Source: Streptomyces sp. NBC_01723 (GTDB taxonomy: Bacteria; Actinomycetota; Actinomycetes; Streptomycetales; Streptomycetaceae). Taken from it: a stretch of 64,000 nucleotides of DNA. Below are positions 1-64,000 of the stretch, piece after piece. The stretch lies in contig NZ_CP109171.1 in assembly GCF_036246005.1 (NCBI RefSeq), forward strand, positions 3,026,001 to 3,090,000. The letters are read 5' to 3'. The stretch's first letter is position 1. Each line of letters starts with the position of its first letter. The notes beneath the pieces were generated by a model. The model searched no databases, was not told the DNA's origin, and saw only the letters and a program-made list of their open reading frames with translations. A program made the position numbers and the translations under genes.

Positions 1-312
1 GACCTGATGCGGGCCAGGGGTTCGCTGGCGCGGGCCGGGACGCTGGTCCACGACACGGTGACCCGGGACGCGACGCTGCGGGACGCGCTGGAGGCGGTGC
101 TCACCGACAACGCGGGGCGGGTCGCGGTGACCGGGCGGCGCGGGGAGTACACGGGCGTCGTCGACATGGAGACGCTGATGAACTCCGTGCACGAGCTGCT
201 GGAGGCCGACCGGCTGGACGCGCTGGAGCACCGGCACGACCTGGAGGAGACCCGGAGCGAGCAGACCCATGCCGAGCAGGAGGGCTTCGGGGGGATCGGG
301 GGCCGGGCATGA
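1..312 (+). CDS. Glycine betaine/choline-type ABC transporter ATP-binding protein, C-terminal part (partial)
   Basis: Only the last 104 codons are in the window; the reading frame is open from base 1. What remains looks like a CBS domain (roughly residues 15-70, ending in GVVDMETLM) followed by an acidic Glu/His-rich tail. CBS domains at the C-terminus of an ABC ATPase are characteristic of the OpuA/OpuC osmoprotectant family, where they sense ionic strength or c-di-AMP. The stop codon overlaps the start of the permease gene by 4 bases (ATGA), so the two are translationally coupled. The nucleotide-binding domain itself lies upstream, so family membership rests on the CBS remnant and the two following genes. 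Confidence 0.8.
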   Translation, partial: DLMRARGSLARAGTLVHDTVTRDATLRDALEAVLTDNAGRVAVTGRRGEYTGVVDMETLMNSVHELLEADRLDALEHRHDLEETRSEQTHAEQEGFGGIGGRA

Positions 313-1193
313 GCGGTTCCTCCCCCTCCCCCGGCGGCCGGCGCCCCGGGGGCGAGCACGAGCCCGGCGGCGTGGCCTTCCGGGACGACCCCGGGGACGA
401 GGCGGAGCACGAGGCCGAACCGGAGCCCCGGCGGGCGTCCCCGCAGGCGGCCCAGCTCCGGATCGGCTGGCGGAAGCTGACCCTGCTGCCGGTCGTGCTG
501 ATCGCCGTACTGCTGGCGACCTGGCTGTGGTTCCGGCAGGCGGACCTGGACGCGCTCAGCCGGAACGCGCTGTCGAACGGGCAGGTCACCAAGGCGCTGT
601 GGCAGCACGTGCAGCTCACGGTGATCTCCACGTTCTTCGTACTGATCATCGCGATCCCGCTGGGCATCCTGCTGACCCGGCGGATGTTCCGGAAGGCCAC
701 GCCGGTCGCGATGGCGTTCGCCAACATGGGCCAGGCGACCCCCGCGATCGGTCTGCTCGCGCTGCTGGTGATCTGGCTGGGCATCGGCCGCCGGGCCGCC
801 CTGATCGGCATCATCATCTACGCCGTGCTGCCCGTGCTCTCCAACACCATCGCCGGCCTGAAGGCGAACGACCCGACGCTTCTGGAGGCGGCCCGCGGCA
901 TCGGCATGTCCCCGCTGGGCGTGCTCACCCGGGTGGAACTCCCCCTGGCCGTCCCCCTCATCCTGGCCGGCGTGCGCACGGCGCTCGTCCTGAACGTCGG
1001 TACGGCGACGCTGGCGACCTTCGGCGGGGGCGGCGGCCTGGGCGTGCTGATCACCACCGGGATCACCAGCCAGCGGATGCCGGTGCTGGTGCTCGGCTCG
1101 ATCCTCACCGTGGCGCTGGCGCTGCTGGTGGACTGGCTGGCCTCGCTGGCGGAACTGCTGCTGCGGCCGCGGGGCCTGGAGGTGGGGACATGA
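309..1193 (+). CDS. Osmoprotectant ABC transporter permease (OpuCB-like)
   Basis: 294-residue integral membrane permease. An unusually long, charged cytoplasmic N-terminus (about 50 residues, Pro/Glu-rich) precedes the first membrane helix; about six hydrophobic segments follow. The cytoplasmic EAA-type loop that docks on the ATPase is visible near residues 194-222 (LEAARGIGMSPLG). The closest family is the binding-protein-dependent permeases for glycine betaine, choline or carnitine (BPD_transp_1). It overlaps the ATPase gene upstream and the binding-protein gene downstream by 4 bases each, so all three form one operon. Many OpuC operons carry a second permease; none lies downstream here, so it would be upstream of the window or absent. 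Confidence 0.9.
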   Translation: MSGSSPSPGGRRPGGEHEPGGVAFRDDPGDEAEHEAEPEPRRASPQAAQLRIGWRKLTLLPVVLIAVLLATWLWFRQADLDALSRNALSNGQVTKALWQHVQLTVISTFFVLIIAIPLGILLTRRMFRKATPVAMAFANMGQATPAIGLLALLVIWLGIGRRAALIGIIIYAVLPVLSNTIAGLKANDPTLLEAARGIGMSPLGVLTRVELPLAVPLILAGVRTALVLNVGTATLATFGGGGGLGVLITTGITSQRMPVLVLGSILTVALALLVDWLASLAELLLRPRGLEVGT

Positions 1194-2182
1194 GACGGCC
1201 CCGAGTCGGCGCCGTGAGCAGGCGTACGTGTCTGATGCTGACCGCCGCCGTCCTGGTGGCCTCCGCCGGGTGCGGGCTGACCAGCGGCTCCCCCATGGTC
1301 GACGACGTGGGTCCCGGGTCCATCGGGCGGGGCCGGCCCCTCGCGGACGCCGACCTCACGGTGACGTCCAAGGAGTTCACCGAGCAGCTGGTGCTCGGCG
1401 CGATCATGGGCATCGCCTTCCAGGCGGCCGGTGCGGAGGTGCTCGACCGCACGGGCATCCAGGGCTCCGTCGGCACCCGGGCGGCGGTGGAGAACGGCGA
1501 CGCCGACGCCACGTACGAGTACACGGGCACCGCCTGGATCACGTACCTGGGCAACAGCAAGCCGATCCCCGACCCCCGGCAGCAGTGGCAGGCGGTGAAG
1601 GACGCGGACGCGAAGAAGGGCCTGACCTGGCTGCCGCCGGCGCCGATGAACAACACGTACGCGCTGGCGATGAACCAGGCGAACTACAAGAAGTACGGCA
1701 CGAAGACGCTCTCGGAGGTGGCCGAGCTGTCGAAGTCGGACCCGGGCGCGGTGACGCTCTGCGTGGAGGGCGAGTTCGCCAACCGCGCGGACGGGCTGCC
1801 GGGGCTGGAGAAGGCGTACGGGATGTCCCTGCCGGCCGGGAACGTCACGCAGATGGACACCGGCATCATCTACACCCAGACCGCGAAGGGCGCGTGCACC
1901 TTCGGCGAGGTCTTCACCACCGACGGCCGGATCAAGTCGATGAACCTGGTGGTGATGGAGGACGACCGAAAGTTCTTCCCGAACTACAACGCGGCACCCA
2001 TGGTCCGGACCGCCACCCTGAAGGCCTGGCCGGCGATCGCCTCGGTCCTCGACCCGGTCACCAAGGCGCTGACCAACGACGTCGCGCAGACCCTGAACGC
2101 GAAGGTCGACGTGGACGGCGAGGATCCGCACCAGGTGGCACTGGACTGGATGAAGGAGAAGGGCTTCGTGGTGGAGGGCTAG
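1190..2182 (+). CDS. Glycine betaine/choline substrate-binding lipoprotein (OpuAC domain)
   Basis: 330-residue extracellular binding protein. The ATG at 1190 overlaps the permease stop and gives a classic lipoprotein signal: basic start, hydrophobic stretch and lipobox ASAGC with the lipidated Cys at residue 28. An SRR pair before the hydrophobic core suggests possible Tat export, which is common for Streptomyces lipoproteins. From about residue 58 it matches the OpuAC/QAT-binding fold (TVTSKEFTEQLVLG, then TYEYTGTAW), the family that binds quaternary ammonium osmolytes. The frame is open much further upstream, but that extension lies inside the permease gene and is not real. Exact substrate cannot be read from the sequence. 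Confidence 0.9.
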   Translation: MRRPRVGAVSRRTCLMLTAAVLVASAGCGLTSGSPMVDDVGPGSIGRGRPLADADLTVTSKEFTEQLVLGAIMGIAFQAAGAEVLDRTGIQGSVGTRAAVENGDADATYEYTGTAWITYLGNSKPIPDPRQQWQAVKDADAKKGLTWLPPAPMNNTYALAMNQANYKKYGTKTLSEVAELSKSDPGAVTLCVEGEFANRADGLPGLEKAYGMSLPAGNVTQMDTGIIYTQTAKGACTFGEVFTTDGRIKSMNLVVMEDDRKFFPNYNAAPMVRTATLKAWPAIASVLDPVTKALTNDVAQTLNAKVDVDGEDPHQVALDWMKEKGFVVEG

Positions 2183-2209
2183 GCGGCCCCGGTCTCCGGT
2201 TGTCCGGCC

Positions 2210-2989
2210 TCAGCAGGCGGGCACGCTGCCCTTGCCGCTCTCCAGGGCCGTGAGGGAGTCGACGGCGCCCTTGAGGGTGGTGACCGGGATCAGCCGCAGT
2301 CCCTTCGGCAGCTCGGCCTGCGCGTCGGAGCACTCGGCCTTCGGTACGAGGAAGACGGTCGCCCCGTCCCGCCGCGCGGCCTGCGTCTTCAGCGGCACGC
2401 CACCCACGGCGCCTACCTTGCCGCCGGTGGTGATGGTGCCGGTACCGGCGATGACCTCGCCGCCGGTGAGATCGCCGGCGCCGAGCTTGTCGACGATGCC
2501 GAGGGAGAAGAGCAGCCCGGCGCTGGGCCCGCCGACGTCCTCCAGCCGCAGGTCGACGTCGATGTCACGCCCGTCGAGCCGCAGGTAGTCCAGGGCGGCC
2601 GTGGTCGCCGCGTCCTGCGACTCCTTCATCTGCTCCTGGTTGTACTGCTCGATCTCGCCCACGTCGTCGCCGCTCGGGTAGACGGCATCGCGCGGCATCA
2701 CGGCCCGGTCGGTGTCGAACCAGCTGTCGACCACGTCACCGAGGCGCACGCTGGCATCCGGCCCGGTCGCCTCGATGGTCGTCATCCGCAACTGCCCGCT
2801 GGTCTCGCGCGTCGGCGCGCCCTTGATGGTGATCACCTCGGCGCCCCGGTTCTTCCCCAGCACGTCCGCCGTCAGCCCCGGCTGCGCCACGGAGAACGGC
2901 AACGGCGCGAAGAGCGCGGCAGCGAGCAGCCCCACGACGGGGACACCGCAGACGGCGAGGAACTGGGGGCGGGAGAGACGTGAGAGCAC
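2210..2989 (-). CDS. Secreted/membrane-anchored Lon-type (S16) serine protease domain protein, YlbL-like
   Basis: 259 residues starting at GTG. An N-terminal hydrophobic segment (about residues 10-35) acts as signal anchor, so the protein is extracytoplasmic. The C-terminal half is a Lon proteolytic domain: the catalytic Ser lies in GGPSAGL (near residue 158) and the partner Lys in GVPLKTQAA (near 200). Actinobacterial YlbL proteins normally carry a PDZ domain between anchor and protease and are about 340 residues; no PDZ is recognisable here. It is convergent with the transporter operon upstream. Substrate unknown; activity is predicted from the intact Ser-Lys dyad. Confidence 0.8.
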   Translation of the reverse strand: MLSRLSRPQFLAVCGVPVVGLLAAALFAPLPFSVAQPGLTADVLGKNRGAEVITIKGAPTRETSGQLRMTTIEATGPDASVRLGDVVDSWFDTDRAVMPRDAVYPSGDDVGEIEQYNQEQMKESQDAATTAALDYLRLDGRDIDVDLRLEDVGGPSAGLLFSLGIVDKLGAGDLTGGEVIAGTGTITTGGKVGAVGGVPLKTQAARRDGATVFLVPKAECSDAQAELPKGLRLIPVTTLKGAVDSLTALESGKGSVPAC

Positions 2990-3096
2990 GGGGTCAATCT
3001 AACGTGGGGGCGCGGGCGCTCGGGGTGGGGGCGGGGCGGCGGCGCCGTGCGGCACGGTCCGCCGGGTGCCGGGGGCTACGGGAGACGGATGGGGAC

Positions 3097-3828
3097 TTAC
3101 TGAACGCTGGTGCGGGCCACGGCTTGCAGTCGGCCGGGGATCACCGGCTCCTGCGTCGCGTCGTGCGTCAGCTCGAGTGTGTCGCCGGTGCTGTCCACCC
3201 GCCAGACGGCGCCGTGCCGGTTCTCCCACTCGACGAAGCTGCCGGGAGCACCGTCGAGCAGTTCCAGTTCTCGCACCAGCGTGTCCAGGGGAGCGAAGCC
3301 GCGGGCGTCGCCCTTGCTCATGCTCTGGGTACGGGTGTTGTCGTAGCGCATCTTGACGAACGGCATCTCGGTTCGGTCGAGCTTGTTCGGCTGGAGCATC
3401 TTGCGGAACCTCCCCCATGCCTCCTCCTCGTTCTCGCTGCCGGAGATCTCACTGGCGTAGGCGGGAAAGACGGCGTAGGTGACCGCTGACAGCTCCGGGT
3501 TCTCGGTGGCGTGGTAGCCGTGCACTTCGGGGGCCGCCACCCCTACGGTGTCGAACTGCGTCCCGTCGTGGTGGAAGCCGCCGACGGCCACCAGGGGCCG
3601 CCCCTGACCCACGAAGGTGTCGTCATGGGCGCGCGCGTGGGCGAGCAAAGCCGTGACGAGCGCCTCGTCGTAGCGACCACGTACGTTGACCTGCAGGTTG
3701 TGCCCGCCGTCGGTGGAAAGCGCGGCGGTGAAGGTGAACATCGGGTTCGGCGACCACCGCCACGCGGAGGCCAGACCGGGAACGGGAGCGGCGCCGGGCA
3801 TGGCGGACAGGACGGATCCAGGGTTCAT
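3097..3828 (-). CDS. Probable immunity protein of the adjacent RHS toxin
   Basis: 243 residues from the ATG at 3828, preceded by a GGAG ribosome-binding site 8 bases away. The frame is open upstream but that part lies inside the toxin gene. It is soluble, with no signal peptide or membrane segment, and acidic in the middle. I do not recognise a named family. It begins 31 bases after the stop of the RHS toxin gene, on the same strand and with no room for its own promoter. This toxin-then-immunity order is the standard one in polymorphic toxin loci. The function is inferred from position only. Confidence 0.55.
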   Translation of the reverse strand: MNPGSVLSAMPGAAPVPGLASAWRWSPNPMFTFTAALSTDGGHNLQVNVRGRYDEALVTALLAHARAHDDTFVGQGRPLVAVGGFHHDGTQFDTVGVAAPEVHGYHATENPELSAVTYAVFPAYASEISGSENEEEAWGRFRKMLQPNKLDRTEMPFVKMRYDNTRTQSMSKGDARGFAPLDTLVRELELLDGAPGSFVEWENRHGAVWRVDSTGDTLELTHDATQEPVIPGRLQAVARTSVQ

Positions 3829-3859
3829 GAGGGTGGCTCCTGTGCTCGGGTCGGGGGCC

Positions 3860-6800
3860 CTAGCTGCATGAGTAGAGGGTGGGGTGGACATCCTGGCGGT
3901 AGGTGGCGTCCATGAGCGCACCGCCGCGGGAGTTCTCGCTTCGCGTCATGGGCTCCATGTTCTCGGGGCGGTTGTAGAAGTCGTTGCGTACGGCCCGGTC
4001 GGAACGGTAGCCCGTCTGGTTCCAGTGATCGACCACCGGTGTCAGGTGCTCGTACGTGAGCTGGTTGGACGGGATGATCTCGCCCGCGGAGTTGCGCCAG
4101 GTCAGCTCAGACCTTGGGATGCGTTCCATGATCTGACGACCCTGGGGGTCGAGCTGTCCGGTGGGCCGCATGGGTGTGCCGCCCTGGGCGATGCCCTCGT
4201 CGGTCCAGGTGGCGGCCATGGCGTCATGGGTGGACTGGCGATAGCTGCCGGGGTACTCGGTGTCGCGGTTGTGGGCCTGTACGGGCGAGTTCGGGTCCCT
4301 CTCCCAGCGACCTTGCTGGCCGCGGATGCGGATGAGGCCCAGCGGGTCGAGGAGAACAAGCGGGTTGGTGATGTAGGCGTAGTCGTTCGGGTCCGGGGCC
4401 AGTCCCAGCGGATCGGCGCTGACGTAGCGCGCGGTCTCCGGGTCGTAGTAACGGAAGTAGTTGTAGTTCCAGCCGGTCTCGGCGTCCGCGTACTGCCCGG
4501 GGAACCGCAGCGGGCAGTCGGCCTCCGGGGCTGGGGGCGGTGCGCCGGTCGGCTGCCCCCAGGCCGTGAATCTGCGGTGCCAGACGATCCGGCCGTCCGC
4601 CGAGACGAGTTCGGTCGGTGTTCCGACGAGGTCGGTGACGATGGCGTAGAAGCGGGCGTCCGTGTCGTCGCTCAGGTCGCTTCCGCCTCGGTCCGCCACC
4701 GCCCGTTCGCCGCCACCGCTCACTGTCTGGGCGACGGGTCGGTAGGAACCCGGCGCGTAGTCCCACGTGGTGACGGTGCCGTCGGTCTCGATCTGTTCGG
4801 CGAGGCGTGTTCCGTCCCAGCTGAACGTCGTCTCCTCCAGCACGTCCCCGACGATGCCGAGGCGTTGTTTGCCGACCCGTCGGCCGTCCGGATCGTAGGT
4901 GTAGCGCCACTCGGATCCGTCCGGTGTGACGGCCCGGACCAGGCGGTCCTCCGGGCTCCACCCGTAGTGGGAGGTGCGTCGTCCGCCACTGAGGAGACGG
5001 ACCGTCTTGCGGATCAGGCGCCCCTGGCCGTCGTAGGCGTAGGTGGTGCGTCCGGCACGGTGCAGTCTGGTGCCGTCGACGTGGTGGGGCAGCGGTTCCG
5101 TGGTGCCGTCGTACGGGGAGCTGGTGACGAGGTTGCCCGCACGGTCGTACCCGTAGTTCTCTTCGCGGTCGGCGGTCCTGACCGCGGTCAGCCTGCCGAC
5201 CGGATCCACGTCGAACCGACGGCTTTCGCCGAGCAGCTCGTCGATCTCCCTGAGCGCTCCGTCGACGTCGTACGCGTAGGTGCGGTGCTGGAGCAGCTCA
5301 CCGCCTGCGTCGCCCCTGCCGCGGTTGGGCGCGGTGACCGACTGCTCGGTCAGCCGGCCGGAACCATCCCAGCTCTGGTGGAGTACCGCCTCCGCACCCA
5401 GCGTCCTGCGGATCTCATGATGGGCGGTGTCGTAGTCGAAGCGCAGTTGGCTGCCGGCGCCGCTCAGGGTCCGCGGGTGGCCCGTCGCCTCGTACGTCCA
5501 CGTCGAGGTGATGCCCGAGGGAGTGCGCCGGCTGATGCGACGGCCGAGGGCGTCGTACGTGTAGCTGGTGGTCCGGCCGTTGACCGTCTCGGTCAACGTG
5601 CGCCCCATGGAGTCGTAGGTGCGTTCGACCGTGGTGTCGCGGTTGGCCGCGCGGAGCAGTGAGCCGGTGCTGTCGTACTCGTAGCGAGTGCTCTCGTCCC
5701 CCGTGCGGTACTGGCGTGGCCGGCCAAGCAGGTCCACGGTCACGTCCGTGGTCTGTCCGGCGCCATTGGTCCACGACGTACGCTGCCCGGCCGCGTCGTG
5801 GGTGTAGGTGAGCGTGCGGCCGTTGAAGTCCGTCTCCCGGATCAGGCGGTTGGCCTCGTTGTATGCGTACTCCCAGGTGCGGCCGTCCGCGTTGTGGACA
5901 CCGGTCAGGTTCAGTTCGGTGTCGTAGGAGAACGTGTAGCGGCGGCCGTCCGGTGTGGTGCGGGAGGCCGGTTGGTGGAAGTGGGTGAACTCGTACGTGG
6001 TGACCGCACCGTCGCGGGCCGTGTGCGAGACGGGATTGCCCTCGCCGTCCCAGCTCCAGGCCTCCGTCGCGCCGTCCGGGAGCGAACGCCACGAGGCCAG
6101 TCCTTCGACGGTCCAGCCGAATCGATCGGTGGCGCCGGCGGGGTCGGTCACAGCGGTCACGCGTCCGAGGGAGTCGCGTCGTGCTCGGGTCGTCCGGCCC
6201 TCCGGGTCGGTGAGGGCCAGCGGCAGACCGGCCGGATCGGTCTGGATGTGCCGGGTGTGGCCGAGCGCGTCGGTGACGGAGAGGGGCCGCCCCAGAGCGT
6301 CGTAGCTGTAGCGAGTGGTCGCCCCGGACGGGTCGGTGACGGACAGGCGGTTGCCCCGCTCGTCGTAGGTGTAGGTCCAGAACGAACCGTCGGGCTCCGT
6401 GAGCCGGCGGGTGCGGCCTGCCTCGTCGTAGTCGGCCCGGACAGAGCTGAGGTCCGGTCTGACCACCTCGGTCAGGTGACCGGCCGCGTCGAAGACCTGC
6501 CGGGTGGTGCGGCCCAGGGGGTCGGTCCAGGAGACGAGGCGTCCGTTCTCGTCCCACTCCCGGCGGGTCGAGGCTCCCAGGGGGTCGGTGACCTGGACGA
6601 GTTGCAGACGCTCGTCGAACCGGTAGGTGGTGGTCCGGCCGAGGGAGTTGCGGTACGTGTTGACGCGTGCCGCGTCGTCGTAGGTGAGGGAGCAGTCGAG
6701 GAAACCGTCCGCTCCTCTGCCGGCCGTGACCCTGTGCCGCTCGTCGTAGGTGTAGCGATACCAACCGCCGTTGCGGTCGGTCCAGCTTGTGATGCGGGAC

Positions 6801-8539
6801 TCGGCGTCGTACGTGAGCTGGAAGTCCCGGCCCTGCCCGTCGGAGACGACGCGGAGATTGCCCTCCGTGTCGTAGGCGTAGCGTCGCACCACCGCCCATG
6901 GTGAGTGGACTTCCGCGCCGTAGCCGTCTTCCGGTGAGCTGAGAACGCTCAGGGACGTGATCCGGCCCTCTTCCGTGGCGATGGCCACCCGGTAGCCGCC
7001 CGAGTGGCGCATCTCGGCGAGGGCGCCCCCCTCGTCGTAGAGGAAGTCGATGCGGTGCCCGTTGCGGTCGGTTATCGCGGCGAGAGGCAGGGTGTAGGCG
7101 GGGGTGCCATCATCGCGCCGTACACCGGGGGAGAAGTGGTGGGTCAGTCCGGTCTCGTCGTCGTGGACGGTGATCGCGCCTTCGTCGTCACCGTTCCACG
7201 TCAGCGGCCGTCGAGGTCCCTCCAGAGGCAGGGTCGCGGTGCCGGGTGCGGGAATCGGATAGGCCAGGAGCATGCCGTCCTCACTGGCGAACACGACACC
7301 CTGGTCGTCGATCTCCAGGCGCTGGTCCAGCGTCGAGGCCCAACTCGCCCCGAAGCATCGACCCCAGCGGTAGGTCGAGACGTGGGTGCGTCGGACCAAC
7401 AACGGCAGGAGCCCGCCGAGTTCCAGGTCCACCTGCTCCATGAGCATCTCGCCGGACACCATGTCGATCGGGTCGCCGCCCCGGCACCGGCCCTTGTAGG
7501 GCTTGGCTTTCGCAAGAAGGTCCTTGGCACCGGAACGCAAGGTCTTCAGACCACCCCGCATGGCGGTGGCCATCCCCTTCATACCCTTGGCGAGTCCGCC
7601 GAGGGTGGTCAGGCCTTTCATGCCGGGTATGCAGTCCAGAGCCGCCAGCCCCACGTCCCACAGGGATGCTTGCCCCTTGCTGTATTTGTAGAGCGTGTCC
7701 GCGAGGACCACGAGAGCGGCCACGACCACGATCGCGGCGAGAATCGGACCGCCGATGATCATCACGACGATGCCGAGCACCGCGACGACGACCTTGCAGA
7801 CCGCGACGATCGTGTCCCAGTTGTCGGAGAACCAGTCGCCGACGTCCTCCCACCACGAACGGTTCTGGATGCCGGCGTCCGACGCCTCGTCGATCTTGTT
7901 CTTCGCGTCCCGGGCCGCGTCCTCGCGCATCTTGCGCGCGTCCTCGGCCATCTTCTTCGCCGCGTCCAGCGCACTCTGCGCCGAGTCGACGGCCGACTGC
8001 GCGTTTGTCTGGGCCGTCTTCGCGTGCTGGGCGTCACGGGTGGCGGCGCGGACCTTCGCCTCGTCCGGCTTGTCCCCGTCCGACTTGCTGCCCGTCGGAT
8101 CGTCCTTGTACTTGTCGGCTTCCTTCGTGGCCCGCGTCACCCACGAGTCCGCGGAGGACAGCTTCGACTGCGCGGAGGACAGGTCCTGACGGGCTTCACG
8201 GGCTTTCACCAGGGCCCGGTCGGCCAGGGCCTGGGCGCGCTCCAGCTTCGGCCAGAAGTCGGCGAGAGCGTCGCCGCACATGCCGTACGACTTCTCGAGC
8301 TTCTTCAGGTTCTTCGGAACGCCGGAGAACTCCTCCTTGAAGACCGTCGCGGACTTGCCCGCCCACTCCGCGAGCGTGGTCTCCCCCGCCATGCCCTTGA
8401 CCAGACGCAGCGCCTCGGACACGTCGTCCGCGAAGTCGTGCAACGTCTTCGCGAGCGTGCGCACGCGCTGCGGGTCGCCCGGCGTCGGGTCCTTGTCCAG
8501 GTCCAGGACATGCCAGTCACTCGGCCTGTGGCCCACCAT
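3860..8539 (-). CDS. RHS-repeat polymorphic toxin with WXG100-like N-terminus and HNH/EndoVII-like nuclease tip
   Basis: 1559 residues from ATG 8539 (GTG 8542 is equally placed behind a GGGGG motif). Order of parts: a WXG100/LXG-like helical region with a WAG turn at 59-61; an Ala/Lys/Asp coiled coil (about 95-215); a hydrophobic segment (about 240-275); a DUF6531 entry (GDPIDMVSGE); roughly 900 residues of YD/RHS repeats (GxxxxYxYDxxGN type); and the conserved RHS core ending in DPLGL near residue 1402, where such proteins self-cleave. The last ~157 residues form a variable tip containing LTYEHLTPVVDHW and PENMEPMTRSENSRGG, resembling HNH/endonuclease VII-fold toxin domains. Probably exported by a type VII-like route and delivered to rival cells. 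The next gene is a likely immunity protein. Confidence 0.88.
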   Translation of the reverse strand: MVGHRPSDWHVLDLDKDPTPGDPQRVRTLAKTLHDFADDVSEALRLVKGMAGETTLAEWAGKSATVFKEEFSGVPKNLKKLEKSYGMCGDALADFWPKLERAQALADRALVKAREARQDLSSAQSKLSSADSWVTRATKEADKYKDDPTGSKSDGDKPDEAKVRAATRDAQHAKTAQTNAQSAVDSAQSALDAAKKMAEDARKMREDAARDAKNKIDEASDAGIQNRSWWEDVGDWFSDNWDTIVAVCKVVVAVLGIVVMIIGGPILAAIVVVAALVVLADTLYKYSKGQASLWDVGLAALDCIPGMKGLTTLGGLAKGMKGMATAMRGGLKTLRSGAKDLLAKAKPYKGRCRGGDPIDMVSGEMLMEQVDLELGGLLPLLVRRTHVSTYRWGRCFGASWASTLDQRLEIDDQGVVFASEDGMLLAYPIPAPGTATLPLEGPRRPLTWNGDDEGAITVHDDETGLTHHFSPGVRRDDGTPAYTLPLAAITDRNGHRIDFLYDEGGALAEMRHSGGYRVAIATEEGRITSLSVLSSPEDGYGAEVHSPWAVVRRYAYDTEGNLRVVSDGQGRDFQLTYDAESRITSWTDRNGGWYRYTYDERHRVTAGRGADGFLDCSLTYDDAARVNTYRNSLGRTTTYRFDERLQLVQVTDPLGASTRREWDENGRLVSWTDPLGRTTRQVFDAAGHLTEVVRPDLSSVRADYDEAGRTRRLTEPDGSFWTYTYDERGNRLSVTDPSGATTRYSYDALGRPLSVTDALGHTRHIQTDPAGLPLALTDPEGRTTRARRDSLGRVTAVTDPAGATDRFGWTVEGLASWRSLPDGATEAWSWDGEGNPVSHTARDGAVTTYEFTHFHQPASRTTPDGRRYTFSYDTELNLTGVHNADGRTWEYAYNEANRLIRETDFNGRTLTYTHDAAGQRTSWTNGAGQTTDVTVDLLGRPRQYRTGDESTRYEYDSTGSLLRAANRDTTVERTYDSMGRTLTETVNGRTTSYTYDALGRRISRRTPSGITSTWTYEATGHPRTLSGAGSQLRFDYDTAHHEIRRTLGAEAVLHQSWDGSGRLTEQSVTAPNRGRGDAGGELLQHRTYAYDVDGALREIDELLGESRRFDVDPVGRLTAVRTADREENYGYDRAGNLVTSSPYDGTTEPLPHHVDGTRLHRAGRTTYAYDGQGRLIRKTVRLLSGGRRTSHYGWSPEDRLVRAVTPDGSEWRYTYDPDGRRVGKQRLGIVGDVLEETTFSWDGTRLAEQIETDGTVTTWDYAPGSYRPVAQTVSGGGERAVADRGGSDLSDDTDARFYAIVTDLVGTPTELVSADGRIVWHRRFTAWGQPTGAPPPAPEADCPLRFPGQYADAETGWNYNYFRYYDPETARYVSADPLGLAPDPNDYAYITNPLVLLDPLGLIRIRGQQGRWERDPNSPVQAHNRDTEYPGSYRQSTHDAMAATWTDEGIAQGGTPMRPTGQLDPQGRQIMERIPRSELTWRNSAGEIIPSNQLTYEHLTPVVDHWNQTGYRSDRAVRNDFYNRPENMEPMTRSENSRGGALMDATYRQDVHPTLYSCS

Positions 8540-8634
8540 CACGCAACCCCCGTCGACGCACCCACAACAGCAACAACCCGTATGCACACGTGAACTTACA
8601 AGGTGCGAGTGTTCGAGTGGAAGGTGAGCCGGGT

Positions 8635-9138
8635 TCAAGCGGACGGCCGGAGGTTCAGTTCGGCCCGGACCGTCTTGCCGGGCAGCGCGACGCCCCGTGA
8701 GATCCGGTCGACCACCTCCCAGTGGTCGGCGAGTGCGTCGACCAGGAGCAGGCCTCGGCCGGTGTCGTCCAGCGGGCTCGGGGGCGGTGCTTCCCCGGGT
8801 GCGGGTGGCCTGCGTTCTGCCCTGGTGTCCGAGACCTCGATGTGGAGGTGGACGTGCGGGGCGTGGATGAGGCGCAGTTCGAAGTCGCGGCCCGGGACTC
8901 GGCCGTGGGTCACGGCGTTGGCCGCCAGCTCCGCGACGATGAGGGTGGCGGCGTCGGAGAGGGCGGTTCTGTACGGGATGCCCCACGCGTGGAGCTGGGT
9001 GGCGGCCAAGTGGCGGGCGAGGCGGGCGCCGAGTGGGGTGGAGCTGAAGCGCTGCGTGAACATACGTACGGTGACTGGCAGTTGGTGGGGCGAGAGTGGC
9101 GTCATGGGGTCACCGTGGCGTTCGGCCGCGTACTTCAC
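8635..9138 (-). CDS. HATPase-fold anti-sigma-factor-like ATP-binding protein (RsbW/SpoIIAB type)
   Basis: 167 residues with a GHKL ATPase fold: the N-box is seen in ELAANAVTHG and the G1 box in DDTGRGLLLVDAL. This is the small regulatory kinase type found in large numbers in Streptomyces, often beside XRE and DUF397 genes as here. It is divergent from the XRE gene. Two starts are possible: GTG at 9138 (used) or ATG at 9105 (MTPLSPHQ); neither has a convincing ribosome-binding site. The conserved part begins only after residue 12, so the shorter form is equally plausible. Partners (sigma factor, anti-anti-sigma) are not encoded nearby. Confidence 0.85.
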   Translation of the reverse strand: MKYAAERHGDPMTPLSPHQLPVTVRMFTQRFSSTPLGARLARHLAATQLHAWGIPYRTALSDAATLIVAELAANAVTHGRVPGRDFELRLIHAPHVHLHIEVSDTRAERRPPAPGEAPPPSPLDDTGRGLLLVDALADHWEVVDRISRGVALPGKTVRAELNLRPSA

Positions 9139-9262
9139 CAGGTCAGCTACTCGTACGCTCCGTCAGCGTACGAGTGCGAAGAGTGGACAGTGGTGGTGAC
9201 GGGCTGTAAGCCTGGGCGTCTTCAAAGTGTGCGGCGGGGAGAGCGTGCGGAAGGTGGCCGCC

Positions 9263-10114
9263 ATGGCGGACGGTGCGGTGGATGCGGGCGTGGTCGGCGG
9301 GGGCGGTGAGCCCGACGTGTCCGACAGCCTCAGGACGTTCGGGGCGGTGGTCCAGGGGTTCCGGAAGCGGGCCGGGATGACGCAGGAGGAGTTGGCCGAA
9401 CGGGTTCGGTACTCCGTGCAGACCGTGGCGTCGGTTGAGCAGGGGCGGCGCTTTCCCACGGCGGAGTACGTACGGCGGGCCGAGGACGTGCTGGATGCGG
9501 CCGGGATCCTCAGCGGGGCCGTGCGGCACCTTTCCCGGCAGCCGGGGCTCGCGAGCTGGTTTCGGCAGTGGGCTGGGCTGGAGGCCACTGCCGTCAGCCT
9601 CAGTACGTATGAATGCCGGCTCGTACCGGGTCTGTTGCAGACGGAGACGTATGCGCGCGCGTTGTTCGAGAACCAGTTGCCTCCCCTGAGCGACGAACAG
9701 ATCGAGGCACGATGGATGGCGAGGACGGAACGGCAGAAACTGCTCCGGGAGCGGCCGAACACGGCGTTCAGCTTCATCGTCGAGGAGCATTTGTTCCTGC
9801 GCCGCACGGGCGGGGCAGATGCGACCCGGCAGCTGATCGAGCACGTAATGGAGCTGGCAGCTCTGCGCAATGTCGAAGTGCAGGTGATGCCGTTGGTACG
9901 GGCGGCTCATGCCGGCCTGGCCGGTCCCATGCAACTGCTGGAGACCCCCGAGGCCCGCTGGTTCGCCTACAACGAGGGACAGCGCGGGGGCCTGTTCGTC
10001 TCCGACCCGAAGGAAGTGAGCGTCCTCCAGATGAGGTATGCCAGGATGCGCTCACAGGCTCTCTCACTCGAAGACTCCCTGGGCCTGTTGCAGGAGATGC
10101 GAGGAGCCCGATGA
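9263..10114 (+). CDS. XRE-family helix-turn-helix regulator with DUF5753
   Basis: 283 residues from ATG 9263, chosen because GGAAGGTGG lies just upstream; GTG 9245 and GTG 9227 are alternatives. The N-terminal helix-turn-helix (FRKRAGMTQEELAERVRYS, then VASVEQGRRFPT) spans about residues 26-80. The rest is DUF5753 (VPGLLQTETYARALF, SFIVEEHLFLRR, FVSDPKEVS), an actinobacterial ligand/partner domain of unknown role. The 3' end overlaps the DUF397 gene by 4 bases. Such XRE-DUF397 pairs belong to the AbaA/WhiJ-like systems that influence development and antibiotic production; DUF397 proteins are thought to modulate the regulator. Confidence 0.9.
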   Translation: MADGAVDAGVVGGGGEPDVSDSLRTFGAVVQGFRKRAGMTQEELAERVRYSVQTVASVEQGRRFPTAEYVRRAEDVLDAAGILSGAVRHLSRQPGLASWFRQWAGLEATAVSLSTYECRLVPGLLQTETYARALFENQLPPLSDEQIEARWMARTERQKLLRERPNTAFSFIVEEHLFLRRTGGADATRQLIEHVMELAALRNVEVQVMPLVRAAHAGLAGPMQLLETPEARWFAYNEGQRGGLFVSDPKEVSVLQMRYARMRSQALSLEDSLGLLQEMRGAR

Positions 10115-10356
10115 GCAGCACTGAGCTGGCATGGTTCAAGAGCAGCTACAGCAGCGGCGGAGACGGTGACTGCGTTGAAGTAGGCATCGCCTGGTTCAAG
10201 AGCAGCTACAGCAGCAGCGGGGACGGTGATTGCGTCGAGGTCGCAACGTGCCCCGCCGCCGTCCACGTCCGTGACACCAAGGACCGGCGCGGCCCCCAGC
10301 TCGCCCTCTCCCCCGCCGCCTGGCGCGACTTCGTCGCCCACGCCTCGCACGGCTGA
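10111..10356 (+). CDS. DUF397 protein with duplicated N-terminal motif
   Basis: 81 residues from the ATG at 10111, overlapping the XRE stop (ATGA). DUF397 proteins are about 60-65 residues with one WFKSSYS..GDGDCVEVA motif, then a V.VRDTK segment and SPAAWRDFV. Here the first motif occurs twice: AWFKSSYSSGGDGDCVEV and again AWFKSSYSSSGDGDCVEV exactly 20 residues (60 bases) later, followed by a normal C-terminal half. The copies differ at several silent positions. It is presumably the partner of the XRE regulator immediately upstream. Confidence 0.9.
   Translation: MSSTELAWFKSSYSSGGDGDCVEVGIAWFKSSYSSSGDGDCVEVATCPAAVHVRDTKDRRGPQLALSPAAWRDFVAHASHG
10132..10251 (+). repeat. 60-bp tandem duplication inside the DUF397 gene
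   Basis: Two adjacent 60-base units, 10132-10191 and 10192-10251, each starting TGGTTCAAGAGCAGCTACAG. They differ at scattered, mostly third-codon, positions, so the duplication is not very recent and has kept frame. Confidence 0.85.
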
Positions 10357-10367
10357 GGCGAGGCACG

Positions 10368-11015
10368 TCACCGCAGGGCCTCCGCCACCTCCCGGGCCGC
10401 GTGCATCACGCGTTCGCCCACGCGTTCCGGGACCACCTCCGAGAGCATGACCACGCCCACGCTGCCCTCCACGCCCGTCACCCCGAGCAGCGGCGCGGCC
10501 GCCCCGCAGGCGCCGGCCTCCAGTTCGCCGTGGGTCAGGGTGTAGCCGGGGTCGTCCGCGGCGTCGCCGGGCTGGCGGGCGGAGAGGATGGCCTTGCCGG
10601 CGGCGCCGCGTTCCAGGGGGTGGCGGAAGCCCGCGCGGTAGGCGACGTGGTAGTCGGTCCAGGTGGGTTCGACGACGGCCACGGCCAGGGCCTCCGCTCC
10701 GTCCACCAGGGTCAGATGGGCCGTCGCCCCGATGTCCTCGGCCAGCGAGCGCAGGGCCGGCATGGCGGCCTCGCGGACGAGGGGGTGCACCTGGCGGCCC
10801 AGGCCCAGTACGCCGAGTCCGACCCGGGCGCGGCCGCCCAGGTCACGGCGTACCAGCGCGTGCTGTTCCAGCGTGGCGAGCAACCGGTAGACGACCGTCC
10901 GGTTCACGCCCAGCTTGTGGGACAGCTCGGTGACGGTCAGCCCGTGGTCCGTGTCGGCCAGCAGCTTGAGGACCCGCAGTCCCCGGTCGAGCGTCTGAGA
11001 GGTCTCCGCGGTCAC
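10368..11015 (-). CDS. IclR-family transcriptional regulator
   Basis: 215 residues. GTG 11015 is preferred over GTG 11024 because AAGGAG lies 9 bases before it; the upstream GTG would sit directly on that motif. The N-terminal winged helix (LDRGLRVLKLLADTDHGLTVTELSHKLGVNRTVVYRLLATLE, about residues 8-50) is typical IclR. The C-terminal effector domain is present (GATAHLTLVDGAEALAVAVVEP, RAGFRHPLERGAAGKAIL) but somewhat short at its end. It is convergent with the DUF397 gene only 11 bases away. Effector and targets are unknown; no catabolic operon sits beside it. Confidence 0.88.
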   Translation of the reverse strand: MTAETSQTLDRGLRVLKLLADTDHGLTVTELSHKLGVNRTVVYRLLATLEQHALVRRDLGGRARVGLGVLGLGRQVHPLVREAAMPALRSLAEDIGATAHLTLVDGAEALAVAVVEPTWTDYHVAYRAGFRHPLERGAAGKAILSARQPGDAADDPGYTLTHGELEAGACGAAAPLLGVTGVEGSVGVVMLSEVVPERVGERVMHAAREVAEALR

Positions 11016-11311
11016 GACGCCCACTCCTTAGTGGTGAGGTCGGCGGCCCCCTCGCGGCGGATGCGTCACCGAGTCCCGTCAGTGACGCGCTTCAGAGGCC
11101 GCCGATCGGCTGACGGTCCGGCCTCTTACCCGGGCCCCGTCGCTTCACGGCTGCGCTCCGCGGCGGCGCTGCCACGGGGCGTGTGCGTAGCGGGACAGTA
11201 ACGACCAGGTCCGCTCAGCGGAAGGCTCCGTCCAGAATCCGGGCGGCAACCGTTATCCACTGCCGGTGTTTGTCCTGGTACGTACCGCACACGCCGCCGA
11301 GGGGGGCGGCG

Positions 11312-13108
11312 TCACTTCATGCGCGTCGCCCACTCCTGCACCTTGGCGATGCGCTGGCGCAGCTGTCCGCCGGTGGCCTCGGCGCTGGGCGGGCCGCCGC
11401 ACACGCGGCGCAGTTCGGTGTGGATCACGCCGTGCGGCTTGCCGCTCTGGTGGACGTAGGCGCCGACCATCGTGTTGAGCTGCTTGCGCAGCTCCATCAG
11501 CTCCTTGTGGGAGACGACCGGGCGCCGCTCGGCGGGCAGTTCGAGCAGGTCGGCCTCGTCGTCGGGCTTCTTGCGGCTGTGCGCGATCTGGCGGGCCTGG
11601 CGCTTCTGGAGGAGGAGCTGGACCTGGTCGGGTTCGAGGAGCCCCGGGATGCCGAGGTAGTCCTGCTCCTCCTCGCTGCCCGGGTGGGCCTGCATGCCGA
11701 ACTCGGCGCCGTTGTACATGACCCGGTCGAAGGTGGCCTCGGACTCCAGCGCCTCGAAGGAGAACTGCTCCTGCTCGCCGGTGTCCTCGTCCTGCTCCCG
11801 GTTCGCCTCCTCCATCTCCTTCTCGGACTCGGCGTACGGGTCCTCCTCGCCGTCCTTCTTGGGCTTGTCGAGGACGTGGTCGCGCTCGCGTTCCATTTCG
11901 TTCGCGAACGTGAGGAGGTCGGGCACGGTGGGGAGGAAGACGGAGGCGGTCTCGCCGCGTCGCCTGGAGCGGACGAAGCGGCCCACGGCCTGGGCGAAGA
12001 AGAGGGGGGTCGAGATCGTGGTGGCGTAGACGCCCACCGCCAGGCGCGGCACGTCGACGCCCTCGGACACCATGCGGACGGCGACCATCCAGCGGGAGTT
12101 GTCCTGACTGAAGGTGTCGATGTTCTTGGACGCGCCGACGTCGTCGGAGAGTACGACGGTGGCCTTGTCGCCGGTGATCTCGCGGATCAGCTTGGCGTAG
12201 GCGCGGGCGGCGTCCTGGTCGGCGGCGATGACGAGGGCGCCGGCGTCCGGGATGGCCTTGCGGACCTCGGTGAGCCGCTGGTCGGCGGCGCGGAGTACGG
12301 CGGGCATCCACTCGCCGCGCGGGTCGAGCGCGGTGCGCCAGGCCTGGCTGACGGCGTCCTTGGTCATCGGCTCGCCGAGCCGCGCCGCGATCTCGTCGCC
12401 CGCCTTCGTGCGCCAGCGCATGTTGCCGCTGTAGCTCATGAAGATGACGGGGCGCACGACGCCGTCGGCGAGCGCGGAGCCGTACCCGTAGGTGTAGTCG
12501 GCGGCGGAGCGGCGGATGCCGTCGTTGCCCTCCTCGTACGTGACGAAGGGGATCGGGTTGGTGTCCGAGCGGAAGGGCGTGCCGGTGAGCGCGAGGCGCC
12601 GGGTGGCCGGCTCGAACGCCTCCAGGCAGGCCTCGCCCCAGGACTTGGAGTCGCCGGCGTGGTGGATCTCGTCGAGGATGACGAGAGTCTTGCGCTGCTC
12701 GGAGCGGTTGCGGTGCAGCATCGGGCGGACGCCGACGCCCGCGTACGTGATGGCGATGCCGTGGTACTCGCGGCTGAGCGGACCGGCGCTGTACTCGGGG
12801 TCGAGCTTGATGCCTATCCGGGCCGCGGCCTCCGCCCACTGCTTCTTCAGGTGCTCGGTCGGCGCGACCACGGTCACCTGCTGCACGACGTGGTGGTGCA
12901 GCAGCCAGGACGCCAGCGTCAGCGCGAACGTGGTCTTTCCGGCGCCGGGTGTGGCGACCGCCAGGAAGTCCCGGGGCTGTTCCTGGAGGTACTTCTCCAT
13001 CGCCCCCTCCTGCCAGGCCCGCAGCTTGCTGGCGGTGCCCCAGGGGGCACGGCCGGGGAAGGCCGGGGACAGGTGGTGCGAGGTGCTGGAGCTGGCGGTG
13101 GTAGTCAC
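11312..13108 (-). CDS. DEAD/DEAH-type superfamily 2 helicase
   Basis: 598 residues from GTG 13108. Helicase motifs: Walker A ATPGAGKTT (near residue 52), Walker B DEIHH (near 146), motif III LTGTP, and motif VI QAVGRFVRSRR (about 390). The overall arrangement resembles the XPB/RAD25-like and type-III-restriction ResA-like helicases of actinobacteria. An acidic Glu-rich stretch (about 420-460) and a helical C-terminus follow the core. No methylase or nuclease neighbours were found, so a general nucleic-acid repair or remodelling role is more likely than restriction. The ~290-bp region upstream of the IclR gene holds only this gene's 3' flank. Confidence 0.85.
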   Translation of the reverse strand: MTTTASSSTSHHLSPAFPGRAPWGTASKLRAWQEGAMEKYLQEQPRDFLAVATPGAGKTTFALTLASWLLHHHVVQQVTVVAPTEHLKKQWAEAAARIGIKLDPEYSAGPLSREYHGIAITYAGVGVRPMLHRNRSEQRKTLVILDEIHHAGDSKSWGEACLEAFEPATRRLALTGTPFRSDTNPIPFVTYEEGNDGIRRSAADYTYGYGSALADGVVRPVIFMSYSGNMRWRTKAGDEIAARLGEPMTKDAVSQAWRTALDPRGEWMPAVLRAADQRLTEVRKAIPDAGALVIAADQDAARAYAKLIREITGDKATVVLSDDVGASKNIDTFSQDNSRWMVAVRMVSEGVDVPRLAVGVYATTISTPLFFAQAVGRFVRSRRRGETASVFLPTVPDLLTFANEMERERDHVLDKPKKDGEEDPYAESEKEMEEANREQDEDTGEQEQFSFEALESEATFDRVMYNGAEFGMQAHPGSEEEQDYLGIPGLLEPDQVQLLLQKRQARQIAHSRKKPDDEADLLELPAERRPVVSHKELMELRKQLNTMVGAYVHQSGKPHGVIHTELRRVCGGPPSAEATGGQLRQRIAKVQEWATRMK

Positions 13109-13190
13109 GGTCTCCGAAGGGGGTAGAGCGGCTCGGCCACGTATGACAACCGGGCCACCCTACCGGCGCCCCGGCGCGATCGACGCGCGC

Positions 13191-13213
13191 ACCGGGGTGG
13201 GTCACCCCCGGGT
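13191..13213. terminator. Possible GC-rich terminator hairpin downstream of the MFS gene
   Basis: ACCGGGGTG and CACCCCCGGGT pair around a GGT loop with one bulged C. It lies between the MFS stop and the helicase start, both on the minus strand. No T-run follows, as is usual in Streptomyces. Confidence 0.35.
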
Positions 13214-13299
13214 GGGACGGACGTCACAACCGCCCCGGCGCACCCGCGCGCCGCACCGGGCTCACCGCGACGGCCGGCCGCGCACCGCCGGCGCCGTGC

Positions 13300-14769
13300 T
13301 CACCGCGCCCGCAGCCGCGTCGCCACCCACGCCCCGACCAGCGCCACGCCCGCCATCGGCAGGAACACCGCCGCGAAGGCCGCCGGATGGGAGCCGGTCG
13401 CCTGCGTGGCCGCGTGGCTGACCGTGCCGCCGCCGAGGGCCGCGAAGGCGGCGCCGCCGACCGACAGCAGGACGACGTTGGAGAGGCCGTCGGAGATCTG
13501 GAGGGCGGCGGAGTTGCTGCCGGCCTCCTCGGGGGCGGAGAGCTTGAGCAGGAGCACGCTGGTGGAGGAGATCACCAGGCCCATCCCGAAGCAGCCGAAG
13601 CCCCAGGCGACGGCCACCGTCCAGGCGGGTACGGCGTCGATCAGCACGCTGGGTGCCGTGGTGATGGCCGCCCCCACCAGGACCATGCCGAGGGCCATCA
13701 GGCGCTCGCGGTGGGGTTCCAGGCGCGGCCGGGACTGGAGCCAGGACCCCGCGGCCCAGGTCGCACCGCCCGCGGCGAGGGACAGGCCGGCCAGCGTGGG
13801 GCTGAGGCCGCGCTGCGTGACCAGCATCAGCGGTACGAAGGACTCGGCGGCGATGAAGGACCCGGCGGCGATCCCGCGCAGCAGCACCACGGAGGGCAGC
13901 CCGCGCACCGCCCGGTAGGTGCCGCGCGGCAGCAGGCCGAAGACGGCCGGGACGAGCAGCGCCACGCCCACCGCGCCGGGCAGGAGCGAGACCCAGCGCA
14001 GGTCCTGGGCGGCGTACTGGAGCAGACCCGCGCCCAGTGAGATGGCGAGGGCGAGCCGGATGCGGCGGCCGTCGAAGGAGGCGGGCGCGTTCCCGCCGCC
14101 GACGGCACCGGACGCTCGGGCGCGTATCTGCGGCAGCGCGAGCGCCAGCGGGAAGACGACGAGCACCGGGATGCCGACGAACACCCAGCGCCAGCCGAGG
14201 TGCTCGGTCACCGCGCCGGAGGCGAGCGGGCCGACGACCGACGGGACGACCCAGCCCGCCGCGAACGCCGCCATGATCGCGGGCCGCAGCCGCTCCGGGT
14301 AGGCCCGCCCGACGACGACGTAGAGGGCGACGATCACCAGGCCGCCGCCGAGCCCCTGCACGGCCCGCCCGAGGATGAACAGCCACATCGTGCCGGCCGT
14401 CCCGGACAGCACGAGGCCCACCGCGAAGGCGGCGATGCCAGAGGTCAGCGGCGCCAGCGGGCCCCGCCGGTCCGACCACTGGCCGGAGAGCACCATCCCG
14501 AAGAGACTCGTCGTGAAGTACCCCGAGAACGCGAACGCGTACAGCGACACCCCGTCCAGCTCCCGCGCCGCCACCGGCATCGCCGTACCGACCGCCGTCG
14601 CCTCGAAGGCGATCAGCACGATGACGGAGACGATGCCGATGCTCAGCGCCCGGTAGGCGCGGCTCAGCACGGTCTCGTCGGGGACGGCGGGGTCGGAGGG
14701 AACGGAGGGTGCGCCGGCGGTCGCGGCGGGGACGGCGACATCGGTGTCGCGGGGCTCAGGGACGGTCAT
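13300..14769 (-). CDS. MFS transporter, drug-exporter type
   Basis: 489 residues from ATG 14769 (GTG 14790 is possible; neither has a clear ribosome-binding site, so a leaderless start is conceivable). About 12-14 hydrophobic helices are predicted. The MFS signature after helix 2 reads GQWSDRRGPL, and motif C-like GRAVQGLGGGLVIVALYVV fits the DHA-type antiporters. Likely a proton-coupled efflux pump for a toxic compound; the substrate is not deducible. There is no regulator immediately adjacent; the nearest gene upstream is a tRNA. Confidence 0.87.
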   Translation of the reverse strand: MTVPEPRDTDVAVPAATAGAPSVPSDPAVPDETVLSRAYRALSIGIVSVIVLIAFEATAVGTAMPVAARELDGVSLYAFAFSGYFTTSLFGMVLSGQWSDRRGPLAPLTSGIAAFAVGLVLSGTAGTMWLFILGRAVQGLGGGLVIVALYVVVGRAYPERLRPAIMAAFAAGWVVPSVVGPLASGAVTEHLGWRWVFVGIPVLVVFPLALALPQIRARASGAVGGGNAPASFDGRRIRLALAISLGAGLLQYAAQDLRWVSLLPGAVGVALLVPAVFGLLPRGTYRAVRGLPSVVLLRGIAAGSFIAAESFVPLMLVTQRGLSPTLAGLSLAAGGATWAAGSWLQSRPRLEPHRERLMALGMVLVGAAITTAPSVLIDAVPAWTVAVAWGFGCFGMGLVISSTSVLLLKLSAPEEAGSNSAALQISDGLSNVVLLSVGGAAFAALGGGTVSHAATQATGSHPAAFAAVFLPMAGVALVGAWVATRLRAR

Positions 14770-14901
14770 GGTCGCCAGGGTAAGGGCCACAGCACCGCTT
14801 GACCCCTGTCGGGAGGCGGTACCGGACCGGGACCTTGGTCGTACGACCCGCCCCGTTCATGAACGCGGTATGGCAGTCGTGTTGCGGCCCCGCCGGACTC
14901 C

Positions 14902-14930
14902 TTGAGCACCCGCGCCGGCCGCCCTACGGT
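14902..14930 (+). promoter_or_regulatory. Promoter of tRNA-Cys
   Basis: TTGAGC (14902-14907) and TACGGT (14925-14930) are separated by exactly 17 bases, a good principal-sigma (HrdB-like) match. Transcription would start near 14937, just before the tRNA at 14951. Confidence 0.6.
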
Positions 14931-14950
14931 CGGTCACGAGTGAGGGACAC

Positions 14951-15025
14951 GGCCGTGTGCCCGAGTGGTTCAGGGGCTCGCCTGCAAAGCGAGTTACGCG
15001 GGTTCGAATCCCGCCACGGCCTCCA
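14951..15025 (+). tRNA. tRNA-Cys (GCA)
   Basis: Full cloverleaf: acceptor GGCCGTG pairs with CACGGCC; anticodon stem CTCGC/GCGAG encloses loop CTGCAAA with anticodon GCA; the T arm is GCGGG-TTCGAAT-CCCGC. The discriminator base is T (15022), which is the identity base of tRNA-Cys, and CCA is encoded (15023-15025). Streptomyces usually has a single tRNA-Cys gene. Confidence 0.97.
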
Positions 15026-15689
15026 CGGCCTCCGCGGCTGCCGCGTGGTGCAGCAGCCACAGGCTGAAGACGAGGGTCGAGACGTCCGGCGTGAGCGGGC
15101 GTGGGTCCGCGTCGGACGGGTGCCAGGTCGATACCGCGCCCGTCGCGCCGTCGACCGCCACGTCGGCTCCGTCGGGGAGCCGGCCCAGCCGGACCAGGTG
15201 GGCAGGCGGCGCCTCCGCGAACTCCGTGCCGTAGTACTCCGCGAGGGTCGGCAGCGCCATTCCGTCGGTGTCCGCCAGCAGCGGGAAGGTGTCCTCCGGC
15301 AGGCCCGTCTCCCGCAGGAAGCGGCGGGTGGGCTCGTGGGTGAGGGCCGGGGGGAAGTCGACGTCCTCGAAGCGGGCCACCCGGCCCCGGCCCAACTCGC
15401 GGGTCAGCAGCCGGTAGGGCAGATCCAGGGCGAGGCCGGACGTCGTGCGCCGGCCCGCCGACACGAGCAGACAGCCGATCAGCGCCGCCGACGTCCAGAA
15501 CAGCGGCGTCTCGCGCCCCGGCGGCGCCGGGCAGCGGGAGGGCTCCCGCGCCGAGGCCGTGGTGAGGCGGGCGAGGGTCAGCAGGGACGGCAGGGACGGC
15601 AGGCGCTGTGGCGCCTCAGTCGTGTCCGTCGTGTCCGTCGTGTCCGTCGTGTCCGTCGTGTCCGTCGCATCCTTCGTGACCGCCTGCAT
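14994..15689 (-). CDS. SUKH-4 family immunity-like protein
   Basis: 231 residues from ATG 15689, preceded by GGGGGAG. An unusual Asp-Thr-Thr repeat (residues about 8-23) comes first, then a conserved body. The pattern TRRFLRETGLPEDTF ... LPTLAEYYGTEF ... DVAVDGATGAVSTW matches the SUKH-4 family, proteins that often act as toxin immunity factors in Streptomyces. No toxin gene sits next to it, so this may be an orphan immunity gene. Its last ten codons and TAA stop lie inside the tRNA-Cys gene on the opposite strand. Confidence 0.75.
   Translation of the reverse strand: MQAVTKDATDTTDTTDTTDTTDTTEAPQRLPSLPSLLTLARLTTASAREPSRCPAPPGRETPLFWTSAALIGCLLVSAGRRTTSGLALDLPYRLLTRELGRGRVARFEDVDFPPALTHEPTRRFLRETGLPEDTFPLLADTDGMALPTLAEYYGTEFAEAPPAHLVRLGRLPDGADVAVDGATGAVSTWHPSDADPRPLTPDVSTLVFSLWLLHHAAAAEAVEAVAGFEPA
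15622..15666. repeat. Five-unit 9-bp tandem repeat (GTGTCCGTC)
   Basis: Five exact copies of GTGTCCGTC in a row. On the minus strand they encode the Asp-Thr-Thr repeat near the N-terminus of the SUKH-4 protein. The exactness and the 9-base period suggest a slippage-prone tract that would change length in frame. Confidence 0.9.
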
Positions 15690-15863
15690 CGTCTCCCCCG
15701 GGTGTGCTCGAGCGCGGTGGGAGCGGCAGTCGTCCCCACCGCTTCGCAGCCTAGGGCCCGCCACTGACAACGCCCCGTCGCACGGGCCCCGCCCGTCCCG
15801 CTACGTAGGACGCGTCCCGTGCCGCGCGCGTTGCCTCCCGGGCGAAGGGCGTCGGGAAGGGCG

Positions 15864-18182
15864 TCAGGTCGCCGTGACCACCGCGGCCTGGGGCCGGATC
15901 GGGAGCCGGTTCACCGGGCGGCCCGTGGCCGCCCGTACGGCGGAGGCGACGGCGGCCGGAGAGGCCACCACCGGCACCGCGCTGACCGCCTTCGCGCCGA
16001 AGGGGGCGACCACGTCGCGCTCCTCGACTAGCTTCACGATCCGGATGTCCGGGGCGTCCAGCGCGGTCGGCAGGGCGTAGCCCGTCAGGTCGGGGTGCCG
16101 GATCAGGCCGCGCGGGGTGCGGAGGTTCTCCGTGAGCGCGATGCCGACGCCCTGCGTGACGCCCGCCTCGATCCGGGCGGTCAGCTGGGCCGGGTTGAGC
16201 ACCCGGCCGACGTCCTGTGCGACGGCCAGCTCCACGACCCGTACCGAGCCGATCTCGATGTCGACGTCGACCACCGCGCGGATCGCGCAGAAGGCCATGC
16301 CGACGAAGGCGTCGCCCTGGCCGGTCTCGTCCAGCGGTTCGGTCGGGTGCGGGCGGCACTGGGCGGTGGCCCACAGTTCCTTGCCGTCCAGCGCCTCGGC
16401 GACCGTGGTCGACAGCACGCCGTCGTACGAGGTGATCTTGCCGTCGGCGATCTGGAGCAGCTCGGTCGACATCCCGAACTGGTGCGCCAGGGGCTGGAGG
16501 AGCTGGGTGCGGACCATCTTGGCCGCCCGTTCCACCGCGCCGCCCGACACCCAGGTGTGGCGGCCGCGGCAGCCCGCGCCGGCCGGGGGCTGGTCGGTGT
16601 CGACCGGCGCCACCTGCACGTCGTCGACTCCGAGGGTGTCCTGCACGATCTGCCGGGCGAGGGTGGTGAAGCCCTGGCCGGTCTCGACCGCCGCGCACAG
16701 CACCGTCGCCACGCCGTCCTGGACCTTCACGGTGGCGGTGGAGACCTCGTCCGCGCCCTCGGCGCCGAGCATGTGCACCATGCCGATGCCGTAGCCCACG
16801 CCCCGGCGCACCGCGCCCGGTTCGCCCGCGCCCTCGGGGCCGCCGGGCAGCAGCCACTCGTCCTCGGGCGTGTCCTTGGGCAGGGCGGGCAGCGGGAAGT
16901 CGCGTACGGCCTGGAGGAGTTCGGCGACCGGGGCGGGGCAGGTGACGGACTGGCCGGTAGGGAGCACGTCCCCGGTGGCCAGTACGTTGCGCAGCCGCAC
17001 CTCGGCCGGGTCCAGGCCGAGCTTCTTGGCGATCTTGTCCATCTGCGCCTCGTAGGCGGCGCAGACCTGCATGGCGCCCTCGCCGCGCACGTGGCCGGAG
17101 GGCGGGTTGTTGGTGCGTACGGCCCAGCCCTCGATGAAGGCGTTCGGGACGACGTACGGCCCGCAGGCGAAGGCGACCGCGGCGGCCAGGGCGTCCGACG
17201 AGGTGTCGGCGTAGGCGCCCGCGTCGAGCAGGATCTGCGCCTCGACCTTCACCACCCGGCCCTCGGCGTCGGCGTGGTGGCGGTAGCGCAGGAGGGTGGG
17301 GTGCCGGTGGGCGTGGCCGAGGAAGGACTCCTCGCGCGTGGCGGTGAGTTTCACCGGGCAGCCGGTCTTCAGCGCGAGCAGGCCGAGGGGCAGTTGGAAG
17401 CCCTGGTCCTCGCGGTCGGCGGTGGCGCCGGGCACCCCTGTGACGACGATCTTCACCTGTTCGGGCGTCAGGCCGTAGCACTCGGCGGCCGCGTCCCGGT
17501 CGCCGTGCGGGTCGGTGGAGGCCAGGTACAGCTCCACGCCGCCGTCGGGGCGCGGTACGGCCAGGCCCGCCTCGGCTCCTATCGGCGCCGGGTCCTGGCG
17601 GCCGATGCGGTAGAGGCCCTCGACGACGATCTCGCCGGCCGCGTCCGGGTCGCCGTGGCGCAGCGGGATGTGCCGGATGAGGTTGCCGTCGGGGTGCAGC
17701 GGCTCGGCCTCGAAGGCCTGCTCGGGGTCGATCACCGGGTCGAGCACCTCGTACTCGACGATGACGGCGGCGGCGGCCATCCGCGCGGTGTCGGGGTGGT
17801 CGGCGGCGACGGCGGCGAGGGGCTCGCCGTGGTGGCGTACCACCTCGGAGGCGAAGACCGGGCGGTCGGCCCGGCCGCGTCCGTGCAGCACGGCGCCGGG
17901 CACGTCCTCGTGGGTGACGACCGCACGGACGCCGGGCATCTCCCGCGCGTGGGTGGTGTCGATGGACACGATGCGCGCGTGCGGGTGCGGTGAGCGCAGT
18001 ACGGCCGCCCACAGCAGGCCCTCGGCCCACAGGTCGGCGGCGTACGGGAAGGTGCCCTCCGTCTTGGCGCGGGCGTCGGCGGGCGGCAGGGACACGCCGA
18101 GGCCGTGCGGGATCGGCTCGGCGACGGGGGGCGCCGCCTCGGCGGGTCCCGCGGCCTCCGCAGTCGCGGTGTCGTTGCTCAC
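15864..18182 (-). CDS. Xanthine dehydrogenase family, molybdopterin-binding large subunit
   Basis: 772 residues. Two domains are visible: the aldehyde oxidase/xanthine dehydrogenase a/b hammerhead domain (about 35-145; AEGLLWAAVLRSPHPHARI) and the molybdopterin-binding domain covering the rest (PSGHVRGEGAMQV, AAVETGQGFTTLARQIVQ, AGCRGRHTWVSGG). It would bind Mo-MPT-cytosine or -guanine dinucleotide and carry the hydroxylation site for a purine or aldehyde. The ATG overlaps the stop of the iron-sulfur subunit gene by 4 bases. The FAD, FeS, Mo order downstream of one upstream region indicates a three-gene operon. Substrate cannot be fixed from sequence; xanthine or hypoxanthine is the default guess. 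Confidence 0.92.
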   Translation of the reverse strand: MSNDTATAEAAGPAEAAPPVAEPIPHGLGVSLPPADARAKTEGTFPYAADLWAEGLLWAAVLRSPHPHARIVSIDTTHAREMPGVRAVVTHEDVPGAVLHGRGRADRPVFASEVVRHHGEPLAAVAADHPDTARMAAAAVIVEYEVLDPVIDPEQAFEAEPLHPDGNLIRHIPLRHGDPDAAGEIVVEGLYRIGRQDPAPIGAEAGLAVPRPDGGVELYLASTDPHGDRDAAAECYGLTPEQVKIVVTGVPGATADREDQGFQLPLGLLALKTGCPVKLTATREESFLGHAHRHPTLLRYRHHADAEGRVVKVEAQILLDAGAYADTSSDALAAAVAFACGPYVVPNAFIEGWAVRTNNPPSGHVRGEGAMQVCAAYEAQMDKIAKKLGLDPAEVRLRNVLATGDVLPTGQSVTCPAPVAELLQAVRDFPLPALPKDTPEDEWLLPGGPEGAGEPGAVRRGVGYGIGMVHMLGAEGADEVSTATVKVQDGVATVLCAAVETGQGFTTLARQIVQDTLGVDDVQVAPVDTDQPPAGAGCRGRHTWVSGGAVERAAKMVRTQLLQPLAHQFGMSTELLQIADGKITSYDGVLSTTVAEALDGKELWATAQCRPHPTEPLDETGQGDAFVGMAFCAIRAVVDVDIEIGSVRVVELAVAQDVGRVLNPAQLTARIEAGVTQGVGIALTENLRTPRGLIRHPDLTGYALPTALDAPDIRIVKLVEERDVVAPFGAKAVSAVPVVASPAAVASAVRAATGRPVNRLPIRPQAAVVTAT

Positions 18183-19945
18183 GCGTGGCCTCCGTCCTGG
18201 CCGTGGTCACCGAAGGGCCGGTCGTGGGGTCCCGCTGCCGGGTCCGGCGCGCCGGGCGGTGGCTGGGGTTCGAAGGCCGACGCGTTGACGCCGCCCGCGC
18301 CCGGGCCGGCCTGGTGCGGGATGCGGGGCTCGTCGCCCTCCGCGCCGGTGTGCGCGTCGGCGCCGGCGTGTGCCTCGCGTTCGGCGACGACCTCCTGGAC
18401 CGCCTCCAGGACGCCGCGGTACCCGGAGCAGCGGCACAGGTTGCCGCACAGGGCCTGGCGGGCCTCCAGGTCGGTCGGCGCCGGGTTGCCCTCCAGGAGG
18501 TTGTGCACGGTCATCGCCATGCCGGGCACGCAGAAGCCGCACTGCACGGCGCCCCGCCGGGCGAGCGCCCGCTGCACGTCCGACGGCTGTCCGTCGGCGG
18601 CCAGGCCCTCGACGGTGCGCACCTCGCTGCCGGCCGCGGTCACGGACGGGACCAGGCAGGAGGCGACGAGACGTCCGTCGACCTGCACGTTGCAGGCGCC
18701 GCACTCGCCCTGCGAGCAGCCGTCCTTGGCGCCCGCGAGGCCGAGCCGCTCCCGCAGCACGTAGAGCAGCGACTCGCCGATCCAGGCGTCGGTGACGGGC
18801 CGGTCGGCGCCGTTGACCCGCAGCACGTACGAGGCGAGGGGGTGCTCGTCGTGCGCGGCGGCCGGGGCGCGTTCGTCGGCCGCGGGCGGGGCGGCCCGTA
18901 CGTCGGTGTGCACGTCGGCGGGCGTGTCGCTCGCGGCCTCGGCCGGGTCGGCTCCGTCGGCCGGTTCGGTCCGGTCGCCGGTCGCGGCGGCCATGCCCGT
19001 CACGGGCTCCTCCGCGGCCTCCGGGACGGATTCCGCGGTCACGCCCTCCGCGGGGCCCTCCGAGCGCCCGGCGGGGCCCTCAGGGGCCTCCTCGGCACCA
19101 CGGGGACCGCCGGTCGCCGTGGCTTCGGCCGCCGGTGCCACGGGGTCGGTCTCCGCGGCGGGTTCGGCGGGTGCCTGGGCGTACGGATCGGCCGGGTGCC
19201 GGGGCGGGCGCGACGTGCTGGACGTCAGCTGCTCGCCGGCGCCGGGGCCGCCCTCCGCCGGGTCGTCGCCCCACGGCTGCCCGGTGGGCTGGGTCGCCCA
19301 GGGCGCGGTGGCGCCGCCCGGCAGGGTGGCCGGAGCGCCGGTGCCCCACTGCTCGGCCAGGGACGAGGTGGTGAACTCGCCCGATTCGTCCGGAAGGTCA
19401 CCGTCGGCGACGGGGATGGACCACTGTCCGGTCACGTCCTGGCCGGACCCCGGCTGCGCGTCCTCGGGGGGCGCGGCCTCGGAGAAGTCCCACTGGCCGG
19501 TGGCGCCGGGCCGGTAGGTGAACCGTTCACCGTCGCCCTGCCCGGCGTTCGCGTCGTAGGGCGCGGCGCCGCCGTAGGGGTCGTGCGGCGGCGGATAGTC
19601 GGCGTGGCCCTGCTGAGCGGCGTGCTCCTGTCCGGTGTCCGGCAGCTGCCACTGGGTGCCGTCCACGGGGGCGGACGGCATGGTCCAGGAGCCGGTGGCG
19701 GCCGGGTCGGTGCCGGTGGCGGGCGCGACCGTGATCTGCGGCGGCACGTAGCCGTGTCCGGGTGCGGCGAGCGGGCTGTCCGAGGAGGCGAAGAGCGCGT
19801 CCACGCCGCCCTCGGGAAGCTTCACGAAGGCGGTGGCGCCGTCGTCGTAGTCGCCCTGGGGCAGCGGGTCCCAGCGGCCGCCGCTCGGGGGCGCGCCCTC
19901 TCCGTGCCGGTCGTCGTACCGGTCGCCGTGCTGGTCGTCGGTCAC
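18179..19945 (-). CDS. Xanthine dehydrogenase family 2Fe-2S subunit with ~390-residue disordered N-terminal extension
   Basis: 588 residues from GTG 19945, whose GTGA overlaps the end of the FAD-subunit gene. Only the last ~200 residues are the expected subunit: a plant-type ferredoxin domain (GCSQGECGACNVQVDG) and a [2Fe-2S]-binding four-helix domain (CGFCVPGM, CGNLCRCSGY). The first ~390 residues are Pro/Gly/Ala/Glu-rich and lack predicted structure. They contain recurring Trp motifs (GSWTMP, TQWQLP, GQWDF, GQWSIP, EQWGTG). A normal subunit is 160-200 residues. The frame remains open upstream inside the FAD gene, so the true start is set by the overlap. A long linker after the cluster domain is also Gly/Pro-rich. 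Confidence 0.88.
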   Translation of the reverse strand: MTDDQHGDRYDDRHGEGAPPSGGRWDPLPQGDYDDGATAFVKLPEGGVDALFASSDSPLAAPGHGYVPPQITVAPATGTDPAATGSWTMPSAPVDGTQWQLPDTGQEHAAQQGHADYPPPHDPYGGAAPYDANAGQGDGERFTYRPGATGQWDFSEAAPPEDAQPGSGQDVTGQWSIPVADGDLPDESGEFTTSSLAEQWGTGAPATLPGGATAPWATQPTGQPWGDDPAEGGPGAGEQLTSSTSRPPRHPADPYAQAPAEPAAETDPVAPAAEATATGGPRGAEEAPEGPAGRSEGPAEGVTAESVPEAAEEPVTGMAAATGDRTEPADGADPAEAASDTPADVHTDVRAAPPAADERAPAAAHDEHPLASYVLRVNGADRPVTDAWIGESLLYVLRERLGLAGAKDGCSQGECGACNVQVDGRLVASCLVPSVTAAGSEVRTVEGLAADGQPSDVQRALARRGAVQCGFCVPGMAMTVHNLLEGNPAPTDLEARQALCGNLCRCSGYRGVLEAVQEVVAEREAHAGADAHTGAEGDEPRIPHQAGPGAGGVNASAFEPQPPPGAPDPAAGPHDRPFGDHGQDGGHA

Positions 19946-20835
19946 GACAGCGCCCTCCCCAGTGCTCGTCGGGCCAGCGCGGCGACGGTGCGCCGCAGGT
20001 GCAGTACGGCGGGCGGGAGCTGCGCCACGGAGCCGTCCTCGGCGGGGGCCGCGTCGGGGATGCAGGCGGCGGCGACGTACTCGCCGAAGCCGTGCAGCGC
20101 CTCCGGGACGATCGCGCGGCCGTTGTCCCAGTCGATGAGCGAGGCCACCCACTGCTCGGCCTCCAGGGGCCGCAGCGGCATCGGCGCGATGGCGCCCACG
20201 GCGCAGCGCACCCCGCGCCGGGCGGGGTCGAGGACCAGCGCGACGGAGGCCGTCGCGCGGCCCGGACCGGTGCGGCCGGTGGCCTTCAGGAAGACCTGCG
20301 GCGCGTGCAGCAGCGGCATGCGCACGTAGCCGATCAGCTCGCCCGCGCGGAGCATCTCCATGCCGGCCAGCAGGTGCGAGACCGGCATCTCCCGGCGGGC
20401 GCCGTCCGGGCCGGCGATGATCAGCGTCGCCTCCAGGGCGGCCAGCACCGGCAGCGCGTCCCCGGTGGGGGCGGCCGAGGCGATGTTTCCGCCCAGGGTG
20501 CCGGCGTTGCGGATCTGCGGCGGTCCGGCCGCCCGCGCGGCGGCGGCGAGCGCCGGGATGAGCGCGGCGAAGTCGGGGCGGCCCATGCGGGCGTGCGTGA
20601 GGCCCGCGCCGAGCAGCGCGTGGCCGTCCTGGTACTGCCAGCCGCGGATCTCGCTGATCCGGCCGAGGCCCACCAGCGCGGCGGGCCTGAGCTGGCCGGA
20701 GTTGACCGCGGCCATCAGGTCGGTGCCGCCCGCGACGGGGACGGCGGCGGGCATGGCGGCCAGCGCCGCCACGGCCTCGTCCAGAGTCGTGGGCAGCGTG
20801 ACGGCCTGCGCCGCCTGCGGTGCGTGCGTGGTCAA
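19942..20835 (-). CDS. Xanthine dehydrogenase family FAD-binding subunit
   Basis: 297 residues, the usual size for this subunit. The TTG at 20835 (reading TTHAPQAAQ) is preferred because AAGGGG lies about 11 bases upstream and it gives a family-typical start; the open frame further upstream has no such signal. It is a PCMH-type FAD domain (PVAGGTDLMAAVNSGQLRP, QIRNAGTLGGNIASAAPTGDALP). It passes electrons from the 2Fe-2S subunit to NAD or another acceptor. First gene of the three-gene operon, with a 241-bp upstream region that must carry the operon promoter. Confidence 0.9.
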   Translation of the reverse strand: MTTHAPQAAQAVTLPTTLDEAVAALAAMPAAVPVAGGTDLMAAVNSGQLRPAALVGLGRISEIRGWQYQDGHALLGAGLTHARMGRPDFAALIPALAAAARAAGPPQIRNAGTLGGNIASAAPTGDALPVLAALEATLIIAGPDGARREMPVSHLLAGMEMLRAGELIGYVRMPLLHAPQVFLKATGRTGPGRATASVALVLDPARRGVRCAVGAIAPMPLRPLEAEQWVASLIDWDNGRAIVPEALHGFGEYVAAACIPDAAPAEDGSVAQLPPAVLHLRRTVAALARRALGRALS

Positions 20836-21076
20836 ACCGACTGCCCCTTCCCGCTGTCCCACCTGGTCCCGCCCATGTGGCCGTACGGTACGACCTGACA
20901 GGGCGGACGTGGCAACTCTGGCACATCTTTGCAGGGCCCGAACGCAGGGGTCCGCTAGGAGGCATTCGCCCGACTCGTCCACAAGTCGGGCGGTTTACCT
21001 AGGGATCTCCGGCGATCGGAACTACGCGCGATGCGTGCGAGTTGCCACTCTCAGGTGGCGTTCAGGGGCTTTCTCC

Positions 21077-22690
21077 TTACTTGTTCGGCGGTGGCCCGTC
21101 GAGGGGCCGGCCGAGCACGCCGGGCCGCCGCTGCCAGGGCAGCGGACCGCCGGGCGGCCGGTATCCGACGCCCAGGGCGTCAAGTCGCCGGTAGTGGGCG
21201 GCCATCCGCTCCTCGAAGGCGTCGAAGTCCCGGTCGGCCGGTTCGGGCAGGGCGCTCCAGGCCACCTCGGCGAACGCGGCCAGCCTCGGGAAGGTCTGGT
21301 AGTCGACGCGTACCTGGTTCTCCATCACCTCGGTCCACACGTTCGCCTGGGTGCCGATCACATGTCCGGACTCGTCCGGTGTCAGTTCCGCGGGAACCGG
21401 CTCGAACCGGTAGACGTCCTCCAGGGTGCGCACGAAGCCGATCGGCACCGGCTCGTCCTCACCCGCGTGCTGCCGGTGGTCCAGGTACACCTGCTGCTCG
21501 GGGCACATCACCACGTCGTGTCCCGCGCGTGCGGCGGCCATCCCGCCCGCGTACCCGCGCCAGGAGGCCACGGCCGCGCCCTTGGCGAGTCCGCCCTCCA
21601 GGATCTCGTCCCAGCCGATGAGCCGGCGTCCGCGTTCGCTCAGCCAGGTGTCGAAGTGCTGGATGAACCAGGCCTGGAGTTCGTCCTCGTCGGCGAGGGC
21701 GAGTTCCTCGATGCGGGCCTGCGCGGTGGCCGAGCGCCGCCACTGCTCCTTGGGGCATTCGTCGCCGCCGATGTGGATGAACTCCGAGGGGAAAAGCTCC
21801 AGGAGTTCCTCGAACACGCCCTCGTAGAAGCGCAGTGTGTTCTCGGTGGGGGCGAGTACGTTCGGCGAGACGCCCCAGGTGTCCCAGACGGAGAGGGCGG
21901 TGGTGTCGATCACATCGGTGTTGCCGAGTTCCGGATACGCGGCGATGGCGGCCTGCGAGTGTCCCGGTACGTCGATTTCGGGGACGACGGTGATGTGCCG
22001 TTCGGCGGCGTAGGCGACGATCTCCCGGATGTCCTCCTGGGTGTAGTAGCCGCCGTGGGGTTTGTCCTCCCACAACGGCGAGGCACGGTGGCCGTATTTG
22101 GTGCGTGCCCGCCAGGAGCCGGTCTCGGTGAGCTTCGGGTGCCGCCTGATCTCGACGCGCCAGCCCTGATCGTCCGTCAGGTGGAAGTGCAGGACGTTGA
22201 GTTTGTGGGCGGCCATCAGGTCCAGGTAGCGCAGGACGCCGTCCTTCGGCATGAAGTGCCGGGCGACGTCCAGCATCAGCCCGCGCCAGCGGAAGCGGGG
22301 TGCGTCCTCGATGCGGACCGCCGGCAGCCGCCACCGGCGGTCGGGCAGCGGCGCGCGCCGGAAGGCGTCCGGGCCGAGCAGCTGCCGCAGCGTCTGGGCG
22401 CCCCAGAAGAGGCCGGCCGGACCGCCGCCGGTCAGCCGCACGCCGGCCGGTGCGACGTCGAGGCGGTAGCCCTCGTCGGGCAGTGCGGCGTCGAGGCACA
22501 GGCGGACCACGCCGTCGTCCCCCGTGCCGGGGGCCAGCGGCAGGCCGGTGGCCGCGCCCAGCGTGGCGCGCAGCCACCGCTCGGTGGACCCGGTGCCCTC
22601 GTCCGCCACCACCCTGGTGTCCGGACCGAGGGCGAAGAAGCCGCCCTCGCCGGACGTCACTTGCACGGGCTGGGGAATCACGTCCGTCAC
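21077..22690 (-). CDS. Beta-N-acetylhexosaminidase, GH20, predicted cytoplasmic
   Basis: 537 residues from GTG 22690. An N-terminal GH20b domain (about 1-130) precedes the catalytic TIM barrel. The signature HIGGDECPKEQW puts the Asp-Glu catalytic pair at 310-311; HFHLTDDQGWRVE and VVPEIDVPGH complete the active site. No signal peptide is visible, so it should act inside the cell on imported oligosaccharides, releasing GlcNAc from chitobiose-like sugars. Its start lies one base after the permease stop (TGACGTG), implying coupled translation. The gene order matches the dasABC-dasD type arrangement, but no DasR gene is adjacent. Confidence 0.92.
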   Translation of the reverse strand: MTDVIPQPVQVTSGEGGFFALGPDTRVVADEGTGSTERWLRATLGAATGLPLAPGTGDDGVVRLCLDAALPDEGYRLDVAPAGVRLTGGGPAGLFWGAQTLRQLLGPDAFRRAPLPDRRWRLPAVRIEDAPRFRWRGLMLDVARHFMPKDGVLRYLDLMAAHKLNVLHFHLTDDQGWRVEIRRHPKLTETGSWRARTKYGHRASPLWEDKPHGGYYTQEDIREIVAYAAERHITVVPEIDVPGHSQAAIAAYPELGNTDVIDTTALSVWDTWGVSPNVLAPTENTLRFYEGVFEELLELFPSEFIHIGGDECPKEQWRRSATAQARIEELALADEDELQAWFIQHFDTWLSERGRRLIGWDEILEGGLAKGAAVASWRGYAGGMAAARAGHDVVMCPEQQVYLDHRQHAGEDEPVPIGFVRTLEDVYRFEPVPAELTPDESGHVIGTQANVWTEVMENQVRVDYQTFPRLAAFAEVAWSALPEPADRDFDAFEERMAAHYRRLDALGVGYRPPGGPLPWQRRPGVLGRPLDGPPPNK

Positions 22691-22691
22691 G

Positions 22692-23549
22692 TCAGTCCTT
22701 TACCGCTCCGCCGAGGCCGGAGACGAGTCGTCGTTGCACGAGTACGAAGAAGACCAGCACCGGAATCGTCATCACCGTGGACGCGGCCATGACGCCGCCC
22801 CAGTCGGGATCGTCCGGCTTGTAGAAGACCAGCAGTGCCATCGGCAGCGTCGACTGCGAGGTGTCGCTGATGATGAACGACTTGGCGAACAGGAAGTCGT
22901 TCCAGGTCGAGATGAAGGAGAAGACGCTGGTCGCCACCAGTCCCGGGAAGACCAGCGGGAAAAGGATCTGCCAGAGGAATCTCGACCGGCTCGCCCCGTC
23001 CATGTAGGCGGCCTCCTCCAGGGCCTCCGGCACGGCTTTCACAAAGCCCCGCAGCATCCAGATCGCGAAGGGCAGCGAGAAGGCGATGTGGGGCAGGATC
23101 AGCGACCCCAGGGTGTTCAGCTGACCGGCGTCCCGCATGAGGAAGAACAGCGGGATCGTGAGCGCCTCCACGGGCACCATCTGGGCCACCAGGAACATGA
23201 TCAGCAGGGTGGTCCGGAAACGGAACCGGAATCGCGTCACCGCCGTCGCCGCGAGGAACGCGATCAGCGCCGAGGCGATCACGACGGTGCCCGCCACGAG
23301 CAGACTGTTGAGAAAGTAACGACCGAATTCCTGCTGCCCGAAGACCCGCCGGAAGGAGTCCAGCGTAGGCGTCAGCGTCCACGGCCGCGGCTCGGTCGAC
23401 TCGATCTCACCGGCCGGTTTGAAGGCGCTGAGCACCATCCAGTACAGCGGGAAGGCCACCACGACCGCGATCAGCAGCGCCGACGCCTCGGCCGCCAGCC
23501 GCCACGGACGGCGCACGCGCGCGCGTGGAAGGCGCAGTGGAAGATTCAC
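22692..23549 (-). CDS. Sugar ABC transporter permease (MalG type)
   Basis: 285 residues; GTG 23549 overlaps the previous permease stop (GTGA). Six membrane helices are expected. The EAA loop that contacts the ATPase reads EALEEAAYMDGASRSRFLWQ (about residues 193-212). This is the second permease of a CUT1 carbohydrate importer; no ATPase is encoded in the operon, so it probably uses the shared MsiK ATPase, as CUT1 systems in Streptomyces commonly do. An open frame extends far upstream but is a shadow of the neighbouring gene. Confidence 0.92.
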   Translation of the reverse strand: MNLPLRLPRARVRRPWRLAAEASALLIAVVVAFPLYWMVLSAFKPAGEIESTEPRPWTLTPTLDSFRRVFGQQEFGRYFLNSLLVAGTVVIASALIAFLAATAVTRFRFRFRTTLLIMFLVAQMVPVEALTIPLFFLMRDAGQLNTLGSLILPHIAFSLPFAIWMLRGFVKAVPEALEEAAYMDGASRSRFLWQILFPLVFPGLVATSVFSFISTWNDFLFAKSFIISDTSQSTLPMALLVFYKPDDPDWGGVMAASTVMTIPVLVFFVLVQRRLVSGLGGAVKD

Positions 23550-24538
23550 AGTTCCTCCCCCTGGCGGCGCAGCAGCCGCAGGTAGACCAGCGTCACGGCG
23601 AGCAGGATCAGCAGCATCACGACGCCGATCGCCGAGCCGAGGCTGTACTGCGAGGACGCGAACGCCTTCTGGTAGGCGTAGACGTTGAGGACGAGGTTCT
23701 GGCCGGCGATGCCGCCGCCGTTCGTCATGACGTAGATCTGGGTGAAGACCTTGAAGTCCCAGATGACCGACTGGATGGTGACGACCACCAGGATCGGCCG
23801 GAGCATCGGCGCCAGCACCGAGCGCCAGATCCGCCACTGGGAGGCACCGTCCAGCGCGGCCGCCTCCAGCACCTCCGCGGGCACGGCCCGGATCCCGGCG
23901 TAGACGGTCACCATGACGAACGGGAAGGAGCACCAGACCACTTCGAGCAGGACGAGCAGGAAGGCGCTGTAGCGCCCGTACGTCCAGGAGTGGTCGCCGA
24001 GCCCGAGCATCCGGTTGACCGGCCCGAAGTCCGGGTCGAACAGCAGCAGCCACACCGTGGACCCGGTCACCGCCGGGGTCGCCCACGCGCCGAGGGCGGC
24101 CAGCATCAGCACGAGCCGCGGCACGGCCCGCACCCGCGTGAGCAGCACGGCCAGCGCACACCCCACGGCCAGCGTGGAGACCACGCAGGCGGCGGCGAAC
24201 ACGACGGTGGCGAGCAGCACCCGCCAGAACTCCCCGTCCCCGAACAGCTCCGCGTAGTTCCCGAACCCCCGGAAGGTCGTCGGCTCCCCACCGGACACCT
24301 GGGCCTGCGTGTACTCCAGGAAGGAGATCAGCCCGAGCTGGTAGACGGGGTAGACGAGCAGCCCGCCGAGGACGACGAGCGCGGGGGCGAGATACAACCA
24401 GGGGGTACGGGCAGCGCCCCGAAAGGGGCGCGGGGCCGTGTGGGACTTGCGGCTGCCGCCGCGTGGGCGCGACAAGCCACGACGCTCCCGCACCCGCCCT
24501 GGAACCGCACCCCCCGAGCCAGTAGGCGCCACACTCAT
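23546..24538 (-). CDS. Sugar ABC transporter permease (MalF type) with repeat-derived N-terminal tail
   Basis: 330 residues from ATG 24538, overlapping the binding-protein stop (ATGA). Six membrane helices follow an unusual basic tail of about 45 residues. EAA loop: EVLEAAALDGASQWRIWRS (about 215-233). Residues ~14-42 are encoded by a dispersed Streptomyces repeat (see 24414-24499), so the tail is not family-conserved. Partner of the MalG-type permease and the lipoprotein in the same operon. Confidence 0.9.
   Translation of the reverse strand: MSVAPTGSGGAVPGRVRERRGLSRPRGGSRKSHTAPRPFRGAARTPWLYLAPALVVLGGLLVYPVYQLGLISFLEYTQAQVSGGEPTTFRGFGNYAELFGDGEFWRVLLATVVFAAACVVSTLAVGCALAVLLTRVRAVPRLVLMLAALGAWATPAVTGSTVWLLLFDPDFGPVNRMLGLGDHSWTYGRYSAFLLVLLEVVWCSFPFVMVTVYAGIRAVPAEVLEAAALDGASQWRIWRSVLAPMLRPILVVVTIQSVIWDFKVFTQIYVMTNGGGIAGQNLVLNVYAYQKAFASSQYSLGSAIGVVMLLILLAVTLVYLRLLRRQGEEL
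24414..24499. repeat. Dispersed GC-rich repeat element, copy A (inside permease gene)
   Basis: A hairpin-forming module (GCGCCCC GAAA GGGGCGC, 24414-24431, then GGGG) and a second module GCGCGACAAGCCACGACG (24467-24484) followed by CCGCACCCGCCC. The same two modules recur at 28579-28637 with a shorter spacer. I recognise the sequence as a common intergenic repeat in Streptomyces genomes; here it is read in frame as protein. Confidence 0.75.
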
Positions 24539-25833
24539 CCGGCGGAGCCAAACGCCGCGTCCATCTTCTTCGCGGCGTCCCCGGCGGCAGCGCTGACGTC
24601 CTTCTTGCCGCTGACGACCTCCTGGAACATCGTCGGCAGCACCTGCGAGGAGTCGATCGTCGCCCAAGCCGGCGAAGCCGGAACGAACTTCGTACCGGCG
24701 CCGAGCGTGTCGACGAACGGCTTCACGAACGGCTCCTCCTTCGCCACCTGCTGCCGCACGTCCGTGAAGGTCGGCAGGAAGCCCATCGCGTCGAACAGGT
24801 CGGCCTGCGCCTTCTTCGACGCGAGCCGCTTCATCAGGTCGACGGCGAGGGTGCGGTGCGAGGTGCTCTTGAGGACGCCGATGTTGTTGCCGCCCGCGAA
24901 GGCCGGGGCTATGGAGCCGGGCTCGACGCCGGGCAGCGGCACGACCGCGTACTTGCCCTTCACCTTGCCGGCCTCCACGGCCTGGTGGCTGAAGTCGCCG
25001 CCGATCGCCATGGCCGCCTTGCCGGAGGCGAAGGCGGTGACGGTGTCGTTGCCGCCCATGCCGGCGCACTTGGCGGCCGGGCAGTTGTCGTCGCCGAACA
25101 GGGACGTGTACGCCTCGATGCCCTTGCGTGCGGCGGCGCTGTCGATCGCCGAGGCGTACGAGCCGCCCTTGCCGGTGGCGAGTTCGCCGCCGTTGGCCCA
25201 GATGAACGGCATCGCGCCGTAGGTGTAGGCGCCGCCGACCGCGAGGCCGTACAGGTCGGGCTCGGCCGCCCTGACCTGCTTCGCGGTGGACGCCACCTCC
25301 GCCAGCGTGCGGGGGACGTCGAGGTTCAGCTTCTCGAAGACGTCGGTGCGGTAGTACAGGGCGCGGACGCCGACGAAGTAGGGGGCGCCGTAGACCTTGC
25401 CGTCGACGGTGACCGACTGGCGGGCGGTGGGGTCGGTGTCCTTGGCCTCGTCCCAGTCCCCGAACTCCTCGGTGACGTCGGCGAGTCCGCCGTCCTTCAC
25501 GTAACCCGCGGTGTCGGTGTTGCCGAACTCGATGACGTCCGGGGCGCTCTTCGGGTCGTTGAAGGCGGCCTTGATGCGCTGGGCGCGCGTCTCGACGGGG
25601 ATGTACTCGACCGTGACGTCGGTGTCCGCGTGCGCCTTCTCGAAGTCGGCGAGGACCGCGTCGACGGCCTTCTCCTTCGGCTTGGTGTTGACCTCCTGGA
25701 AGAGCCAGACCCGTAGCGTGCCGCTCTTCTCGTCCTTGCCGGAGGAGGAGTTGTCGGAGGTCTGGGGGGCGCAGGCGGTCGCGGAGACGACGGCGACGGC
25801 GAGCAGGAGGGCCAGGCGTGGGGCGAGCTTCAT
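24535..25833 (-). CDS. Extracellular solute-binding lipoprotein (CUT1 sugar ABC transporter)
   Basis: 432 residues from ATG 25833 behind a strong GGAGGAAA site. Lipoprotein signal with lipobox SATAC (Cys21). Family 1 solute-binding fold: WLFQEVNTKPKEKAVDAVLADFEKAH-type start, VIEFGNTDTAGYVKDGGL, ALYYRTDVFEKLNL and a C-terminal PTMFQEVVSGK. First gene of a four-gene operon with two permeases and a hexosaminidase, so the ligand is probably an N-acetylglucosamine oligosaccharide such as chitobiose. A palindrome just upstream is the likely operator. Confidence 0.92.
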   Translation of the reverse strand: MKLAPRLALLLAVAVVSATACAPQTSDNSSSGKDEKSGTLRVWLFQEVNTKPKEKAVDAVLADFEKAHADTDVTVEYIPVETRAQRIKAAFNDPKSAPDVIEFGNTDTAGYVKDGGLADVTEEFGDWDEAKDTDPTARQSVTVDGKVYGAPYFVGVRALYYRTDVFEKLNLDVPRTLAEVASTAKQVRAAEPDLYGLAVGGAYTYGAMPFIWANGGELATGKGGSYASAIDSAAARKGIEAYTSLFGDDNCPAAKCAGMGGNDTVTAFASGKAAMAIGGDFSHQAVEAGKVKGKYAVVPLPGVEPGSIAPAFAGGNNIGVLKSTSHRTLAVDLMKRLASKKAQADLFDAMGFLPTFTDVRQQVAKEEPFVKPFVDTLGAGTKFVPASPAWATIDSSQVLPTMFQEVVSGKKDVSAAAGDAAKKMDAAFGSAG

Positions 25834-25854
25834 GGAGTGTTTCCTCCGGACGTG

Positions 25855-25873
25855 CGTTGCAGCATATGCAACG
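25855..25873. promoter_or_regulatory. Palindromic operator candidate upstream of the aminosugar ABC operon
   Basis: CGTTGCA-GCATA-TGCAACG, a perfect 7-bp inverted repeat with a 5-base spacer, located 22 bases before the binding-protein start. It does not resemble the DasR consensus. The size and symmetry suit a LacI/GntR/ROK-type repressor. No such regulator gene is adjacent. Confidence 0.6.
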
Positions 25874-25975
25874 ACGGTTTCGCTCTGCACAACAGTCAGG
25901 AGAGTAGGGAGTACATGAACAGGTCCACAAGAGGTCTGAACCAATTCGTGAAGCTCGACGGCCCCGGAACGCACG

Positions 25976-26015
25976 AAGGCCCCCGGAGTGCGCGCGGGCA
26001 CACTCCGGGGGCCTT
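25976..26015. terminator. Strong rho-independent-like hairpin, downstream of the DUF3039 gene
   Basis: 15-bp perfect stem AAGGCCCCCGGAGTG / CACTCCGGGGGCCTT with a 10-base loop. It lies after the DUF3039 stop (minus strand) and upstream of the ABC operon promoter, so it insulates the two. Confidence 0.8.
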
Positions 26016-26041
26016 CGGGAAAGTCTCTGCGGGCGGGGCCG

Positions 26042-26326
26042 CTACTTCTTGTCGCCGCCCTTGCCCTCGTCCCCGCCGCCGCTCATGGACTCGTAGATCT
26101 CCTTGCACATGGGGCAGACCGGATACTTCTTCGGGTCGCGGCCCGGCACCCAGACCTTGCCGCACAGCGCCACGACGGGGGTGCCGTCGAGGGCGCTCGC
26201 CATGATCTTGTCCTTCTGGACGTAATGGGCGAAGCGCTCGTGGTCGCCGTCGCCGTGGGACGTCTGCGGCGTCGGCTCAACGAGGGTCCCCGTACCAGTC
26301 CCGCGCTCGGGCTCGAGAGTGCTCAT
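26042..26326 (-). CDS. DUF3039 domain protein
   Basis: 94 residues from ATG 26326 (TTG 26335 would add three residues). The conserved DUF3039 body follows: HERFAHYVQKDKIMASALDGTPVVALCGKVWVPGRDPKKYPVCPMCKEIYE. The four-cysteine-like pattern C..GK and CPMC suggests a small zinc-binding protein. DUF3039 is a widespread actinobacterial family of unknown function. A charged Gly/Lys tail ends the protein. Downstream hairpin at 25976-26015. Confidence 0.88.
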   Translation of the reverse strand: MSTLEPERGTGTGTLVEPTPQTSHGDGDHERFAHYVQKDKIMASALDGTPVVALCGKVWVPGRDPKKYPVCPMCKEIYESMSGGGDEGKGGDKK

Positions 26327-26356
26327 AAACGCCAAGGGTACTGAAGCTCACACGCT

Positions 26357-26929
26357 TCAGTTGAGCGACGGGTCGTCCGGATACGTGGCCACCATCGCCA
26401 GGTCGCCCCGCTGGCGGCGCAGGACCTCGCGCCAGAGCCGCTCCGGGAAGGGGGAGGACACGTCGCCGGGTTCGGACTCGACCACGTACCAGGCACCCTC
26501 CGCCAACTCGTCCTCCAGTTGACCCGGCCCCCAGCCGGCGTACCCCGCGAAGATGCGCAGGGCGCCCACGGCGGGCGCCAGCAGTTCCGGCGGCGCCTCC
26601 AGGTCGACCAGGCCGATCGCGCCGTGCACCCGGCGCCAGCCCAGCGGCGCGCGCTCGCCGGAGGCTCCGCCCGGGACGACGGCGACCCCGAGGGCCGAGT
26701 CGAGCGACACCGGGCCGCCCTGGAAGACCACGCCCGGTTCGCCGGCCAGGTCCGCCCAGTCCTCCAGGATGTCGCCCACGTCGACCGGTGTGGGACGGTT
26801 GAGGACGACACCGAGGGAGCCCTCCTCGTCGTGGTCGAGAAGGAGCACCACCGCACGCTCGAAGTTCGGGTCCGCCAGGGCGGGCGTTGCCACGAGCAGC
26901 CGCCCCGTGAGCGAGGACACCTCGGTCAT
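26357..26929 (-). CDS. YqgE/AlgH family protein
   Basis: 190 residues from ATG 26929 (MTEVSSLTG); ATG 26938 would add three. Family hallmarks: LTGRLLVATPALADPNFERAVVLLLDHDEEGSLGVVLNRP at the start, FQGGPVSLDSALGV, and GYAGWGPGQLEDEL. AlgH proteins are conserved soluble proteins of unclear biochemical role, named from an alginate regulator in Pseudomonas. It is divergent from murA with a 235-bp shared upstream region. Confidence 0.9.
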   Translation of the reverse strand: MTEVSSLTGRLLVATPALADPNFERAVVLLLDHDEEGSLGVVLNRPTPVDVGDILEDWADLAGEPGVVFQGGPVSLDSALGVAVVPGGASGERAPLGWRRVHGAIGLVDLEAPPELLAPAVGALRIFAGYAGWGPGQLEDELAEGAWYVVESEPGDVSSPFPERLWREVLRRQRGDLAMVATYPDDPSLN

Positions 26930-27164
26930 GCCTGACATGATCCCGCATGTTCCCCTCCCGTGGGGAGGCAATCGGGGGCACGGGGGTGAACACGCACCCC
27001 GCGCACGCCCCACGGTCGTGACCCCCCGTACGCGCCGGGGAACGCGGCGTGTTGTGACGAATCCATGACGTAGCCCGATCCTGCACATGCTTACGGAAGG
27101 GGGGTACAAGGCGATTACCCTTTCCCTTCTGGCCCCTGCCCGTAACCCACGGAACGCGAGATTC

Positions 27165-28511
27165 ATGACCGTCAACGGCGCTGATGACGTACTGCTTGTC
27201 CACGGCGGAACCCCGCTGGAGGGCGAGATCCGGGTCCGCGGTGCGAAGAACCTCGTGCCGAAGGCCATGGTGGCCGCCCTGCTGGGCAGTGCGCCGAGCC
27301 GGCTGCGCAACGTGCCGGACATCCGCGACGTGCGGGTCGTACGCGGACTGCTGCAACTGCACGGGGTGACGGTCCGTCCGGGCGACGAGCCCGGCGAGCT
27401 GGTGATGGACCCGACGCACGTGGAGAGCGCGAACGTCGCCGACATCGATGCCCACGCGGGTTCGTCGCGCATCCCGATCCTTTTCTGCGGCCCGCTGCTG
27501 CACCGCCTCGGCCACGCCTTCATCCCGGGCCTGGGCGGCTGCGACATCGGCGGCCGGCCCATCGACTTCCACTTCGACGTGCTGCGGCAGTTCGGCGCGA
27601 AGATCGAGAAGCGCGCGGACGGCCAGTACCTGGAGGCCCCGCAGCGGCTGCGCGGCACGAAGATCCGGCTGCCGTACCCGTCCGTCGGCGCGACCGAGCA
27701 GGTGCTGCTCACGGCCGTGCTGGCCGAGGGCGTCACCGAGCTGTCGAACGCGGCCGTCGAGCCGGAGATCGAGGACCTGATCTGCGTCCTGCAGAAAATG
27801 GGCGCGATCATCGCGATGGACACCGACCGCACGATCCGCATCACCGGCGTGGACGAGCTGGGCGGCTACACCCACCGTGCCCTGTCGGACCGCCTGGAGG
27901 CCGCGTCCTGGGCGTCGGCGGCGCTGGCGACCGAGGGCGACGTCTACGTCCGCGGCGCCCAGCAGCGGTCGATGATGACGTTCCTCAACACCTTCCGGAA
28001 GGTGGGCGGCGCCTTCGAGATCGAGGACGAGGGCATCCGCTTCTGGCACCCGGGCGGGCGGCTGAAGTCCATCGCCCTGGAGACGGACGTGCACCCCGGC
28101 TTCCAGACGGACTGGCAGCAGCCCCTGGTGGTCGCGCTGACGCAGGCGACGGGCCTGTCCATCGTCCACGAGACGGTCTACGAGTCCCGGCTCGGCTTCA
28201 CCTCGGCGCTCAACCAGATGGGTGCCCACATCCAGCTCTACCGCGAGTGCCTGGGCGGCTCCCACTGCCGCTTCGGCCAGCGCAACTTCCTCCACTCGGC
28301 GGTCGTCTCCGGACCGACCAAGCTGGAGGGCGCCGACCTGGTCATCCCCGACCTCCGCGGCGGCTTCTCGTACCTGATCGCCGCCCTCGCGGCCCAGGGC
28401 ACGTCCCGGGTCCACGGCATCGACCTGATCAACCGCGGCTACGAGAACTTCATGGAGAAGCTCGTGGAGCTGGGCGCGAAGGTGGAACTGCCGGGCAAGG
28501 CACTCGGCTAG
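27165..28511 (+). CDS. murA: UDP-N-acetylglucosamine 1-carboxyvinyltransferase MurA
   Basis: 448 residues. First committed step of peptidoglycan synthesis: transfers enolpyruvate from PEP to UDP-GlcNAc in the cytoplasm. ATG 27165 gives a typical N-terminus (DVLLVHGGTPLEGEIRVRGAKN); an in-frame ATG at 27087 would add an unconserved 26 residues. Two EPSP-synthase-like domains. The loop GGCDIGGRPID carries the catalytic Cys (residue 126, equivalent to E. coli Cys115), so the enzyme should be fosfomycin-sensitive, unlike the mycobacterial Asp form. It is followed by a very long terminator hairpin. Confidence 0.95.
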   Translation: MTVNGADDVLLVHGGTPLEGEIRVRGAKNLVPKAMVAALLGSAPSRLRNVPDIRDVRVVRGLLQLHGVTVRPGDEPGELVMDPTHVESANVADIDAHAGSSRIPILFCGPLLHRLGHAFIPGLGGCDIGGRPIDFHFDVLRQFGAKIEKRADGQYLEAPQRLRGTKIRLPYPSVGATEQVLLTAVLAEGVTELSNAAVEPEIEDLICVLQKMGAIIAMDTDRTIRITGVDELGGYTHRALSDRLEAASWASAALATEGDVYVRGAQQRSMMTFLNTFRKVGGAFEIEDEGIRFWHPGGRLKSIALETDVHPGFQTDWQQPLVVALTQATGLSIVHETVYESRLGFTSALNQMGAHIQLYRECLGGSHCRFGQRNFLHSAVVSGPTKLEGADLVIPDLRGGFSYLIAALAAQGTSRVHGIDLINRGYENFMEKLVELGAKVELPGKALG

Positions 28512-28576
28512 ACAGCACAACGCCGATGGGGCGGTCACCCGGAGTCCGGGTGACCGCCCCATCGGCGTTGTGCTGT
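28512..28576. terminator. 31-bp perfect inverted-repeat terminator after murA
   Basis: Two 31-base arms (28512-28542 and 28546-28576) pair perfectly around a 3-base AGT loop, starting directly at the last base of the murA stop codon region. An exceptionally long stem; works in both directions, so it also protects against read-through toward the left from hupA. Confidence 0.9.
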
Positions 28577-28578
28577 GT

Positions 28579-28637
28579 GCGCCCCGTCAGGGGCGCGGGG
28601 AACTGCGCGACAAGCCACGACGTCGCCGCACCCGCCC
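28579..28637. repeat. Dispersed GC-rich repeat element, copy B (intergenic)
   Basis: Same two modules as at 24414-24499: GCGCCCCGTCAGGGGCGC plus GGGG, then GCGCGACAAGCCACGACG and CCGCACCCGCCC. It lies between the murA terminator and the hupA stop. Confidence 0.75.
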
Positions 28638-28695
28638 ACGGCCCGCAGGCCACGCGGACGGTCCGCGCAGTTACCCGGCACTCCAGGCGGAGCGC

Positions 28696-28977
28696 CTACT
28701 TGCCCTTGGCGGCTTCCTTGAGCTTGCTGCCCGCGGAGACCTTGACGCTGTAGCCGGCCGGGATCTGGATCGGCTCGCCGGTCTGCGGGTTGCGGGCGGT
28801 GCGAGCGGCACGGTGGGTGCGCTCGAAGGTCAGGAAGCCGGGGATCGTGACCTTCTCGTCGCCCTTGGAGACGATGTCGCCGACGACGTCGGCGAACGCG
28901 GCCAGCACGGCGTCGGCGTCCTTGCGGGTCACCTCGGCGCGGTCGGCCAGCGCGGCCACCAGCTCACTGCGGTTCAT
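28696..28977 (-). CDS. hupA: HU-type DNA-binding protein
   Basis: 93 residues, the standard HU length, from ATG 28977 behind GGGAG. Starts MNRSELVAALADRAEVTRKDAD; the DNA-binding arms contain GFLTFERTHRAARTARNPQTGEPIQIPAG, with the conserved RNPQTG motif. No Lys/Ala-rich C-terminal extension, so it is the short HupA type, not the developmental HupS. It compacts the nucleoid as a dimer. Confidence 0.95.
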   Translation of the reverse strand: MNRSELVAALADRAEVTRKDADAVLAAFADVVGDIVSKGDEKVTIPGFLTFERTHRAARTARNPQTGEPIQIPAGYSVKVSAGSKLKEAAKGK

Positions 28978-29275
28978 GTTGTTACTCCCGTGTTCTTCTT
29001 GCCGTTGAGGCGTGCCACGCGGCGGAGCCGCATGTTGGGCACAGCGATGCCGATGCTGCCAGGGGCCTCGGACACTCCCCGGACCCGGGTCGGTCGTCAG
29101 ACCCTCGCGCCCAGGGAGGCATCCTGCCTCCACCTGCGGCGGTAAAGCCAATCCGGCACCCCCAGGAGTCGTGAGAACACCCTTGGGAGTCACACGATGA
29201 GAGGGCCTGAGCCTTGCGCCACACTAGAGGGCGGTCCGAGGCGCGCCGCCGCGCGACGCGCCGGTGGAGCCGCCC
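28978..29275. other. Gene-free region between hupA and the malic enzyme gene
   Basis: I see no conserved ORF here. It must hold the hupA promoter (minus strand) and the malic-enzyme 3' flank. The small ORFs in it have no recognisable product. Confidence 0.5.
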
Positions 29276-29298
29276 GTGGTGGTGATCCTCACCACCAC
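29276..29298. terminator. Terminator hairpin downstream of the malic enzyme gene
   Basis: GTGGTGGTGA / TCACCACCAC perfect 10-bp stem with a TCC loop, 32 bases past the malic-enzyme stop. Confidence 0.65.
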
Positions 29299-29329
29299 GC
29301 CACAGGCCGTCTGCCCCCGCCCGCGGAAC

Positions 29330-30745
29330 CTACGCCACCACTCCGGCGGACTTCGCCGCCTCGCGCACGGCGCCCGCGACGGCACCGGCGACCTTGTCGT
29401 TGAAGACGCTCGGAATGATGTAGTTCGGGTTGATCTCGTCCTCGGTGACGACGTCCGCGAGGGCGTGCGCGGCGGCCAGCATCATCTCGGTGTTGACGGT
29501 GCGCGACTGGGCGTCCAGCAGACCGCGGAAGACGCCCGGGAAGACCAGCACGTTGTTGATCTGGTTCGGGAAGTCCGAGCGCCCGGTGGCGACGACCGCC
29601 GCGGTCTGGCGGGCGATGGCCGGGTCCACCTCGGGGTCCGGGTTCGCGAGCGCGAAGACGATCGCGCCGTCCGCCATGGCGGCCACGTCGTCGCCGTCCA
29701 GGACGTTGGGGGCCGACACGCCGATGAAGACGTCCGCGCCGTGCACGGCCTCCTTGAGGGTGCCGGTGAGGCCCTCGGGGTTGGTGTTGTCGGCGATCCA
29801 GCGCAGCGCCGACTCGGGCGCGGCGTCGACCAGGTCGGCGCGTCCGGCGTGCACGACGCCGTGGATGTCGGCGACGACGGCGTTCTTCACCCCGGCCGCG
29901 AGCAGCAGCTTGAGGATGGCCGTACCGGCGGCGCCGGCGCCGGACATGACGACCCGTACGTTCTCGATTCCCTTGTTCACCACACGCAGGGCGTTGGTCA
30001 GGGCGGCGAGGACGACGATGGCCGTGCCGTGCTGGTCGTCGTGGAAGACGGGGATGTCCAGGGCCTCGCGCAGCCGGGCCTCGATCTCGAAGCAGCGCGG
30101 CGCGGAGATGTCCTCCAGGTTGATGCCCGCGAAGCCCGGGGCGATGGCCTTGACGATCTCGACGATCGCGTCGGTGTCCTGGGTGTCCAGGCAGAGCGGC
30201 CAGGCGTCGATGCCGGCGAACCGCTTGAACAGGGCCGCCTTGCCCTCCATCACCGGCAGCGCGGCCTTCGGGCCGATGTTGCCCAGGCCCAGCACGGCGG
30301 AGCCGTCCGTCACGACCGCAACGGAGTTGCGCTTGATGGTCAGGCGGCGGGCGTCCTCGGGGTTCTCGGCGATCGCCATGCAGACACGGGCCACGCCCGG
30401 CGTGTAGACCATGGAGAGGTCGTCACGGTTGCGGATGGGGTGCTTCGACGCCATCTCGATCTTGCCGCCGAGGTGCATCAGGAAGGTGCGGTCCGAGACC
30501 TTGCCCAGGCTGACGCCGTCGATGCCCCGCAGCTGCTCCACGATCTCGTCGGCGTGCGAGGTCGAGCCCGCCGCGATGGTGACGTCGATGCGGAGCTTGT
30601 CGTGGCCGGAGGCCGTGACGTCGAGGCCGGTGACCGAGCCTCCGGCGGACTCCACCGCGGTGGTGAGCTGCGAGACGGCGGTTCCGCCCGCGGGCACCTC
30701 CAGCCGGACCGTCATCGAGTAGGAGACGCTGGGCGCCGTTGCCAT
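29330..30745 (-). CDS. NAD-dependent malic enzyme with N-terminal ACT domain
   Basis: 471 residues. Oxidative decarboxylation of malate to pyruvate, linking the TCA cycle to glycolysis. An ACT-like regulatory domain occupies about residues 1-85 (SYSMTVRLEVPAGGTAVSQL). The malic domain has the catalytic Tyr/Lys region (MVYTPGVARVC, PVMEGKAALFKRFAGIDAWP, metal-binding INLEDISAPRCFEIE). The NAD-binding Rossmann motif is VVMSGAGAAGTAILKLL, followed by FALANPDPEVDP. Bacterial malic enzymes of this size with an ACT domain are usually NAD-specific. A single-gene unit. Confidence 0.93.
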   Translation of the reverse strand: MATAPSVSYSMTVRLEVPAGGTAVSQLTTAVESAGGSVTGLDVTASGHDKLRIDVTIAAGSTSHADEIVEQLRGIDGVSLGKVSDRTFLMHLGGKIEMASKHPIRNRDDLSMVYTPGVARVCMAIAENPEDARRLTIKRNSVAVVTDGSAVLGLGNIGPKAALPVMEGKAALFKRFAGIDAWPLCLDTQDTDAIVEIVKAIAPGFAGINLEDISAPRCFEIEARLREALDIPVFHDDQHGTAIVVLAALTNALRVVNKGIENVRVVMSGAGAAGTAILKLLLAAGVKNAVVADIHGVVHAGRADLVDAAPESALRWIADNTNPEGLTGTLKEAVHGADVFIGVSAPNVLDGDDVAAMADGAIVFALANPDPEVDPAIARQTAAVVATGRSDFPNQINNVLVFPGVFRGLLDAQSRTVNTEMMLAAAHALADVVTEDEINPNYIIPSVFNDKVAGAVAGAVREAAKSAGVVA

Positions 30746-30982
30746 GGCCGACTTCCTCTGCTTTCACCGTGTAACTGGGTTGTGCCGTCCGATCGTCGCA
30801 CCTACCACTGAGTACGCGGTAGCCGCCCCGGATTGCGAACTTTGTGTTCGCGGCCCTCTTTCGGAAAACGACTTCCACCATACGAGAAGTTGCCCGCCGA
30901 GGAAACCCGTCGGGGGAAGTGGGCGGCGGAAGCCGCGGACCGGCCGTCGGAGCGGCCCGCGAAGGAACCCGCGGGACGGGAA

Positions 30983-31010
30983 TTGCCTTGCGGGGATCGT
31001 TTGTTACCTT
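30983..31010 (+). promoter_or_regulatory. Promoter candidate for the intergenic small RNA
   Basis: TTGCCT (30983-30988) and TACCTT (31005-31010) with a 16-base spacer. The predicted start falls near 31015, exactly where the structured RNA's closing helix begins. Confidence 0.5.
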
Positions 31011-31014
31011 GGAC

Positions 31015-31154
31015 GTGGCACCGGCTCGATCCAAGCCCCCGGGCCCAACCATCGTCGCTACGAGCGACCACTTGCCGCGAGGCGAGCATGGCGGGTCGGT
31101 GCCACCTAAACGAAGAGACGAGAGGCCCGCGCCGTGGACGGCGCGGGCCTCTCG
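31015..31154 (+). ncRNA. Candidate structured small RNA (~140 nt) between malic enzyme and helD
   Basis: In a 419-bp gene-free stretch. GTGGCACCG (31015-31023) pairs perfectly with CGGTGCCAC (31097-31105), enclosing two hairpins: GTCGCT-ACG-AGCGAC and CTTGCC-GCGA-GGCGAG (a GNRA tetraloop). A 17-bp terminator follows at 31119-31154, and a promoter-like pair precedes it. No riboswitch class I know matches, and no gene follows on this strand, so a free-standing sRNA is more likely than a leader. I recall, unverified, a reported S. coelicolor sRNA (scr2952) at the equivalent position. Confidence 0.55.
31119..31154. terminator. Bidirectional terminator (helD and small RNA)
   Basis: 17-bp perfect stem CGAGAGGCCCGCGCCGT / ACGGCGCGGGCCTCTCG around GG. 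It lies 11 bases past the helD stop on the minus strand and at the 3' end of the sRNA candidate on the plus strand. Confidence 0.85.
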
Positions 31155-31164
31155 CACGTCCGCC

Positions 31165-33486
31165 TCAGTCGCGGAGCAGGTCCGGCACCCCTCGGGCGTC
31201 GGGCTCGTCCCGCTCGCTGGAGACCACCGTGAGCTGCTGGGTGGCCCGGGTCAGGGCGACGTACAGGACCCGCAGCCCGGCGGGCGACTCGTCGGCGATC
31301 TCGGCCGGGGAGACCACGACGGTGGCGTCGTACTCGAGCCCCTTCGCCTCCAGGCTGCCGAGCGCCACCACCCGGTCGCCGAGCCCGGCCAGCCTGCGCC
31401 GGGCCTCCTCGCGCCGGTTCATGGCGACCACGACGCCGACGGTGCCGTCCACGAGGCCGAGCAGCCGGGCCGCCTCCGCGCGGACGGTGTCGAACAGGGA
31501 GTCCTCCACGACGACGAAGCGCGGCTCCACGCCGGTCGAACGCACGGCCGACGGCGAGGTGGCGCCCGGCATGGCGAGGGCGAGCACCCTGGCCGCCAGT
31601 TCGGCGATCTCCGCCGGGTTGCGGTAGTTCACCGTCAGCTCGAAGCGGCGGCGCGGACGGGTGCCCAGGGCCTCGTCGCGGGCCTGGGCCGCCTCGTCGG
31701 GGTCGGACCAGGAGGACTGGGCCGGATCGCCCACGACGGTCCAGGTGGCGTGCCGGCCGCGGCGGCCCACCATCCGCCACTGCATCGGGGTGAGGTCCTG
31801 CGCCTCGTCCACGATGACGTGCGCGTACTCGGTGCGTTCCTGCGCCAGCCGCTCGGCGCGCTCCCACTGGGTCTCCTCGCGCTGCGGCATCAGCTCGTCC
31901 AGGCCGGTGAGCTGGTCCAGCGGGTCCGCCTCGCGGCGCTTGCGGGGGCGGGCCGGGGTGCCGACGATCGCCTGGAGTTCGTCGAGCAGGGCGACGTCGT
32001 GCACGGAGCGGCCCTCGCGCCGCAGCGAACGGGCCACCTTGCGGACCTCGCCCGGGTTCAGGACGCGCCGGGCCCAGCGGCCGAGGCGCCGCTCGTCCGC
32101 CATGGCCGCCAGGACGGCACCCGGGGTCAGCTCCGGCCACCAGGCGTCCAGGAACTCGGTGAAGGAGTCCTCGGAGCTGACGTCCTCGTCGAAGGAGGAA
32201 CGCAGCTCGGCGGCCAGCTCCGGGTCGCTGTGCCGGGTCCCGGCACCGGACTTCTCCCACAGGGCGTCCAGGAGCAGCCGTCGGGCGCGGGGGCGCAGCA
32301 GGTTGACCGGGGCGGTGCCGCCGAGGACGGTGCGGCGGATGGAGGCCAGTTCCTCGGCCTCCAGTTCGAGTCGGCGGTTGAAGGCGACGACCCTCAGCAG
32401 GGTCGGCGAGTCGGCCGGCTCCAGCGCGCCGCGCGCGGCCTTGCGCAGCACCCGGAGCATGCGTGAGGACCCCTTGACGCGGGCGGTGGCCGGGGAGTCG
32501 TACAGCGTGGCCTCGCCACCCGCGGCGTCGTCGGCCAGGGAGCCGATCGCGCGAATGGCGACCTGGCCCTCCTCGCCGAGGGAGGGCAGCACGCCCTCGG
32601 TGTACGCCACCAGCAGCGGGGTCGGCGAGACGATCAGGATGCCGCCCGCGTACCGTCGCCGGTCCTGGTAGAGCAGGTACGCCGCGCGGTGCAGGGCGAC
32701 GGCGGTCTTGCCGGTGCCGGGGCCGCCCTCCACATAGGTCACGGAGGCGGCGGGGGCGCGGATCACGCGGTCCTGCTCGGCCTGGATGGAGGCCACGATG
32801 TCCCGCATGGTGTGCGTGCGGGCCTGGCCGAGCGCGGCCATCAGGGCGCCGTCGCCGACCACGGCCAGTTCCTCGCCGGCCAGCCGGGCCGTGACCTCGG
32901 GACGCATGAGGTCGTCCTCGACGCCGAGGACGCGCCGCCCCTTGGAGCGGATCACCCGGCGGCGCACGACCCGGCCCGGATCGACCGGCGTGGCCCGGTA
33001 GAAGGGGGCCGCGGCGGGCGCCCGCCAGTCGATGACCAGCGGCGCGTACTCCTCGTCCAGGACTCCGATGCGGCCGATGTGCAGGGTCTCGGCGATGTCG
33101 GCGGTGTTGTCGGGCCCCAGGGCGCCCTCGGCGGGCTCGACCGCCGTGTACGCGCCGTCCGGGCCCTTCTTGCCGTCCTTGCCGAGAAGCAGGTCGATGC
33201 GGCCGAACAGGAAGTCCTCGAACTCGTTGTTCAGGCGGTTGAGGTGGATGCCGGCCCGGAAGACCTGCGCGTCGCGCTCGGCCAGCGCGCCGGGCGTGCC
33301 GACGTGACCGCGCTGGGCGGCGTCGTGCATGAGGAACTCGGCCTCGTGGATCTTCTCCTCCAGGCGGCGGTACACCCGGTCGAGGTGTGCCTGTTCCACG
33401 CTGATCTCTCGGTCCCGTACGGAGTCCTCCCGTACGGGGTCGTGCACCGAGCCGACCGCTGAATCCTGTTGAGCCTGTGCGGCCAC
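31165..33486 (-). CDS. HelD-like RNA-polymerase-associated superfamily 1 helicase
   Basis: 773 residues from GTG 33486. A long antiparallel coiled coil near the N-terminus (EQAHLDRVYRRLEEKIHEAEFLM) is characteristic of HelD rather than UvrD. Helicase motifs: Walker A EGGPGTGKTAVALHR (about 252), motif II VDEAQDLTPMQW, motif III VVGDPAQSSW, motif IV VNYRNP, motif VI LYVALTRATQQL. HelD-class proteins pull RNA polymerase off DNA and recycle stalled complexes; some actinobacterial members (HelR) protect against rifamycins. I see no rifamycin-associated element upstream, so a housekeeping role is more likely. Confidence 0.88.
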   Translation of the reverse strand: MAAQAQQDSAVGSVHDPVREDSVRDREISVEQAHLDRVYRRLEEKIHEAEFLMHDAAQRGHVGTPGALAERDAQVFRAGIHLNRLNNEFEDFLFGRIDLLLGKDGKKGPDGAYTAVEPAEGALGPDNTADIAETLHIGRIGVLDEEYAPLVIDWRAPAAAPFYRATPVDPGRVVRRRVIRSKGRRVLGVEDDLMRPEVTARLAGEELAVVGDGALMAALGQARTHTMRDIVASIQAEQDRVIRAPAASVTYVEGGPGTGKTAVALHRAAYLLYQDRRRYAGGILIVSPTPLLVAYTEGVLPSLGEEGQVAIRAIGSLADDAAGGEATLYDSPATARVKGSSRMLRVLRKAARGALEPADSPTLLRVVAFNRRLELEAEELASIRRTVLGGTAPVNLLRPRARRLLLDALWEKSGAGTRHSDPELAAELRSSFDEDVSSEDSFTEFLDAWWPELTPGAVLAAMADERRLGRWARRVLNPGEVRKVARSLRREGRSVHDVALLDELQAIVGTPARPRKRREADPLDQLTGLDELMPQREETQWERAERLAQERTEYAHVIVDEAQDLTPMQWRMVGRRGRHATWTVVGDPAQSSWSDPDEAAQARDEALGTRPRRRFELTVNYRNPAEIAELAARVLALAMPGATSPSAVRSTGVEPRFVVVEDSLFDTVRAEAARLLGLVDGTVGVVVAMNRREEARRRLAGLGDRVVALGSLEAKGLEYDATVVVSPAEIADESPAGLRVLYVALTRATQQLTVVSSERDEPDARGVPDLLRD

Positions 33487-33568
33487 CGGGCCCCCTTCTG
33501 ACGTGCTGGGCAGCCGTCAAAGGTACGCGAAGGGGGGGCCGGAAGCCACGGCACGCCTGGGAACCGGG

Positions 33569-34411
33569 TTACGCGTCCACCTCGACCAGCCGTTCGCCGT
33601 CGAAGGTCATGACCTCGAAGTGGTCGATCTGGTTGGGGTCGAAGGCGGCGCCGCCGTGCACGTAGAGCGGCTTCTTGGCCTTCTCCGTGGTGGCGTTCGG
33701 GATGCCGTAGCCCCAGTCGGGGACCGTCCAGGAGCTGAGGGTCTCCCGCTCGCCGTTCTTGCCGACGGCGATCAGGGAGCACTTCTCGGGCCCCTTGACG
33801 TTCTTCAGCTCCAGGACCGCCTCGGTGCCCCAGGCCTTCTTCTCCAGGGCCACGGTGGCGCTGACCTCGGTGGCCGGGTCGGTGGCGGTGACCCGGTCGG
33901 GCATCGCGGCGAAGGCGGACTCGGCGGGGCTGCCGGTCTGCTCCTGCGAGGCCTCGGTCTTGCGTCCGCCGTCGTCGCCACCGCCGCCGCCCGTGGTCGC
34001 CACGGCGGCGAACGGGCCGCCGATGATCAGCGCGGCGGCGGTGCCCACCAGGTAGAAGTTGCGCCGGCGCTTGCTCGCGCGGCGCTCGGCGACCTCGTCG
34101 ACGAGCCTCTCGGACAGCCGTGGGCTCGGCTTGGCGGTGAGCGACTCGGCGATGGCCGGCGTACCGGCACCGGGCAGGTCCGCGAGCGCGGCCATCATCG
34201 GTTCCATGCCGGCCAGCTCGTCGAGTTGCTGGGCGCACCATTCGCAGGTGGCGAGGTGTGCCTCGAAAGCGGTTGCTTCCGCGTCGTCGAGAATCCCGAG
34301 GGCGTAGGCGCCGACGGTCTCGTGTTCGTTCGGCGCCGGTGATCCCTCCATGGGGACAGAATTACCCGTATCCCCCGGACCGAACCCCTGAACTCCCCCG
34401 TACCCGCTCAT
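33569..34411 (-). CDS. rsuA: Anti-sigma factor, zf-HC2 type (RsuA-like)
   Basis: 280 residues from ATG 34411, overlapping the sigma-factor stop by one base (TGATG). N-terminal zinc-binding anti-sigma domain HETVGAYALGILDDAEATAFEAHLATCEWCAQQL (about 28-62; H-x3-C-x2-C-type). One membrane helix (about 118-138, VGTAAALIIGGPFAAVATT), then a ~130-residue extracytoplasmic domain that could sense the envelope. The sigma/anti-sigma pair and neighbours match the SigU/RsuA locus of S. coelicolor; the symbol rests on this synteny. Confidence 0.8.
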   Translation of the reverse strand: MSGYGGVQGFGPGDTGNSVPMEGSPAPNEHETVGAYALGILDDAEATAFEAHLATCEWCAQQLDELAGMEPMMAALADLPGAGTPAIAESLTAKPSPRLSERLVDEVAERRASKRRRNFYLVGTAAALIIGGPFAAVATTGGGGGDDGGRKTEASQEQTGSPAESAFAAMPDRVTATDPATEVSATVALEKKAWGTEAVLELKNVKGPEKCSLIAVGKNGERETLSSWTVPDWGYGIPNATTEKAKKPLYVHGGAAFDPNQIDHFEVMTFDGERLVEVDA

Positions 34412-34971
34412 CACGCCGTCACCCCCCGCTCCTCCAGTGCCAGCTTCATCGAACGCAGGGCGTAGAAAACCCGGGAGCGAACGGTGCCGCTGGGTATGCC
34501 CAGTGTCTGCGCCGCCTCATTGACGGTACGCCCCTTGAAGTACGTCTCGACGAGGACCTCACGGTGAGCCGGGGTCAGGTCGTCGAGCGCGTCCGACAGC
34601 GTCATCAGCCACAGCGCGTTGTCGATCTCGTCCTCCGCGGGGATGACCTCCAGCGGCGACGGATCGACCTCCTGCGGCCGGGCCTGCCGGCTGCGGTGGC
34701 CGTCGATGACGATGCGCCGGGCGACCGTCACCAGCCAGGGGCGTACCGATCCGGTCGCACGGTTGAGCTGACCGGCATTCTTCCAGGCACGGATGAGCGT
34801 CTCCTGGACGACGTCCTCGGCGCGCTGCCGGTCCCCCGCGACCAGCCGCAGCACATAGGCCAGCAAGGGGCCGGCGTGCTCGCGGTAGAGCGCGCGCATC
34901 AGCTCCTCGTCGGGTTCCGAGGACGACTGGGACATGCGATGTCGGGCCCTCGCACCACGTTCATTGGCCAC
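34411..34971 (-). CDS. sigU: ECF-type RNA polymerase sigma factor (SigU-like)
   Basis: 186 residues from GTG 34971, chosen because AAGGA lies 7 bases upstream; ATG 34935 (MSQSSSEPDEE) has none. Region 2 (LMRALYREHAGPLLAYVLRLVAGDRQRAEDVVQETLIRAWKN) and region 4 (LTPAHREVLVETYFKGRTVNEAAQTLGIPSGTVRSRVFYALRSM) are complete; there is no region 1 or 3. Translationally coupled to the anti-sigma gene. In S. coelicolor the orthologous sigma factor delays differentiation when freed from its anti-sigma. The ortholog call is from gene order and family, not from an alignment. Confidence 0.85.
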   Translation of the reverse strand: MANERGARARHRMSQSSSEPDEELMRALYREHAGPLLAYVLRLVAGDRQRAEDVVQETLIRAWKNAGQLNRATGSVRPWLVTVARRIVIDGHRSRQARPQEVDPSPLEVIPAEDEIDNALWLMTLSDALDDLTPAHREVLVETYFKGRTVNEAAQTLGIPSGTVRSRVFYALRSMKLALEERGVTA

Positions 34972-35119
34972 GACGGAATCCTTGCGCACGCCCACCTCCG
35001 ATGTCCGGGGGTTCCCCCAGTCGGTCGCTCGCCCATTCGGTACGGACGCGAAGTGCGGTGTGTTCAAAGTGAGATGACAGTTTTCTCGGGGCGGTGTGAC
35101 GAACGGGGCGTGGCGGCAC

Positions 35120-35710
35120 TTATCGGGCGAGGGCGGCGCGGCGGCGGTGCCGGGCGACCCGCTCGCGGTTCCCGCAGACCTCGCTGGAGCACCAGCGCCT
35201 GCGGTGCCCGCGGGAGGTGTCCACGTAGAGGATCGGGCAGTTGTCGCCCTCACACTGGCGCAGACCGGCCCGCGCGACCGGGTCGGTGAGCAGTTCGACG
35301 GCGTCCCGGGCGAGGGCGCCGAGCAGCGCCGCGCACTGCGGCGGCCCGGTCAGCTCCCGGGTCAGCGCGCCGTCCTCGCCGTGCACCGCGCGCGGGGCCG
35401 GGGGCGCGGCCAGGGCCAGGTCGTTGACGCGGGCCAGCGCGAGGTCGTGGCGGCGGGTGCGGGGGGCCGGCCGGGCGCGCACCAACCGGGCGGTCTCGCG
35501 GCGCAGTTCGCGGAAGCCGGTCAGCCACGTGGCGTCGGCGTGGGCCAGCGGGGTGCCGGGCGGGACGAGCCCGGAGCCGGCGATCCAGGCGCGCAGCACG
35601 ACCACGGAGCCGAGGCGCTCGACGGGGTGGGTGGTGGCGATGAGGTCCAGGCAGATCCGCCCGGTGTCGAAGCGCAGCTCGTACGGGTCGGTGGCCGTAC
35701 CCATTGCCAT
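35120..35710 (-). CDS. CGNR zinc-finger transcriptional regulator
   Basis: 196 residues (GTA-region ATG at 35710, or ATG 35704). The N-terminal domain is the ABATE-like stress-regulation domain (FDTGRICLDLIATTH). The C-terminal CGNR zinc finger is complete: CEGDNCPILYVDTSRGHRRRWCSSEVCGNRERVARHR, with four cysteines. Usual companions of this family are efflux pumps or stress genes, but here the neighbours are SigU and the NnaR gene, and it sits between the two. Targets unknown. Confidence 0.88.
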   Translation of the reverse strand: MAMGTATDPYELRFDTGRICLDLIATTHPVERLGSVVVLRAWIAGSGLVPPGTPLAHADATWLTGFRELRRETARLVRARPAPRTRRHDLALARVNDLALAAPPAPRAVHGEDGALTRELTGPPQCAALLGALARDAVELLTDPVARAGLRQCEGDNCPILYVDTSRGHRRRWCSSEVCGNRERVARHRRRAALAR

Positions 35711-35964
35711 GTTCCTGTCACCGCCTGGAGGTGGCCCGCCGAGGTACGGGCTGGGAAGGGGAGCAGGTGGACCGCTCCCTCTACAGTGCCTGCCCGCACT
35801 CCCGCCCGGAACCCCTCGTACCGGTGAGGCGTGGACGGGTACGCGCGCGCCCGCGCGCCCGGGCCGCGTCCGGCGCCCTTACGTCCCGTCGGCCGTCGCC
35901 GGTCCCACGCGCCCCGGCGCCACGGCGGCGCACGATGCCGGACCGCAGCCGTCGCCGCGGTCCG

Positions 35965-37119
35965 TCAGTCGTCCGCCGTGTACTTGGCGTCCGTCGCCGG
36001 GTCCAGGGCCAGGCGGTAGCCGCGCTTGACCACCGTCTGGATCAGCTTCGGGGTGCCGAGGGACGTGCGCAGGCGGGCCATCGCCGTCTCGACGGCGTGT
36101 TCGTCGCGGCCGGTGCCCGGCAGGGCGCGCAGGAGTTCCGCGCGGGACACCACCCAGCCCGGCCGCCGGGACAGCGCCCGCAGCAGGGACATGCCGGCCG
36201 GCGGTACGGTCCGCAGCTCCCCGTCGACGAGCACCGCGTGCCCCCGGATCTCCAGCCGGAACCCGGCCACCGGCAGGGCACGGGCCCGCCCCGGGAGTTC
36301 CTGGCACAGCAGCTGGACGAGCGGGCCGAGCCGGAAGCGTTCGGGCTGGACGGTGTCGACACCGTGCGCCTGGAGCGGCACCGCGGTGACCGGTCCGACG
36401 CAGGCGGGCAGCACGTCGTGGCCGAACGCGGCGAGCAGTTCGGGCAGCAGACCGCGCTCCTCGGCGCGGCCGAGCAGCGAGGACGCGGCGGGCGCGCTGG
36501 TGAACGTCACCGCGTCCACGCCCCGCGACACGGCGGCGTCCAGCAGCCGGTCCACGGGCCCGAGGTCCTCCGGCGGCAGCCAGCGGTACACGGGCACGCC
36601 GACCACCTCGGCGCCCCCCTCCCGCAGCGCCTCCACGAACCCCGGCAGCGGCTCACCGTGCAGCTGTACGGCGACCCGGCGGCCGTCGACGCCCTCCTCC
36701 AGGAGCCGGTCGAGCACCTCGGCCATGGACTCCGACGACGGCGACCACCGCTCGGTCAGTCCCGCCGCCCGGACCGCGCCCTTGACCTTGGGCCCGCGCG
36801 CCAGGAGTTCGACCGCGCCCAGCCGCTCCAGCAGGGCGTCGCCGAGACCCCAACCGTCGGCTGCCTCGACCCAGCCCCGGAACCCGATGGCGGTGGTGGC
36901 GACGACGACGTCCGGTGCCTGGTCGATGAGCTGCTTGGTCGCGGCCATCAGCTCGCTGTCGTCGGCGAGGGGCACGATCCGCAGCGCCGGCGCGTGCTGG
37001 ACGGCGGCGCCGCGCCGCTGGAGCAGGGCGCCCAGCTCGTCGGCCCGGCGGGCGGCGGTCACGCCCACGGTGAATCCGGCCAGGGGCCCGTGGTCGGGTC
37101 GCTGCTGTTCGTCGTCCAT
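35965..37119 (-). CDS. nnaR: Uroporphyrinogen-III synthase-like/winged-helix regulator NnaR
   Basis: 384 residues from ATG 37119. Residues ~12-265 form the HemD fold (GFTVGVTAARRADELGALLQRRG ... TFTSAPAASSLLGRAEERG). The C-terminal ~100 residues form an OmpR/PhoB-type winged helix (LRTVPPAGMSLLRALSRRPGWVVSRAELLRALPG ... VETAMARLRTSLG ... VVKRGYRLAL). This fusion is known in Streptomyces as NnaR, a nitrate/nitrite assimilation regulator acting with GlnR; whether it still makes uroporphyrinogen III is doubtful. narK lies immediately upstream on the same strand. Confidence 0.85.
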   Translation of the reverse strand: MDDEQQRPDHGPLAGFTVGVTAARRADELGALLQRRGAAVQHAPALRIVPLADDSELMAATKQLIDQAPDVVVATTAIGFRGWVEAADGWGLGDALLERLGAVELLARGPKVKGAVRAAGLTERWSPSSESMAEVLDRLLEEGVDGRRVAVQLHGEPLPGFVEALREGGAEVVGVPVYRWLPPEDLGPVDRLLDAAVSRGVDAVTFTSAPAASSLLGRAEERGLLPELLAAFGHDVLPACVGPVTAVPLQAHGVDTVQPERFRLGPLVQLLCQELPGRARALPVAGFRLEIRGHAVLVDGELRTVPPAGMSLLRALSRRPGWVVSRAELLRALPGTGRDEHAVETAMARLRTSLGTPKLIQTVVKRGYRLALDPATDAKYTADD

Positions 37120-37202
37120 CGCTCGCCGCGCTCCGATCCTCACGCCCGTCTGCGTACTCGCGTGCCGACCGAGCCTGTCAACGGTGCGTGACAGGCTCGG
37201 TT

Positions 37203-37230
37203 CCGCTTCATGTCACCAGTGTTACGTCAC
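37203..37230. promoter_or_regulatory. Possible GlnR-like half-site cluster upstream of nnaR
   Basis: On the minus strand GTGACGTAAC and a further GTGAC occur within 20 bases, in the narK-nnaR gap. GlnR boxes are built from gTnAC/GaAAc half-sites; the second type is not clear here, so the match is partial. Confidence 0.3.
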
Positions 37231-38588
37231 ACCTCGGCGTAGCTGAGCTGGGCCTTCGTGTCCGCCGGGTCCGCCGGGTCGTCCGGCACCCGCGGGGCCG
37301 GACGGCGAAGGTATACCGCCCAGGTGACCGCGAAACACACCGCGTAGAAGGCGAGGAAGGCGACGAAGGCCCCGGTGCCCGAGCCGGAGGAGAGGAAGGA
37401 CTGCCGGAAGGCGAGGTTGATGGCGACGCCGCCGAGCGCACCGACCGCGCCGATCAGACCCATGGAGGCACCGGAGAGGCGCCGCCCGTGGGCCACCGCC
37501 GCCTCACCCGTCAGCCCACGGCCCAGCGCCTTGTTCTGGAAGATGCCGGGGATCATCTTGAACGTCGACCCGTTGCCGAGCCCGCTGAGTACGAACAGCA
37601 CCACGAACACGGCCACGAACAGCCCGAGCGACCTCGCCATGCTGGCGGCGACCAGCACCGCGGTGGCGGTGGCCATCGCCACGAAGTTCCACAGGGTGAT
37701 CCGGGCGCCCCCGTACCGGTCGGCGAGCCTGCCGCCCAGTGGCCGGATCAGGGAGCCGAGCAGCGGGCCGATGAAGGTCAGGTAGGCCGCCTGGAGCGGG
37801 GTCCGCCCGAACTGGGTCGTCAGCACCTGCCCGAAGGCGAAGCTGTACCCGATGAACGAGCCGAACGTGCCGATGTACAGCACGGACATGATCCAGGTGT
37901 GCGCGTCCCGCGCGGCGTCCTTCGCGGCCCCGGTGTCGTTCTTCACGGAGGCGAGGTTGTCCATGAAGCAGGCGGCGAGGACCGCGGCCACCAGGATCAG
38001 CGGGATGTAGATGCCGAGCAGCACCCGCGGCCCGCCGCTCGCCCCGATGATCGCGAGCGCGGCCAGCTGGATGACCGGCACACCGATGTTCCCGCCCCCG
38101 GCGTTGAGACCGAGCGCCCACCCCTTCTTCCGCAGCGGGAAGAAGGCGTTGATGTTGGTCATGGAGGAGGCGAAGTTGCCGCCGCCGATGCCGGCCAGCA
38201 GCCCGACCAGGAGGAAGGTGGAGAAGGACGTCCCCGGCTCCATGACGGTGAAGGCCGCGACGGTCGGCACGAGCAGGAGCCCGGCGGAGACGATCGTCCA
38301 GTTCCGCCCGCCGAAGACGGCGACCGCGAAGGTGTAGGGCACCCGTACGACGGCGCCGACGAGGGTCACCACGGAGGTCAGCAGGAACTTGTCGGCCGGC
38401 GTCAGCCCGTACTCCGGCCCCATGAAGAGGACCAGCACGGACCAGAGCGTCCAGACGGAGAACCCGATGTGCTCGGAGAGCACGGAGAAGAACAGGTTCC
38501 GCCGGGCGGTCCGCTCCCCCGTCTCCTGCCAGAACGTCTCGTCCTCCGGATCCCAGTACTCGATCCAGCGGCCGCCTCGGAATGTCAT
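37227..38588 (-). CDS. narK: Nitrate/nitrite transporter NarK (MFS)
   Basis: 453 residues from ATG 38588 behind GGAGG. Twelve membrane helices. NarK signatures: the Gly-rich motif in helix 5 (LLAGIGGGNFASSMTNINAFFP) and the second one in the C-terminal half (FVLSGLGNGSTFKMIP), both lining the nitrate path, plus a conserved Arg in the helix RPLGGRLADRYGG. Cytoplasmic extensions at both ends. Moves nitrate in, or nitrite out. It shares a strand with nnaR, which starts 107 bases downstream. Confidence 0.92.
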   Translation of the reverse strand: MTFRGGRWIEYWDPEDETFWQETGERTARRNLFFSVLSEHIGFSVWTLWSVLVLFMGPEYGLTPADKFLLTSVVTLVGAVVRVPYTFAVAVFGGRNWTIVSAGLLLVPTVAAFTVMEPGTSFSTFLLVGLLAGIGGGNFASSMTNINAFFPLRKKGWALGLNAGGGNIGVPVIQLAALAIIGASGGPRVLLGIYIPLILVAAVLAACFMDNLASVKNDTGAAKDAARDAHTWIMSVLYIGTFGSFIGYSFAFGQVLTTQFGRTPLQAAYLTFIGPLLGSLIRPLGGRLADRYGGARITLWNFVAMATATAVLVAASMARSLGLFVAVFVVLFVLSGLGNGSTFKMIPGIFQNKALGRGLTGEAAVAHGRRLSGASMGLIGAVGALGGVAINLAFRQSFLSSGSGTGAFVAFLAFYAVCFAVTWAVYLRRPAPRVPDDPADPADTKAQLSYAEV

Positions 38589-38723
38589 GACGCCTCCACG
38601 GTGCTCCACAGCTCGATTGCCCCGACGGTAGGAAGGGCGCGTTTCGTGCCGGTGGGGCTGTGGATGACCGGAAGGGAACGTTGCTCTCACCCGGCACCGG
38701 TGCCGGGTGAGAGGTCGCGCCGG

Positions 38724-39629
38724 TCAGCCCTGGGGGTGCTGGGGCTGCCAGTGGGGGTTCTGCTGGGGGTAGGGCTGCTGCTGGGGCGCGGGCTGCGGAG
38801 GGTACGGCTGCTGCTGCGGGTACGCCTGGGGCGGGTACGGCTGCTGCCGACCCTGGGGCGGCGCGTAGGGCTGCTGGGGGTACGGCTGCTGGGGCTGGGC
38901 GTACTGGGCGGGAGCCGGCTGCGCGTAACCGCCGGGGGCGCCGTAGCCACCGGAGGCGCCATAGCCGCCAGGGGCGCCGTGGCCACCGGGCGCGGCATGG
39001 CCGGCCGGCGCCCCGCCGAACGGGTTCCCGTGTCCCGGGAGCTGCCGCGGCAGGTACCGCACCCGCCCGGTCTCGTCCGCCGTCGGAACGAATCCCGCGG
39101 CCTGCAACCGGGCCGCGAACTTCGCGTTGCGCTTGCGGGTGACGAGGAAGCCGACGCCCAGGATGGCGAGGACGGCCAGCCAGATCACCGCGGCCACGAC
39201 GAAGTCGTCGGAGGAGCCACCCGAGCGGTAGGCGAGGACCACACAGCCGATGGTGACGCCGAGCGCGCCGTACCCCATCCTCTTCTCGGCGCTCTTGCCG
39301 GTGAGGTCGAAGTTGATCCGCGCCTTGAGGAGTTCGAAGGCGTCGGGCACGAGCGGCGGCACCGAGACCCCGTCGCCCGCGTTCGGGTACTGCGCCCAGT
39401 TCTGCGCGGCGCGGGCGCGGGCCTGCGGGCTCGGATCGGGCACGAGCAGCATCGTGAGCGAGCCGTTGCTCCCGCCACCCTGGCGGGCGTCGGCGTACTC
39501 GTAGCCGAACTGCTGGGCGACGAAGGCCAGCTTGGCCAGCTTCTTCACGGACGCCATCGGGCTGGTCAGCTCGACCGGCTCGCCGCTCGCCATCAACCGC
39601 AGCATCTTCTGCGTCTGCCGCTTGCTCAT
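38724..39629 (-). CDS. Membrane protein with Pro/Gln/Tyr-rich C-terminal tail
   Basis: 301 residues from ATG 39629 (MSKRQTQK); the open frame upstream is antisense shadow. About 85 residues of soluble N-terminus, then a helix pair near 125-165 (MGYGALGVTIGCVVLAYRS, VVAAVIWLAVLAILGVGFLV). The last ~110 residues are low-complexity repeats of GGYGAPGG and PQQQPYPPQ type, probably disordered and cytoplasmic. No named domain recognised. It is the last gene of the minus-strand run that carries the mat genes, 82 bases from the acyltransferase stop, so it may be a companion. Confidence 0.7.
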   Translation of the reverse strand: MSKRQTQKMLRLMASGEPVELTSPMASVKKLAKLAFVAQQFGYEYADARQGGGSNGSLTMLLVPDPSPQARARAAQNWAQYPNAGDGVSVPPLVPDAFELLKARINFDLTGKSAEKRMGYGALGVTIGCVVLAYRSGGSSDDFVVAAVIWLAVLAILGVGFLVTRKRNAKFAARLQAAGFVPTADETGRVRYLPRQLPGHGNPFGGAPAGHAAPGGHGAPGGYGASGGYGAPGGYAQPAPAQYAQPQQPYPQQPYAPPQGRQQPYPPQAYPQQQPYPPQPAPQQQPYPQQNPHWQPQHPQG

Positions 39630-39711
39630 CCCGCCCGTTCCCCCTGACCGGCTCACGCCACCGTGTTCACTCGCGCAACCGGTGCAGTCTCGCACGCCGG
39701 TACGACGGCCG

Positions 39712-41013
39712 TCAGCCCCGGTGCGCCGCCCGCGCCCTCGGCCTCCCGCGGGCGCCACTCTTGGCGCCGTCCGGCCACAGCTGCGGTTTGCGTTTGGCGG
39801 CCACGTCCTCCATCCAGCCGAACCAGACGACGCAGCTCCCGATGAGCAGCCAGGCGAGGACCAGGACCGGCCAGGGGCTCTCCAGGAGCCAGGTGAAGTG
39901 CTCGTACATGACGTCGAAGCCCCACAGCTGGTCCCACACGGTGGCCGCGATCAGGATGCACACGTTGTGCCACAGGTAGATCGTCACCGCCCGGGAGTTG
40001 AGCAGCGTGACCACCCGGTCCCAGCGGCGCAGCCGGTGCGGCCACTCCGTCCACGACGGGCTGACGTGCAGGAGCAGCAGCACGGTCGCGAAGGACCAGA
40101 CGGCCTGGGCGAAGGGGATGGAGTCCAGGTCGTAGCCGGACTTGAAGCCCTCCCCGAAGGCGTACCAGAGGCCGAGCGCACCGATCAGCGGGGCTACCGA
40201 CGGCACGACGTAGCGCGGCAGCCGCTTCAGGACGCCTTCCTGGTGGGCCATGCCCAGGATCCAGCAGGCCCCGAAGGTGCTGAAGTCGGTGAGGGCGGAG
40301 GGGATCCGCTCGCCCGGCAGTTCGAGGTAGCCGAACTGGAAGGCGGCCGAGAGCGCGATCGGTGCCAGGATCGTCGGCCACGGCAGGGCACGCAGGGCGC
40401 GCAGCAGCAGCGGGGAGAGCAGGACGTACCAGAGGTAGGCGCGGATGTACCAGAGCGGCCCCGCGAGGTCCGAGGCCCAGTTGTCGCCCAGGAGCCCGTC
40501 AATGCCGGACAGGCCCTCGGCGTACGGCGGGTCGCTCAACGGCAGGATCCAGAAGGTGAGGTGGAGCCACCACCACCCCGGGTGCCCGTCGTCGTTCGGC
40601 CCCCAGCCCTGGAGCAGCATGCCGGTCACGCCCACCGCGCCGAGCAGCCACAGCGGCGGCAGCAGGCGGCGCATGCGGCCGCGGACGACCTGCACGGCGG
40701 GGCGCTTGAGGGAACGGGCCATCAGATTGCCGGCGAGGGCGAACATCACGCCCATGGACGGAAACAGCACGGGCAGCCACGCCCAGCCCGTCAGGTGGTA
40801 GAGGACCACGCGGAAGAGCGCCACGGCCCGCAGCAGGTCGAAGTACCGGTCCCGGGCGGGCGCCCGCCGGGACTGCTTCTGCTGGGGCAGCACCGGCGGG
40901 ACGGCGGCGGTGTCGGGGGCGTACGGGGGTGGTGCGGTCACGTACCGGTCGCTCCGGGGTGTTGCGGTCGCGTCGGGGAAGGGAGGGGCGGGGTCGTAGG
41001 GCGGGGTGGTCAT
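39712..41013 (-). CDS. Acyltransferase family 3 (OafA-like) membrane protein
   Basis: 433 residues from ATG 41013, overlapping matB's stop by 4 bases. A Pro-rich cytoplasmic N-terminus (about 60 residues) precedes ten-odd membrane helices. The family motif RDRYFDLLRAVALFRVVLYHL (about 53-73) contains the catalytic-His-type pair seen in OafA enzymes. Such proteins transfer acetyl or other acyl groups onto sugars at the membrane. Co-translated with the deacetylase-glycosyltransferase, so it probably decorates the same polysaccharide. Confidence 0.85.
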   Translation of the reverse strand: MTTPPYDPAPPFPDATATPRSDRYVTAPPPYAPDTAAVPPVLPQQKQSRRAPARDRYFDLLRAVALFRVVLYHLTGWAWLPVLFPSMGVMFALAGNLMARSLKRPAVQVVRGRMRRLLPPLWLLGAVGVTGMLLQGWGPNDDGHPGWWWLHLTFWILPLSDPPYAEGLSGIDGLLGDNWASDLAGPLWYIRAYLWYVLLSPLLLRALRALPWPTILAPIALSAAFQFGYLELPGERIPSALTDFSTFGACWILGMAHQEGVLKRLPRYVVPSVAPLIGALGLWYAFGEGFKSGYDLDSIPFAQAVWSFATVLLLLHVSPSWTEWPHRLRRWDRVVTLLNSRAVTIYLWHNVCILIAATVWDQLWGFDVMYEHFTWLLESPWPVLVLAWLLIGSCVVWFGWMEDVAAKRKPQLWPDGAKSGARGRPRARAAHRG

Positions 41014-43211
41014 CCGACCGGCCTCCCGTCCAGGGCGCCGGAGCGCGGGGCGGGCACGCCGGGGACGCCTCCGCCGGGCGGCGCGGACACGCCGCCGCTG
41101 CGGCGCAGCTTCTGCCAGCGCAGCCGGCCGCCGGTGAGGGCGGTGATCCAGGACTGGAGCAGCACCACGTACATGATCTGGCGGTAGAGGATCTGCTGGA
41201 GCGGCAGCGAGATGAGCGGTGTCAGCCGCTCCCGGTCCAGCCGGAAGGCGTAGGCCGCGCAGACCGCCTGGATGGCCAGGACGCCCAGCCAGGCGATGAT
41301 CGTCTCCTGGGTCGGGCCGAAGACGATGCCGTAGAGCAGGAACACGTCGATGAGCGGGGCGAGCAGCGGCGCCAGCACCATGAACAGGGAGACGAACGGC
41401 AGCCCCACGCGGCCGAAGCGGCCCGAGGGGCCCTTCTCGATCACCGCGCGGCGGTGCTTCCAGATGGCCTGCATGGTGCCGTACGACCAGCGGTAGCGCT
41501 GGGACCACAGCTGGCTGACGGACTCCGGGGCCTCGGTCCAGGCGCGCGCGTTCTCGGCGTAGACGACCCGCCAGCCGGCCCGGTGCAGCGCCATGGTGAC
41601 GTCGGTGTCCTCGGCGAGCGTGTCGTCGCTCATGCCGCCGATGGGCGCGAGCGCGGAGCGGCGGAAGGCGCCGACCGCCCCCGGGATGGTCGGCATGCAG
41701 CCGAGGATGTCGTACATGCGGCGGTCCAGGTTGAAGCCCATCACGTACTCGATGTGCTGCCAGGCGCCGATGAGGCTGTCCTTGTTGCCGACCTTCGCGT
41801 TGCCGGCGACGGCGCCCACCCTCGGGTCGCCGAAGGGCTGGACGAGTTCGCGGACGGTGGACGGTTCGAAGACGGTGTCGCCGTCCATCATCACGACGAT
41901 GTCGTACCGGGCGTTGGCCAGGCCCCGGTTGAGGGCGGCGGGCTTGCCCGCGTTGTGCTGGCGGATCACCCGGACGCCCGGCAGGCCCAGGCCCTCCACG
42001 ATCCGCGCGGTGCCGTCGGTGGAGCCGTCGTCGATGACGATGATCTCGATCGGGTGGTCGCTGGCCATGAGGGAACGGACCGTGTTCTCGATGCACTTGG
42101 CCTCGTTGTACGCCGGGACCAGCACCGTCACCGGTCCGGTGACCGCCGGGCCCCAGCCGAAGCCCTTGCGGCGGACCCGGCGGGCGTGGACGCCGGAGAG
42201 CAGCAGCATCAGCAGGAAGCGTCCGATGACCAGCGTGCCGATGACCGCCAGGCCCACCACCAGGACGTCGGTGAGCTTCTCCGAGGCCTGGACGAGGAAG
42301 ACCCACGCCCTGCCCTTCCACAGTTCGGAGCCGGTCACGGGGCTCATGGCGCTGGGCGCGTCCAGGGCCTCGGTGAGGTTGTCGAACTCGTAGCCCTTCG
42401 CCTTCAGGTCGGGCAGGAGCCGGTCCAGGGCCTGGACGGTCTGGTGGCGGTCGCCGCCGGAGTCGTGCATCAGGACGATGGCGCCCTTGCCGCCCTGCGG
42501 GGTGGCGCGGCGGATGATCTCGCCGACGCCGGGCTTCTTCCAGTCCTCGCTGTCCGTGTTGTTGACGACGGTGATGTAGCCGCGGCTGCCTATGTACTCG
42601 GTGACCGGCCAGGACTTGTCGTCCATGGCGTCCGCGAAGGAGGAGTAGGGCGGGCGGAACAGCGAGGTGCGGACGCCGGCCGCGCCGGTGATCGCCAGCT
42701 GGTTCTGCGACAGCTCCCAGTCGATGCGCTTCTTGGACTGGAAGGAGAGGTCGGGGTGGTTGAAGGTGTGCAGGCCCACCTCGTGGCCCTCGTCGACCAT
42801 GCGCTCCACGAGGTCCGGGTAGCGGGAGGCCATGGTGCCGGTGACGAAGAAGACCGCGTGCGCGTCGTGCTTCTTCAGCACGTCGAGCACCTTCGGGGTC
42901 CAGGTCGGGTCCGGGCCGTCGTCGAAGGTGAGGACGAGCCGGTGGTCGGGCACGCTCAGGCTCTCGGTGCGGCCGCTCCGGGCGTCGATGACCGGGCCGC
43001 CCTCCAGGATCTTCTCGGGCACGTGGGTGGTCGGCGCGGGTTCCTGGACGCGGTGGTCGGCGAGGATCTCGCTGTGCACGTAGCCGCGCAGCATGAGCAT
43101 CGCCGCCAGGGCGACCAGGAGGAGCAGGGGGAGCAGCAGGCGCAGGGGCAGGCGGCGGAAGCCCGCACGGGGGCTGCGCGCCGCCCCGTGACGGCGGGTG
43201 CGGGATGCCAT
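41010..43211 (-). CDS. matB: Bifunctional polysaccharide deacetylase/family 2 glycosyltransferase MatB
   Basis: 733 residues. Membrane anchor at 22-42; extracytoplasmic NodB-type deacetylase (TFDDGP 95-100; HTFNH 148-152; RPPYSS 187-192); second membrane helix about 316-340; cytoplasmic GT2 (VPAYNE 366-371; IDDGS 394-398; DGD 444-446; EDTD 535-538; QRYRW 572-576), then C-terminal helices. One chain therefore polymerises and de-N-acetylates a glycan, as PgaC+PgaB do for poly-N-acetylglucosamine. Matches MatB, needed for mycelial pellet formation in S. lividans. One-base overlap with the upstream gene and 4-base overlap with the acyltransferase. Confidence 0.88.
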   Translation of the reverse strand: MASRTRRHGAARSPRAGFRRLPLRLLLPLLLLVALAAMLMLRGYVHSEILADHRVQEPAPTTHVPEKILEGGPVIDARSGRTESLSVPDHRLVLTFDDGPDPTWTPKVLDVLKKHDAHAVFFVTGTMASRYPDLVERMVDEGHEVGLHTFNHPDLSFQSKKRIDWELSQNQLAITGAAGVRTSLFRPPYSSFADAMDDKSWPVTEYIGSRGYITVVNNTDSEDWKKPGVGEIIRRATPQGGKGAIVLMHDSGGDRHQTVQALDRLLPDLKAKGYEFDNLTEALDAPSAMSPVTGSELWKGRAWVFLVQASEKLTDVLVVGLAVIGTLVIGRFLLMLLLSGVHARRVRRKGFGWGPAVTGPVTVLVPAYNEAKCIENTVRSLMASDHPIEIIVIDDGSTDGTARIVEGLGLPGVRVIRQHNAGKPAALNRGLANARYDIVVMMDGDTVFEPSTVRELVQPFGDPRVGAVAGNAKVGNKDSLIGAWQHIEYVMGFNLDRRMYDILGCMPTIPGAVGAFRRSALAPIGGMSDDTLAEDTDVTMALHRAGWRVVYAENARAWTEAPESVSQLWSQRYRWSYGTMQAIWKHRRAVIEKGPSGRFGRVGLPFVSLFMVLAPLLAPLIDVFLLYGIVFGPTQETIIAWLGVLAIQAVCAAYAFRLDRERLTPLISLPLQQILYRQIMYVVLLQSWITALTGGRLRWQKLRRSGGVSAPPGGGVPGVPAPRSGALDGRPVG

Positions 43212-44512
43212 CAGAGGGTGGTCTCCGGGGACAGGGGCGTGGACGTGGAGGTGGTGCCCCGACCGGCGACGGGCGCGTCGGCGGCCCCCGCGAGGGGGGT
43301 CGTGTCGCGGGAGCCGTTGGCGTTGGCGCCGCCCTCGCCCGGGTCGGAGCCCGTGGTGGCACCGCCGGTGGGAGCGGTCGGGTCGACGGTGGTGTCGCCG
43401 TCGCCCGTCGACGCGGACGGGCCGGTGGTGACGGGCGGCGGGGCCTGCGTCGTCGCGGTGGGGTCCGGGTCCGTCGTTGCCCCGCCGCCCGGCTTCTTGT
43501 CGGTCCCGGTCTCCGTCACGCCGGAGCCGGCGGTCGTGCCGGGCTGCGGCGCGGTGCCGGCGGTGGTGCCGGGCGCGGGGACTCCGCCGCCCGGGGTGCC
43601 GGTCACGCCGGTGCCGTCGGTGGGGCCGGTCCGCGGGGCGCCGGTGCCGGTGGCGGCGGGCGGGCCGGACCGCGAGGGCAGCGGGGTGGTGTCGACCTGG
43701 CCGGCGGGCTTGCCCTCCTCCTGGCCCGGCACGGGGAGCCAGGGGGCGTTGGAGTTGCCGGACATCAGGGTGGAGACGATGACGACGGCGTAGATCGCGC
43801 AGGCGACGCCGACGAGTATGCCGAGGCGGCGGTAGAGGCGGCTGCGGCGGCCGGAGGAGTCGACGAAGACCGGTCCGTCGGAGGTCTCCCGGCCCTTTCC
43901 GCGGTGCCCGCCGTCGGCCCGGTGGAGCACGCCGTCGCCGAGCAGGACGGCGTCGAGCTGGACCGTCACCTCGTGCGGGTCGTGGGTGTGCGGGGCGTCC
44001 GGGGCGTCGCCGTCCGCGACCTCGTCCGGGGTCTCCTGCCAGGGGTCGCGGAGGAGGGGGACGGGAGGGGGCGGGGCGGCCGGGGCGACCTGGGTGGCCT
44101 GGGCGACCTGGGTGGCCGGCGCCGTCGGGGCTGTCGGGGGGACCGCGGTGGTGGGGGCGACCGGAGTCGCCGGGGCGGCCGCGTCGGTGTTGCCCCAGGT
44201 TATGCGCGGCTGCCGGCCGAAGGGGTCGGGGCCCTGGTACTCCCTGCCTATTCGGGAACCGAGTATCTCCGGCCCGCCGTTGCCGGCACTCCCCTGGCGG
44301 GGAGCGCCTTCACCGGGACCGCTTCCGAACCACCCCGGACCGGACCCGCCGGACGCCGGCGCGGTCATCGGAGACCCACCCGCGGGTGGGAAGGAGCGGG
44401 TCGGCGGGAGCACCTCGGTGGCGTCAGCATCGGGTCTTGCCTCCGAGAGTTCACGACCCCCGGACTCGACCTCGGGCCACTCCGGTTGGGCGTCTTTCTG
44501 CCAATTCTTCAC
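43211..44512 (-). CDS. Single-pass membrane protein of the mat locus (MatA-like)
   Basis: 433 residues from GTG 44512, chosen for its GGGAAG site 9 bases upstream. Cytoplasmic, disordered Pro/Ala-rich N-terminus (~215 residues), one membrane helix (about 230-250, GILVGVACAIYAVVIVS), then ~180 extracellular Thr/Pro/Gly-rich residues. No enzymatic domain seen. It ends one base into matB (TGATG), so it is co-expressed with matB and the acyltransferase. Its position suits the matA gene of the S. lividans mat locus, but I cannot confirm the ortholog by alignment, so no symbol is given. Confidence 0.75.
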   Translation of the reverse strand: MKNWQKDAQPEWPEVESGGRELSEARPDADATEVLPPTRSFPPAGGSPMTAPASGGSGPGWFGSGPGEGAPRQGSAGNGGPEILGSRIGREYQGPDPFGRQPRITWGNTDAAAPATPVAPTTAVPPTAPTAPATQVAQATQVAPAAPPPPVPLLRDPWQETPDEVADGDAPDAPHTHDPHEVTVQLDAVLLGDGVLHRADGGHRGKGRETSDGPVFVDSSGRRSRLYRRLGILVGVACAIYAVVIVSTLMSGNSNAPWLPVPGQEEGKPAGQVDTTPLPSRSGPPAATGTGAPRTGPTDGTGVTGTPGGGVPAPGTTAGTAPQPGTTAGSGVTETGTDKKPGGGATTDPDPTATTQAPPPVTTGPSASTGDGDTTVDPTAPTGGATTGSDPGEGGANANGSRDTTPLAGAADAPVAGRGTTSTSTPLSPETTL

Positions 44513-44669
44513 GCGTGCGCACTTCCCCCCACGGGACACTTCCGGGTGCGCATACGACTCCGAGCACTCGTCGGTAGAACCGGCCCTCACCAGGTTCGAG
44601 CGCCCCCTGTATCACACCGTGCTCAGGCAGAGAATGTAGCGCACGCGGAGGATCCGTGGTGGCCGCGTG

Positions 44670-45641
44670 TCAATTGTGGGTGGACATCACAGCGCCGTCG
44701 GCGGCCGGAATCCATCCCTCGGCGGGGGTCCGGAGCCAGTCGTTTTCGGCCGCGACCTGCGCCGCCGCCCGGCGCAACGCGTCCAGCGCGGGATGCACGA
44801 GCCCTTTTCGCCAGACCAGTGAGACCGGCGACAGCGGCACGGGATCGACGAGCGGGCGTACAACGGTCGACGCCATGGCCGGAAAACCCACCACCGCCAG
44901 GATCGGATGCCGCGTCTTGTCCATGATCCGCTGGAACTCCTCCTCCCCCATCGCCAGCGGAAGGGGTGGCGCCACGTCGATGCCGCGTCCCTCGAACAGG
45001 CGGTGCGCGAGGTCGGTCCACTCCGGCGTGCGCGGGTTGCCGGCCCCGGCGTACACCCGCTCCCCGGCGAGCGCGGAGAGCGGCACCTCGTCCAGCCCGG
45101 CCAGCGGATGGTCCTCCGGCAGGACGACCGCCATCGGCTCGTGACGCACGGGCTGGTGGCCGAGTCCGGCCCGCAGCGCCGGGGGCAGGCCCGCGAACCG
45201 GCCGAAGGAGGCGTCGATCCGGCCCGCGATCACTTCGGCGGCGGCGTACGTCAGTCCGCTCTCGTAGCGCGCCATCAGCTCCTGGCCGGGGGCGAGTTCG
45301 CGCGCCCGTTCCAGGACGAGGCGGCCGGTGACCAGCCCCGGGGAGTTGAGGTCGACCAGCAGCGGGCGGGCCTGTCCGAAGGCGGCCAGGAGTTCGTCCT
45401 GCGCCTGGAGGACGCGCCGGGCGTACGGCAGCAGCCGCTCGCCGTCGGCGGTCAGCGTCACCTGCCGGGTGGTCCGGAGGAACAACTCGGCGCCCAGCTC
45501 CCGCTCCAGGCGCCGTACGTCCCGGCTCAGGGCCTGCTGGGCGACGTACAGCCGGGCGGCGGCGCGGGTGAAGTGCAGGTCCTCGGCGACGGTGACGAAG
45601 GCGCGCAGCAGGCGGGGGTCGAGGTGGGCGGGTGCGGGCAT
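44670..45641 (-). CDS. LysR-family transcriptional regulator
   Basis: 323 residues from ATG/GTG 45641 (MPAPAHLDPRLLRAFV). Winged helix: LLRAFVTVAEDLHFTRAAARLYVAQQALSRDVRRLERELGAELF (about 10-53), followed by the LysR effector domain with GDLVTGRLVLERARE-type start and an RID.SFGRF half. It is divergent from the MFS gene at 45725, the usual arrangement of a LysR regulator and its target. The inducer is unknown. Confidence 0.92.
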   Translation of the reverse strand: MPAPAHLDPRLLRAFVTVAEDLHFTRAAARLYVAQQALSRDVRRLERELGAELFLRTTRQVTLTADGERLLPYARRVLQAQDELLAAFGQARPLLVDLNSPGLVTGRLVLERARELAPGQELMARYESGLTYAAAEVIAGRIDASFGRFAGLPPALRAGLGHQPVRHEPMAVVLPEDHPLAGLDEVPLSALAGERVYAGAGNPRTPEWTDLAHRLFEGRGIDVAPPLPLAMGEEEFQRIMDKTRHPILAVVGFPAMASTVVRPLVDPVPLSPVSLVWRKGLVHPALDALRRAAAQVAAENDWLRTPAEGWIPAADGAVMSTHN

Positions 45642-45724
45642 CCGGTGAACTTACAACAGGAGTGCGTGAATGGCGACGGAGCAGGTGTTGGACCCCTTGA
45701 TCTCCTCGGGGCGACGGTAGGCGC

Positions 45725-47032
45725 ATGCCGCAACCGACCTTCGAACGCCGTCCCCCGCAGGCCCCTCCCGTTGCCTTCCTCTCCGTCACCGCCGACACCC
45801 TGGTCGCCGCCGACTTCCGCCCGCGCGGCCGGCGCCGGCCGCCCGGCCCGTACCGGCGGCTCCTCGCCACACCCGGGGCCCGCGCGTTCACGATCGGGAA
45901 CCTCATGGCGCGGCTGCCCATGGGCATGTTCACCGTGAGCGCCGTCGTGATGATCGCCGGCACCCGTGGTTCGTACGCCCTGGCGGGCGCCGTCACCGCG
46001 ACGGGACTGGCGGCGACCGCCCTGGTCGCCCCGTGGACCGCGCGGCTCGTGGACCGGCACGGGCAGGCCCGGGTCGCCGTGCCCGCCACCCTGATCGCCG
46101 CGCTGGGCTCGCTCGCCCTGCTGCTGTGCGTGCGCCACGGCGCGCCCGCCTGGACCCTGTTCGCCTCCTACGCCGCCACCGCGACGACCCCCAACACCGG
46201 GGGCATGGCCCGCGCCCGCTGGAACCACCTGCTGAAGGGCGACGCCGACGCGCTGCACACCGCGAACTCCTTCGAACAGGCGGCCGATGAGCTGTGCTTC
46301 ATGCTCGGACCGGTCCTCGCGGCCTTCCTGTGCACGGCGTTCTTCCCGCAGGCGGGCACGCTCGTCGGGGTGGTGCTGCTGGTGAGCGGCATGCTGCTGT
46401 TCACCGCCCAGCGTTCGACCGAGCCCCCGGCGGCCCGGCCGCGCCCGACCGCCAAGGCCCCTCTCCGCGCCCCGGGCATCCCGCCGCTGCTGGTCGTGTG
46501 CCTCGCGATGGGCGGGGTGTTCGGGGCCATGGAGGTCGTCACCATCGCGTTCGCGGACGCACAGGGCCACCGCGCGGCGGCCGGCGTGGTCCTCGGAATC
46601 CAGGCGGCCGGTTCCTGCGCGGCCGGCCTGCTGTACGGCGCGATGAAACCGGCCGGACCCGCCGAACACCGGCTGCCGTGGTGCGTCGCGGCCATGACGG
46701 CCCTGCTGACGCTGCCGCTGCTCGCGGCCTCGCTCACCGGCTCCCTGCCGCTGCTGGCGCTCACCCTGCTGATCGCCGGGATGGCCACCGCCCCGACCAT
46801 GGTCACCACCATGACGCTGGTCCAGCGGCGCACCCCCGAGGGCCGCCTGAACGAGGGCATGACCCTCGCGGTGACGGGCCTGCTCGGCGGCATCGCCTGC
46901 GGCAGCGCGGCGGGCGGCTGGACGGTCGAGCACATGTCGGCCGCGGCGGCCTACGGCATCCCGGTGACGGCGGCCGCGGTGGCCCTGATGCTCACCCTGC
47001 TGCCGCCCCGGCGGGCCCGCGCCGCCGGATGA
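45725..47032 (+). CDS. MFS transporter
   Basis: 435 residues. About 12 helices; MFS loop motif after helix 2 is ARLVDRHGQARVAV. A long cytoplasmic N-terminus (~45 residues). Closest in character to sugar/drug MFS exporters with the AraJ-like pattern (RARWNHLLKG loop). Divergent from the LysR gene. Its last 41 bases overlap the HxlR gene on the other strand. Substrate unknown. Confidence 0.88.
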   Translation: MPQPTFERRPPQAPPVAFLSVTADTLVAADFRPRGRRRPPGPYRRLLATPGARAFTIGNLMARLPMGMFTVSAVVMIAGTRGSYALAGAVTATGLAATALVAPWTARLVDRHGQARVAVPATLIAALGSLALLLCVRHGAPAWTLFASYAATATTPNTGGMARARWNHLLKGDADALHTANSFEQAADELCFMLGPVLAAFLCTAFFPQAGTLVGVVLLVSGMLLFTAQRSTEPPAARPRPTAKAPLRAPGIPPLLVVCLAMGGVFGAMEVVTIAFADAQGHRAAAGVVLGIQAAGSCAAGLLYGAMKPAGPAEHRLPWCVAAMTALLTLPLLAASLTGSLPLLALTLLIAGMATAPTMVTTMTLVQRRTPEGRLNEGMTLAVTGLLGGIACGSAAGGWTVEHMSAAAAYGIPVTAAAVALMLTLLPPRRARAAG

Positions 47033-47423
47033 CGGCGACGGGCTCGTCCGCGCCGTCGAACTCCCGCCGCGCCCGCTCGACCTCGGGCAGGTTCTCGGCG
47101 GACCACTCGACGAGCGAGGCGAAGATCGGCCCCAGGCTGCGCCCGAGGTCGCTGATCTCGTACTCCACCCGCGGCGGCACCTCGGCGTGGTAGGTGCGCT
47201 CGACCAGGCCGTCGCGTTCCATCCGGCGCAGCCGCTGGGTGAGCACCTTGGGGGTGATGGTCCCGATGTTGCGCTGGAGTTCGACGAAACGCTGACGCCC
47301 GTACTCGTGCAGCGCCCACAGGATCGGCGTGGTCCAGCGACTGAAGACGATGTCGAGCACCGGGGAGACCGGACATGCCAGTTCCGGTTCGATCCCCGCG
47401 CCGCGGGGGGTGGCACCGGCCAT
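46992..47423 (-). CDS. HxlR-family transcriptional regulator
   Basis: 143 residues from ATG 47423 behind GGAGG. HxlR pattern: CPVSPVLDIVFSRWTTPILWALHEYGRQRFVELQRNIGTITPKVLTQRLRRMERDGLVERTYH (about 17-80), a winged helix. The first Cys (residue 17) is the common redox-sensing residue of the family. Divergent from the NmrA-like gene with a TAGGTACCTA palindrome between, so it probably represses that gene, often under quinone/aldehyde stress. Its 3' end overlaps the MFS gene. Confidence 0.9.
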   Translation of the reverse strand: MAGATPRGAGIEPELACPVSPVLDIVFSRWTTPILWALHEYGRQRFVELQRNIGTITPKVLTQRLRRMERDGLVERTYHAEVPPRVEYEISDLGRSLGPIFASLVEWSAENLPEVERARREFDGADEPVAVIRRRGPAGAAAG

Positions 47424-47452
47424 CAGGCCCTCCAAGGGAAGTCACTTTCCTT

Positions 47453-47462
47453 TAGGTACCTA
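47453..47462. promoter_or_regulatory. Palindrome in the HxlR/NmrA intergenic region
   Basis: TAGGTACCTA is a perfect 10-bp palindrome in AT-richer sequence (CCTTTAGGTACCTACTTTACG), between the divergent HxlR and NmrA-like genes. It suits an HxlR dimer operator. Confidence 0.5.
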
Positions 47463-47528
47463 CTTTACGGAGGATGCTAGCTTCCCGGAAGTCCTGAACC
47501 ACCGCACCACCGACGGCGGGAGCCGATC

Positions 47529-48374
47529 ATGATCGTTGTCACGGGAGCCTCCGGAAACGTCGGCCGCCCCCTCGTCGCGGCACTCACCGCCGCGGACGAG
47601 CGGGTGACGGCCGTCACGCGCAGCGCCCCTTCCTACGCCCTTCCCGACGGCGCCCGGCACGTCCGGGCCGACCTCGCCGACCCGTCGACCCTGGGTGGGG
47701 CCGTGACCGGCGCGGACGCGCTCTTCCTCCTGCCGGCCGGGGAACTGCTCGGCGGCGGCGCACCCGCCGCCGAGGTCCTGGAGGCGGCCCGGTCGGGCGG
47801 GGTGCGCCGGGTCACCCTGCTCTCCTCCCAGGTCACCGGAACCCGGCCACAGGCCCCGACGCACGGCCGGCTGCGGGAGTTCGAGGAGGCGGTGCGCTCC
47901 TCGGGCCTGGACTGGACGATCCTGCGGCCCGGCGGCTTCGCCTCCAACGCCTACGCGTGGGCCGAGACCGTCCGCACCCGGCGGACCGTGCACGCGCCGT
48001 TCGCCGAGGTCGCCCTTCCGGTGGTGGACCCGGCGGACATCGGCGAGGTGGCCGCCGTGACGCTGCGCGAGGAGGGCCACGCGGGGCAGACCTACGAACT
48101 GACCGGCCCCGTCGCGGTGACTCCGCGCACGCAGGCACGGGAGATCGCCGGGGCGCTGGGCGAGGAGGTGCGGTTCGTGGAGCTGAGCCGCGAGCAGGCG
48201 CGCGAGCGCATGACGCGGTTCATGCCCGAGCCGGTCGTCGACGGCACGCTCGACATCCTCGGTGAGCCGCTCCCCTCGGAGCAGCGCGTCGCCCCCGACG
48301 TCGAGAAGCTCCTCGGCCGTCCGGCCGGTTCCTTCACTGCCTGGGCGACCCGCAACGCCGAGGCCTTCCGGTAG
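47529..48374 (+). CDS. NmrA-like NAD(P)-binding oxidoreductase/sensor
   Basis: 281 residues. Atypical short-chain dehydrogenase fold; GASGNVGRPLVAAL (about 6-19) is the dinucleotide site. NmrA/HSCARG and QorB-like quinone reductases share this pattern, e.g. LRPGGFASNAYAW. It lacks the classical YxxxK catalytic pair. Controlled most likely by the divergent HxlR regulator. RBS CGGGAG lies 9 bases before the ATG. Confidence 0.88.
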   Translation: MIVVTGASGNVGRPLVAALTAADERVTAVTRSAPSYALPDGARHVRADLADPSTLGGAVTGADALFLLPAGELLGGGAPAAEVLEAARSGGVRRVTLLSSQVTGTRPQAPTHGRLREFEEAVRSSGLDWTILRPGGFASNAYAWAETVRTRRTVHAPFAEVALPVVDPADIGEVAAVTLREEGHAGQTYELTGPVAVTPRTQAREIAGALGEEVRFVELSREQARERMTRFMPEPVVDGTLDILGEPLPSEQRVAPDVEKLLGRPAGSFTAWATRNAEAFR

Positions 48375-48389
48375 GCGGCGGGAAAACGA

Positions 48390-48432
48390 CGAGGGCGGCC
48401 TGTCTCGCGCTGCGCGAGACAGGCCGCCCTCG
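48390..48432. terminator. Bidirectional terminator, NmrA-like gene and ssrA
   Basis: 20-bp perfect stem (CGAGGGCGGCCTGTCTCGCG and its complement) with loop CTG. Sits between the NmrA-like stop and the 3' end of the tmRNA, so it can end both transcripts. Confidence 0.9.
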
Positions 48433-48438
48433 ACCTCG

Positions 48439-48835
48439 TGGAGATGGCGGGAATCGAACCCGCGTCCAACGGTGCGGAATCAGGGCTTCTCCGTGTGCAG
48501 TCCGCTTCGATTTTCTCAGCCCCGGAGATCACGCGGACAAGTCTCCGACGGGCTCAGTCACTGTTTGGTTTCCCTCTTCACCCCGTGACCGGGATCAAGG
48601 TTTAGTCCCCTAGCTGATGCCAGGATCCGGGTCGGGAACAGCCCCGGGCTGACACTCCCGTAGTAGGAGGCTCGCTCTGCTACCTGAGATCAGGCAGCGA
48701 GGGCGAAGGCCTGCTGGGAGGAATCGCGCTTGGTGTTGGCGATTATTTTTTTCGGCCTGTGGTTTACGAGATCATGGCCGCTTCCTCGACACGCTTCCCC
48801 TGCTTCGACAGCCGCTGTCGAAACCGATCATCCCC
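48439..48835 (-). ncRNA. ssrA: Transfer-messenger RNA (tmRNA)
   Basis: About 397 nt, next to smpB. The 5' end GGGGATG pairs with CATCTCC at the 3' end to make the tRNA-like acceptor; the T-arm GGGTTCGATTCCC is complete; the discriminator is A and CCA is not encoded (the genome reads ACGA). The tag reading frame (48740 to 48690) starts GCC AAC ACC and encodes ANTKRDSSQQAFALAA then TGA, ending in the ALAA degron recognised by Clp proteases. Alanine-charged, it rescues ribosomes on broken mRNA together with SmpB. Confidence 0.95.
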
Positions 48836-48939
48836 ATGTTGATTTTTCAAGCCCTCCGAAGAGGGAGGTGCACCCGCTGTGAGGTGCGGATGCCATCGTA
48901 CGTGACCAACGCACCGGGGTGCCAGCCTATTCCCGGCGG

Positions 48940-49419
48940 TCAGGCCCGCTGCTTGCGCCGGATCGCGGAGATCGTCCGCTCGGCCTCGCGGCGGTCCTGC
49001 TTCTCGCGGAGCGTCTGGCGCTTGTCGTACTCCTTCTTGCCGCGCGCCAGCGCGATCTCGACCTTGGCCCGGCCGTCCTTGAAGTAGAGGGCCAGCGGCA
49101 CGATGGTGTGACCGGTCTCCTGGGACTTCGACTCCAGCTTGTCGATCTCCACGCGGTGCAGCAGCAGCTTCCGCTTGCGGCGGGCGCTGTGGTTGGTCCA
49201 GGTCCCCTGGCTGTACTCCGGCACGTGCACGTTGTGCAGCCACGCCTCGTGTCCGTCCAGCTGCACGAAGCCGTCGGCCAGCGAGGCCCGCCCCTGGCGC
49301 AGCGACTTCACCTCGGTCCCGGACAGGACGAGTCCCGCCTCGTAGGTGTCGAGGATCTGGTAGTCGTGCCGCGCCTTCTTGTTCTGCGCGATCAGCTTGC
49401 GCCCTTTTTCCTTAGCCAT
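48940..49419 (-). CDS. smpB: SsrA-binding protein SmpB
   Basis: 159 residues, normal length. Typical motifs: [35 protein letters not shown] [14 protein letters not shown], and the basic C-terminal tail [23 protein letters not shown] that enters the mRNA channel of the ribosome. Lies upstream of ssrA on the same strand with a ~104-bp gap. Partner of the tmRNA in trans-translation. Confidence 0.96.
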
Positions 49420-49464
49420 AGTGCAACCATTTTGGCACTACCGAGGGGGCTCACGGAAAGCCGA

Positions 49465-50643
49465 TTACGCGGTCGGTCCCAGTCCGCTCAGTACCGTCCG
49501 CGCCCGTTCCAGCGCGGCCGGGCCCGCCGGGTCGACCTCCAGGTCGGGTGTGATGCCCGTGCCGTCGACGCCGCGGCCGGAGGGGGTGCGGTAGTGCCCG
49601 ACGGTCAGCTCGGCCACCGAGCCGCCGGGCAGCCGGCTGGGCATCTGCACCGAGCCCTTGCCGAAGGTGCGGGAACCCAGGACGACCGCCCGGCCGCGGT
49701 CCTGGAGGGCTCCGGTGAGCAGTTCGGCCGCGCTCATCGTGCCGCCGTCGACGAGCGTGACCAGGGGTCTGGTGGTCTCGCCGCCGGGCTCGGCGTGCAG
49801 GGCCCGCTGTTCGCCGTCGACGTCGTACGTGGCGACCAGGCCGCCGTCGAGGAAGGCGGAGGCGGCGACGACCGCCTCGGAGACCAGGCCGCCCGAGTTG
49901 CCGCGCAGGTCGAGGACGACTCCCGCACCGGACGGCAGCCGCCGCACGGCGTCGCGCACCTGTGCGCCGACGCCCTTGGTGAAGGAGCTGACCTTGATCA
50001 CCGTGTCGCCGGTGGCGAGGGTGCGTACCGTCACGGGCTCCGTGGAGAGCCTGGCCCGGCGCACGGTCTCGCTCCACGCGCGTGTGCCGCGCTCCAGACC
50101 GAGCCGGACGGCGGTGCCGGCGGGCTCGGCCTCGGCGTCGCCGCGCAGTATGGCGACGACCTCGGTGACGGGCCGCCCGTCGACCCGTTCGCCGTCGACG
50201 CTGCGCAGCCGGTCGCCCTCGCGGATCCCGGCGTCGGCGGCGGGCGAGCCGGACCGCACGCCGGTCACCTCGATACGGCCGTCGCTCTCGCGCCGCGCGG
50301 AGAGCCCGACGCCGGTGTACCGGCCGTCCAGGGCGTCCTCCAACTCCTCGTACTCGCCGTGGGAGTAGACGGCGCCCCAGCGGTCCCCGCTGCGGCTGAC
50401 CGCGCGTTCGGCGGCCTCCTCGGGGGACTTGCCGTCGGCCAGCGCCTCGGCGGCCGCCCTGGCCACCGCGTCGTGCCGCTCGGCGGGAGCGGCCGGGTGC
50501 GCGGCGTCCGACTCGGGCTTCCGGTCGCTTCCGGAGAACGAGCCGGTGACCCCGCCCGCGACGAGCACACTCGCGAACACCAAGGTCAGGGCGGCCCCGT
50601 GGCGTACGCGGCGGGGCTGACAGAACAGGTCACGACCTGACAT
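49465..50643 (-). CDS. S41-family C-terminal processing protease
   Basis: 392 residues from ATG 50643. Signal anchor/peptide (about 18-38; ALTLVFASVLVAGGVTGSF). PDZ domain (about 125-195; SGSPAADAGIREGDRLRSVDG). Tail-specific protease domain: catalytic Ser in DGGTMSAAELL (near 305) and Lys in FGKGSVQMP (near 330). Acts outside the membrane; substrates are unknown. Located between smpB and ftsX as in S. coelicolor. Confidence 0.9.
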   Translation of the reverse strand: MSGRDLFCQPRRVRHGAALTLVFASVLVAGGVTGSFSGSDRKPESDAAHPAAPAERHDAVARAAAEALADGKSPEEAAERAVSRSGDRWGAVYSHGEYEELEDALDGRYTGVGLSARRESDGRIEVTGVRSGSPAADAGIREGDRLRSVDGERVDGRPVTEVVAILRGDAEAEPAGTAVRLGLERGTRAWSETVRRARLSTEPVTVRTLATGDTVIKVSSFTKGVGAQVRDAVRRLPSGAGVVLDLRGNSGGLVSEAVVAASAFLDGGLVATYDVDGEQRALHAEPGGETTRPLVTLVDGGTMSAAELLTGALQDRGRAVVLGSRTFGKGSVQMPSRLPGGSVAELTVGHYRTPSGRGVDGTGITPDLEVDPAGPAALERARTVLSGLGPTA

Positions 50644-50666
50644 GCCGGTGAGTCTAGGACAACGCG

Positions 50667-50702
50667 AGAGGGCCGAACGGTCGCTTGACCGTTCGGCCCT
50701 CT
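50667..50702. terminator. Terminator downstream of ftsEX
   Basis: AGAGGGCCGAACGGTC / GACCGTTCGGCCCTCT, a 16-bp perfect stem with loop GCTT. It lies 10 bases past the ftsX stop and before the S41 protease start, ending the ftsEX transcript. Confidence 0.85.
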
Positions 50703-50711
50703 TGGTATGTG

Positions 50712-51629
50712 TCACACCTTCAGGTACTTGCGCAACGCGAAGAACGCGGCCAACGCGGGCATCAGCAGGCTGGTGGCCAGGATGAGCGGCAGCTTGGTCA
50801 ACACGGCGTCCCAGCCGATGAAGTTGATCAGGTTCAGCTTCTCGGACAGGGCGAGACCGTGGTCGATGATGAAGTACCGGGCGACCACCAGGAAGCCGCA
50901 GGCGACACCACCGCCGATGAGCCCGGCGACCGCCGCCTCCATGATGAACGGCGCCTGGATGTAGAACCCGGAGGCGCCGACGAGCCGCATGATGCCGGTC
51001 TCGCGCCGCCGGCTGAACGCGGAGACGCGCACCGTGTTGACGATCAGCATCAGGGCGACGACCAGCATGAGCGCCATCACCGCGCGGGCGGCCCAGTTCA
51101 TGCCGTTGAGGAGGCCGAAGAGGTTGTCCAGGATGCCCTTCTGGTCCTGCACGGACTGCACGCCTTCCCGGCCGTCGAAGGCGGTGGCGATGACCTGGTA
51201 CTTCTCCGGGTCCTTCAGCTTGATCCGGTACGACTCCTGCATCTGGTCCGGCGTGAGGGAGCTGGCCAGCGGCGAGTCGCCGAACTGCTCCTTGTAGTGC
51301 TTGTACGCCTCGTCCTGCGACTCGTACGTCACCTTGTCGACGACGGCCATCTCGTCGAGGTCGGACATGATCTGCTTCTTCTGGTCCGAGGTCACCGCGC
51401 CCTTGGCGCAGTTGGGGTCGGACTCGGCGTCGCTCTTGTTGCAGAGGAAGACCGAGACGTTGACCTTGTCGTACCAGTAGCCCTTCATGGTGTTGACCTG
51501 GTCGCTCATCAGCAGCGACCCGCCGAACAGGGCCAGGGACAGGGCGACGGAGACGATGACCGCGAAGGTCATCGTCAGATTGCGGCGAAGACCGACACCG
51601 ATCTCCGAGAGCACGAACTGGGCGCGCAT
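50712..51629 (-). CDS. ftsX: Cell-division ABC protein FtsX
   Basis: 305 residues, permease-like. N-terminal cytoplasmic start and first helix (LRRNLTMTFAVIVSVALSLALFGG), a large extracytoplasmic loop (about 45-175, with two cysteines CNKSDAESDPNC) that activates peptidoglycan hydrolases, then three C-terminal helices of the FtsX domain (INTVRVSAFSRRRETGIMRLVGASGFYIQ). Follows ftsE by 31 bases on the same strand. Controls septal and lateral wall hydrolysis. Confidence 0.95.
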   Translation of the reverse strand: MRAQFVLSEIGVGLRRNLTMTFAVIVSVALSLALFGGSLLMSDQVNTMKGYWYDKVNVSVFLCNKSDAESDPNCAKGAVTSDQKKQIMSDLDEMAVVDKVTYESQDEAYKHYKEQFGDSPLASSLTPDQMQESYRIKLKDPEKYQVIATAFDGREGVQSVQDQKGILDNLFGLLNGMNWAARAVMALMLVVALMLIVNTVRVSAFSRRRETGIMRLVGASGFYIQAPFIMEAAVAGLIGGGVACGFLVVARYFIIDHGLALSEKLNLINFIGWDAVLTKLPLILATSLLMPALAAFFALRKYLKV

Positions 51630-51660
51630 GGCGTCTCGTTAAGCCTTTCGTTCCTCGTCG

Positions 51661-52350
51661 TCAGTGCTGGTAGCCGTAGACGCCGCGTGCCTGGTCGCGG
51701 ACGAGGCGGCCCTTGTCCAGCTCGATGACGCGCTTGCGCATCTGGTCCACGATGTTCTGGTCGTGGGTGGCCATGATCACGGTGGTGCCCGTCCGGTTGA
51801 TGCGGTCGAGCAGCTTCATGATGCCCACGGAGGTCTGCGGGTCGAGGTTGCCGGTGGGCTCGTCCGCGATCAGCAGCTTGGGCCGGTTGACGAACGCCCG
51901 CGCGATCGCGACGCGCTGCTGCTCACCGCCGGACAGCTCGCCGGGCCTGCGGTCCTCCTTGCCGCCGAGACCGACCAGGTCGAGCACCTGGGGCACCGAC
52001 TTGCGGATCTCGCCGCGGGACTTGCCGATGACCTCCTGGGCGAAGGCGACGTTCTCGCCGACCGTCTTGTTCGGCAGCAGGCGGAAGTCCTGGAACACCG
52101 TCCCCAGCTGGCGCCGCATCTGCGGCACCTTCCAGTTGGACAGGCGGGCGAGGTCCTTGCCCAGGACGTGCACCTGGCCGTGGCTGCACCGCTCCTCGCG
52201 GAGGATCAGCCGCAGGAAGGTGGACTTTCCGGAGCCGGAGGATCCCACGAGGAAGACGAACTCGCCCTTCTCGACCTCCAGGGAGACGTCCCTGAGGGCT
52301 GGGTGGCTCTGTTTGGGGTAGACCTTGGAGACGTTGTCGAATCGGATCAC
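51661..52350 (-). CDS. ftsE: Cell-division ATP-binding protein FtsE
   Basis: 229 residues. ABC ATPase: Walker [10 protein letters not shown] (about 36-44), signature [14 protein letters not shown], Walker [13 protein letters not shown], switch His in [11 protein letters not shown]. It pairs with FtsX at the division site and powers the conformational change that controls cell-wall hydrolases. ATG at 52350; downstream gap to ftsX of 31 bases. Confidence 0.96.
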
Positions 52351-52564
52351 GGATGCACCACGGGTCGCCGGGGGTAGATGTGCGTGACCATACGCGAACC
52401 GGGGAGCGGACCGCAGTCACCGGTCTGGGTTGCGTATCAGTTGCACGTTTTGTCCCTGGCGGGAGGACGCGCGGGGTCCTCCGGAACCTGGCACAGTGGA
52501 AGGGGAACGTTCGTGTCGTTGCGGGCGTTGTTCTGACGGAGCCGGCGGCAAGGAGGGCGAGCGC

Positions 52565-52756
52565 ATGACGTACGACCGGTTGGTGTGCGCGAACTGCGCG
52601 GCGCCCGTGAACGAGGGCCGGTGCCCGGTGTGCCGGGCGAACCGCGAGCGGATGCAGCAGGACGGCCCCCTGGCGGGACTGAACCCGATGGCGCTGATCG
52701 CGCTGCTGGCGGTGCTGATCGCGGCGGTGGCCCTGCTGGCCCACCAGACCGTCTGA
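52565..52756 (+). CDS. Small zinc-ribbon membrane peptide
   Basis: 63 residues from ATG 52565 behind GGAGGG. N-terminal zinc ribbon with two Cys pairs (CANC and CPVC, about residues 8-23), a short linker with NRERMQQ, and a single membrane helix (MALIALLAVLIAAVALLA, about 42-59). The frame is open further upstream, but the ribosome-binding site and domain start fix this ATG. Divergent from ftsE; function unknown. Followed by a strong terminator. Confidence 0.8.
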   Translation: MTYDRLVCANCAAPVNEGRCPVCRANRERMQQDGPLAGLNPMALIALLAVLIAAVALLAHQTV

Positions 52757-52797
52757 CGGGCGCGTAGGGGCTCCCAGGGCCTTCGGAGACATGGCAG

Positions 52798-52830
52798 AGG
52801 GGCCCGGAGCGCTGTGCGCTCCGGGCCCCT
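52798..52830. terminator. Terminator after the zinc-ribbon gene
   Basis: AGGGGCCCGGAGCGC / GCGCTCCGGGCCCCT with TGT loop, 15-bp stem; also downstream of the LAETG protein gene on the other strand, so bidirectional. Confidence 0.85.
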
Positions 52831-52867
52831 TCGCGTGCCTGTGCCGTGCGTAGCCCGACGGCTACCG

Positions 52868-53701
52868 TCAGGCAGCGGCCCCGCCGCGACCGTTCATCAT
52901 GCGCGGCAGCAGGCGGAAGCCGATACCGCCCGCGATCATCGTGGCGGCGCCGACCAGCAGGAACGTGGTCTCCGCGGCGCCGGTCTCGGCCAGCTCGTCA
53001 CCGCTGCCCTGGGCGGCGGTGTCGGAGGCCGGGGCCTCTTCGCCGGTGTCGGTCAGGGCCGAGGAGCCCTCGTCCTGGGTGACGTTGTCGTTGCTGCCGC
53101 CGTCGGGGGTGGTGTTGTCGCCGCCACCACCGTTGCCGCCGGTGCCACCGTTGTTGCCGTTGCCGCCGTTGTCGCCGGAACCGCCGTTGTCACCGTTGTC
53201 GCCGGTGCCACCGTTGTTGCCGTTGCCGCCGTTGTCGCCGGAACCGCCGTTGTCACCGTTGCCGCCGTTGTCGCCACCCTCGGTGGCGCCTTCGGACGTG
53301 CCCTCGGAGGTGCCGACCGAGGTGCCCTCGGACGTGCCCTCGGAGGTGCCCTCGGAGGTGCCCTCGGTCGTGCCCTCCGTGGTGCCGACCGAGGTGCCCT
53401 CGGTCGTGCCCTCGGTGGTGCCTTCCGTGGTCCCGTCGGTGGTGCCCTCGGACGTACCCTCCGTGGTGCCCTCGGTCACGCCGACCGAAGTGCCCTCGGT
53501 GGTGCCTTCCGAGGTGCCCTCGGTCGTGCCTTCGGTGTCGCCGCCGACGCTCACGCCGAGGTCGACGTTGGTGTCGCCGACACCCGCGCTCACGCCGATG
53601 TCGAGCGCCGAGGCGGCACCCGCGGCGGTCAGCGAGGCGCCGGCGGCGATCACGGCGCCGGCCGCTATGCGCGCGACACGGATGCGCGTCTTCTTCGTCA
53701 T
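52868..53701 (-). CDS. Repetitive sortase-anchored (LAETG) surface protein
   Basis: 277 residues. Signal peptide 1-33 (ends ASA-LD). Residues 56-143 are 22 four-residue units, mostly TEGT/SEGT, punctuated by SVG(V/T) units. Residues ~144-196 are a GDNGGNG/NNGGTG repeat. The end is a class E sortase signal: LAETG (237-241), hydrophobic stretch (247-262), then basic residues. So it should be covalently linked to peptidoglycan. No binding or enzyme domain is visible; low complexity suggests a spacer, adhesin-like or hydrophilic surface layer role. Both repeat blocks show recent DNA duplication. Confidence 0.9.
   Translation of the reverse strand: MTKKTRIRVARIAAGAVIAAGASLTAAGAASALDIGVSAGVGDTNVDLGVSVGGDTEGTTEGTSEGTTEGTSVGVTEGTTEGTSEGTTDGTTEGTTEGTTEGTSVGTTEGTTEGTSEGTSEGTSEGTSVGTSEGTSEGATEGGDNGGNGDNGGSGDNGGNGNNGGTGDNGDNGGSGDNGGNGNNGGTGGNGGGGDNTTPDGGSNDNVTQDEGSSALTDTGEEAPASDTAAQGSGDELAETGAAETTFLLVGAATMIAGGIGFRLLPRMMNGRGGAAA
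53114..53536. repeat. In-gene tandem repeats of the LAETG protein
   Basis: Two blocks: 53273-53536 (12-base units encoding TEGT/SEGT) and 53114-53272 (Gly/Asn/Asp units). Within the second, a 61-base stretch at 53138-53198 recurs exactly at 53201-53261, a 63-base period. Confidence 0.9.
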
Positions 53702-54025
53702 GTGGTTGCTACCCCCAGTAGCCGATTAGTCAGTGAGGCCGCGCTCGGGGCCGTGATCGACGGGAGTGGCTGCGCTTATGTCCCCCGGTTCACATGCGCC
53801 CCAGAAATACGCATGCCGCGCCTCACCCTTGCGAATGTTCAAAGCAACGTCAAGGCCATTGCGTACGCGATGTCCAGGTACGGGACGTATGCCGGACACA
53901 AAGCGTGTGAGTGTGATGTAAAACCCAGACATCACCGGCGAACGGCGGGCAGAGAAAAGGCAACCGCCGCCCGGTGGACGGCAGTTGCCTTGTCGACAAA
54001 GCGGCGTGAGCGCAGCCGCTTCGCG
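53702..54025. other. Gene-free region upstream of the LAETG gene
   Basis: No conserved ORF. It holds the promoter region of the LAETG gene (minus strand) and, next to prfB, the terminator at 53957-53992. I see no structured RNA. Confidence 0.55.
53957..53992. terminator. Terminator downstream of prfB
   Basis: AAGGCAAC / GTTGCCTT outer stem continued by GCCG / CGGC, with a mismatch between them. 33 bases past the prfB stop. Confidence 0.75.
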
Positions 54026-55132
54026 CTACTTCTCCTGCTGCTTGCGCCAGCGAATTCCGGCCTCGAGGAAGCCGTCGATCTCGCCGTTGAACACGGCCTC
54101 GGGGTTGCCCACTTCGTGCTCCGTGCGCAGGTCCTTGACCATCTGGTACGGGTGCAGCACGTACGAACGCATCTGGTTGCCCCAGGAGTTGCCCCCGTCG
54201 CCCTTGAGGGCGTCCATCTTGGCCTGCTCCTCCTGACGGCGCCGCTCCAGGAGCTTGGCCTGGAGGACGTTCATCGCGGTGGCCTTGTTCTGGATCTGGG
54301 ACCGCTCGTTCTGGCAGGAGACCACGATGCCGGTGGGGAGGTGGGTGAGCCGCACCGCGGAGTCGGTGGTGTTCACGCCCTGGCCGCCGGGGCCGGAGGA
54401 CCGGTACACGTCCACCCGCAGCTCGGACTCGTCGATCTCGATGTGGTCGGTCTGCTCGACCACGGGGAGGATCTCGACGCCCGCGAAGGAGGTCTGGCGG
54501 CGCCCCTGGTTGTCGAAGGGCGAGATGCGCACCAGCCGGTGCGTGCCCTGCTCGACGGAGAGGGTGCCGTAGGCGTAGGGCGACTGCACGGCGAAGGTGG
54601 TCGACTTGATGCCGGCCTCCTCCGCGTACGACGTCTCGTAGACCTCGGTCTTGTAGCCGCGCTGCTCGGCCCAGCGCAGGTACATGCGCTGGAGCTTCTC
54701 GGCGAAGTCGGCGGCGTCGACGCCGCCCGCCTCTGCGCGGATGTTGACGAGCGCCTCACGCGCGTCGTACTCGCCCGAGAGCAGGGTGCGGACCTCCATC
54801 TCGTCCAGCGCCTTCTTCACGGCCGTGAGCTCGGACTCGGCCTCGGCACGGGTGTCCGGGTCGTCCTCCTCCTCGGCCATCTCGAAGAGCACGCCGAGAT
54901 CGTCGAGCCGCCCGCGCAGGGCCTCGGCCTTGCGTACCTCCGCCTGGAGGTGGGAGAGCTTGCTGGTGATCTTCTGTGCCGCTTCCGGGTCGTCCCAGAG
55001 GGACGGCGCGGCCGCCTGCTCCTCGAGCACGGCGATGTCTGCCCTCATCCTGTCGAGGTCCAGGACGGCCTCGATCGACTCCATGGTCGAGGAGAGGGAC
55101 TTCAGCTCTTCGGATACATCGACGACTGCCAC
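54026..55132 (-). CDS. prfB: Peptide chain release factor 2
   Basis: 368 residues. Recognises UAA and UGA stop codons: the RF2 tripeptide SPF is at 203-205 and the catalytic GGQ at 248-250. Intact single reading frame; the programmed +1 frameshift that regulates E. coli prfB is absent. ATG at 55132. Terminator follows at 53957-53992. Confidence 0.96.
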
Positions 55133-55216
55133 GCGTCCAGCGTAACGGCTCCACCGACCGGCCCCGGCCGGACCGGGGGCACCGGGCGCGGGCGGCGGGC
55201 GTACGGCCGCCCGGGG

Positions 55217-56461
55217 TCAGGGGGAGGCCGGGGCCGAGTTCCGTGTGTCCTGGGGGCCCTGGTCGGTCTCGTCGGCGCTGGTCGCCAGCCATGTGCCGAC
55301 GCCGATCGCCGCCACCAGGGCGACCGCGCCGCCGCCCAGGGCGAGGCGGCGGCGGCGTGCGGCGGCGCGGTTGCGGGCCGAGCCGGGGCGTGGGGCGCCG
55401 GAGGCGCGCGGGGCGCGGGCGGTGCCCCGGGCGCCGCCCGCCAGCTCGTCCGGGGCGGGTACGCGCATCGAGGTGTGCGTGTCCCGGTTGGAGTCGGCCG
55501 GCTTCGCTCCCGGCACCAGGGGCACGGCTCCCCGGCGGCGTACCGGTTCCCCGGCGGGCGCCGAGGAGGTCGCGGGCTCCTCGGGCGCGTCCTCCTCCTG
55601 CTCGGCGTCGGGCTCGTCCACGTCCAGCGGGCCCATCCCGGCCAGCATCGGCAGCAGCTCGCGCAGCCGGACGCTCAGCTCGGAGGCGCGCAGCCGGGAG
55701 GCGGGTCCCTTGGCGAGGCACTGCACGAGGAGCTGCCACAGCTCGTCGGGGATGCCGGGGAGCGGGACGACCGTCTCGGTGACGTGGCGGCGCAGCACCG
55801 CGCCGGGATGGCCGCCGCCGAACGGCGTGAAGCCGGCGAGCAGCTCGTACAGCACCGTGGCCAGCGCGTAGATGTCGACCGCCGCGCGCGGGGGCAGGCC
55901 CTCGACGATCTCCGGGGCCAGGTAGTCGGGCGTGCCGATGATCTTCGTGGCCCGGGTGCGCCGGGGGGTGTCGATGAGCTTGGCCACCCCGAAGTCCGTC
56001 AGCAGGGCCGGGTGGGAGCCGCCGGGCCCGAGCGGGCCCCGCATGTCGAGGAGCACGTTCTCCGGCTTGACGTCGCGGTGCACGACCCCGGCGGCGTGCG
56101 CGGCGGCCAGGCCGTCGGCGACGTCCGCCACGACGGCCACGGCCGCCTCGGGCGACAGGCGCCGCTCGCGGTCGAGGCGGGTGCGCAGGTCCGTGCCGCG
56201 GACCAGGTCCATGACCAGGGCGAGGTCGTTGCCGTCGACCACCAGGTCACGGACGGAGACGACGTGCGGGTGCTCCAGGCCGAGCAGGGCCGTGCGCTCC
56301 TGGACGAAGCGCGAGACCAGCTCCTGGTCGGACGCCAGGTCCTCGCGCAGCAGCTTGATCGCGACGGGCCCCTCGGGACCCTCGCCGAGCCACACCGTGC
56401 CGGCGCTGCCCCGCCCGAGGATCTGGTGGGCGGTGTACCGGCTGCCGATCTTCCGTGCCAA
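55217..56461 (-). CDS. pkaB: Serine/threonine protein kinase PkaB
   Basis: 414 residues. Kinase domain about 8-265: P-loop GRGSAGTVWLG, AIK lysine (VAIKLL), catalytic loop HRDVKPENVLL, DFG in LTDFGVAKL, and an activation segment with TRATKIIGTPDYLAPE. A Pro/Ala/Glu linker and one membrane helix (about 372-392, LALGGGAVALVAAIGVGTWLA) with a short extracytoplasmic tail. The tandem arrangement with a second kinase upstream and prfB downstream matches PkaA/PkaB of S. coelicolor. Confidence 0.92.
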   Translation of the reverse strand: MARKIGSRYTAHQILGRGSAGTVWLGEGPEGPVAIKLLREDLASDQELVSRFVQERTALLGLEHPHVVSVRDLVVDGNDLALVMDLVRGTDLRTRLDRERRLSPEAAVAVVADVADGLAAAHAAGVVHRDVKPENVLLDMRGPLGPGGSHPALLTDFGVAKLIDTPRRTRATKIIGTPDYLAPEIVEGLPPRAAVDIYALATVLYELLAGFTPFGGGHPGAVLRRHVTETVVPLPGIPDELWQLLVQCLAKGPASRLRASELSVRLRELLPMLAGMGPLDVDEPDAEQEEDAPEEPATSSAPAGEPVRRRGAVPLVPGAKPADSNRDTHTSMRVPAPDELAGGARGTARAPRASGAPRPGSARNRAAARRRRLALGGGAVALVAAIGVGTWLATSADETDQGPQDTRNSAPASP

Positions 56462-56566
56462 GACTGCTCCTACCGACGCGTGTTGCGCCTAAAAGTACGC
56501 GTCCGCGGAGCCAACCTTCACAACGGAGGCGGAAATCACCCACCGGATGTCGACAAATCTCCAGAC

Positions 56567-58246
56567 TCAGCTGCCGGAGGAGCCGCCGCCGCCCGAACCG
56601 CCCAGGTCCCCGATCCAGTCGGTCGCCGTGGTGAACCAGTCGCTGAGCTGCTCCCAGTAGCCCTTGCCCGTGCCGATCCAGTCCTGGAGCGGGCTCAGCT
56701 CCCAGATCAGCCAGCCGGCCACGAACATGATGACGAGGGTGAACAGGCACCCCTTGAGGCAGCCGAGCCCGGGGATGCGCATCGGGTTCGCGCCGCGCTG
56801 TCGCGGCGGGCGCGGCTCACGCCGGGGCGGCCGGGGCTCGGGCGTGGGCGGCGGCGCGTACCGCTGGGGCTGCTGCGGCTGCGGGGTGGCGTACCGCTGC
56901 GGCTGTTGCTGCTGCGGGTAGCCGTAGCCGGGCTGCTGGGGCGGCGGGCCCTGCGGGGCCTGCCGGGGCTGCTGCGGCGGGCGGGAGACCTGCCGCTGGG
57001 GGCGGCGGCGCAGCGGGTCCTGGTTCGGGTCGAGGTACTGGACCTGCGTCTGCTCGTTGCGGTCGCGGGCGGCACGCAGCTGGTTCTGCCAGGGGTGCGG
57101 GTCGTCCGGCCCGCCGGGCTGCTCGCCCTGGCCCTGCCCGGGCGGCACCGGCGGCATGACGGCGGTCGGGTCGGCAGCCCCGCGGTTGGGGAGTACGGCG
57201 GTGGGGTCGGCGGCGCCGGACGGGTTGCCGGTGTGCGGCAGGACACTGGTCGCGCCGTTCGGGTCGTAGCCGCCGTTCTGCGGCAGGACCTGCGTCGGGT
57301 CGGCGGCGCCCGGGTCGCCCGGGACCTGTGCGGGCGCCGGGTCGGGGACGAGGAGCATCCCCACGTTCTCGGCGGCGCCGATCTGCGCGTTGTTCGCGTG
57401 CACGCCGATGCCGTCGGCGACGACGCGCAGGCCGCGGGCGAGGTTCTCGGCGCTGGGGCGTTCGTCGGGGTTCTTGCGCAGGCAGCGCTCGATGACCGTC
57501 CACAGCGGGTCGGGGACGGTGGAGGGGCGGCGCGGCTCGGCGCTCAGATGCTGGTGCAGCACTTCGAGGGCGGAGCCGCCGCCGAACGGGGGACGCCCGG
57601 TGACCAGTTCGTAGAGCAGGATGCCGGCGCCGTACACATCGACGGCGGAGGTCTGGGGACGGCCCTCGGCGGACTCCGGCGCGACGTACGCGGGCGTGCC
57701 GACGAACTCGTGGGTGCGGGTGAGACCGGGCGAGTCGGCGAGGCGGGCGATGCCGAAGTCGGTCAGCATCGGGTGCATCTCGCCGCCGGTCTGCTTCAGC
57801 AGCACGTTGGCCGGCTTCAGGTCGCGGTGGACCACGCCGTCCGCGTGGCTGGCGGCGAGGGCGTCGGCGATCTGGGCGGTGAGCAGGGCGGCGGCGACCG
57901 GGGTGAGCGGCCCGTTCTCCCGCAGGTAGCGGTGCAGGTCGGGACCGGCGACGAGGTCCATGACGAGCGCCAGCAGTTCCCCCTCCACGACCAGGTCGCG
58001 GACCCGGACGATGTTGGGGTGGGTGAGCCGGAGCAGGACGGAGCGCTCCCGCAGGAAGCGCATCACGATGTCGGGGTCGCTCGCGAGCTCTTCCTTGAGG
58101 ACCTTGATCGCGACGGTCTCGCCGGGCTGTCCGGCCACGGCCGCCTCGGCGCCCGCGGTCTCACGCTGGCGCGCACGCCAGACGGTGCCCGTCGCGCCGC
58201 GACCGAGGGGCTCCTCGAGGAGGTACTTGCTGCCTACCGGCCGCAC
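56567..58246 (-). CDS. pkaA: Serine/threonine protein kinase PkaA
   Basis: 559 residues. Kinase domain about 8-275 with GRGATGTVWRA, VAIKVLKEEL, HRDLKPANVLL, LTDFGIARL and a Thr-rich activation segment (LTRTHEFVGTPAYVAPE). A long Pro/Gln-rich linker (about 300-500) leads to a C-terminal hydrophobic helix (LFTLVIMFVAGWLIWELSP) and a Gly/Ser tail. PkaA was the first Streptomyces kinase shown to autophosphorylate on Ser/Thr. It precedes pkaB with a 105-bp gap. Confidence 0.92.
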   Translation of the reverse strand: MRPVGSKYLLEEPLGRGATGTVWRARQRETAGAEAAVAGQPGETVAIKVLKEELASDPDIVMRFLRERSVLLRLTHPNIVRVRDLVVEGELLALVMDLVAGPDLHRYLRENGPLTPVAAALLTAQIADALAASHADGVVHRDLKPANVLLKQTGGEMHPMLTDFGIARLADSPGLTRTHEFVGTPAYVAPESAEGRPQTSAVDVYGAGILLYELVTGRPPFGGGSALEVLHQHLSAEPRRPSTVPDPLWTVIERCLRKNPDERPSAENLARGLRVVADGIGVHANNAQIGAAENVGMLLVPDPAPAQVPGDPGAADPTQVLPQNGGYDPNGATSVLPHTGNPSGAADPTAVLPNRGAADPTAVMPPVPPGQGQGEQPGGPDDPHPWQNQLRAARDRNEQTQVQYLDPNQDPLRRRPQRQVSRPPQQPRQAPQGPPPQQPGYGYPQQQQPQRYATPQPQQPQRYAPPPTPEPRPPRREPRPPRQRGANPMRIPGLGCLKGCLFTLVIMFVAGWLIWELSPLQDWIGTGKGYWEQLSDWFTTATDWIGDLGGSGGGGSSGS

Positions 58247-58683
58247 GTCATGCGCTCCTAGTTGCTTGCTGGCTGTTCCGACCCACTGTAATGCCGCGCT
58301 CCCGGCACCGGGCTGTCGTCATTCCGCGGTTGTTCCATGGTTCCACTGGCCCGCCGGTAAGCCTTACGTTCCGCTCCCGGGCCGTGTTCGAAGGAAAGAC
58401 GCTCGACCCGGTCCCTTGGTTGCCGATGCCCGGACGTGACCGATCTCAAGCCGACGGTCTTCGATCACCTCCGAGGCACCTGTCAGGCATTTTTGGGGTC
58501 AGAGCCGACCAATCAAGATCATTTGACGGCGGGAGACGGGCGCGTTGTCAGCGGCAGGTGCGAGGATGCGGGGAGAACTGGCCGACGTGCTCGTGTGGCG
58601 GTGGGGGAAGTCCGCGGTGGGTGACCGTGGTGACGGCTTCTGCCCGGCGCGCGGGCGCCCGCGCGAAGGGACCGCTGACGGCG
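58247..58683. other. Gene-free region between pkaA and the FHA-FtsK gene
   Basis: Divergent upstream region for both genes. A promoter-like pair for the FHA gene is TTGACG (58523-58528), 17 bases, TGTCAG (58546-58551); the second element is weak. I saw no ORF with a family match; the open frame joined to the FHA gene lacks conserved sequence here. Confidence 0.45.
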
Positions 58684-61600
58684 ATGCAGATCCGGCTGAC
58701 CGTCGTAGACCCGCTGGGCCCGCATGCTTCGGCGGGGGGCCGCGCCGCGAGCAGCGACGTGCTGGTCACCGCGCCGGCCGGCACCGCGCTGGCCGCCGTC
58801 GCCTCCGCGCTGGCCGCGGCGCTCCCCGGCGGTGAGACCCCGGGCACCGGCCAGGTGGTGCTGTACGCGGGCGCGCACCGGCTCGACACCCAGCGCAGCA
58901 CCCTGGGCGAGCCACCCCTGATCGACGGCGCCGTGCTCTGCCTGGGCGCCCCCGGCGAGCCCGACCCGGACACCGAACCGGCCGGTGTCCCCGCCCAGCT
59001 CCACGTGGTCGCGGGCCCGGACGCGGGCGGCGTCCACCTCCTGCACGGCGGGCAGATCCGCCTCGGCCGCTCCGCCGACGCCGACGTCGCGCTCGACGAC
59101 CCGGACGTCTCCAGGATGCACTGCGCGGTCACCGTCACCCCCGACGCCCGCGTCTCGGTCGCCGACCTCGGCTCCACCAACGGCACCATGCTGGACGGCA
59201 CCCGCGTGGGCGACCGCCCGGTCCGCTTCGCGCCGGGCGCGCTGCTGCGGATCGGCGAGTCGGCCCTGCGGCTGGTGCCGGTCCAGCGCGAGGCGACGAC
59301 GCGGGCGGCGACGACGCCGGACGGGGAGGGGTACGTACGGCTGTCCGGGGCGGCGGCCCCCGCAGCGGGCCGCGGTGACGCCGACGAGGTGGCGCACGCG
59401 CGCGTGGCCGACGGGGCGCACGCGGGCGACACGGACGGTGCCGCCCGAGCGGAGGGCCCCCGCCCGGCGGGCGCCCCCTCCAGGGACGCAGGTGTGACGA
59501 GCGGCACCGCACGCGCGGGCGGCGCGGCAACCGCCGGCTGGGACACCCCGGCCCACGGGACCGGAACCGACGGCGCGGGCCGCCCGGGGGCCGGTGGATG
59601 GGGCAGCCCGGCCGGACTGGGCCACCAGGCCGACGGACCTTCGGGGCACGGCCGGGGTGCGACACCCACCGAGCCGCCCCAGGTACCGGGCCAGGGCGGT
59701 GCGCCCCGCATGGAGAGCCACGGCACGGGCCCCACTCCCGGCTTCCCCAGGCAGGCCCCCGCGGGGGGCGAGACCCACGGCGGGGCGGCGTCCTACGGGG
59801 CGTTCGACTCCGCGGCGGGCGGGTACGGAGCGGGCGCGTTCGGAGGAGGCGCCGCCGATCCGGACGGGTCCGACGCGCGTACGTCACGGGGTGGTGAGCA
59901 CGGAACGCGCTCCACCGAGGCCGGCGGGTCGGACGGGGGTACGTCACGCGGTGGCGGCCATGACGGCACCCCCGCCGCCCCGGACGGCTCCGGCACCGCG
60001 ACCTCACGCGACGGCAGGCCGACCGCTCGCGGGGGCGAGCCCCGAACCGACCCCTCCGGCCAGTCCGACCAGTCCGGGCCCGGCACGGGAGCACCCCGCC
60101 GCCGGCCCTCCGGTGCGGGCGGATCCCACCCGAGCGCACCCGGGCGCGGCGGCGACGACGGTGGGGCCCCGGACGGTGGCACCGGACGTAAAGGCACCCC
60201 CCTGCGTGGCACCGACCTCCCGCAGGGTGTGCGGCGGCGCGGCGGTATCGGCGCGTGGGCGCGACGGCTGACCGGGGGACGCGGGAGCGCGCAGGACGAC
60301 ACCGCCACCGGTGCGCACGCCTACGACGACGAGGCGGCCGGACCGGCACCCACCGCACCCGGTGGCGCCTCGCACGCCCCGGAGACCTGGCCGGACGCCG
60401 CGTCGCTGCTGCTGACGGCGCTCGGCCCCGGACCCCGGCTGTGGGAGCGGGGCCCGGCGCACCCGGAGGCGCTGACCGTGCGGCTCGGTACGGCCGACCG
60501 GGTGGCGCCCGGCGGTACCGAGCCGTTGCCCGCGGTCCCCGTGACCGCCGGGCTGCGCGAGGTCGGGGCGCTCGGCCTGGCCGGCCCGCGCGCCCGGCTC
60601 GCCGGGCTGGCCCGCTCGGTGCTGGCCCAGCTCGCCGCGCTGCACTCCGCGGAGACCCTGGAGATCGTCCTGATCAGCGCGGACCGCTCCCGTCCGCTCG
60701 CCGAGCGGACCGCCGAGTGGTCCTGGCTGGGCTGGCTCCCCCAGCTGCGTCCGGCGCACGGCCAGGACTGCCGCCTGCTCCTCGCCCACGACCGCGAACA
60801 GGCCATGGCCCGCGCCCACGAGCTGGTCCGCCGCCTGGACGACCACCTGTCGGACGCCCGGCCCAAGGTCAGGCCGGCGACGCCCCCCGGCAGCACCCGG
60901 CAGCCCTCCTGGGCCCGCCCCGACGACGGCACCGACCCGGCCGACGGCTTCGCGGGGCCGTACAGCGTGGTCGTCGTGGACGGGGACCCCGGCGGGGCCG
61001 ACGTGCGCGAGACCGTGGCGCGGCTGGCCCTGGAGGGACCGCGGGCCGGCATCCACGTCCTGTGCCTCGCCGAGACGGCCGCCGCCTCCCCCACCTCGCC
61101 CGTGGCGGAGACGTACGAGGCGGCCTGCGCGGTGTCACCGGTGTTCCGGGAGTGCGGTGCCGTGGCGCTGCTCAGCGGCGACGTGGCGACGGCCCTGCGG
61201 CTGCTGCGCGTCGCGCGCACCTCCGGCGAGGCCCCCGCCGGCCCGGTCGGGCACGGCACCCTCGGCACGGTCGACGCCGTCTCCCTCGCGTGGGCGGAGC
61301 GGTTCGCGCGCGCCCTGGCCCCCCTGCGCACCGACGCCCCCGCGGGCGGCGAGCGGCACACGCGGGTGGCCGCGCCGCTGCCCCAGGCGGCCCGGCTCCT
61401 GGACGAACTGGGCCTGGCCCGCGCCACCCCGGCCTCCCTGATGGCCCGCTGGGCCGACGCCGCCGACGACACGCACGCCCTCGGGGGTCGCGCCCACGCG
61501 GTGCTGGGCGCCGGACCGCGCGGCCCCGTCACGGTCGACCTCGCCGCCGAGGGACCGCACCTGCTGGTCGAGGGCCCGCCCGGCAGCGGCCGCACCGAGC

Positions 61601-62535
61601 TGCTGCGGGCGCTCGTCGCCTCCCTCGCCGCCGCCGACCGCCCCGACCGTCTCGGCGTCGTCCTGATGGACGGCCGCGACAGCGTGGGCACCGACGGCGG
61701 GCACGGCGAAGGACTGGCCGTCTGCACGGACGTACCGCATGTCACCACCCACCTCACCGCCAACGACCCGGTCCGCATGCGGGAGTTCGCCCAGTCCCTG
61801 AGCGCCGAGCTGAAGCGGCGGGCGGAGCTGCTCGGGCGGTCGGAGTTCCCCGAGTGGCACACCGGACGCGAGGTGTCGGGCCGTCTGGTCGCCCAGCGCA
61901 CCCCGCCGGACGGCGCCCCCGGCACCGGGTCGGGGCCCGACGACGGGGACCTCGACTCCCCGCCCAGCTCCACCATGCGGCTGCGCCCGGGAGCGGCCCG
62001 GCGCCGGTCCGGGGCCGTCCCGCCGCTGCCCCGCCTCGTGGTGGTCGTGGACGATCTCGACGCGCTCGTCACTCCCCCGCTCGGCTCGCCCGGACGCCCC
62101 GCGGCCGGTTCGGTCGTGCGTGCGCTGGAGGCCGTCGCGCGGGAGGGCGGGCGGCTGGGCGTGCACCTGGTGGCCGCCACCGCGCCTGGCGGCCGTACGG
62201 CCCAGACGGAGCCCGCCCAGCGCGCCACCCTGCGCATCACGCTGGACACCCCGGCCCCGGGGCCGGACGAACCGATGCCGGGACGCGGCCGGTTGACCCG
62301 CCCCGACGGACCCGCCGTGGTCTTCCAGGCCGGGAGGGTCACCGGCCGCATCCCGCGCACCGCGACCCTGCGCCCCACGGTGATCCCGCTGGAGTGGCAC
62401 CTCATGGGCGACCCGCCCACCCGCCGCCCGGTACGCGAGCTGGGCAACGGCCCCACCGACCTGGCCCTGCTGGCCAGCGCGTTGGAACGGGCGGCCCGCG
62501 AGGTGGAGGCGGCACAGGTGCCGTCACTCCTGTGA
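58684..62535 (+). CDS. FHA domain-FtsK/EccC-type ATPase fusion
   Basis: 1283 residues from ATG 58684 (start of conserved sequence). N-terminal ubiquitin-like ~95 residues; FHA domain about 102-198 with GRSADADVALDD, SRMHC and DLGSTNGTMLDG, the phosphothreonine-binding residues intact. Then ~300 residues of Gly/Ser/Pro/Thr-rich disorder (about 225-530). Two ATPase-like modules follow; the last has Walker A GPPGSGRTELLRALVASL (about 963) and Walker B LVVVVDDLDALVTPP (about 1118). Architecture recalls EccC/EssC of type VII secretion but no membrane helices are visible, so it is soluble. It lies next to kinases PkaA/PkaB, its likely phosphorylating partners. Confidence 0.85.
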   Translation: MQIRLTVVDPLGPHASAGGRAASSDVLVTAPAGTALAAVASALAAALPGGETPGTGQVVLYAGAHRLDTQRSTLGEPPLIDGAVLCLGAPGEPDPDTEPAGVPAQLHVVAGPDAGGVHLLHGGQIRLGRSADADVALDDPDVSRMHCAVTVTPDARVSVADLGSTNGTMLDGTRVGDRPVRFAPGALLRIGESALRLVPVQREATTRAATTPDGEGYVRLSGAAAPAAGRGDADEVAHARVADGAHAGDTDGAARAEGPRPAGAPSRDAGVTSGTARAGGAATAGWDTPAHGTGTDGAGRPGAGGWGSPAGLGHQADGPSGHGRGATPTEPPQVPGQGGAPRMESHGTGPTPGFPRQAPAGGETHGGAASYGAFDSAAGGYGAGAFGGGAADPDGSDARTSRGGEHGTRSTEAGGSDGGTSRGGGHDGTPAAPDGSGTATSRDGRPTARGGEPRTDPSGQSDQSGPGTGAPRRRPSGAGGSHPSAPGRGGDDGGAPDGGTGRKGTPLRGTDLPQGVRRRGGIGAWARRLTGGRGSAQDDTATGAHAYDDEAAGPAPTAPGGASHAPETWPDAASLLLTALGPGPRLWERGPAHPEALTVRLGTADRVAPGGTEPLPAVPVTAGLREVGALGLAGPRARLAGLARSVLAQLAALHSAETLEIVLISADRSRPLAERTAEWSWLGWLPQLRPAHGQDCRLLLAHDREQAMARAHELVRRLDDHLSDARPKVRPATPPGSTRQPSWARPDDGTDPADGFAGPYSVVVVDGDPGGADVRETVARLALEGPRAGIHVLCLAETAAASPTSPVAETYEAACAVSPVFRECGAVALLSGDVATALRLLRVARTSGEAPAGPVGHGTLGTVDAVSLAWAERFARALAPLRTDAPAGGERHTRVAAPLPQAARLLDELGLARATPASLMARWADAADDTHALGGRAHAVLGAGPRGPVTVDLAAEGPHLLVEGPPGSGRTELLRALVASLAAADRPDRLGVVLMDGRDSVGTDGGHGEGLAVCTDVPHVTTHLTANDPVRMREFAQSLSAELKRRAELLGRSEFPEWHTGREVSGRLVAQRTPPDGAPGTGSGPDDGDLDSPPSSTMRLRPGAARRRSGAVPPLPRLVVVVDDLDALVTPPLGSPGRPAAGSVVRALEAVAREGGRLGVHLVAATAPGGRTAQTEPAQRATLRITLDTPAPGPDEPMPGRGRLTRPDGPAVVFQAGRVTGRIPRTATLRPTVIPLEWHLMGDPPTRRPVRELGNGPTDLALLASALERAAREVEAAQVPSLL

Positions 62536-62555
62536 CGCCGGGCCCGTAACCGACA

Positions 62556-62629
62556 GCCCGTCCGGCGTTTGAGGACGAGGCCGTCCAGGCCGAACCGGGG
62601 GTCCGGGGGCGGCAGCCCCCGGCGACGCC
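62556..62629. repeat. Dispersed Streptomyces intergenic repeat with hairpin
   Basis: Starts CCCGTCCGGCGTTTGAGGAC and ends in hairpin CCGGGGGC-GGCA-GCCCCCGG (62603-62622). I recognise this as a recurrent Streptomyces intergenic element. Lies just after the FHA-FtsK stop and may serve as its terminator. Confidence 0.7.
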
Positions 62630-62732
62630 CACACCGGTGCCGCCCACCTGGTCACGACGCGGTCACGATCCCCCCGCTGACCGCGGACGCGGTCTTGCCG
62701 CCCTCACCCCCCTGGCGTACACCAGAGCGCAC

Positions 62733-62755
62733 GGAAGAGCGCTCAACGTTCGACG
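62733..62755. promoter_or_regulatory. Possible LacI-type operator upstream of the second sugar ABC operon
   Basis: GAGCGCTC palindrome followed by CAACGTTCG with an AACGTT centre, 25-45 bases before the binding-protein start. Weak evidence. Confidence 0.3.
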
Positions 62756-62777
62756 AGGCACGAAGAACGGGGCAGTG

Positions 62778-64000
62778 ATGCGCACGAGCAGCACCATGGG
62801 GCCACGCAGGACCCTCGGCAGAAGCACCCGGATCGCCGCCACCCTCGCCGCGGGAGCGCTCGCGCTCTCGCTCACCGCGTGCGGTGGCGACGACGACAAC
62901 GGCGGTGGCGACAAGGGCGGTCAGGGGGACGGCGGCAAGGACACGGCCGCCACCGTCACCCTCCCGAAGCTGGACGGCGAGACTCTGGAGGTCGCCGCCG
63001 TCTGGACCGGCGCGGAGCAGGAGAACTTCAAGAAGGTCCTCGCCGAGTTCGAGAAGCGCACCGGCGCCAAGGTGACCTTCGTGCCCGCCCAGGACCCGAT
63101 CATCAACTTCCTCGGTTCGAAGATCGCCGGCGGTGCCCCGCCGGACGTGGCGATGCTCCCGCAGCCCGGCGCCATCAAGCAGGCCGTCGAGAAGGGCTGG
63201 GCCAAACCGCTCGGCGCGGAGGCCGCCAAGGAGCTGGGCGAGAACTACTCGCCGGGCTGGCAGGAGATAGGCAAGGTCGGCGGCAAGCAGTACGGCGTGT
63301 ACTACAAGGCCGCCAACAAGTCGCTGATCTGGTACAACGCGCAGGTCTTCGAGAACGCGGGCGCCGCCGAGCCCAAGACCTGGGACGAGCTGCTCACCGC
63401 CGCCCAGACGATCTACGACTCGGGCGTGACCCCGTTCTCCGTCGGCGGCGCGGACGGCTGGACCCTCACCGACTGGTTCGAGAACGTCTACCTCTCGCAG
63501 GCGGGCCCGGAGAAGTACGACCAGCTGGCCAAGCACGAGATCAAGTGGACGGACCCGTCCGTCAAGGAGGCCCTGACCACCCTCGCCGAGATCTGGGGCA
63601 AGAAGGACTACGTGGCGGGCGGCGCGTCCGGCGCGCTCCAGACCGAGTTCCCGGCCTCGGTGACGCAGACCTTCACCGGCGGCGACCAGCCGAAGGCGGG
63701 CATGGTCTACGAGGGCGACTTCGTGCAGGTCAACATCGGCGAGACGGACGCGGAGATCGGCACCGACGCGAAGGTGTTCCCCTTCCCGGCGGTCGGCGAC
63801 ACCGCGCCGGTGGTCTCCGGAGGCGACGCGGCCGTGGTCCTGAAGGACTCGAAGGCGGCGCAGGCGCTGGCCACCTGGCTGGCCTCGCCGGACGCGGCGA
63901 CGATCCAGGCGAAGCTCGGCGGCTACCTCTCGCCGAACAAGAACGTCGAGGCGTCGGCGTACCCGAACGACGTGCAGAAGAAGATCGCCGAGGCGCTGGT
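62778..64000 (+). CDS. Extracellular sugar-binding lipoprotein of an ABC transporter (3'-truncated by window)
   Basis: About 407 residues are present; the stop is beyond the window. Lipoprotein signal with lipobox SLTAC (Cys about 35), then a Gly/Asp-rich spacer. Family 1 solute-binding fold: EVAAVWTGAEQENFKKVLAEFEKRTGAKVTF, DVAMLPQPGAIKQAVEKGW, KSLIWYNAQVFENAG, PKTWDELLTAAQTI, GGDAAVVLKDSKAAQALATWLASPD. This matches CUT1 sugar-binding proteins with alpha-glucoside-like ligands. Permease genes are expected beyond the right edge. ATG 62778 used; GTG 62775 is adjacent. Confidence 0.92.
   Translation, partial: MRTSSTMGPRRTLGRSTRIAATLAAGALALSLTACGGDDDNGGGDKGGQGDGGKDTAATVTLPKLDGETLEVAAVWTGAEQENFKKVLAEFEKRTGAKVTFVPAQDPIINFLGSKIAGGAPPDVAMLPQPGAIKQAVEKGWAKPLGAEAAKELGENYSPGWQEIGKVGGKQYGVYYKAANKSLIWYNAQVFENAGAAEPKTWDELLTAAQTIYDSGVTPFSVGGADGWTLTDWFENVYLSQAGPEKYDQLAKHEIKWTDPSVKEALTTLAEIWGKKDYVAGGASGALQTEFPASVTQTFTGGDQPKAGMVYEGDFVQVNIGETDAEIGTDAKVFPFPAVGDTAPVVSGGDAAVVLKDSKAAQALATWLASPDAATIQAKLGGYLSPNKNVEASAYPNDVQKKIAEAL

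Follow-up and report, generated by a model that had tools for sequence, protein, structure and literature searches.

An Rhs polymorphic toxin of Streptomyces with a type VII-type leader, a GH-E-like candidate nuclease tip and a predicted SuFu-fold immunity protein

We identified on the minus strand of the window (the whole stretch of DNA analysed, 64,000 nt from Streptomyces sp. NBC_01723) two adjacent genes that, with a probability of roughly 80%, form a toxin–immunity pair for contest among related actinobacteria, which would combine type VII delivery, shell autocleavage, a nuclease tip, a SuFu-fold antidote and modular exchange. Because 33 proteins matched the tip region of the toxin at E≤0.001 and 54 matched the second protein, chance is no sensible alternative; the named relatives of both genes were mostly from Streptomyces. 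The genome carrying the window comprises 8.85 Mb in two contigs. The features of the pair are:

8539..3860 (3860..8539), minus strand: Rhs polymorphic toxin gene, 1559 aa, ATG start (open reading frame, Pfam/NCBIfam domains)
7877..8479, minus: type VII-type leader, Pfam T7SS_signal PF21725, residues 21-221 (profile match)
8357-8365, minus: WAG of the leader, residues 59-61 (sequence)
7679..7822, minus: hydrophobic segment, residues 240-287 (hydropathy windows)
4334..7477, minus: Rhs shell with DUF6531, 14 RHS repeats, RHS and Rhs_assc_core, residues 355-1402 (Pfam, NCBIfam)
7448..7474, minus: DPIDMVSGE, residues 356-364, resembling the N-terminal autocleavage motif D↓PVYVASGE / PVSMVTGE of T6SS Rhs proteins, as given in the available part of PMC8636562
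4337..4414, minus: DPLG-X18-DPLG closing plug, residues 1376-1401, resembling the Rhs autoprotease motif
3863..4333, minus: C-terminal tip, 157 aa, putative divergent HNH/EndoVII (GH-E-like) nuclease domain (sequence comparison)
4046..4048, minus: His1498, proposed general base, invariant in 41/41 aligned tips
3932..3934, minus: Asn1536, proposed third HNH-motif residue, invariant in 41/41 aligned tips
3828..3097 (3097..3828), minus: candidate immunity gene, 243 aa, ATG start, no named family, without a strongly hydrophobic segment (open reading frame)
3349..3828, minus: SuFu-like domain of the immunity protein, residues 1-160 (predicted structure)
3100..3360, minus: extra C-terminal beta/alpha part of the immunity protein, residues 157-243 (predicted structure)

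The initial annotation had proposed a WXG100/LXG-like start for the toxin. Pfam T7SS_signal matched residues 21-221 at 32.7 bits, above its cut-off of 27, whereas the Pfam WXG100 model stayed below its own (19.7 vs 27.3 bits); no YxxxD/E motif was found in the first 260 residues. The WAG placed at residues 59-61 was located there, as was the hydrophobic segment, which appeared as strongly hydrophobic windows at residues 240-287. The shell consists of DUF6531 (355-427), 14 RHS_repeat stretches and RHS (1300-1329) by Pfam, and of Rhs_assc_core (1325-1402) by NCBIfam, and it ends as had been described, with the last DPLGL at residues 1398-1402 and 157 residues remaining for the tip. These RHS/YD repeats and the Rhs_assc_core, together with the other tip found on the same-site allele of S. 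parvulus (see below), identify the protein as an Rhs polymorphic toxin with a variable tip.

Of 34 tip-bearing proteins, all but P0033 (33/34) keep the DPxG-X18-DPxG spacing of the closing plug exactly. According to the available portion of a study on Photorhabdus (PMC8636562), the T6SS protein Rhs1 is cleaved at both an N-terminal and a C-terminal motif, and a block at either one renders it not toxic. Like that of Rhs1, the shell of the window toxin carries a D↓P-type motif in its N-terminal part and a pair of DPLGL motifs, of which Rhs1 is cut after the second; the 17 residues which that paper counts between the DPLGL motifs agree with the 18 between the DPLG motifs of the toxin, which are 17 between DPLGL. 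The ends of the two proteins differ, since Rhs1 as described there combines a PAAR N-terminus with a Tre23 tip, whereas the window toxin combines a T7SS_signal leader with an HNH-like tip. By analogy, the tip may be released by cleavage at the shell motifs of the toxin.

A divergent HNH/EndoVII nuclease close to GH-E is the most likely identity of the tip, because some of its relatives pass Pfam GH-E and because His1498 and Asn1536 were invariant in 41/41 tips, a count drawn from 47 rows after leaving out P0002 and the fragments P0093, P0095, P0099, P0100 and P0101. The relatives' tips above the Pfam GH-E (PF14410) cut-off of 25 were those of P0033 (31.0 bits), P0094 (27.4) and G027 (25.5). 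The nuclease-like character that had been assigned to the tip, including EHLTPVVDHW and NMEPMTRSENSRGG, both of which lie inside the 157 residues, was supported by the relatives and the two invariant residues but not by the window's tip alone, which remained under every Pfam cut-off (GmrSD_C, E 0.029; HNH_3, 0.18; GH-E, 0.79) and does not have the GH dipeptide of the published motif, the residue before His being E in 39/41 tips and N or D in the other two. The GH-E profile gave no match in the source genome, while relatives elsewhere did pass, and PDB sequence searches with the tip and immunity alignments returned nothing useful. Such scores, together with the missing Gly of GH, would fit a tip that is catalytically weak or inactive, with the pair being a remnant or an intracellular toxin–antitoxin module, a role that has been claimed for Rhs elements (PMC7043789, in the part of the source available). 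We consider this quite improbable, given the intact frame, the invariance of His1498 and Asn1536, and the retention of shell, plug spacing and tip in many species.

Related tips were also observed on other carriers. Four short proteins of 235-247 aa (P0094, P0096, P0097, P0098) carry the tip after a Gly-rich start with no recognised Rhs domain, and four long Rhs-type proteins of 2471-3876 aa (L079, L080, L081, L082), that of L079 with laminin-G domains, end in a related tip followed by the same immunity family. No partner was identified for the GH-E gene of G161 when its neighbourhood was read by eye.

The tip and the downstream gene were paired across a sample of 199 Streptomyces genomes, source genome included. 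An immunity-gene relative was present in 25/199 genomes and the tip in 18/199, and in 18/18 tip genomes the partner match followed the tip match on its 3′ side at a distance of 24-73 bases (hypergeometric p 2.8e-20 for co-occurrence, a value that ignores relatedness); the tips were truncated in two of the 18 (G095, G156). The divergence of the tips was matched by that of their partners, with relatedness as a possible contributor (Mantel r 0.84, p 1e-4, n=16 of 18 pairs, L062 and L065 being omitted for truncated tips that were too short), and r was 0.86 when six further loci were added. This placement directly 3′ of the tip and the matched divergence corroborate the toxin–immunity gene order that had been read from the window, where the gap at 3829-3859 is indeed 31 bases and the downstream gene has no family match.

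Conservation of the downstream protein in genomes lacking the toxin, together with a tip that has no nuclease fold, had been named in advance as evidence against the pair. The downstream protein was encountered without the tip in seven of the 25 partner genomes, a result against strict pairing, yet all 18 tips had their partner. The copies away from a tip were of several kinds. One, in L069, belongs to an array downstream of an Rhs toxin that has another tip and a leader of 79.6% identity. Another, partial copy (L073, G190, about 6273-8294) follows by about 1.4 kb a leader fragment that is 87% identical to the leader of the toxin over 94 residues, and is apparently part of a decayed toxin–immunity locus. 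The copy of L068 adjoins a transposase-like frame, that of L074 is fragmentary, and those of L070-L072 showed no Rhs match in the fetched surroundings. Further partner copies without a whole tip alongside were found in G132, G095 and G156, the last with two tandem P0002-like genes after the truncated tip frame (L077).

The seven tipless genomes could be taken to mean that the downstream gene encodes no immunity protein and is an unrelated gene of SuFu-like type, brought along by linkage. We regard this as hardly credible, since the gene stands directly behind the tip in 18/18 cases and on different carriers, since the two diverge in step, and since copies occur in tandem after a truncated tip and in an array behind another Rhs toxin; the partial barstar domain fused to the family member P0058 and the GH-E/SuFu pairing published in the available part of PMC3482391 argue in the same direction.

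The immunity protein (P0002) had zero matches in Pfam, NCBIfam and PADLOC at E up to 1, and 0/35 members of its family matched Pfam SUFU (E≤0.1) or any informative family. Comparison of the family by hhalign with 25 core Streptomyces SUFU proteins, the rows used out of 30 after cleaning, reached no significance. A confident model of the protein displayed a SuFu-like fold across residues 1-160, by which the immunity protein is predicted to have the SuFu fold; Imm-SuFu is a published partner class of GH-E toxins, as listed in the accessible text of PMC3482391. The new part is an immunity family without a name in Pfam, NCBIfam or PADLOC, the toxin–immunity kind itself being already known. One family member, P0058 (375 aa), joins a partial barstar domain to a P0002-like immunity domain and is a possible composite antidote. 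With the downstream gene present in only 25/199 genomes, we rejected a housekeeping role for it. A separate gene matching Pfam SUFU lies at G000:C1:5292537-5293031, and SUFU matches in 198/199 Streptomyces genomes mark it as apparently a core gene.

Export of the toxin by a type VII system is likely, because an EccC/EssC-like ATPase, a WXG100 protein and leader-like starts occur at one locus. At about 1.66 Mb from the pair, the genome encodes a 1565-residue FtsK/SpoIIIE-domain protein of the EccC/EssC kind, which stayed under the EccC_b cut-off and has at its start a weak FHA-type match (24.4 bits vs a cut-off of 33.2). A WXG100 protein (64.6 bits) is encoded beside it, and two proteins within about 8 kb have starts resembling the toxin leader (BLASTP, single comparisons, E 1e-10 and 2e-7). 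The EccB and EccD models matched nothing in the genome, nor did they in the controls. A genuine toxin–immunity module with a delivery other than type VII, in which leader and hydrophobic segment would anchor the shell at the surface or membrane for contact-dependent action, is unlikely, though it has several observations to its credit: a strong hydrophobic segment comes after the leader, 19/33 tip matches (some truncated) are Rhs proteins without a recognised type VII leader, the tip also occurs on long Rhs-type proteins including the one with laminin-G domains, and EccB/EccD were not found, with controls silent too. Weighing against it are the T7SS_signal match above cut-off, the leader-like starts encoded near the EccC/EssC-like ATPase and the WXG100 gene, and the hydrophobic segments that T6SS Rhs effectors have as well, as reported in the available part of PMC8636562.

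In the type VII scheme that we infer for toxicity, export, cleavage and protection, the leader would bring the toxin to the cell's ESX-like type VII machine, the Rhs repeats would form a closed shell enclosing the tip, and the DPLG-X18-DPLG plug, whose motif is present, would cut the tip loose, as happens in Rhs proteins elsewhere. Once inside the target cell, the metal-dependent HNH/EndoVII tip, using His1498 with Asn1527/Asn1536, would cut nucleic acid, most likely DNA; for this step several weak lines back the fold class, and we infer the activity and substrate. The SuFu-fold protein of the next gene, which has no membrane segment, would bind and block the tip in the producer and its kin. 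The pair would move as a module, with shell, tip and immunity gene swapped behind a retained leader, and strains without the toxin would retain orphan immunity genes.

The pair is located in an islet, of which the further features are:

3005..10367, no strand: islet with the pair, 7.4 kb; flanks adjoin in 5/7 relatives, with outer edges at 3004-3065 and 10366-10370
8635..9138, minus: HATPase_c_2 protein (Pfam)
9227..10114, plus: HTH + DUF5753 regulator (Pfam)
10111..10356, plus: DUF397 protein

The islet is bounded on one side by a presumed PDZ protease gene, lon-like by its Lon_C match, and on the other by a presumed regulator of the IclR type. In 5/7 relatives 0-465 other bases separated the lon-like flank (to 3004-3065) from the neighbouring IclR-side flank (from 10366-10370), and the interval 3005-10367 was therefore defined as an islet. 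Four of these five relatives have the pair elsewhere and the fifth has an immunity-gene fragment, while one of the seven has unrelated genes at the islet site. In the seventh, S. parvulus, the Rhs gene at this site encodes a 230-residue leader of 98.7% identity, a shell of 43.6% identity and another tip, which we read as an evident exchange of tips at a single site; this Rhs protein is encoded at L144:8170-12738. S. parvulus also has on another contig a P0002-like gene, 84% identical, with no tip in the 20.7 kb fetched, and thus apparently keeps an orphan antidote away from the islet site.

Four loci carry the pair complete (L039, L040, L042, L044). Their homology with the window was confined to about 3050-8624, a span that opens some 60-85 bases upstream of the toxin gene and closes at, or a little beyond, the end of the immunity gene; the flanks differ. 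L046, which has its flanks in common with L044, showed no tip and retains an immunity-gene fragment (residues 78-243). Repeat searches run separately on either end of the pair (window positions 2900-3140 and 8500-8760) yielded no direct repeat and one 10-base inverted pair. A sigma-70-like promoter was not detected, and sites resembling terminators occurred at close to the chance level. We tentatively propose, at somewhat less than even odds, that the gene at 3097-3828 represents an undescribed SuFu-fold immunity clade, invisible to sequence profiles and with an extra C-terminal domain, that is dedicated to one GH-E-like nuclease clade over several delivery vehicles, and that Streptomyces strains exchange the lethal half of the toxin at a single site in the chromosome, where the type VII leader stays fixed, and retain orphan antidotes to their neighbours' alleles.

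Among known systems, Zhang et al. 2012 (PMC3482391, in the portion available) list Tox-GH-E with an HNH/EndoVII fold, RHS carriers, T7SS (WXG) export and Imm-SuFu immunity; the window pair shares the RHS carrier, a T7SS-type leader, the predicted SuFu fold of the immunity protein and, probably, the fold class of the tip. It differs from that description in that tips of the window type have E, N or D and not Gly before the conserved His, and in that the immunity protein is unmatched by Pfam SUFU and has an extra C-terminal part. LrhA/LrhI of the Listeria T7SSb, as far as the available text of PMC10327511 describes it, is similar in that it combines DUF6531 with Rhs repeats, is followed immediately by a candidate immunity gene, and has a type VII link and orphan immunity copies in other strains, as for the window's family. 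LrhI, unlike the window immunity protein with no strongly hydrophobic segment, has a predicted transmembrane domain and a proposed envelope target, and LrhA lies inside a T7SS locus with WXG100-like small genes, whereas some 1.66 Mb separate the window pair from the T7SS-like locus. In Tde5/Tdi5a/Tdi5b, as described in the available part of PMC13392607, dedicated immunity proteins neutralise a beta-beta-alpha-Me DNase toxin, an arrangement that the window pair may share; Tde5 is a Pseudomonas T6SS effector.

With a confident pair, a same-site allele that has another tip and a near-identical leader, and an orphan antidote in that strain, the locus is a clean test case for Streptomyces protein warfare. 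The SuFu-like fold in a nameless antidote family suggests that SuFu immunity is broader than sequence profiles reveal, and structure-based searches may therefore name other orphan genes behind Rhs tips. A second RHS-repeat site was observed in the genome at about 4120-4281 of L119 (G000:C1:6594119-6594280), in a short frame that is perhaps a remnant.
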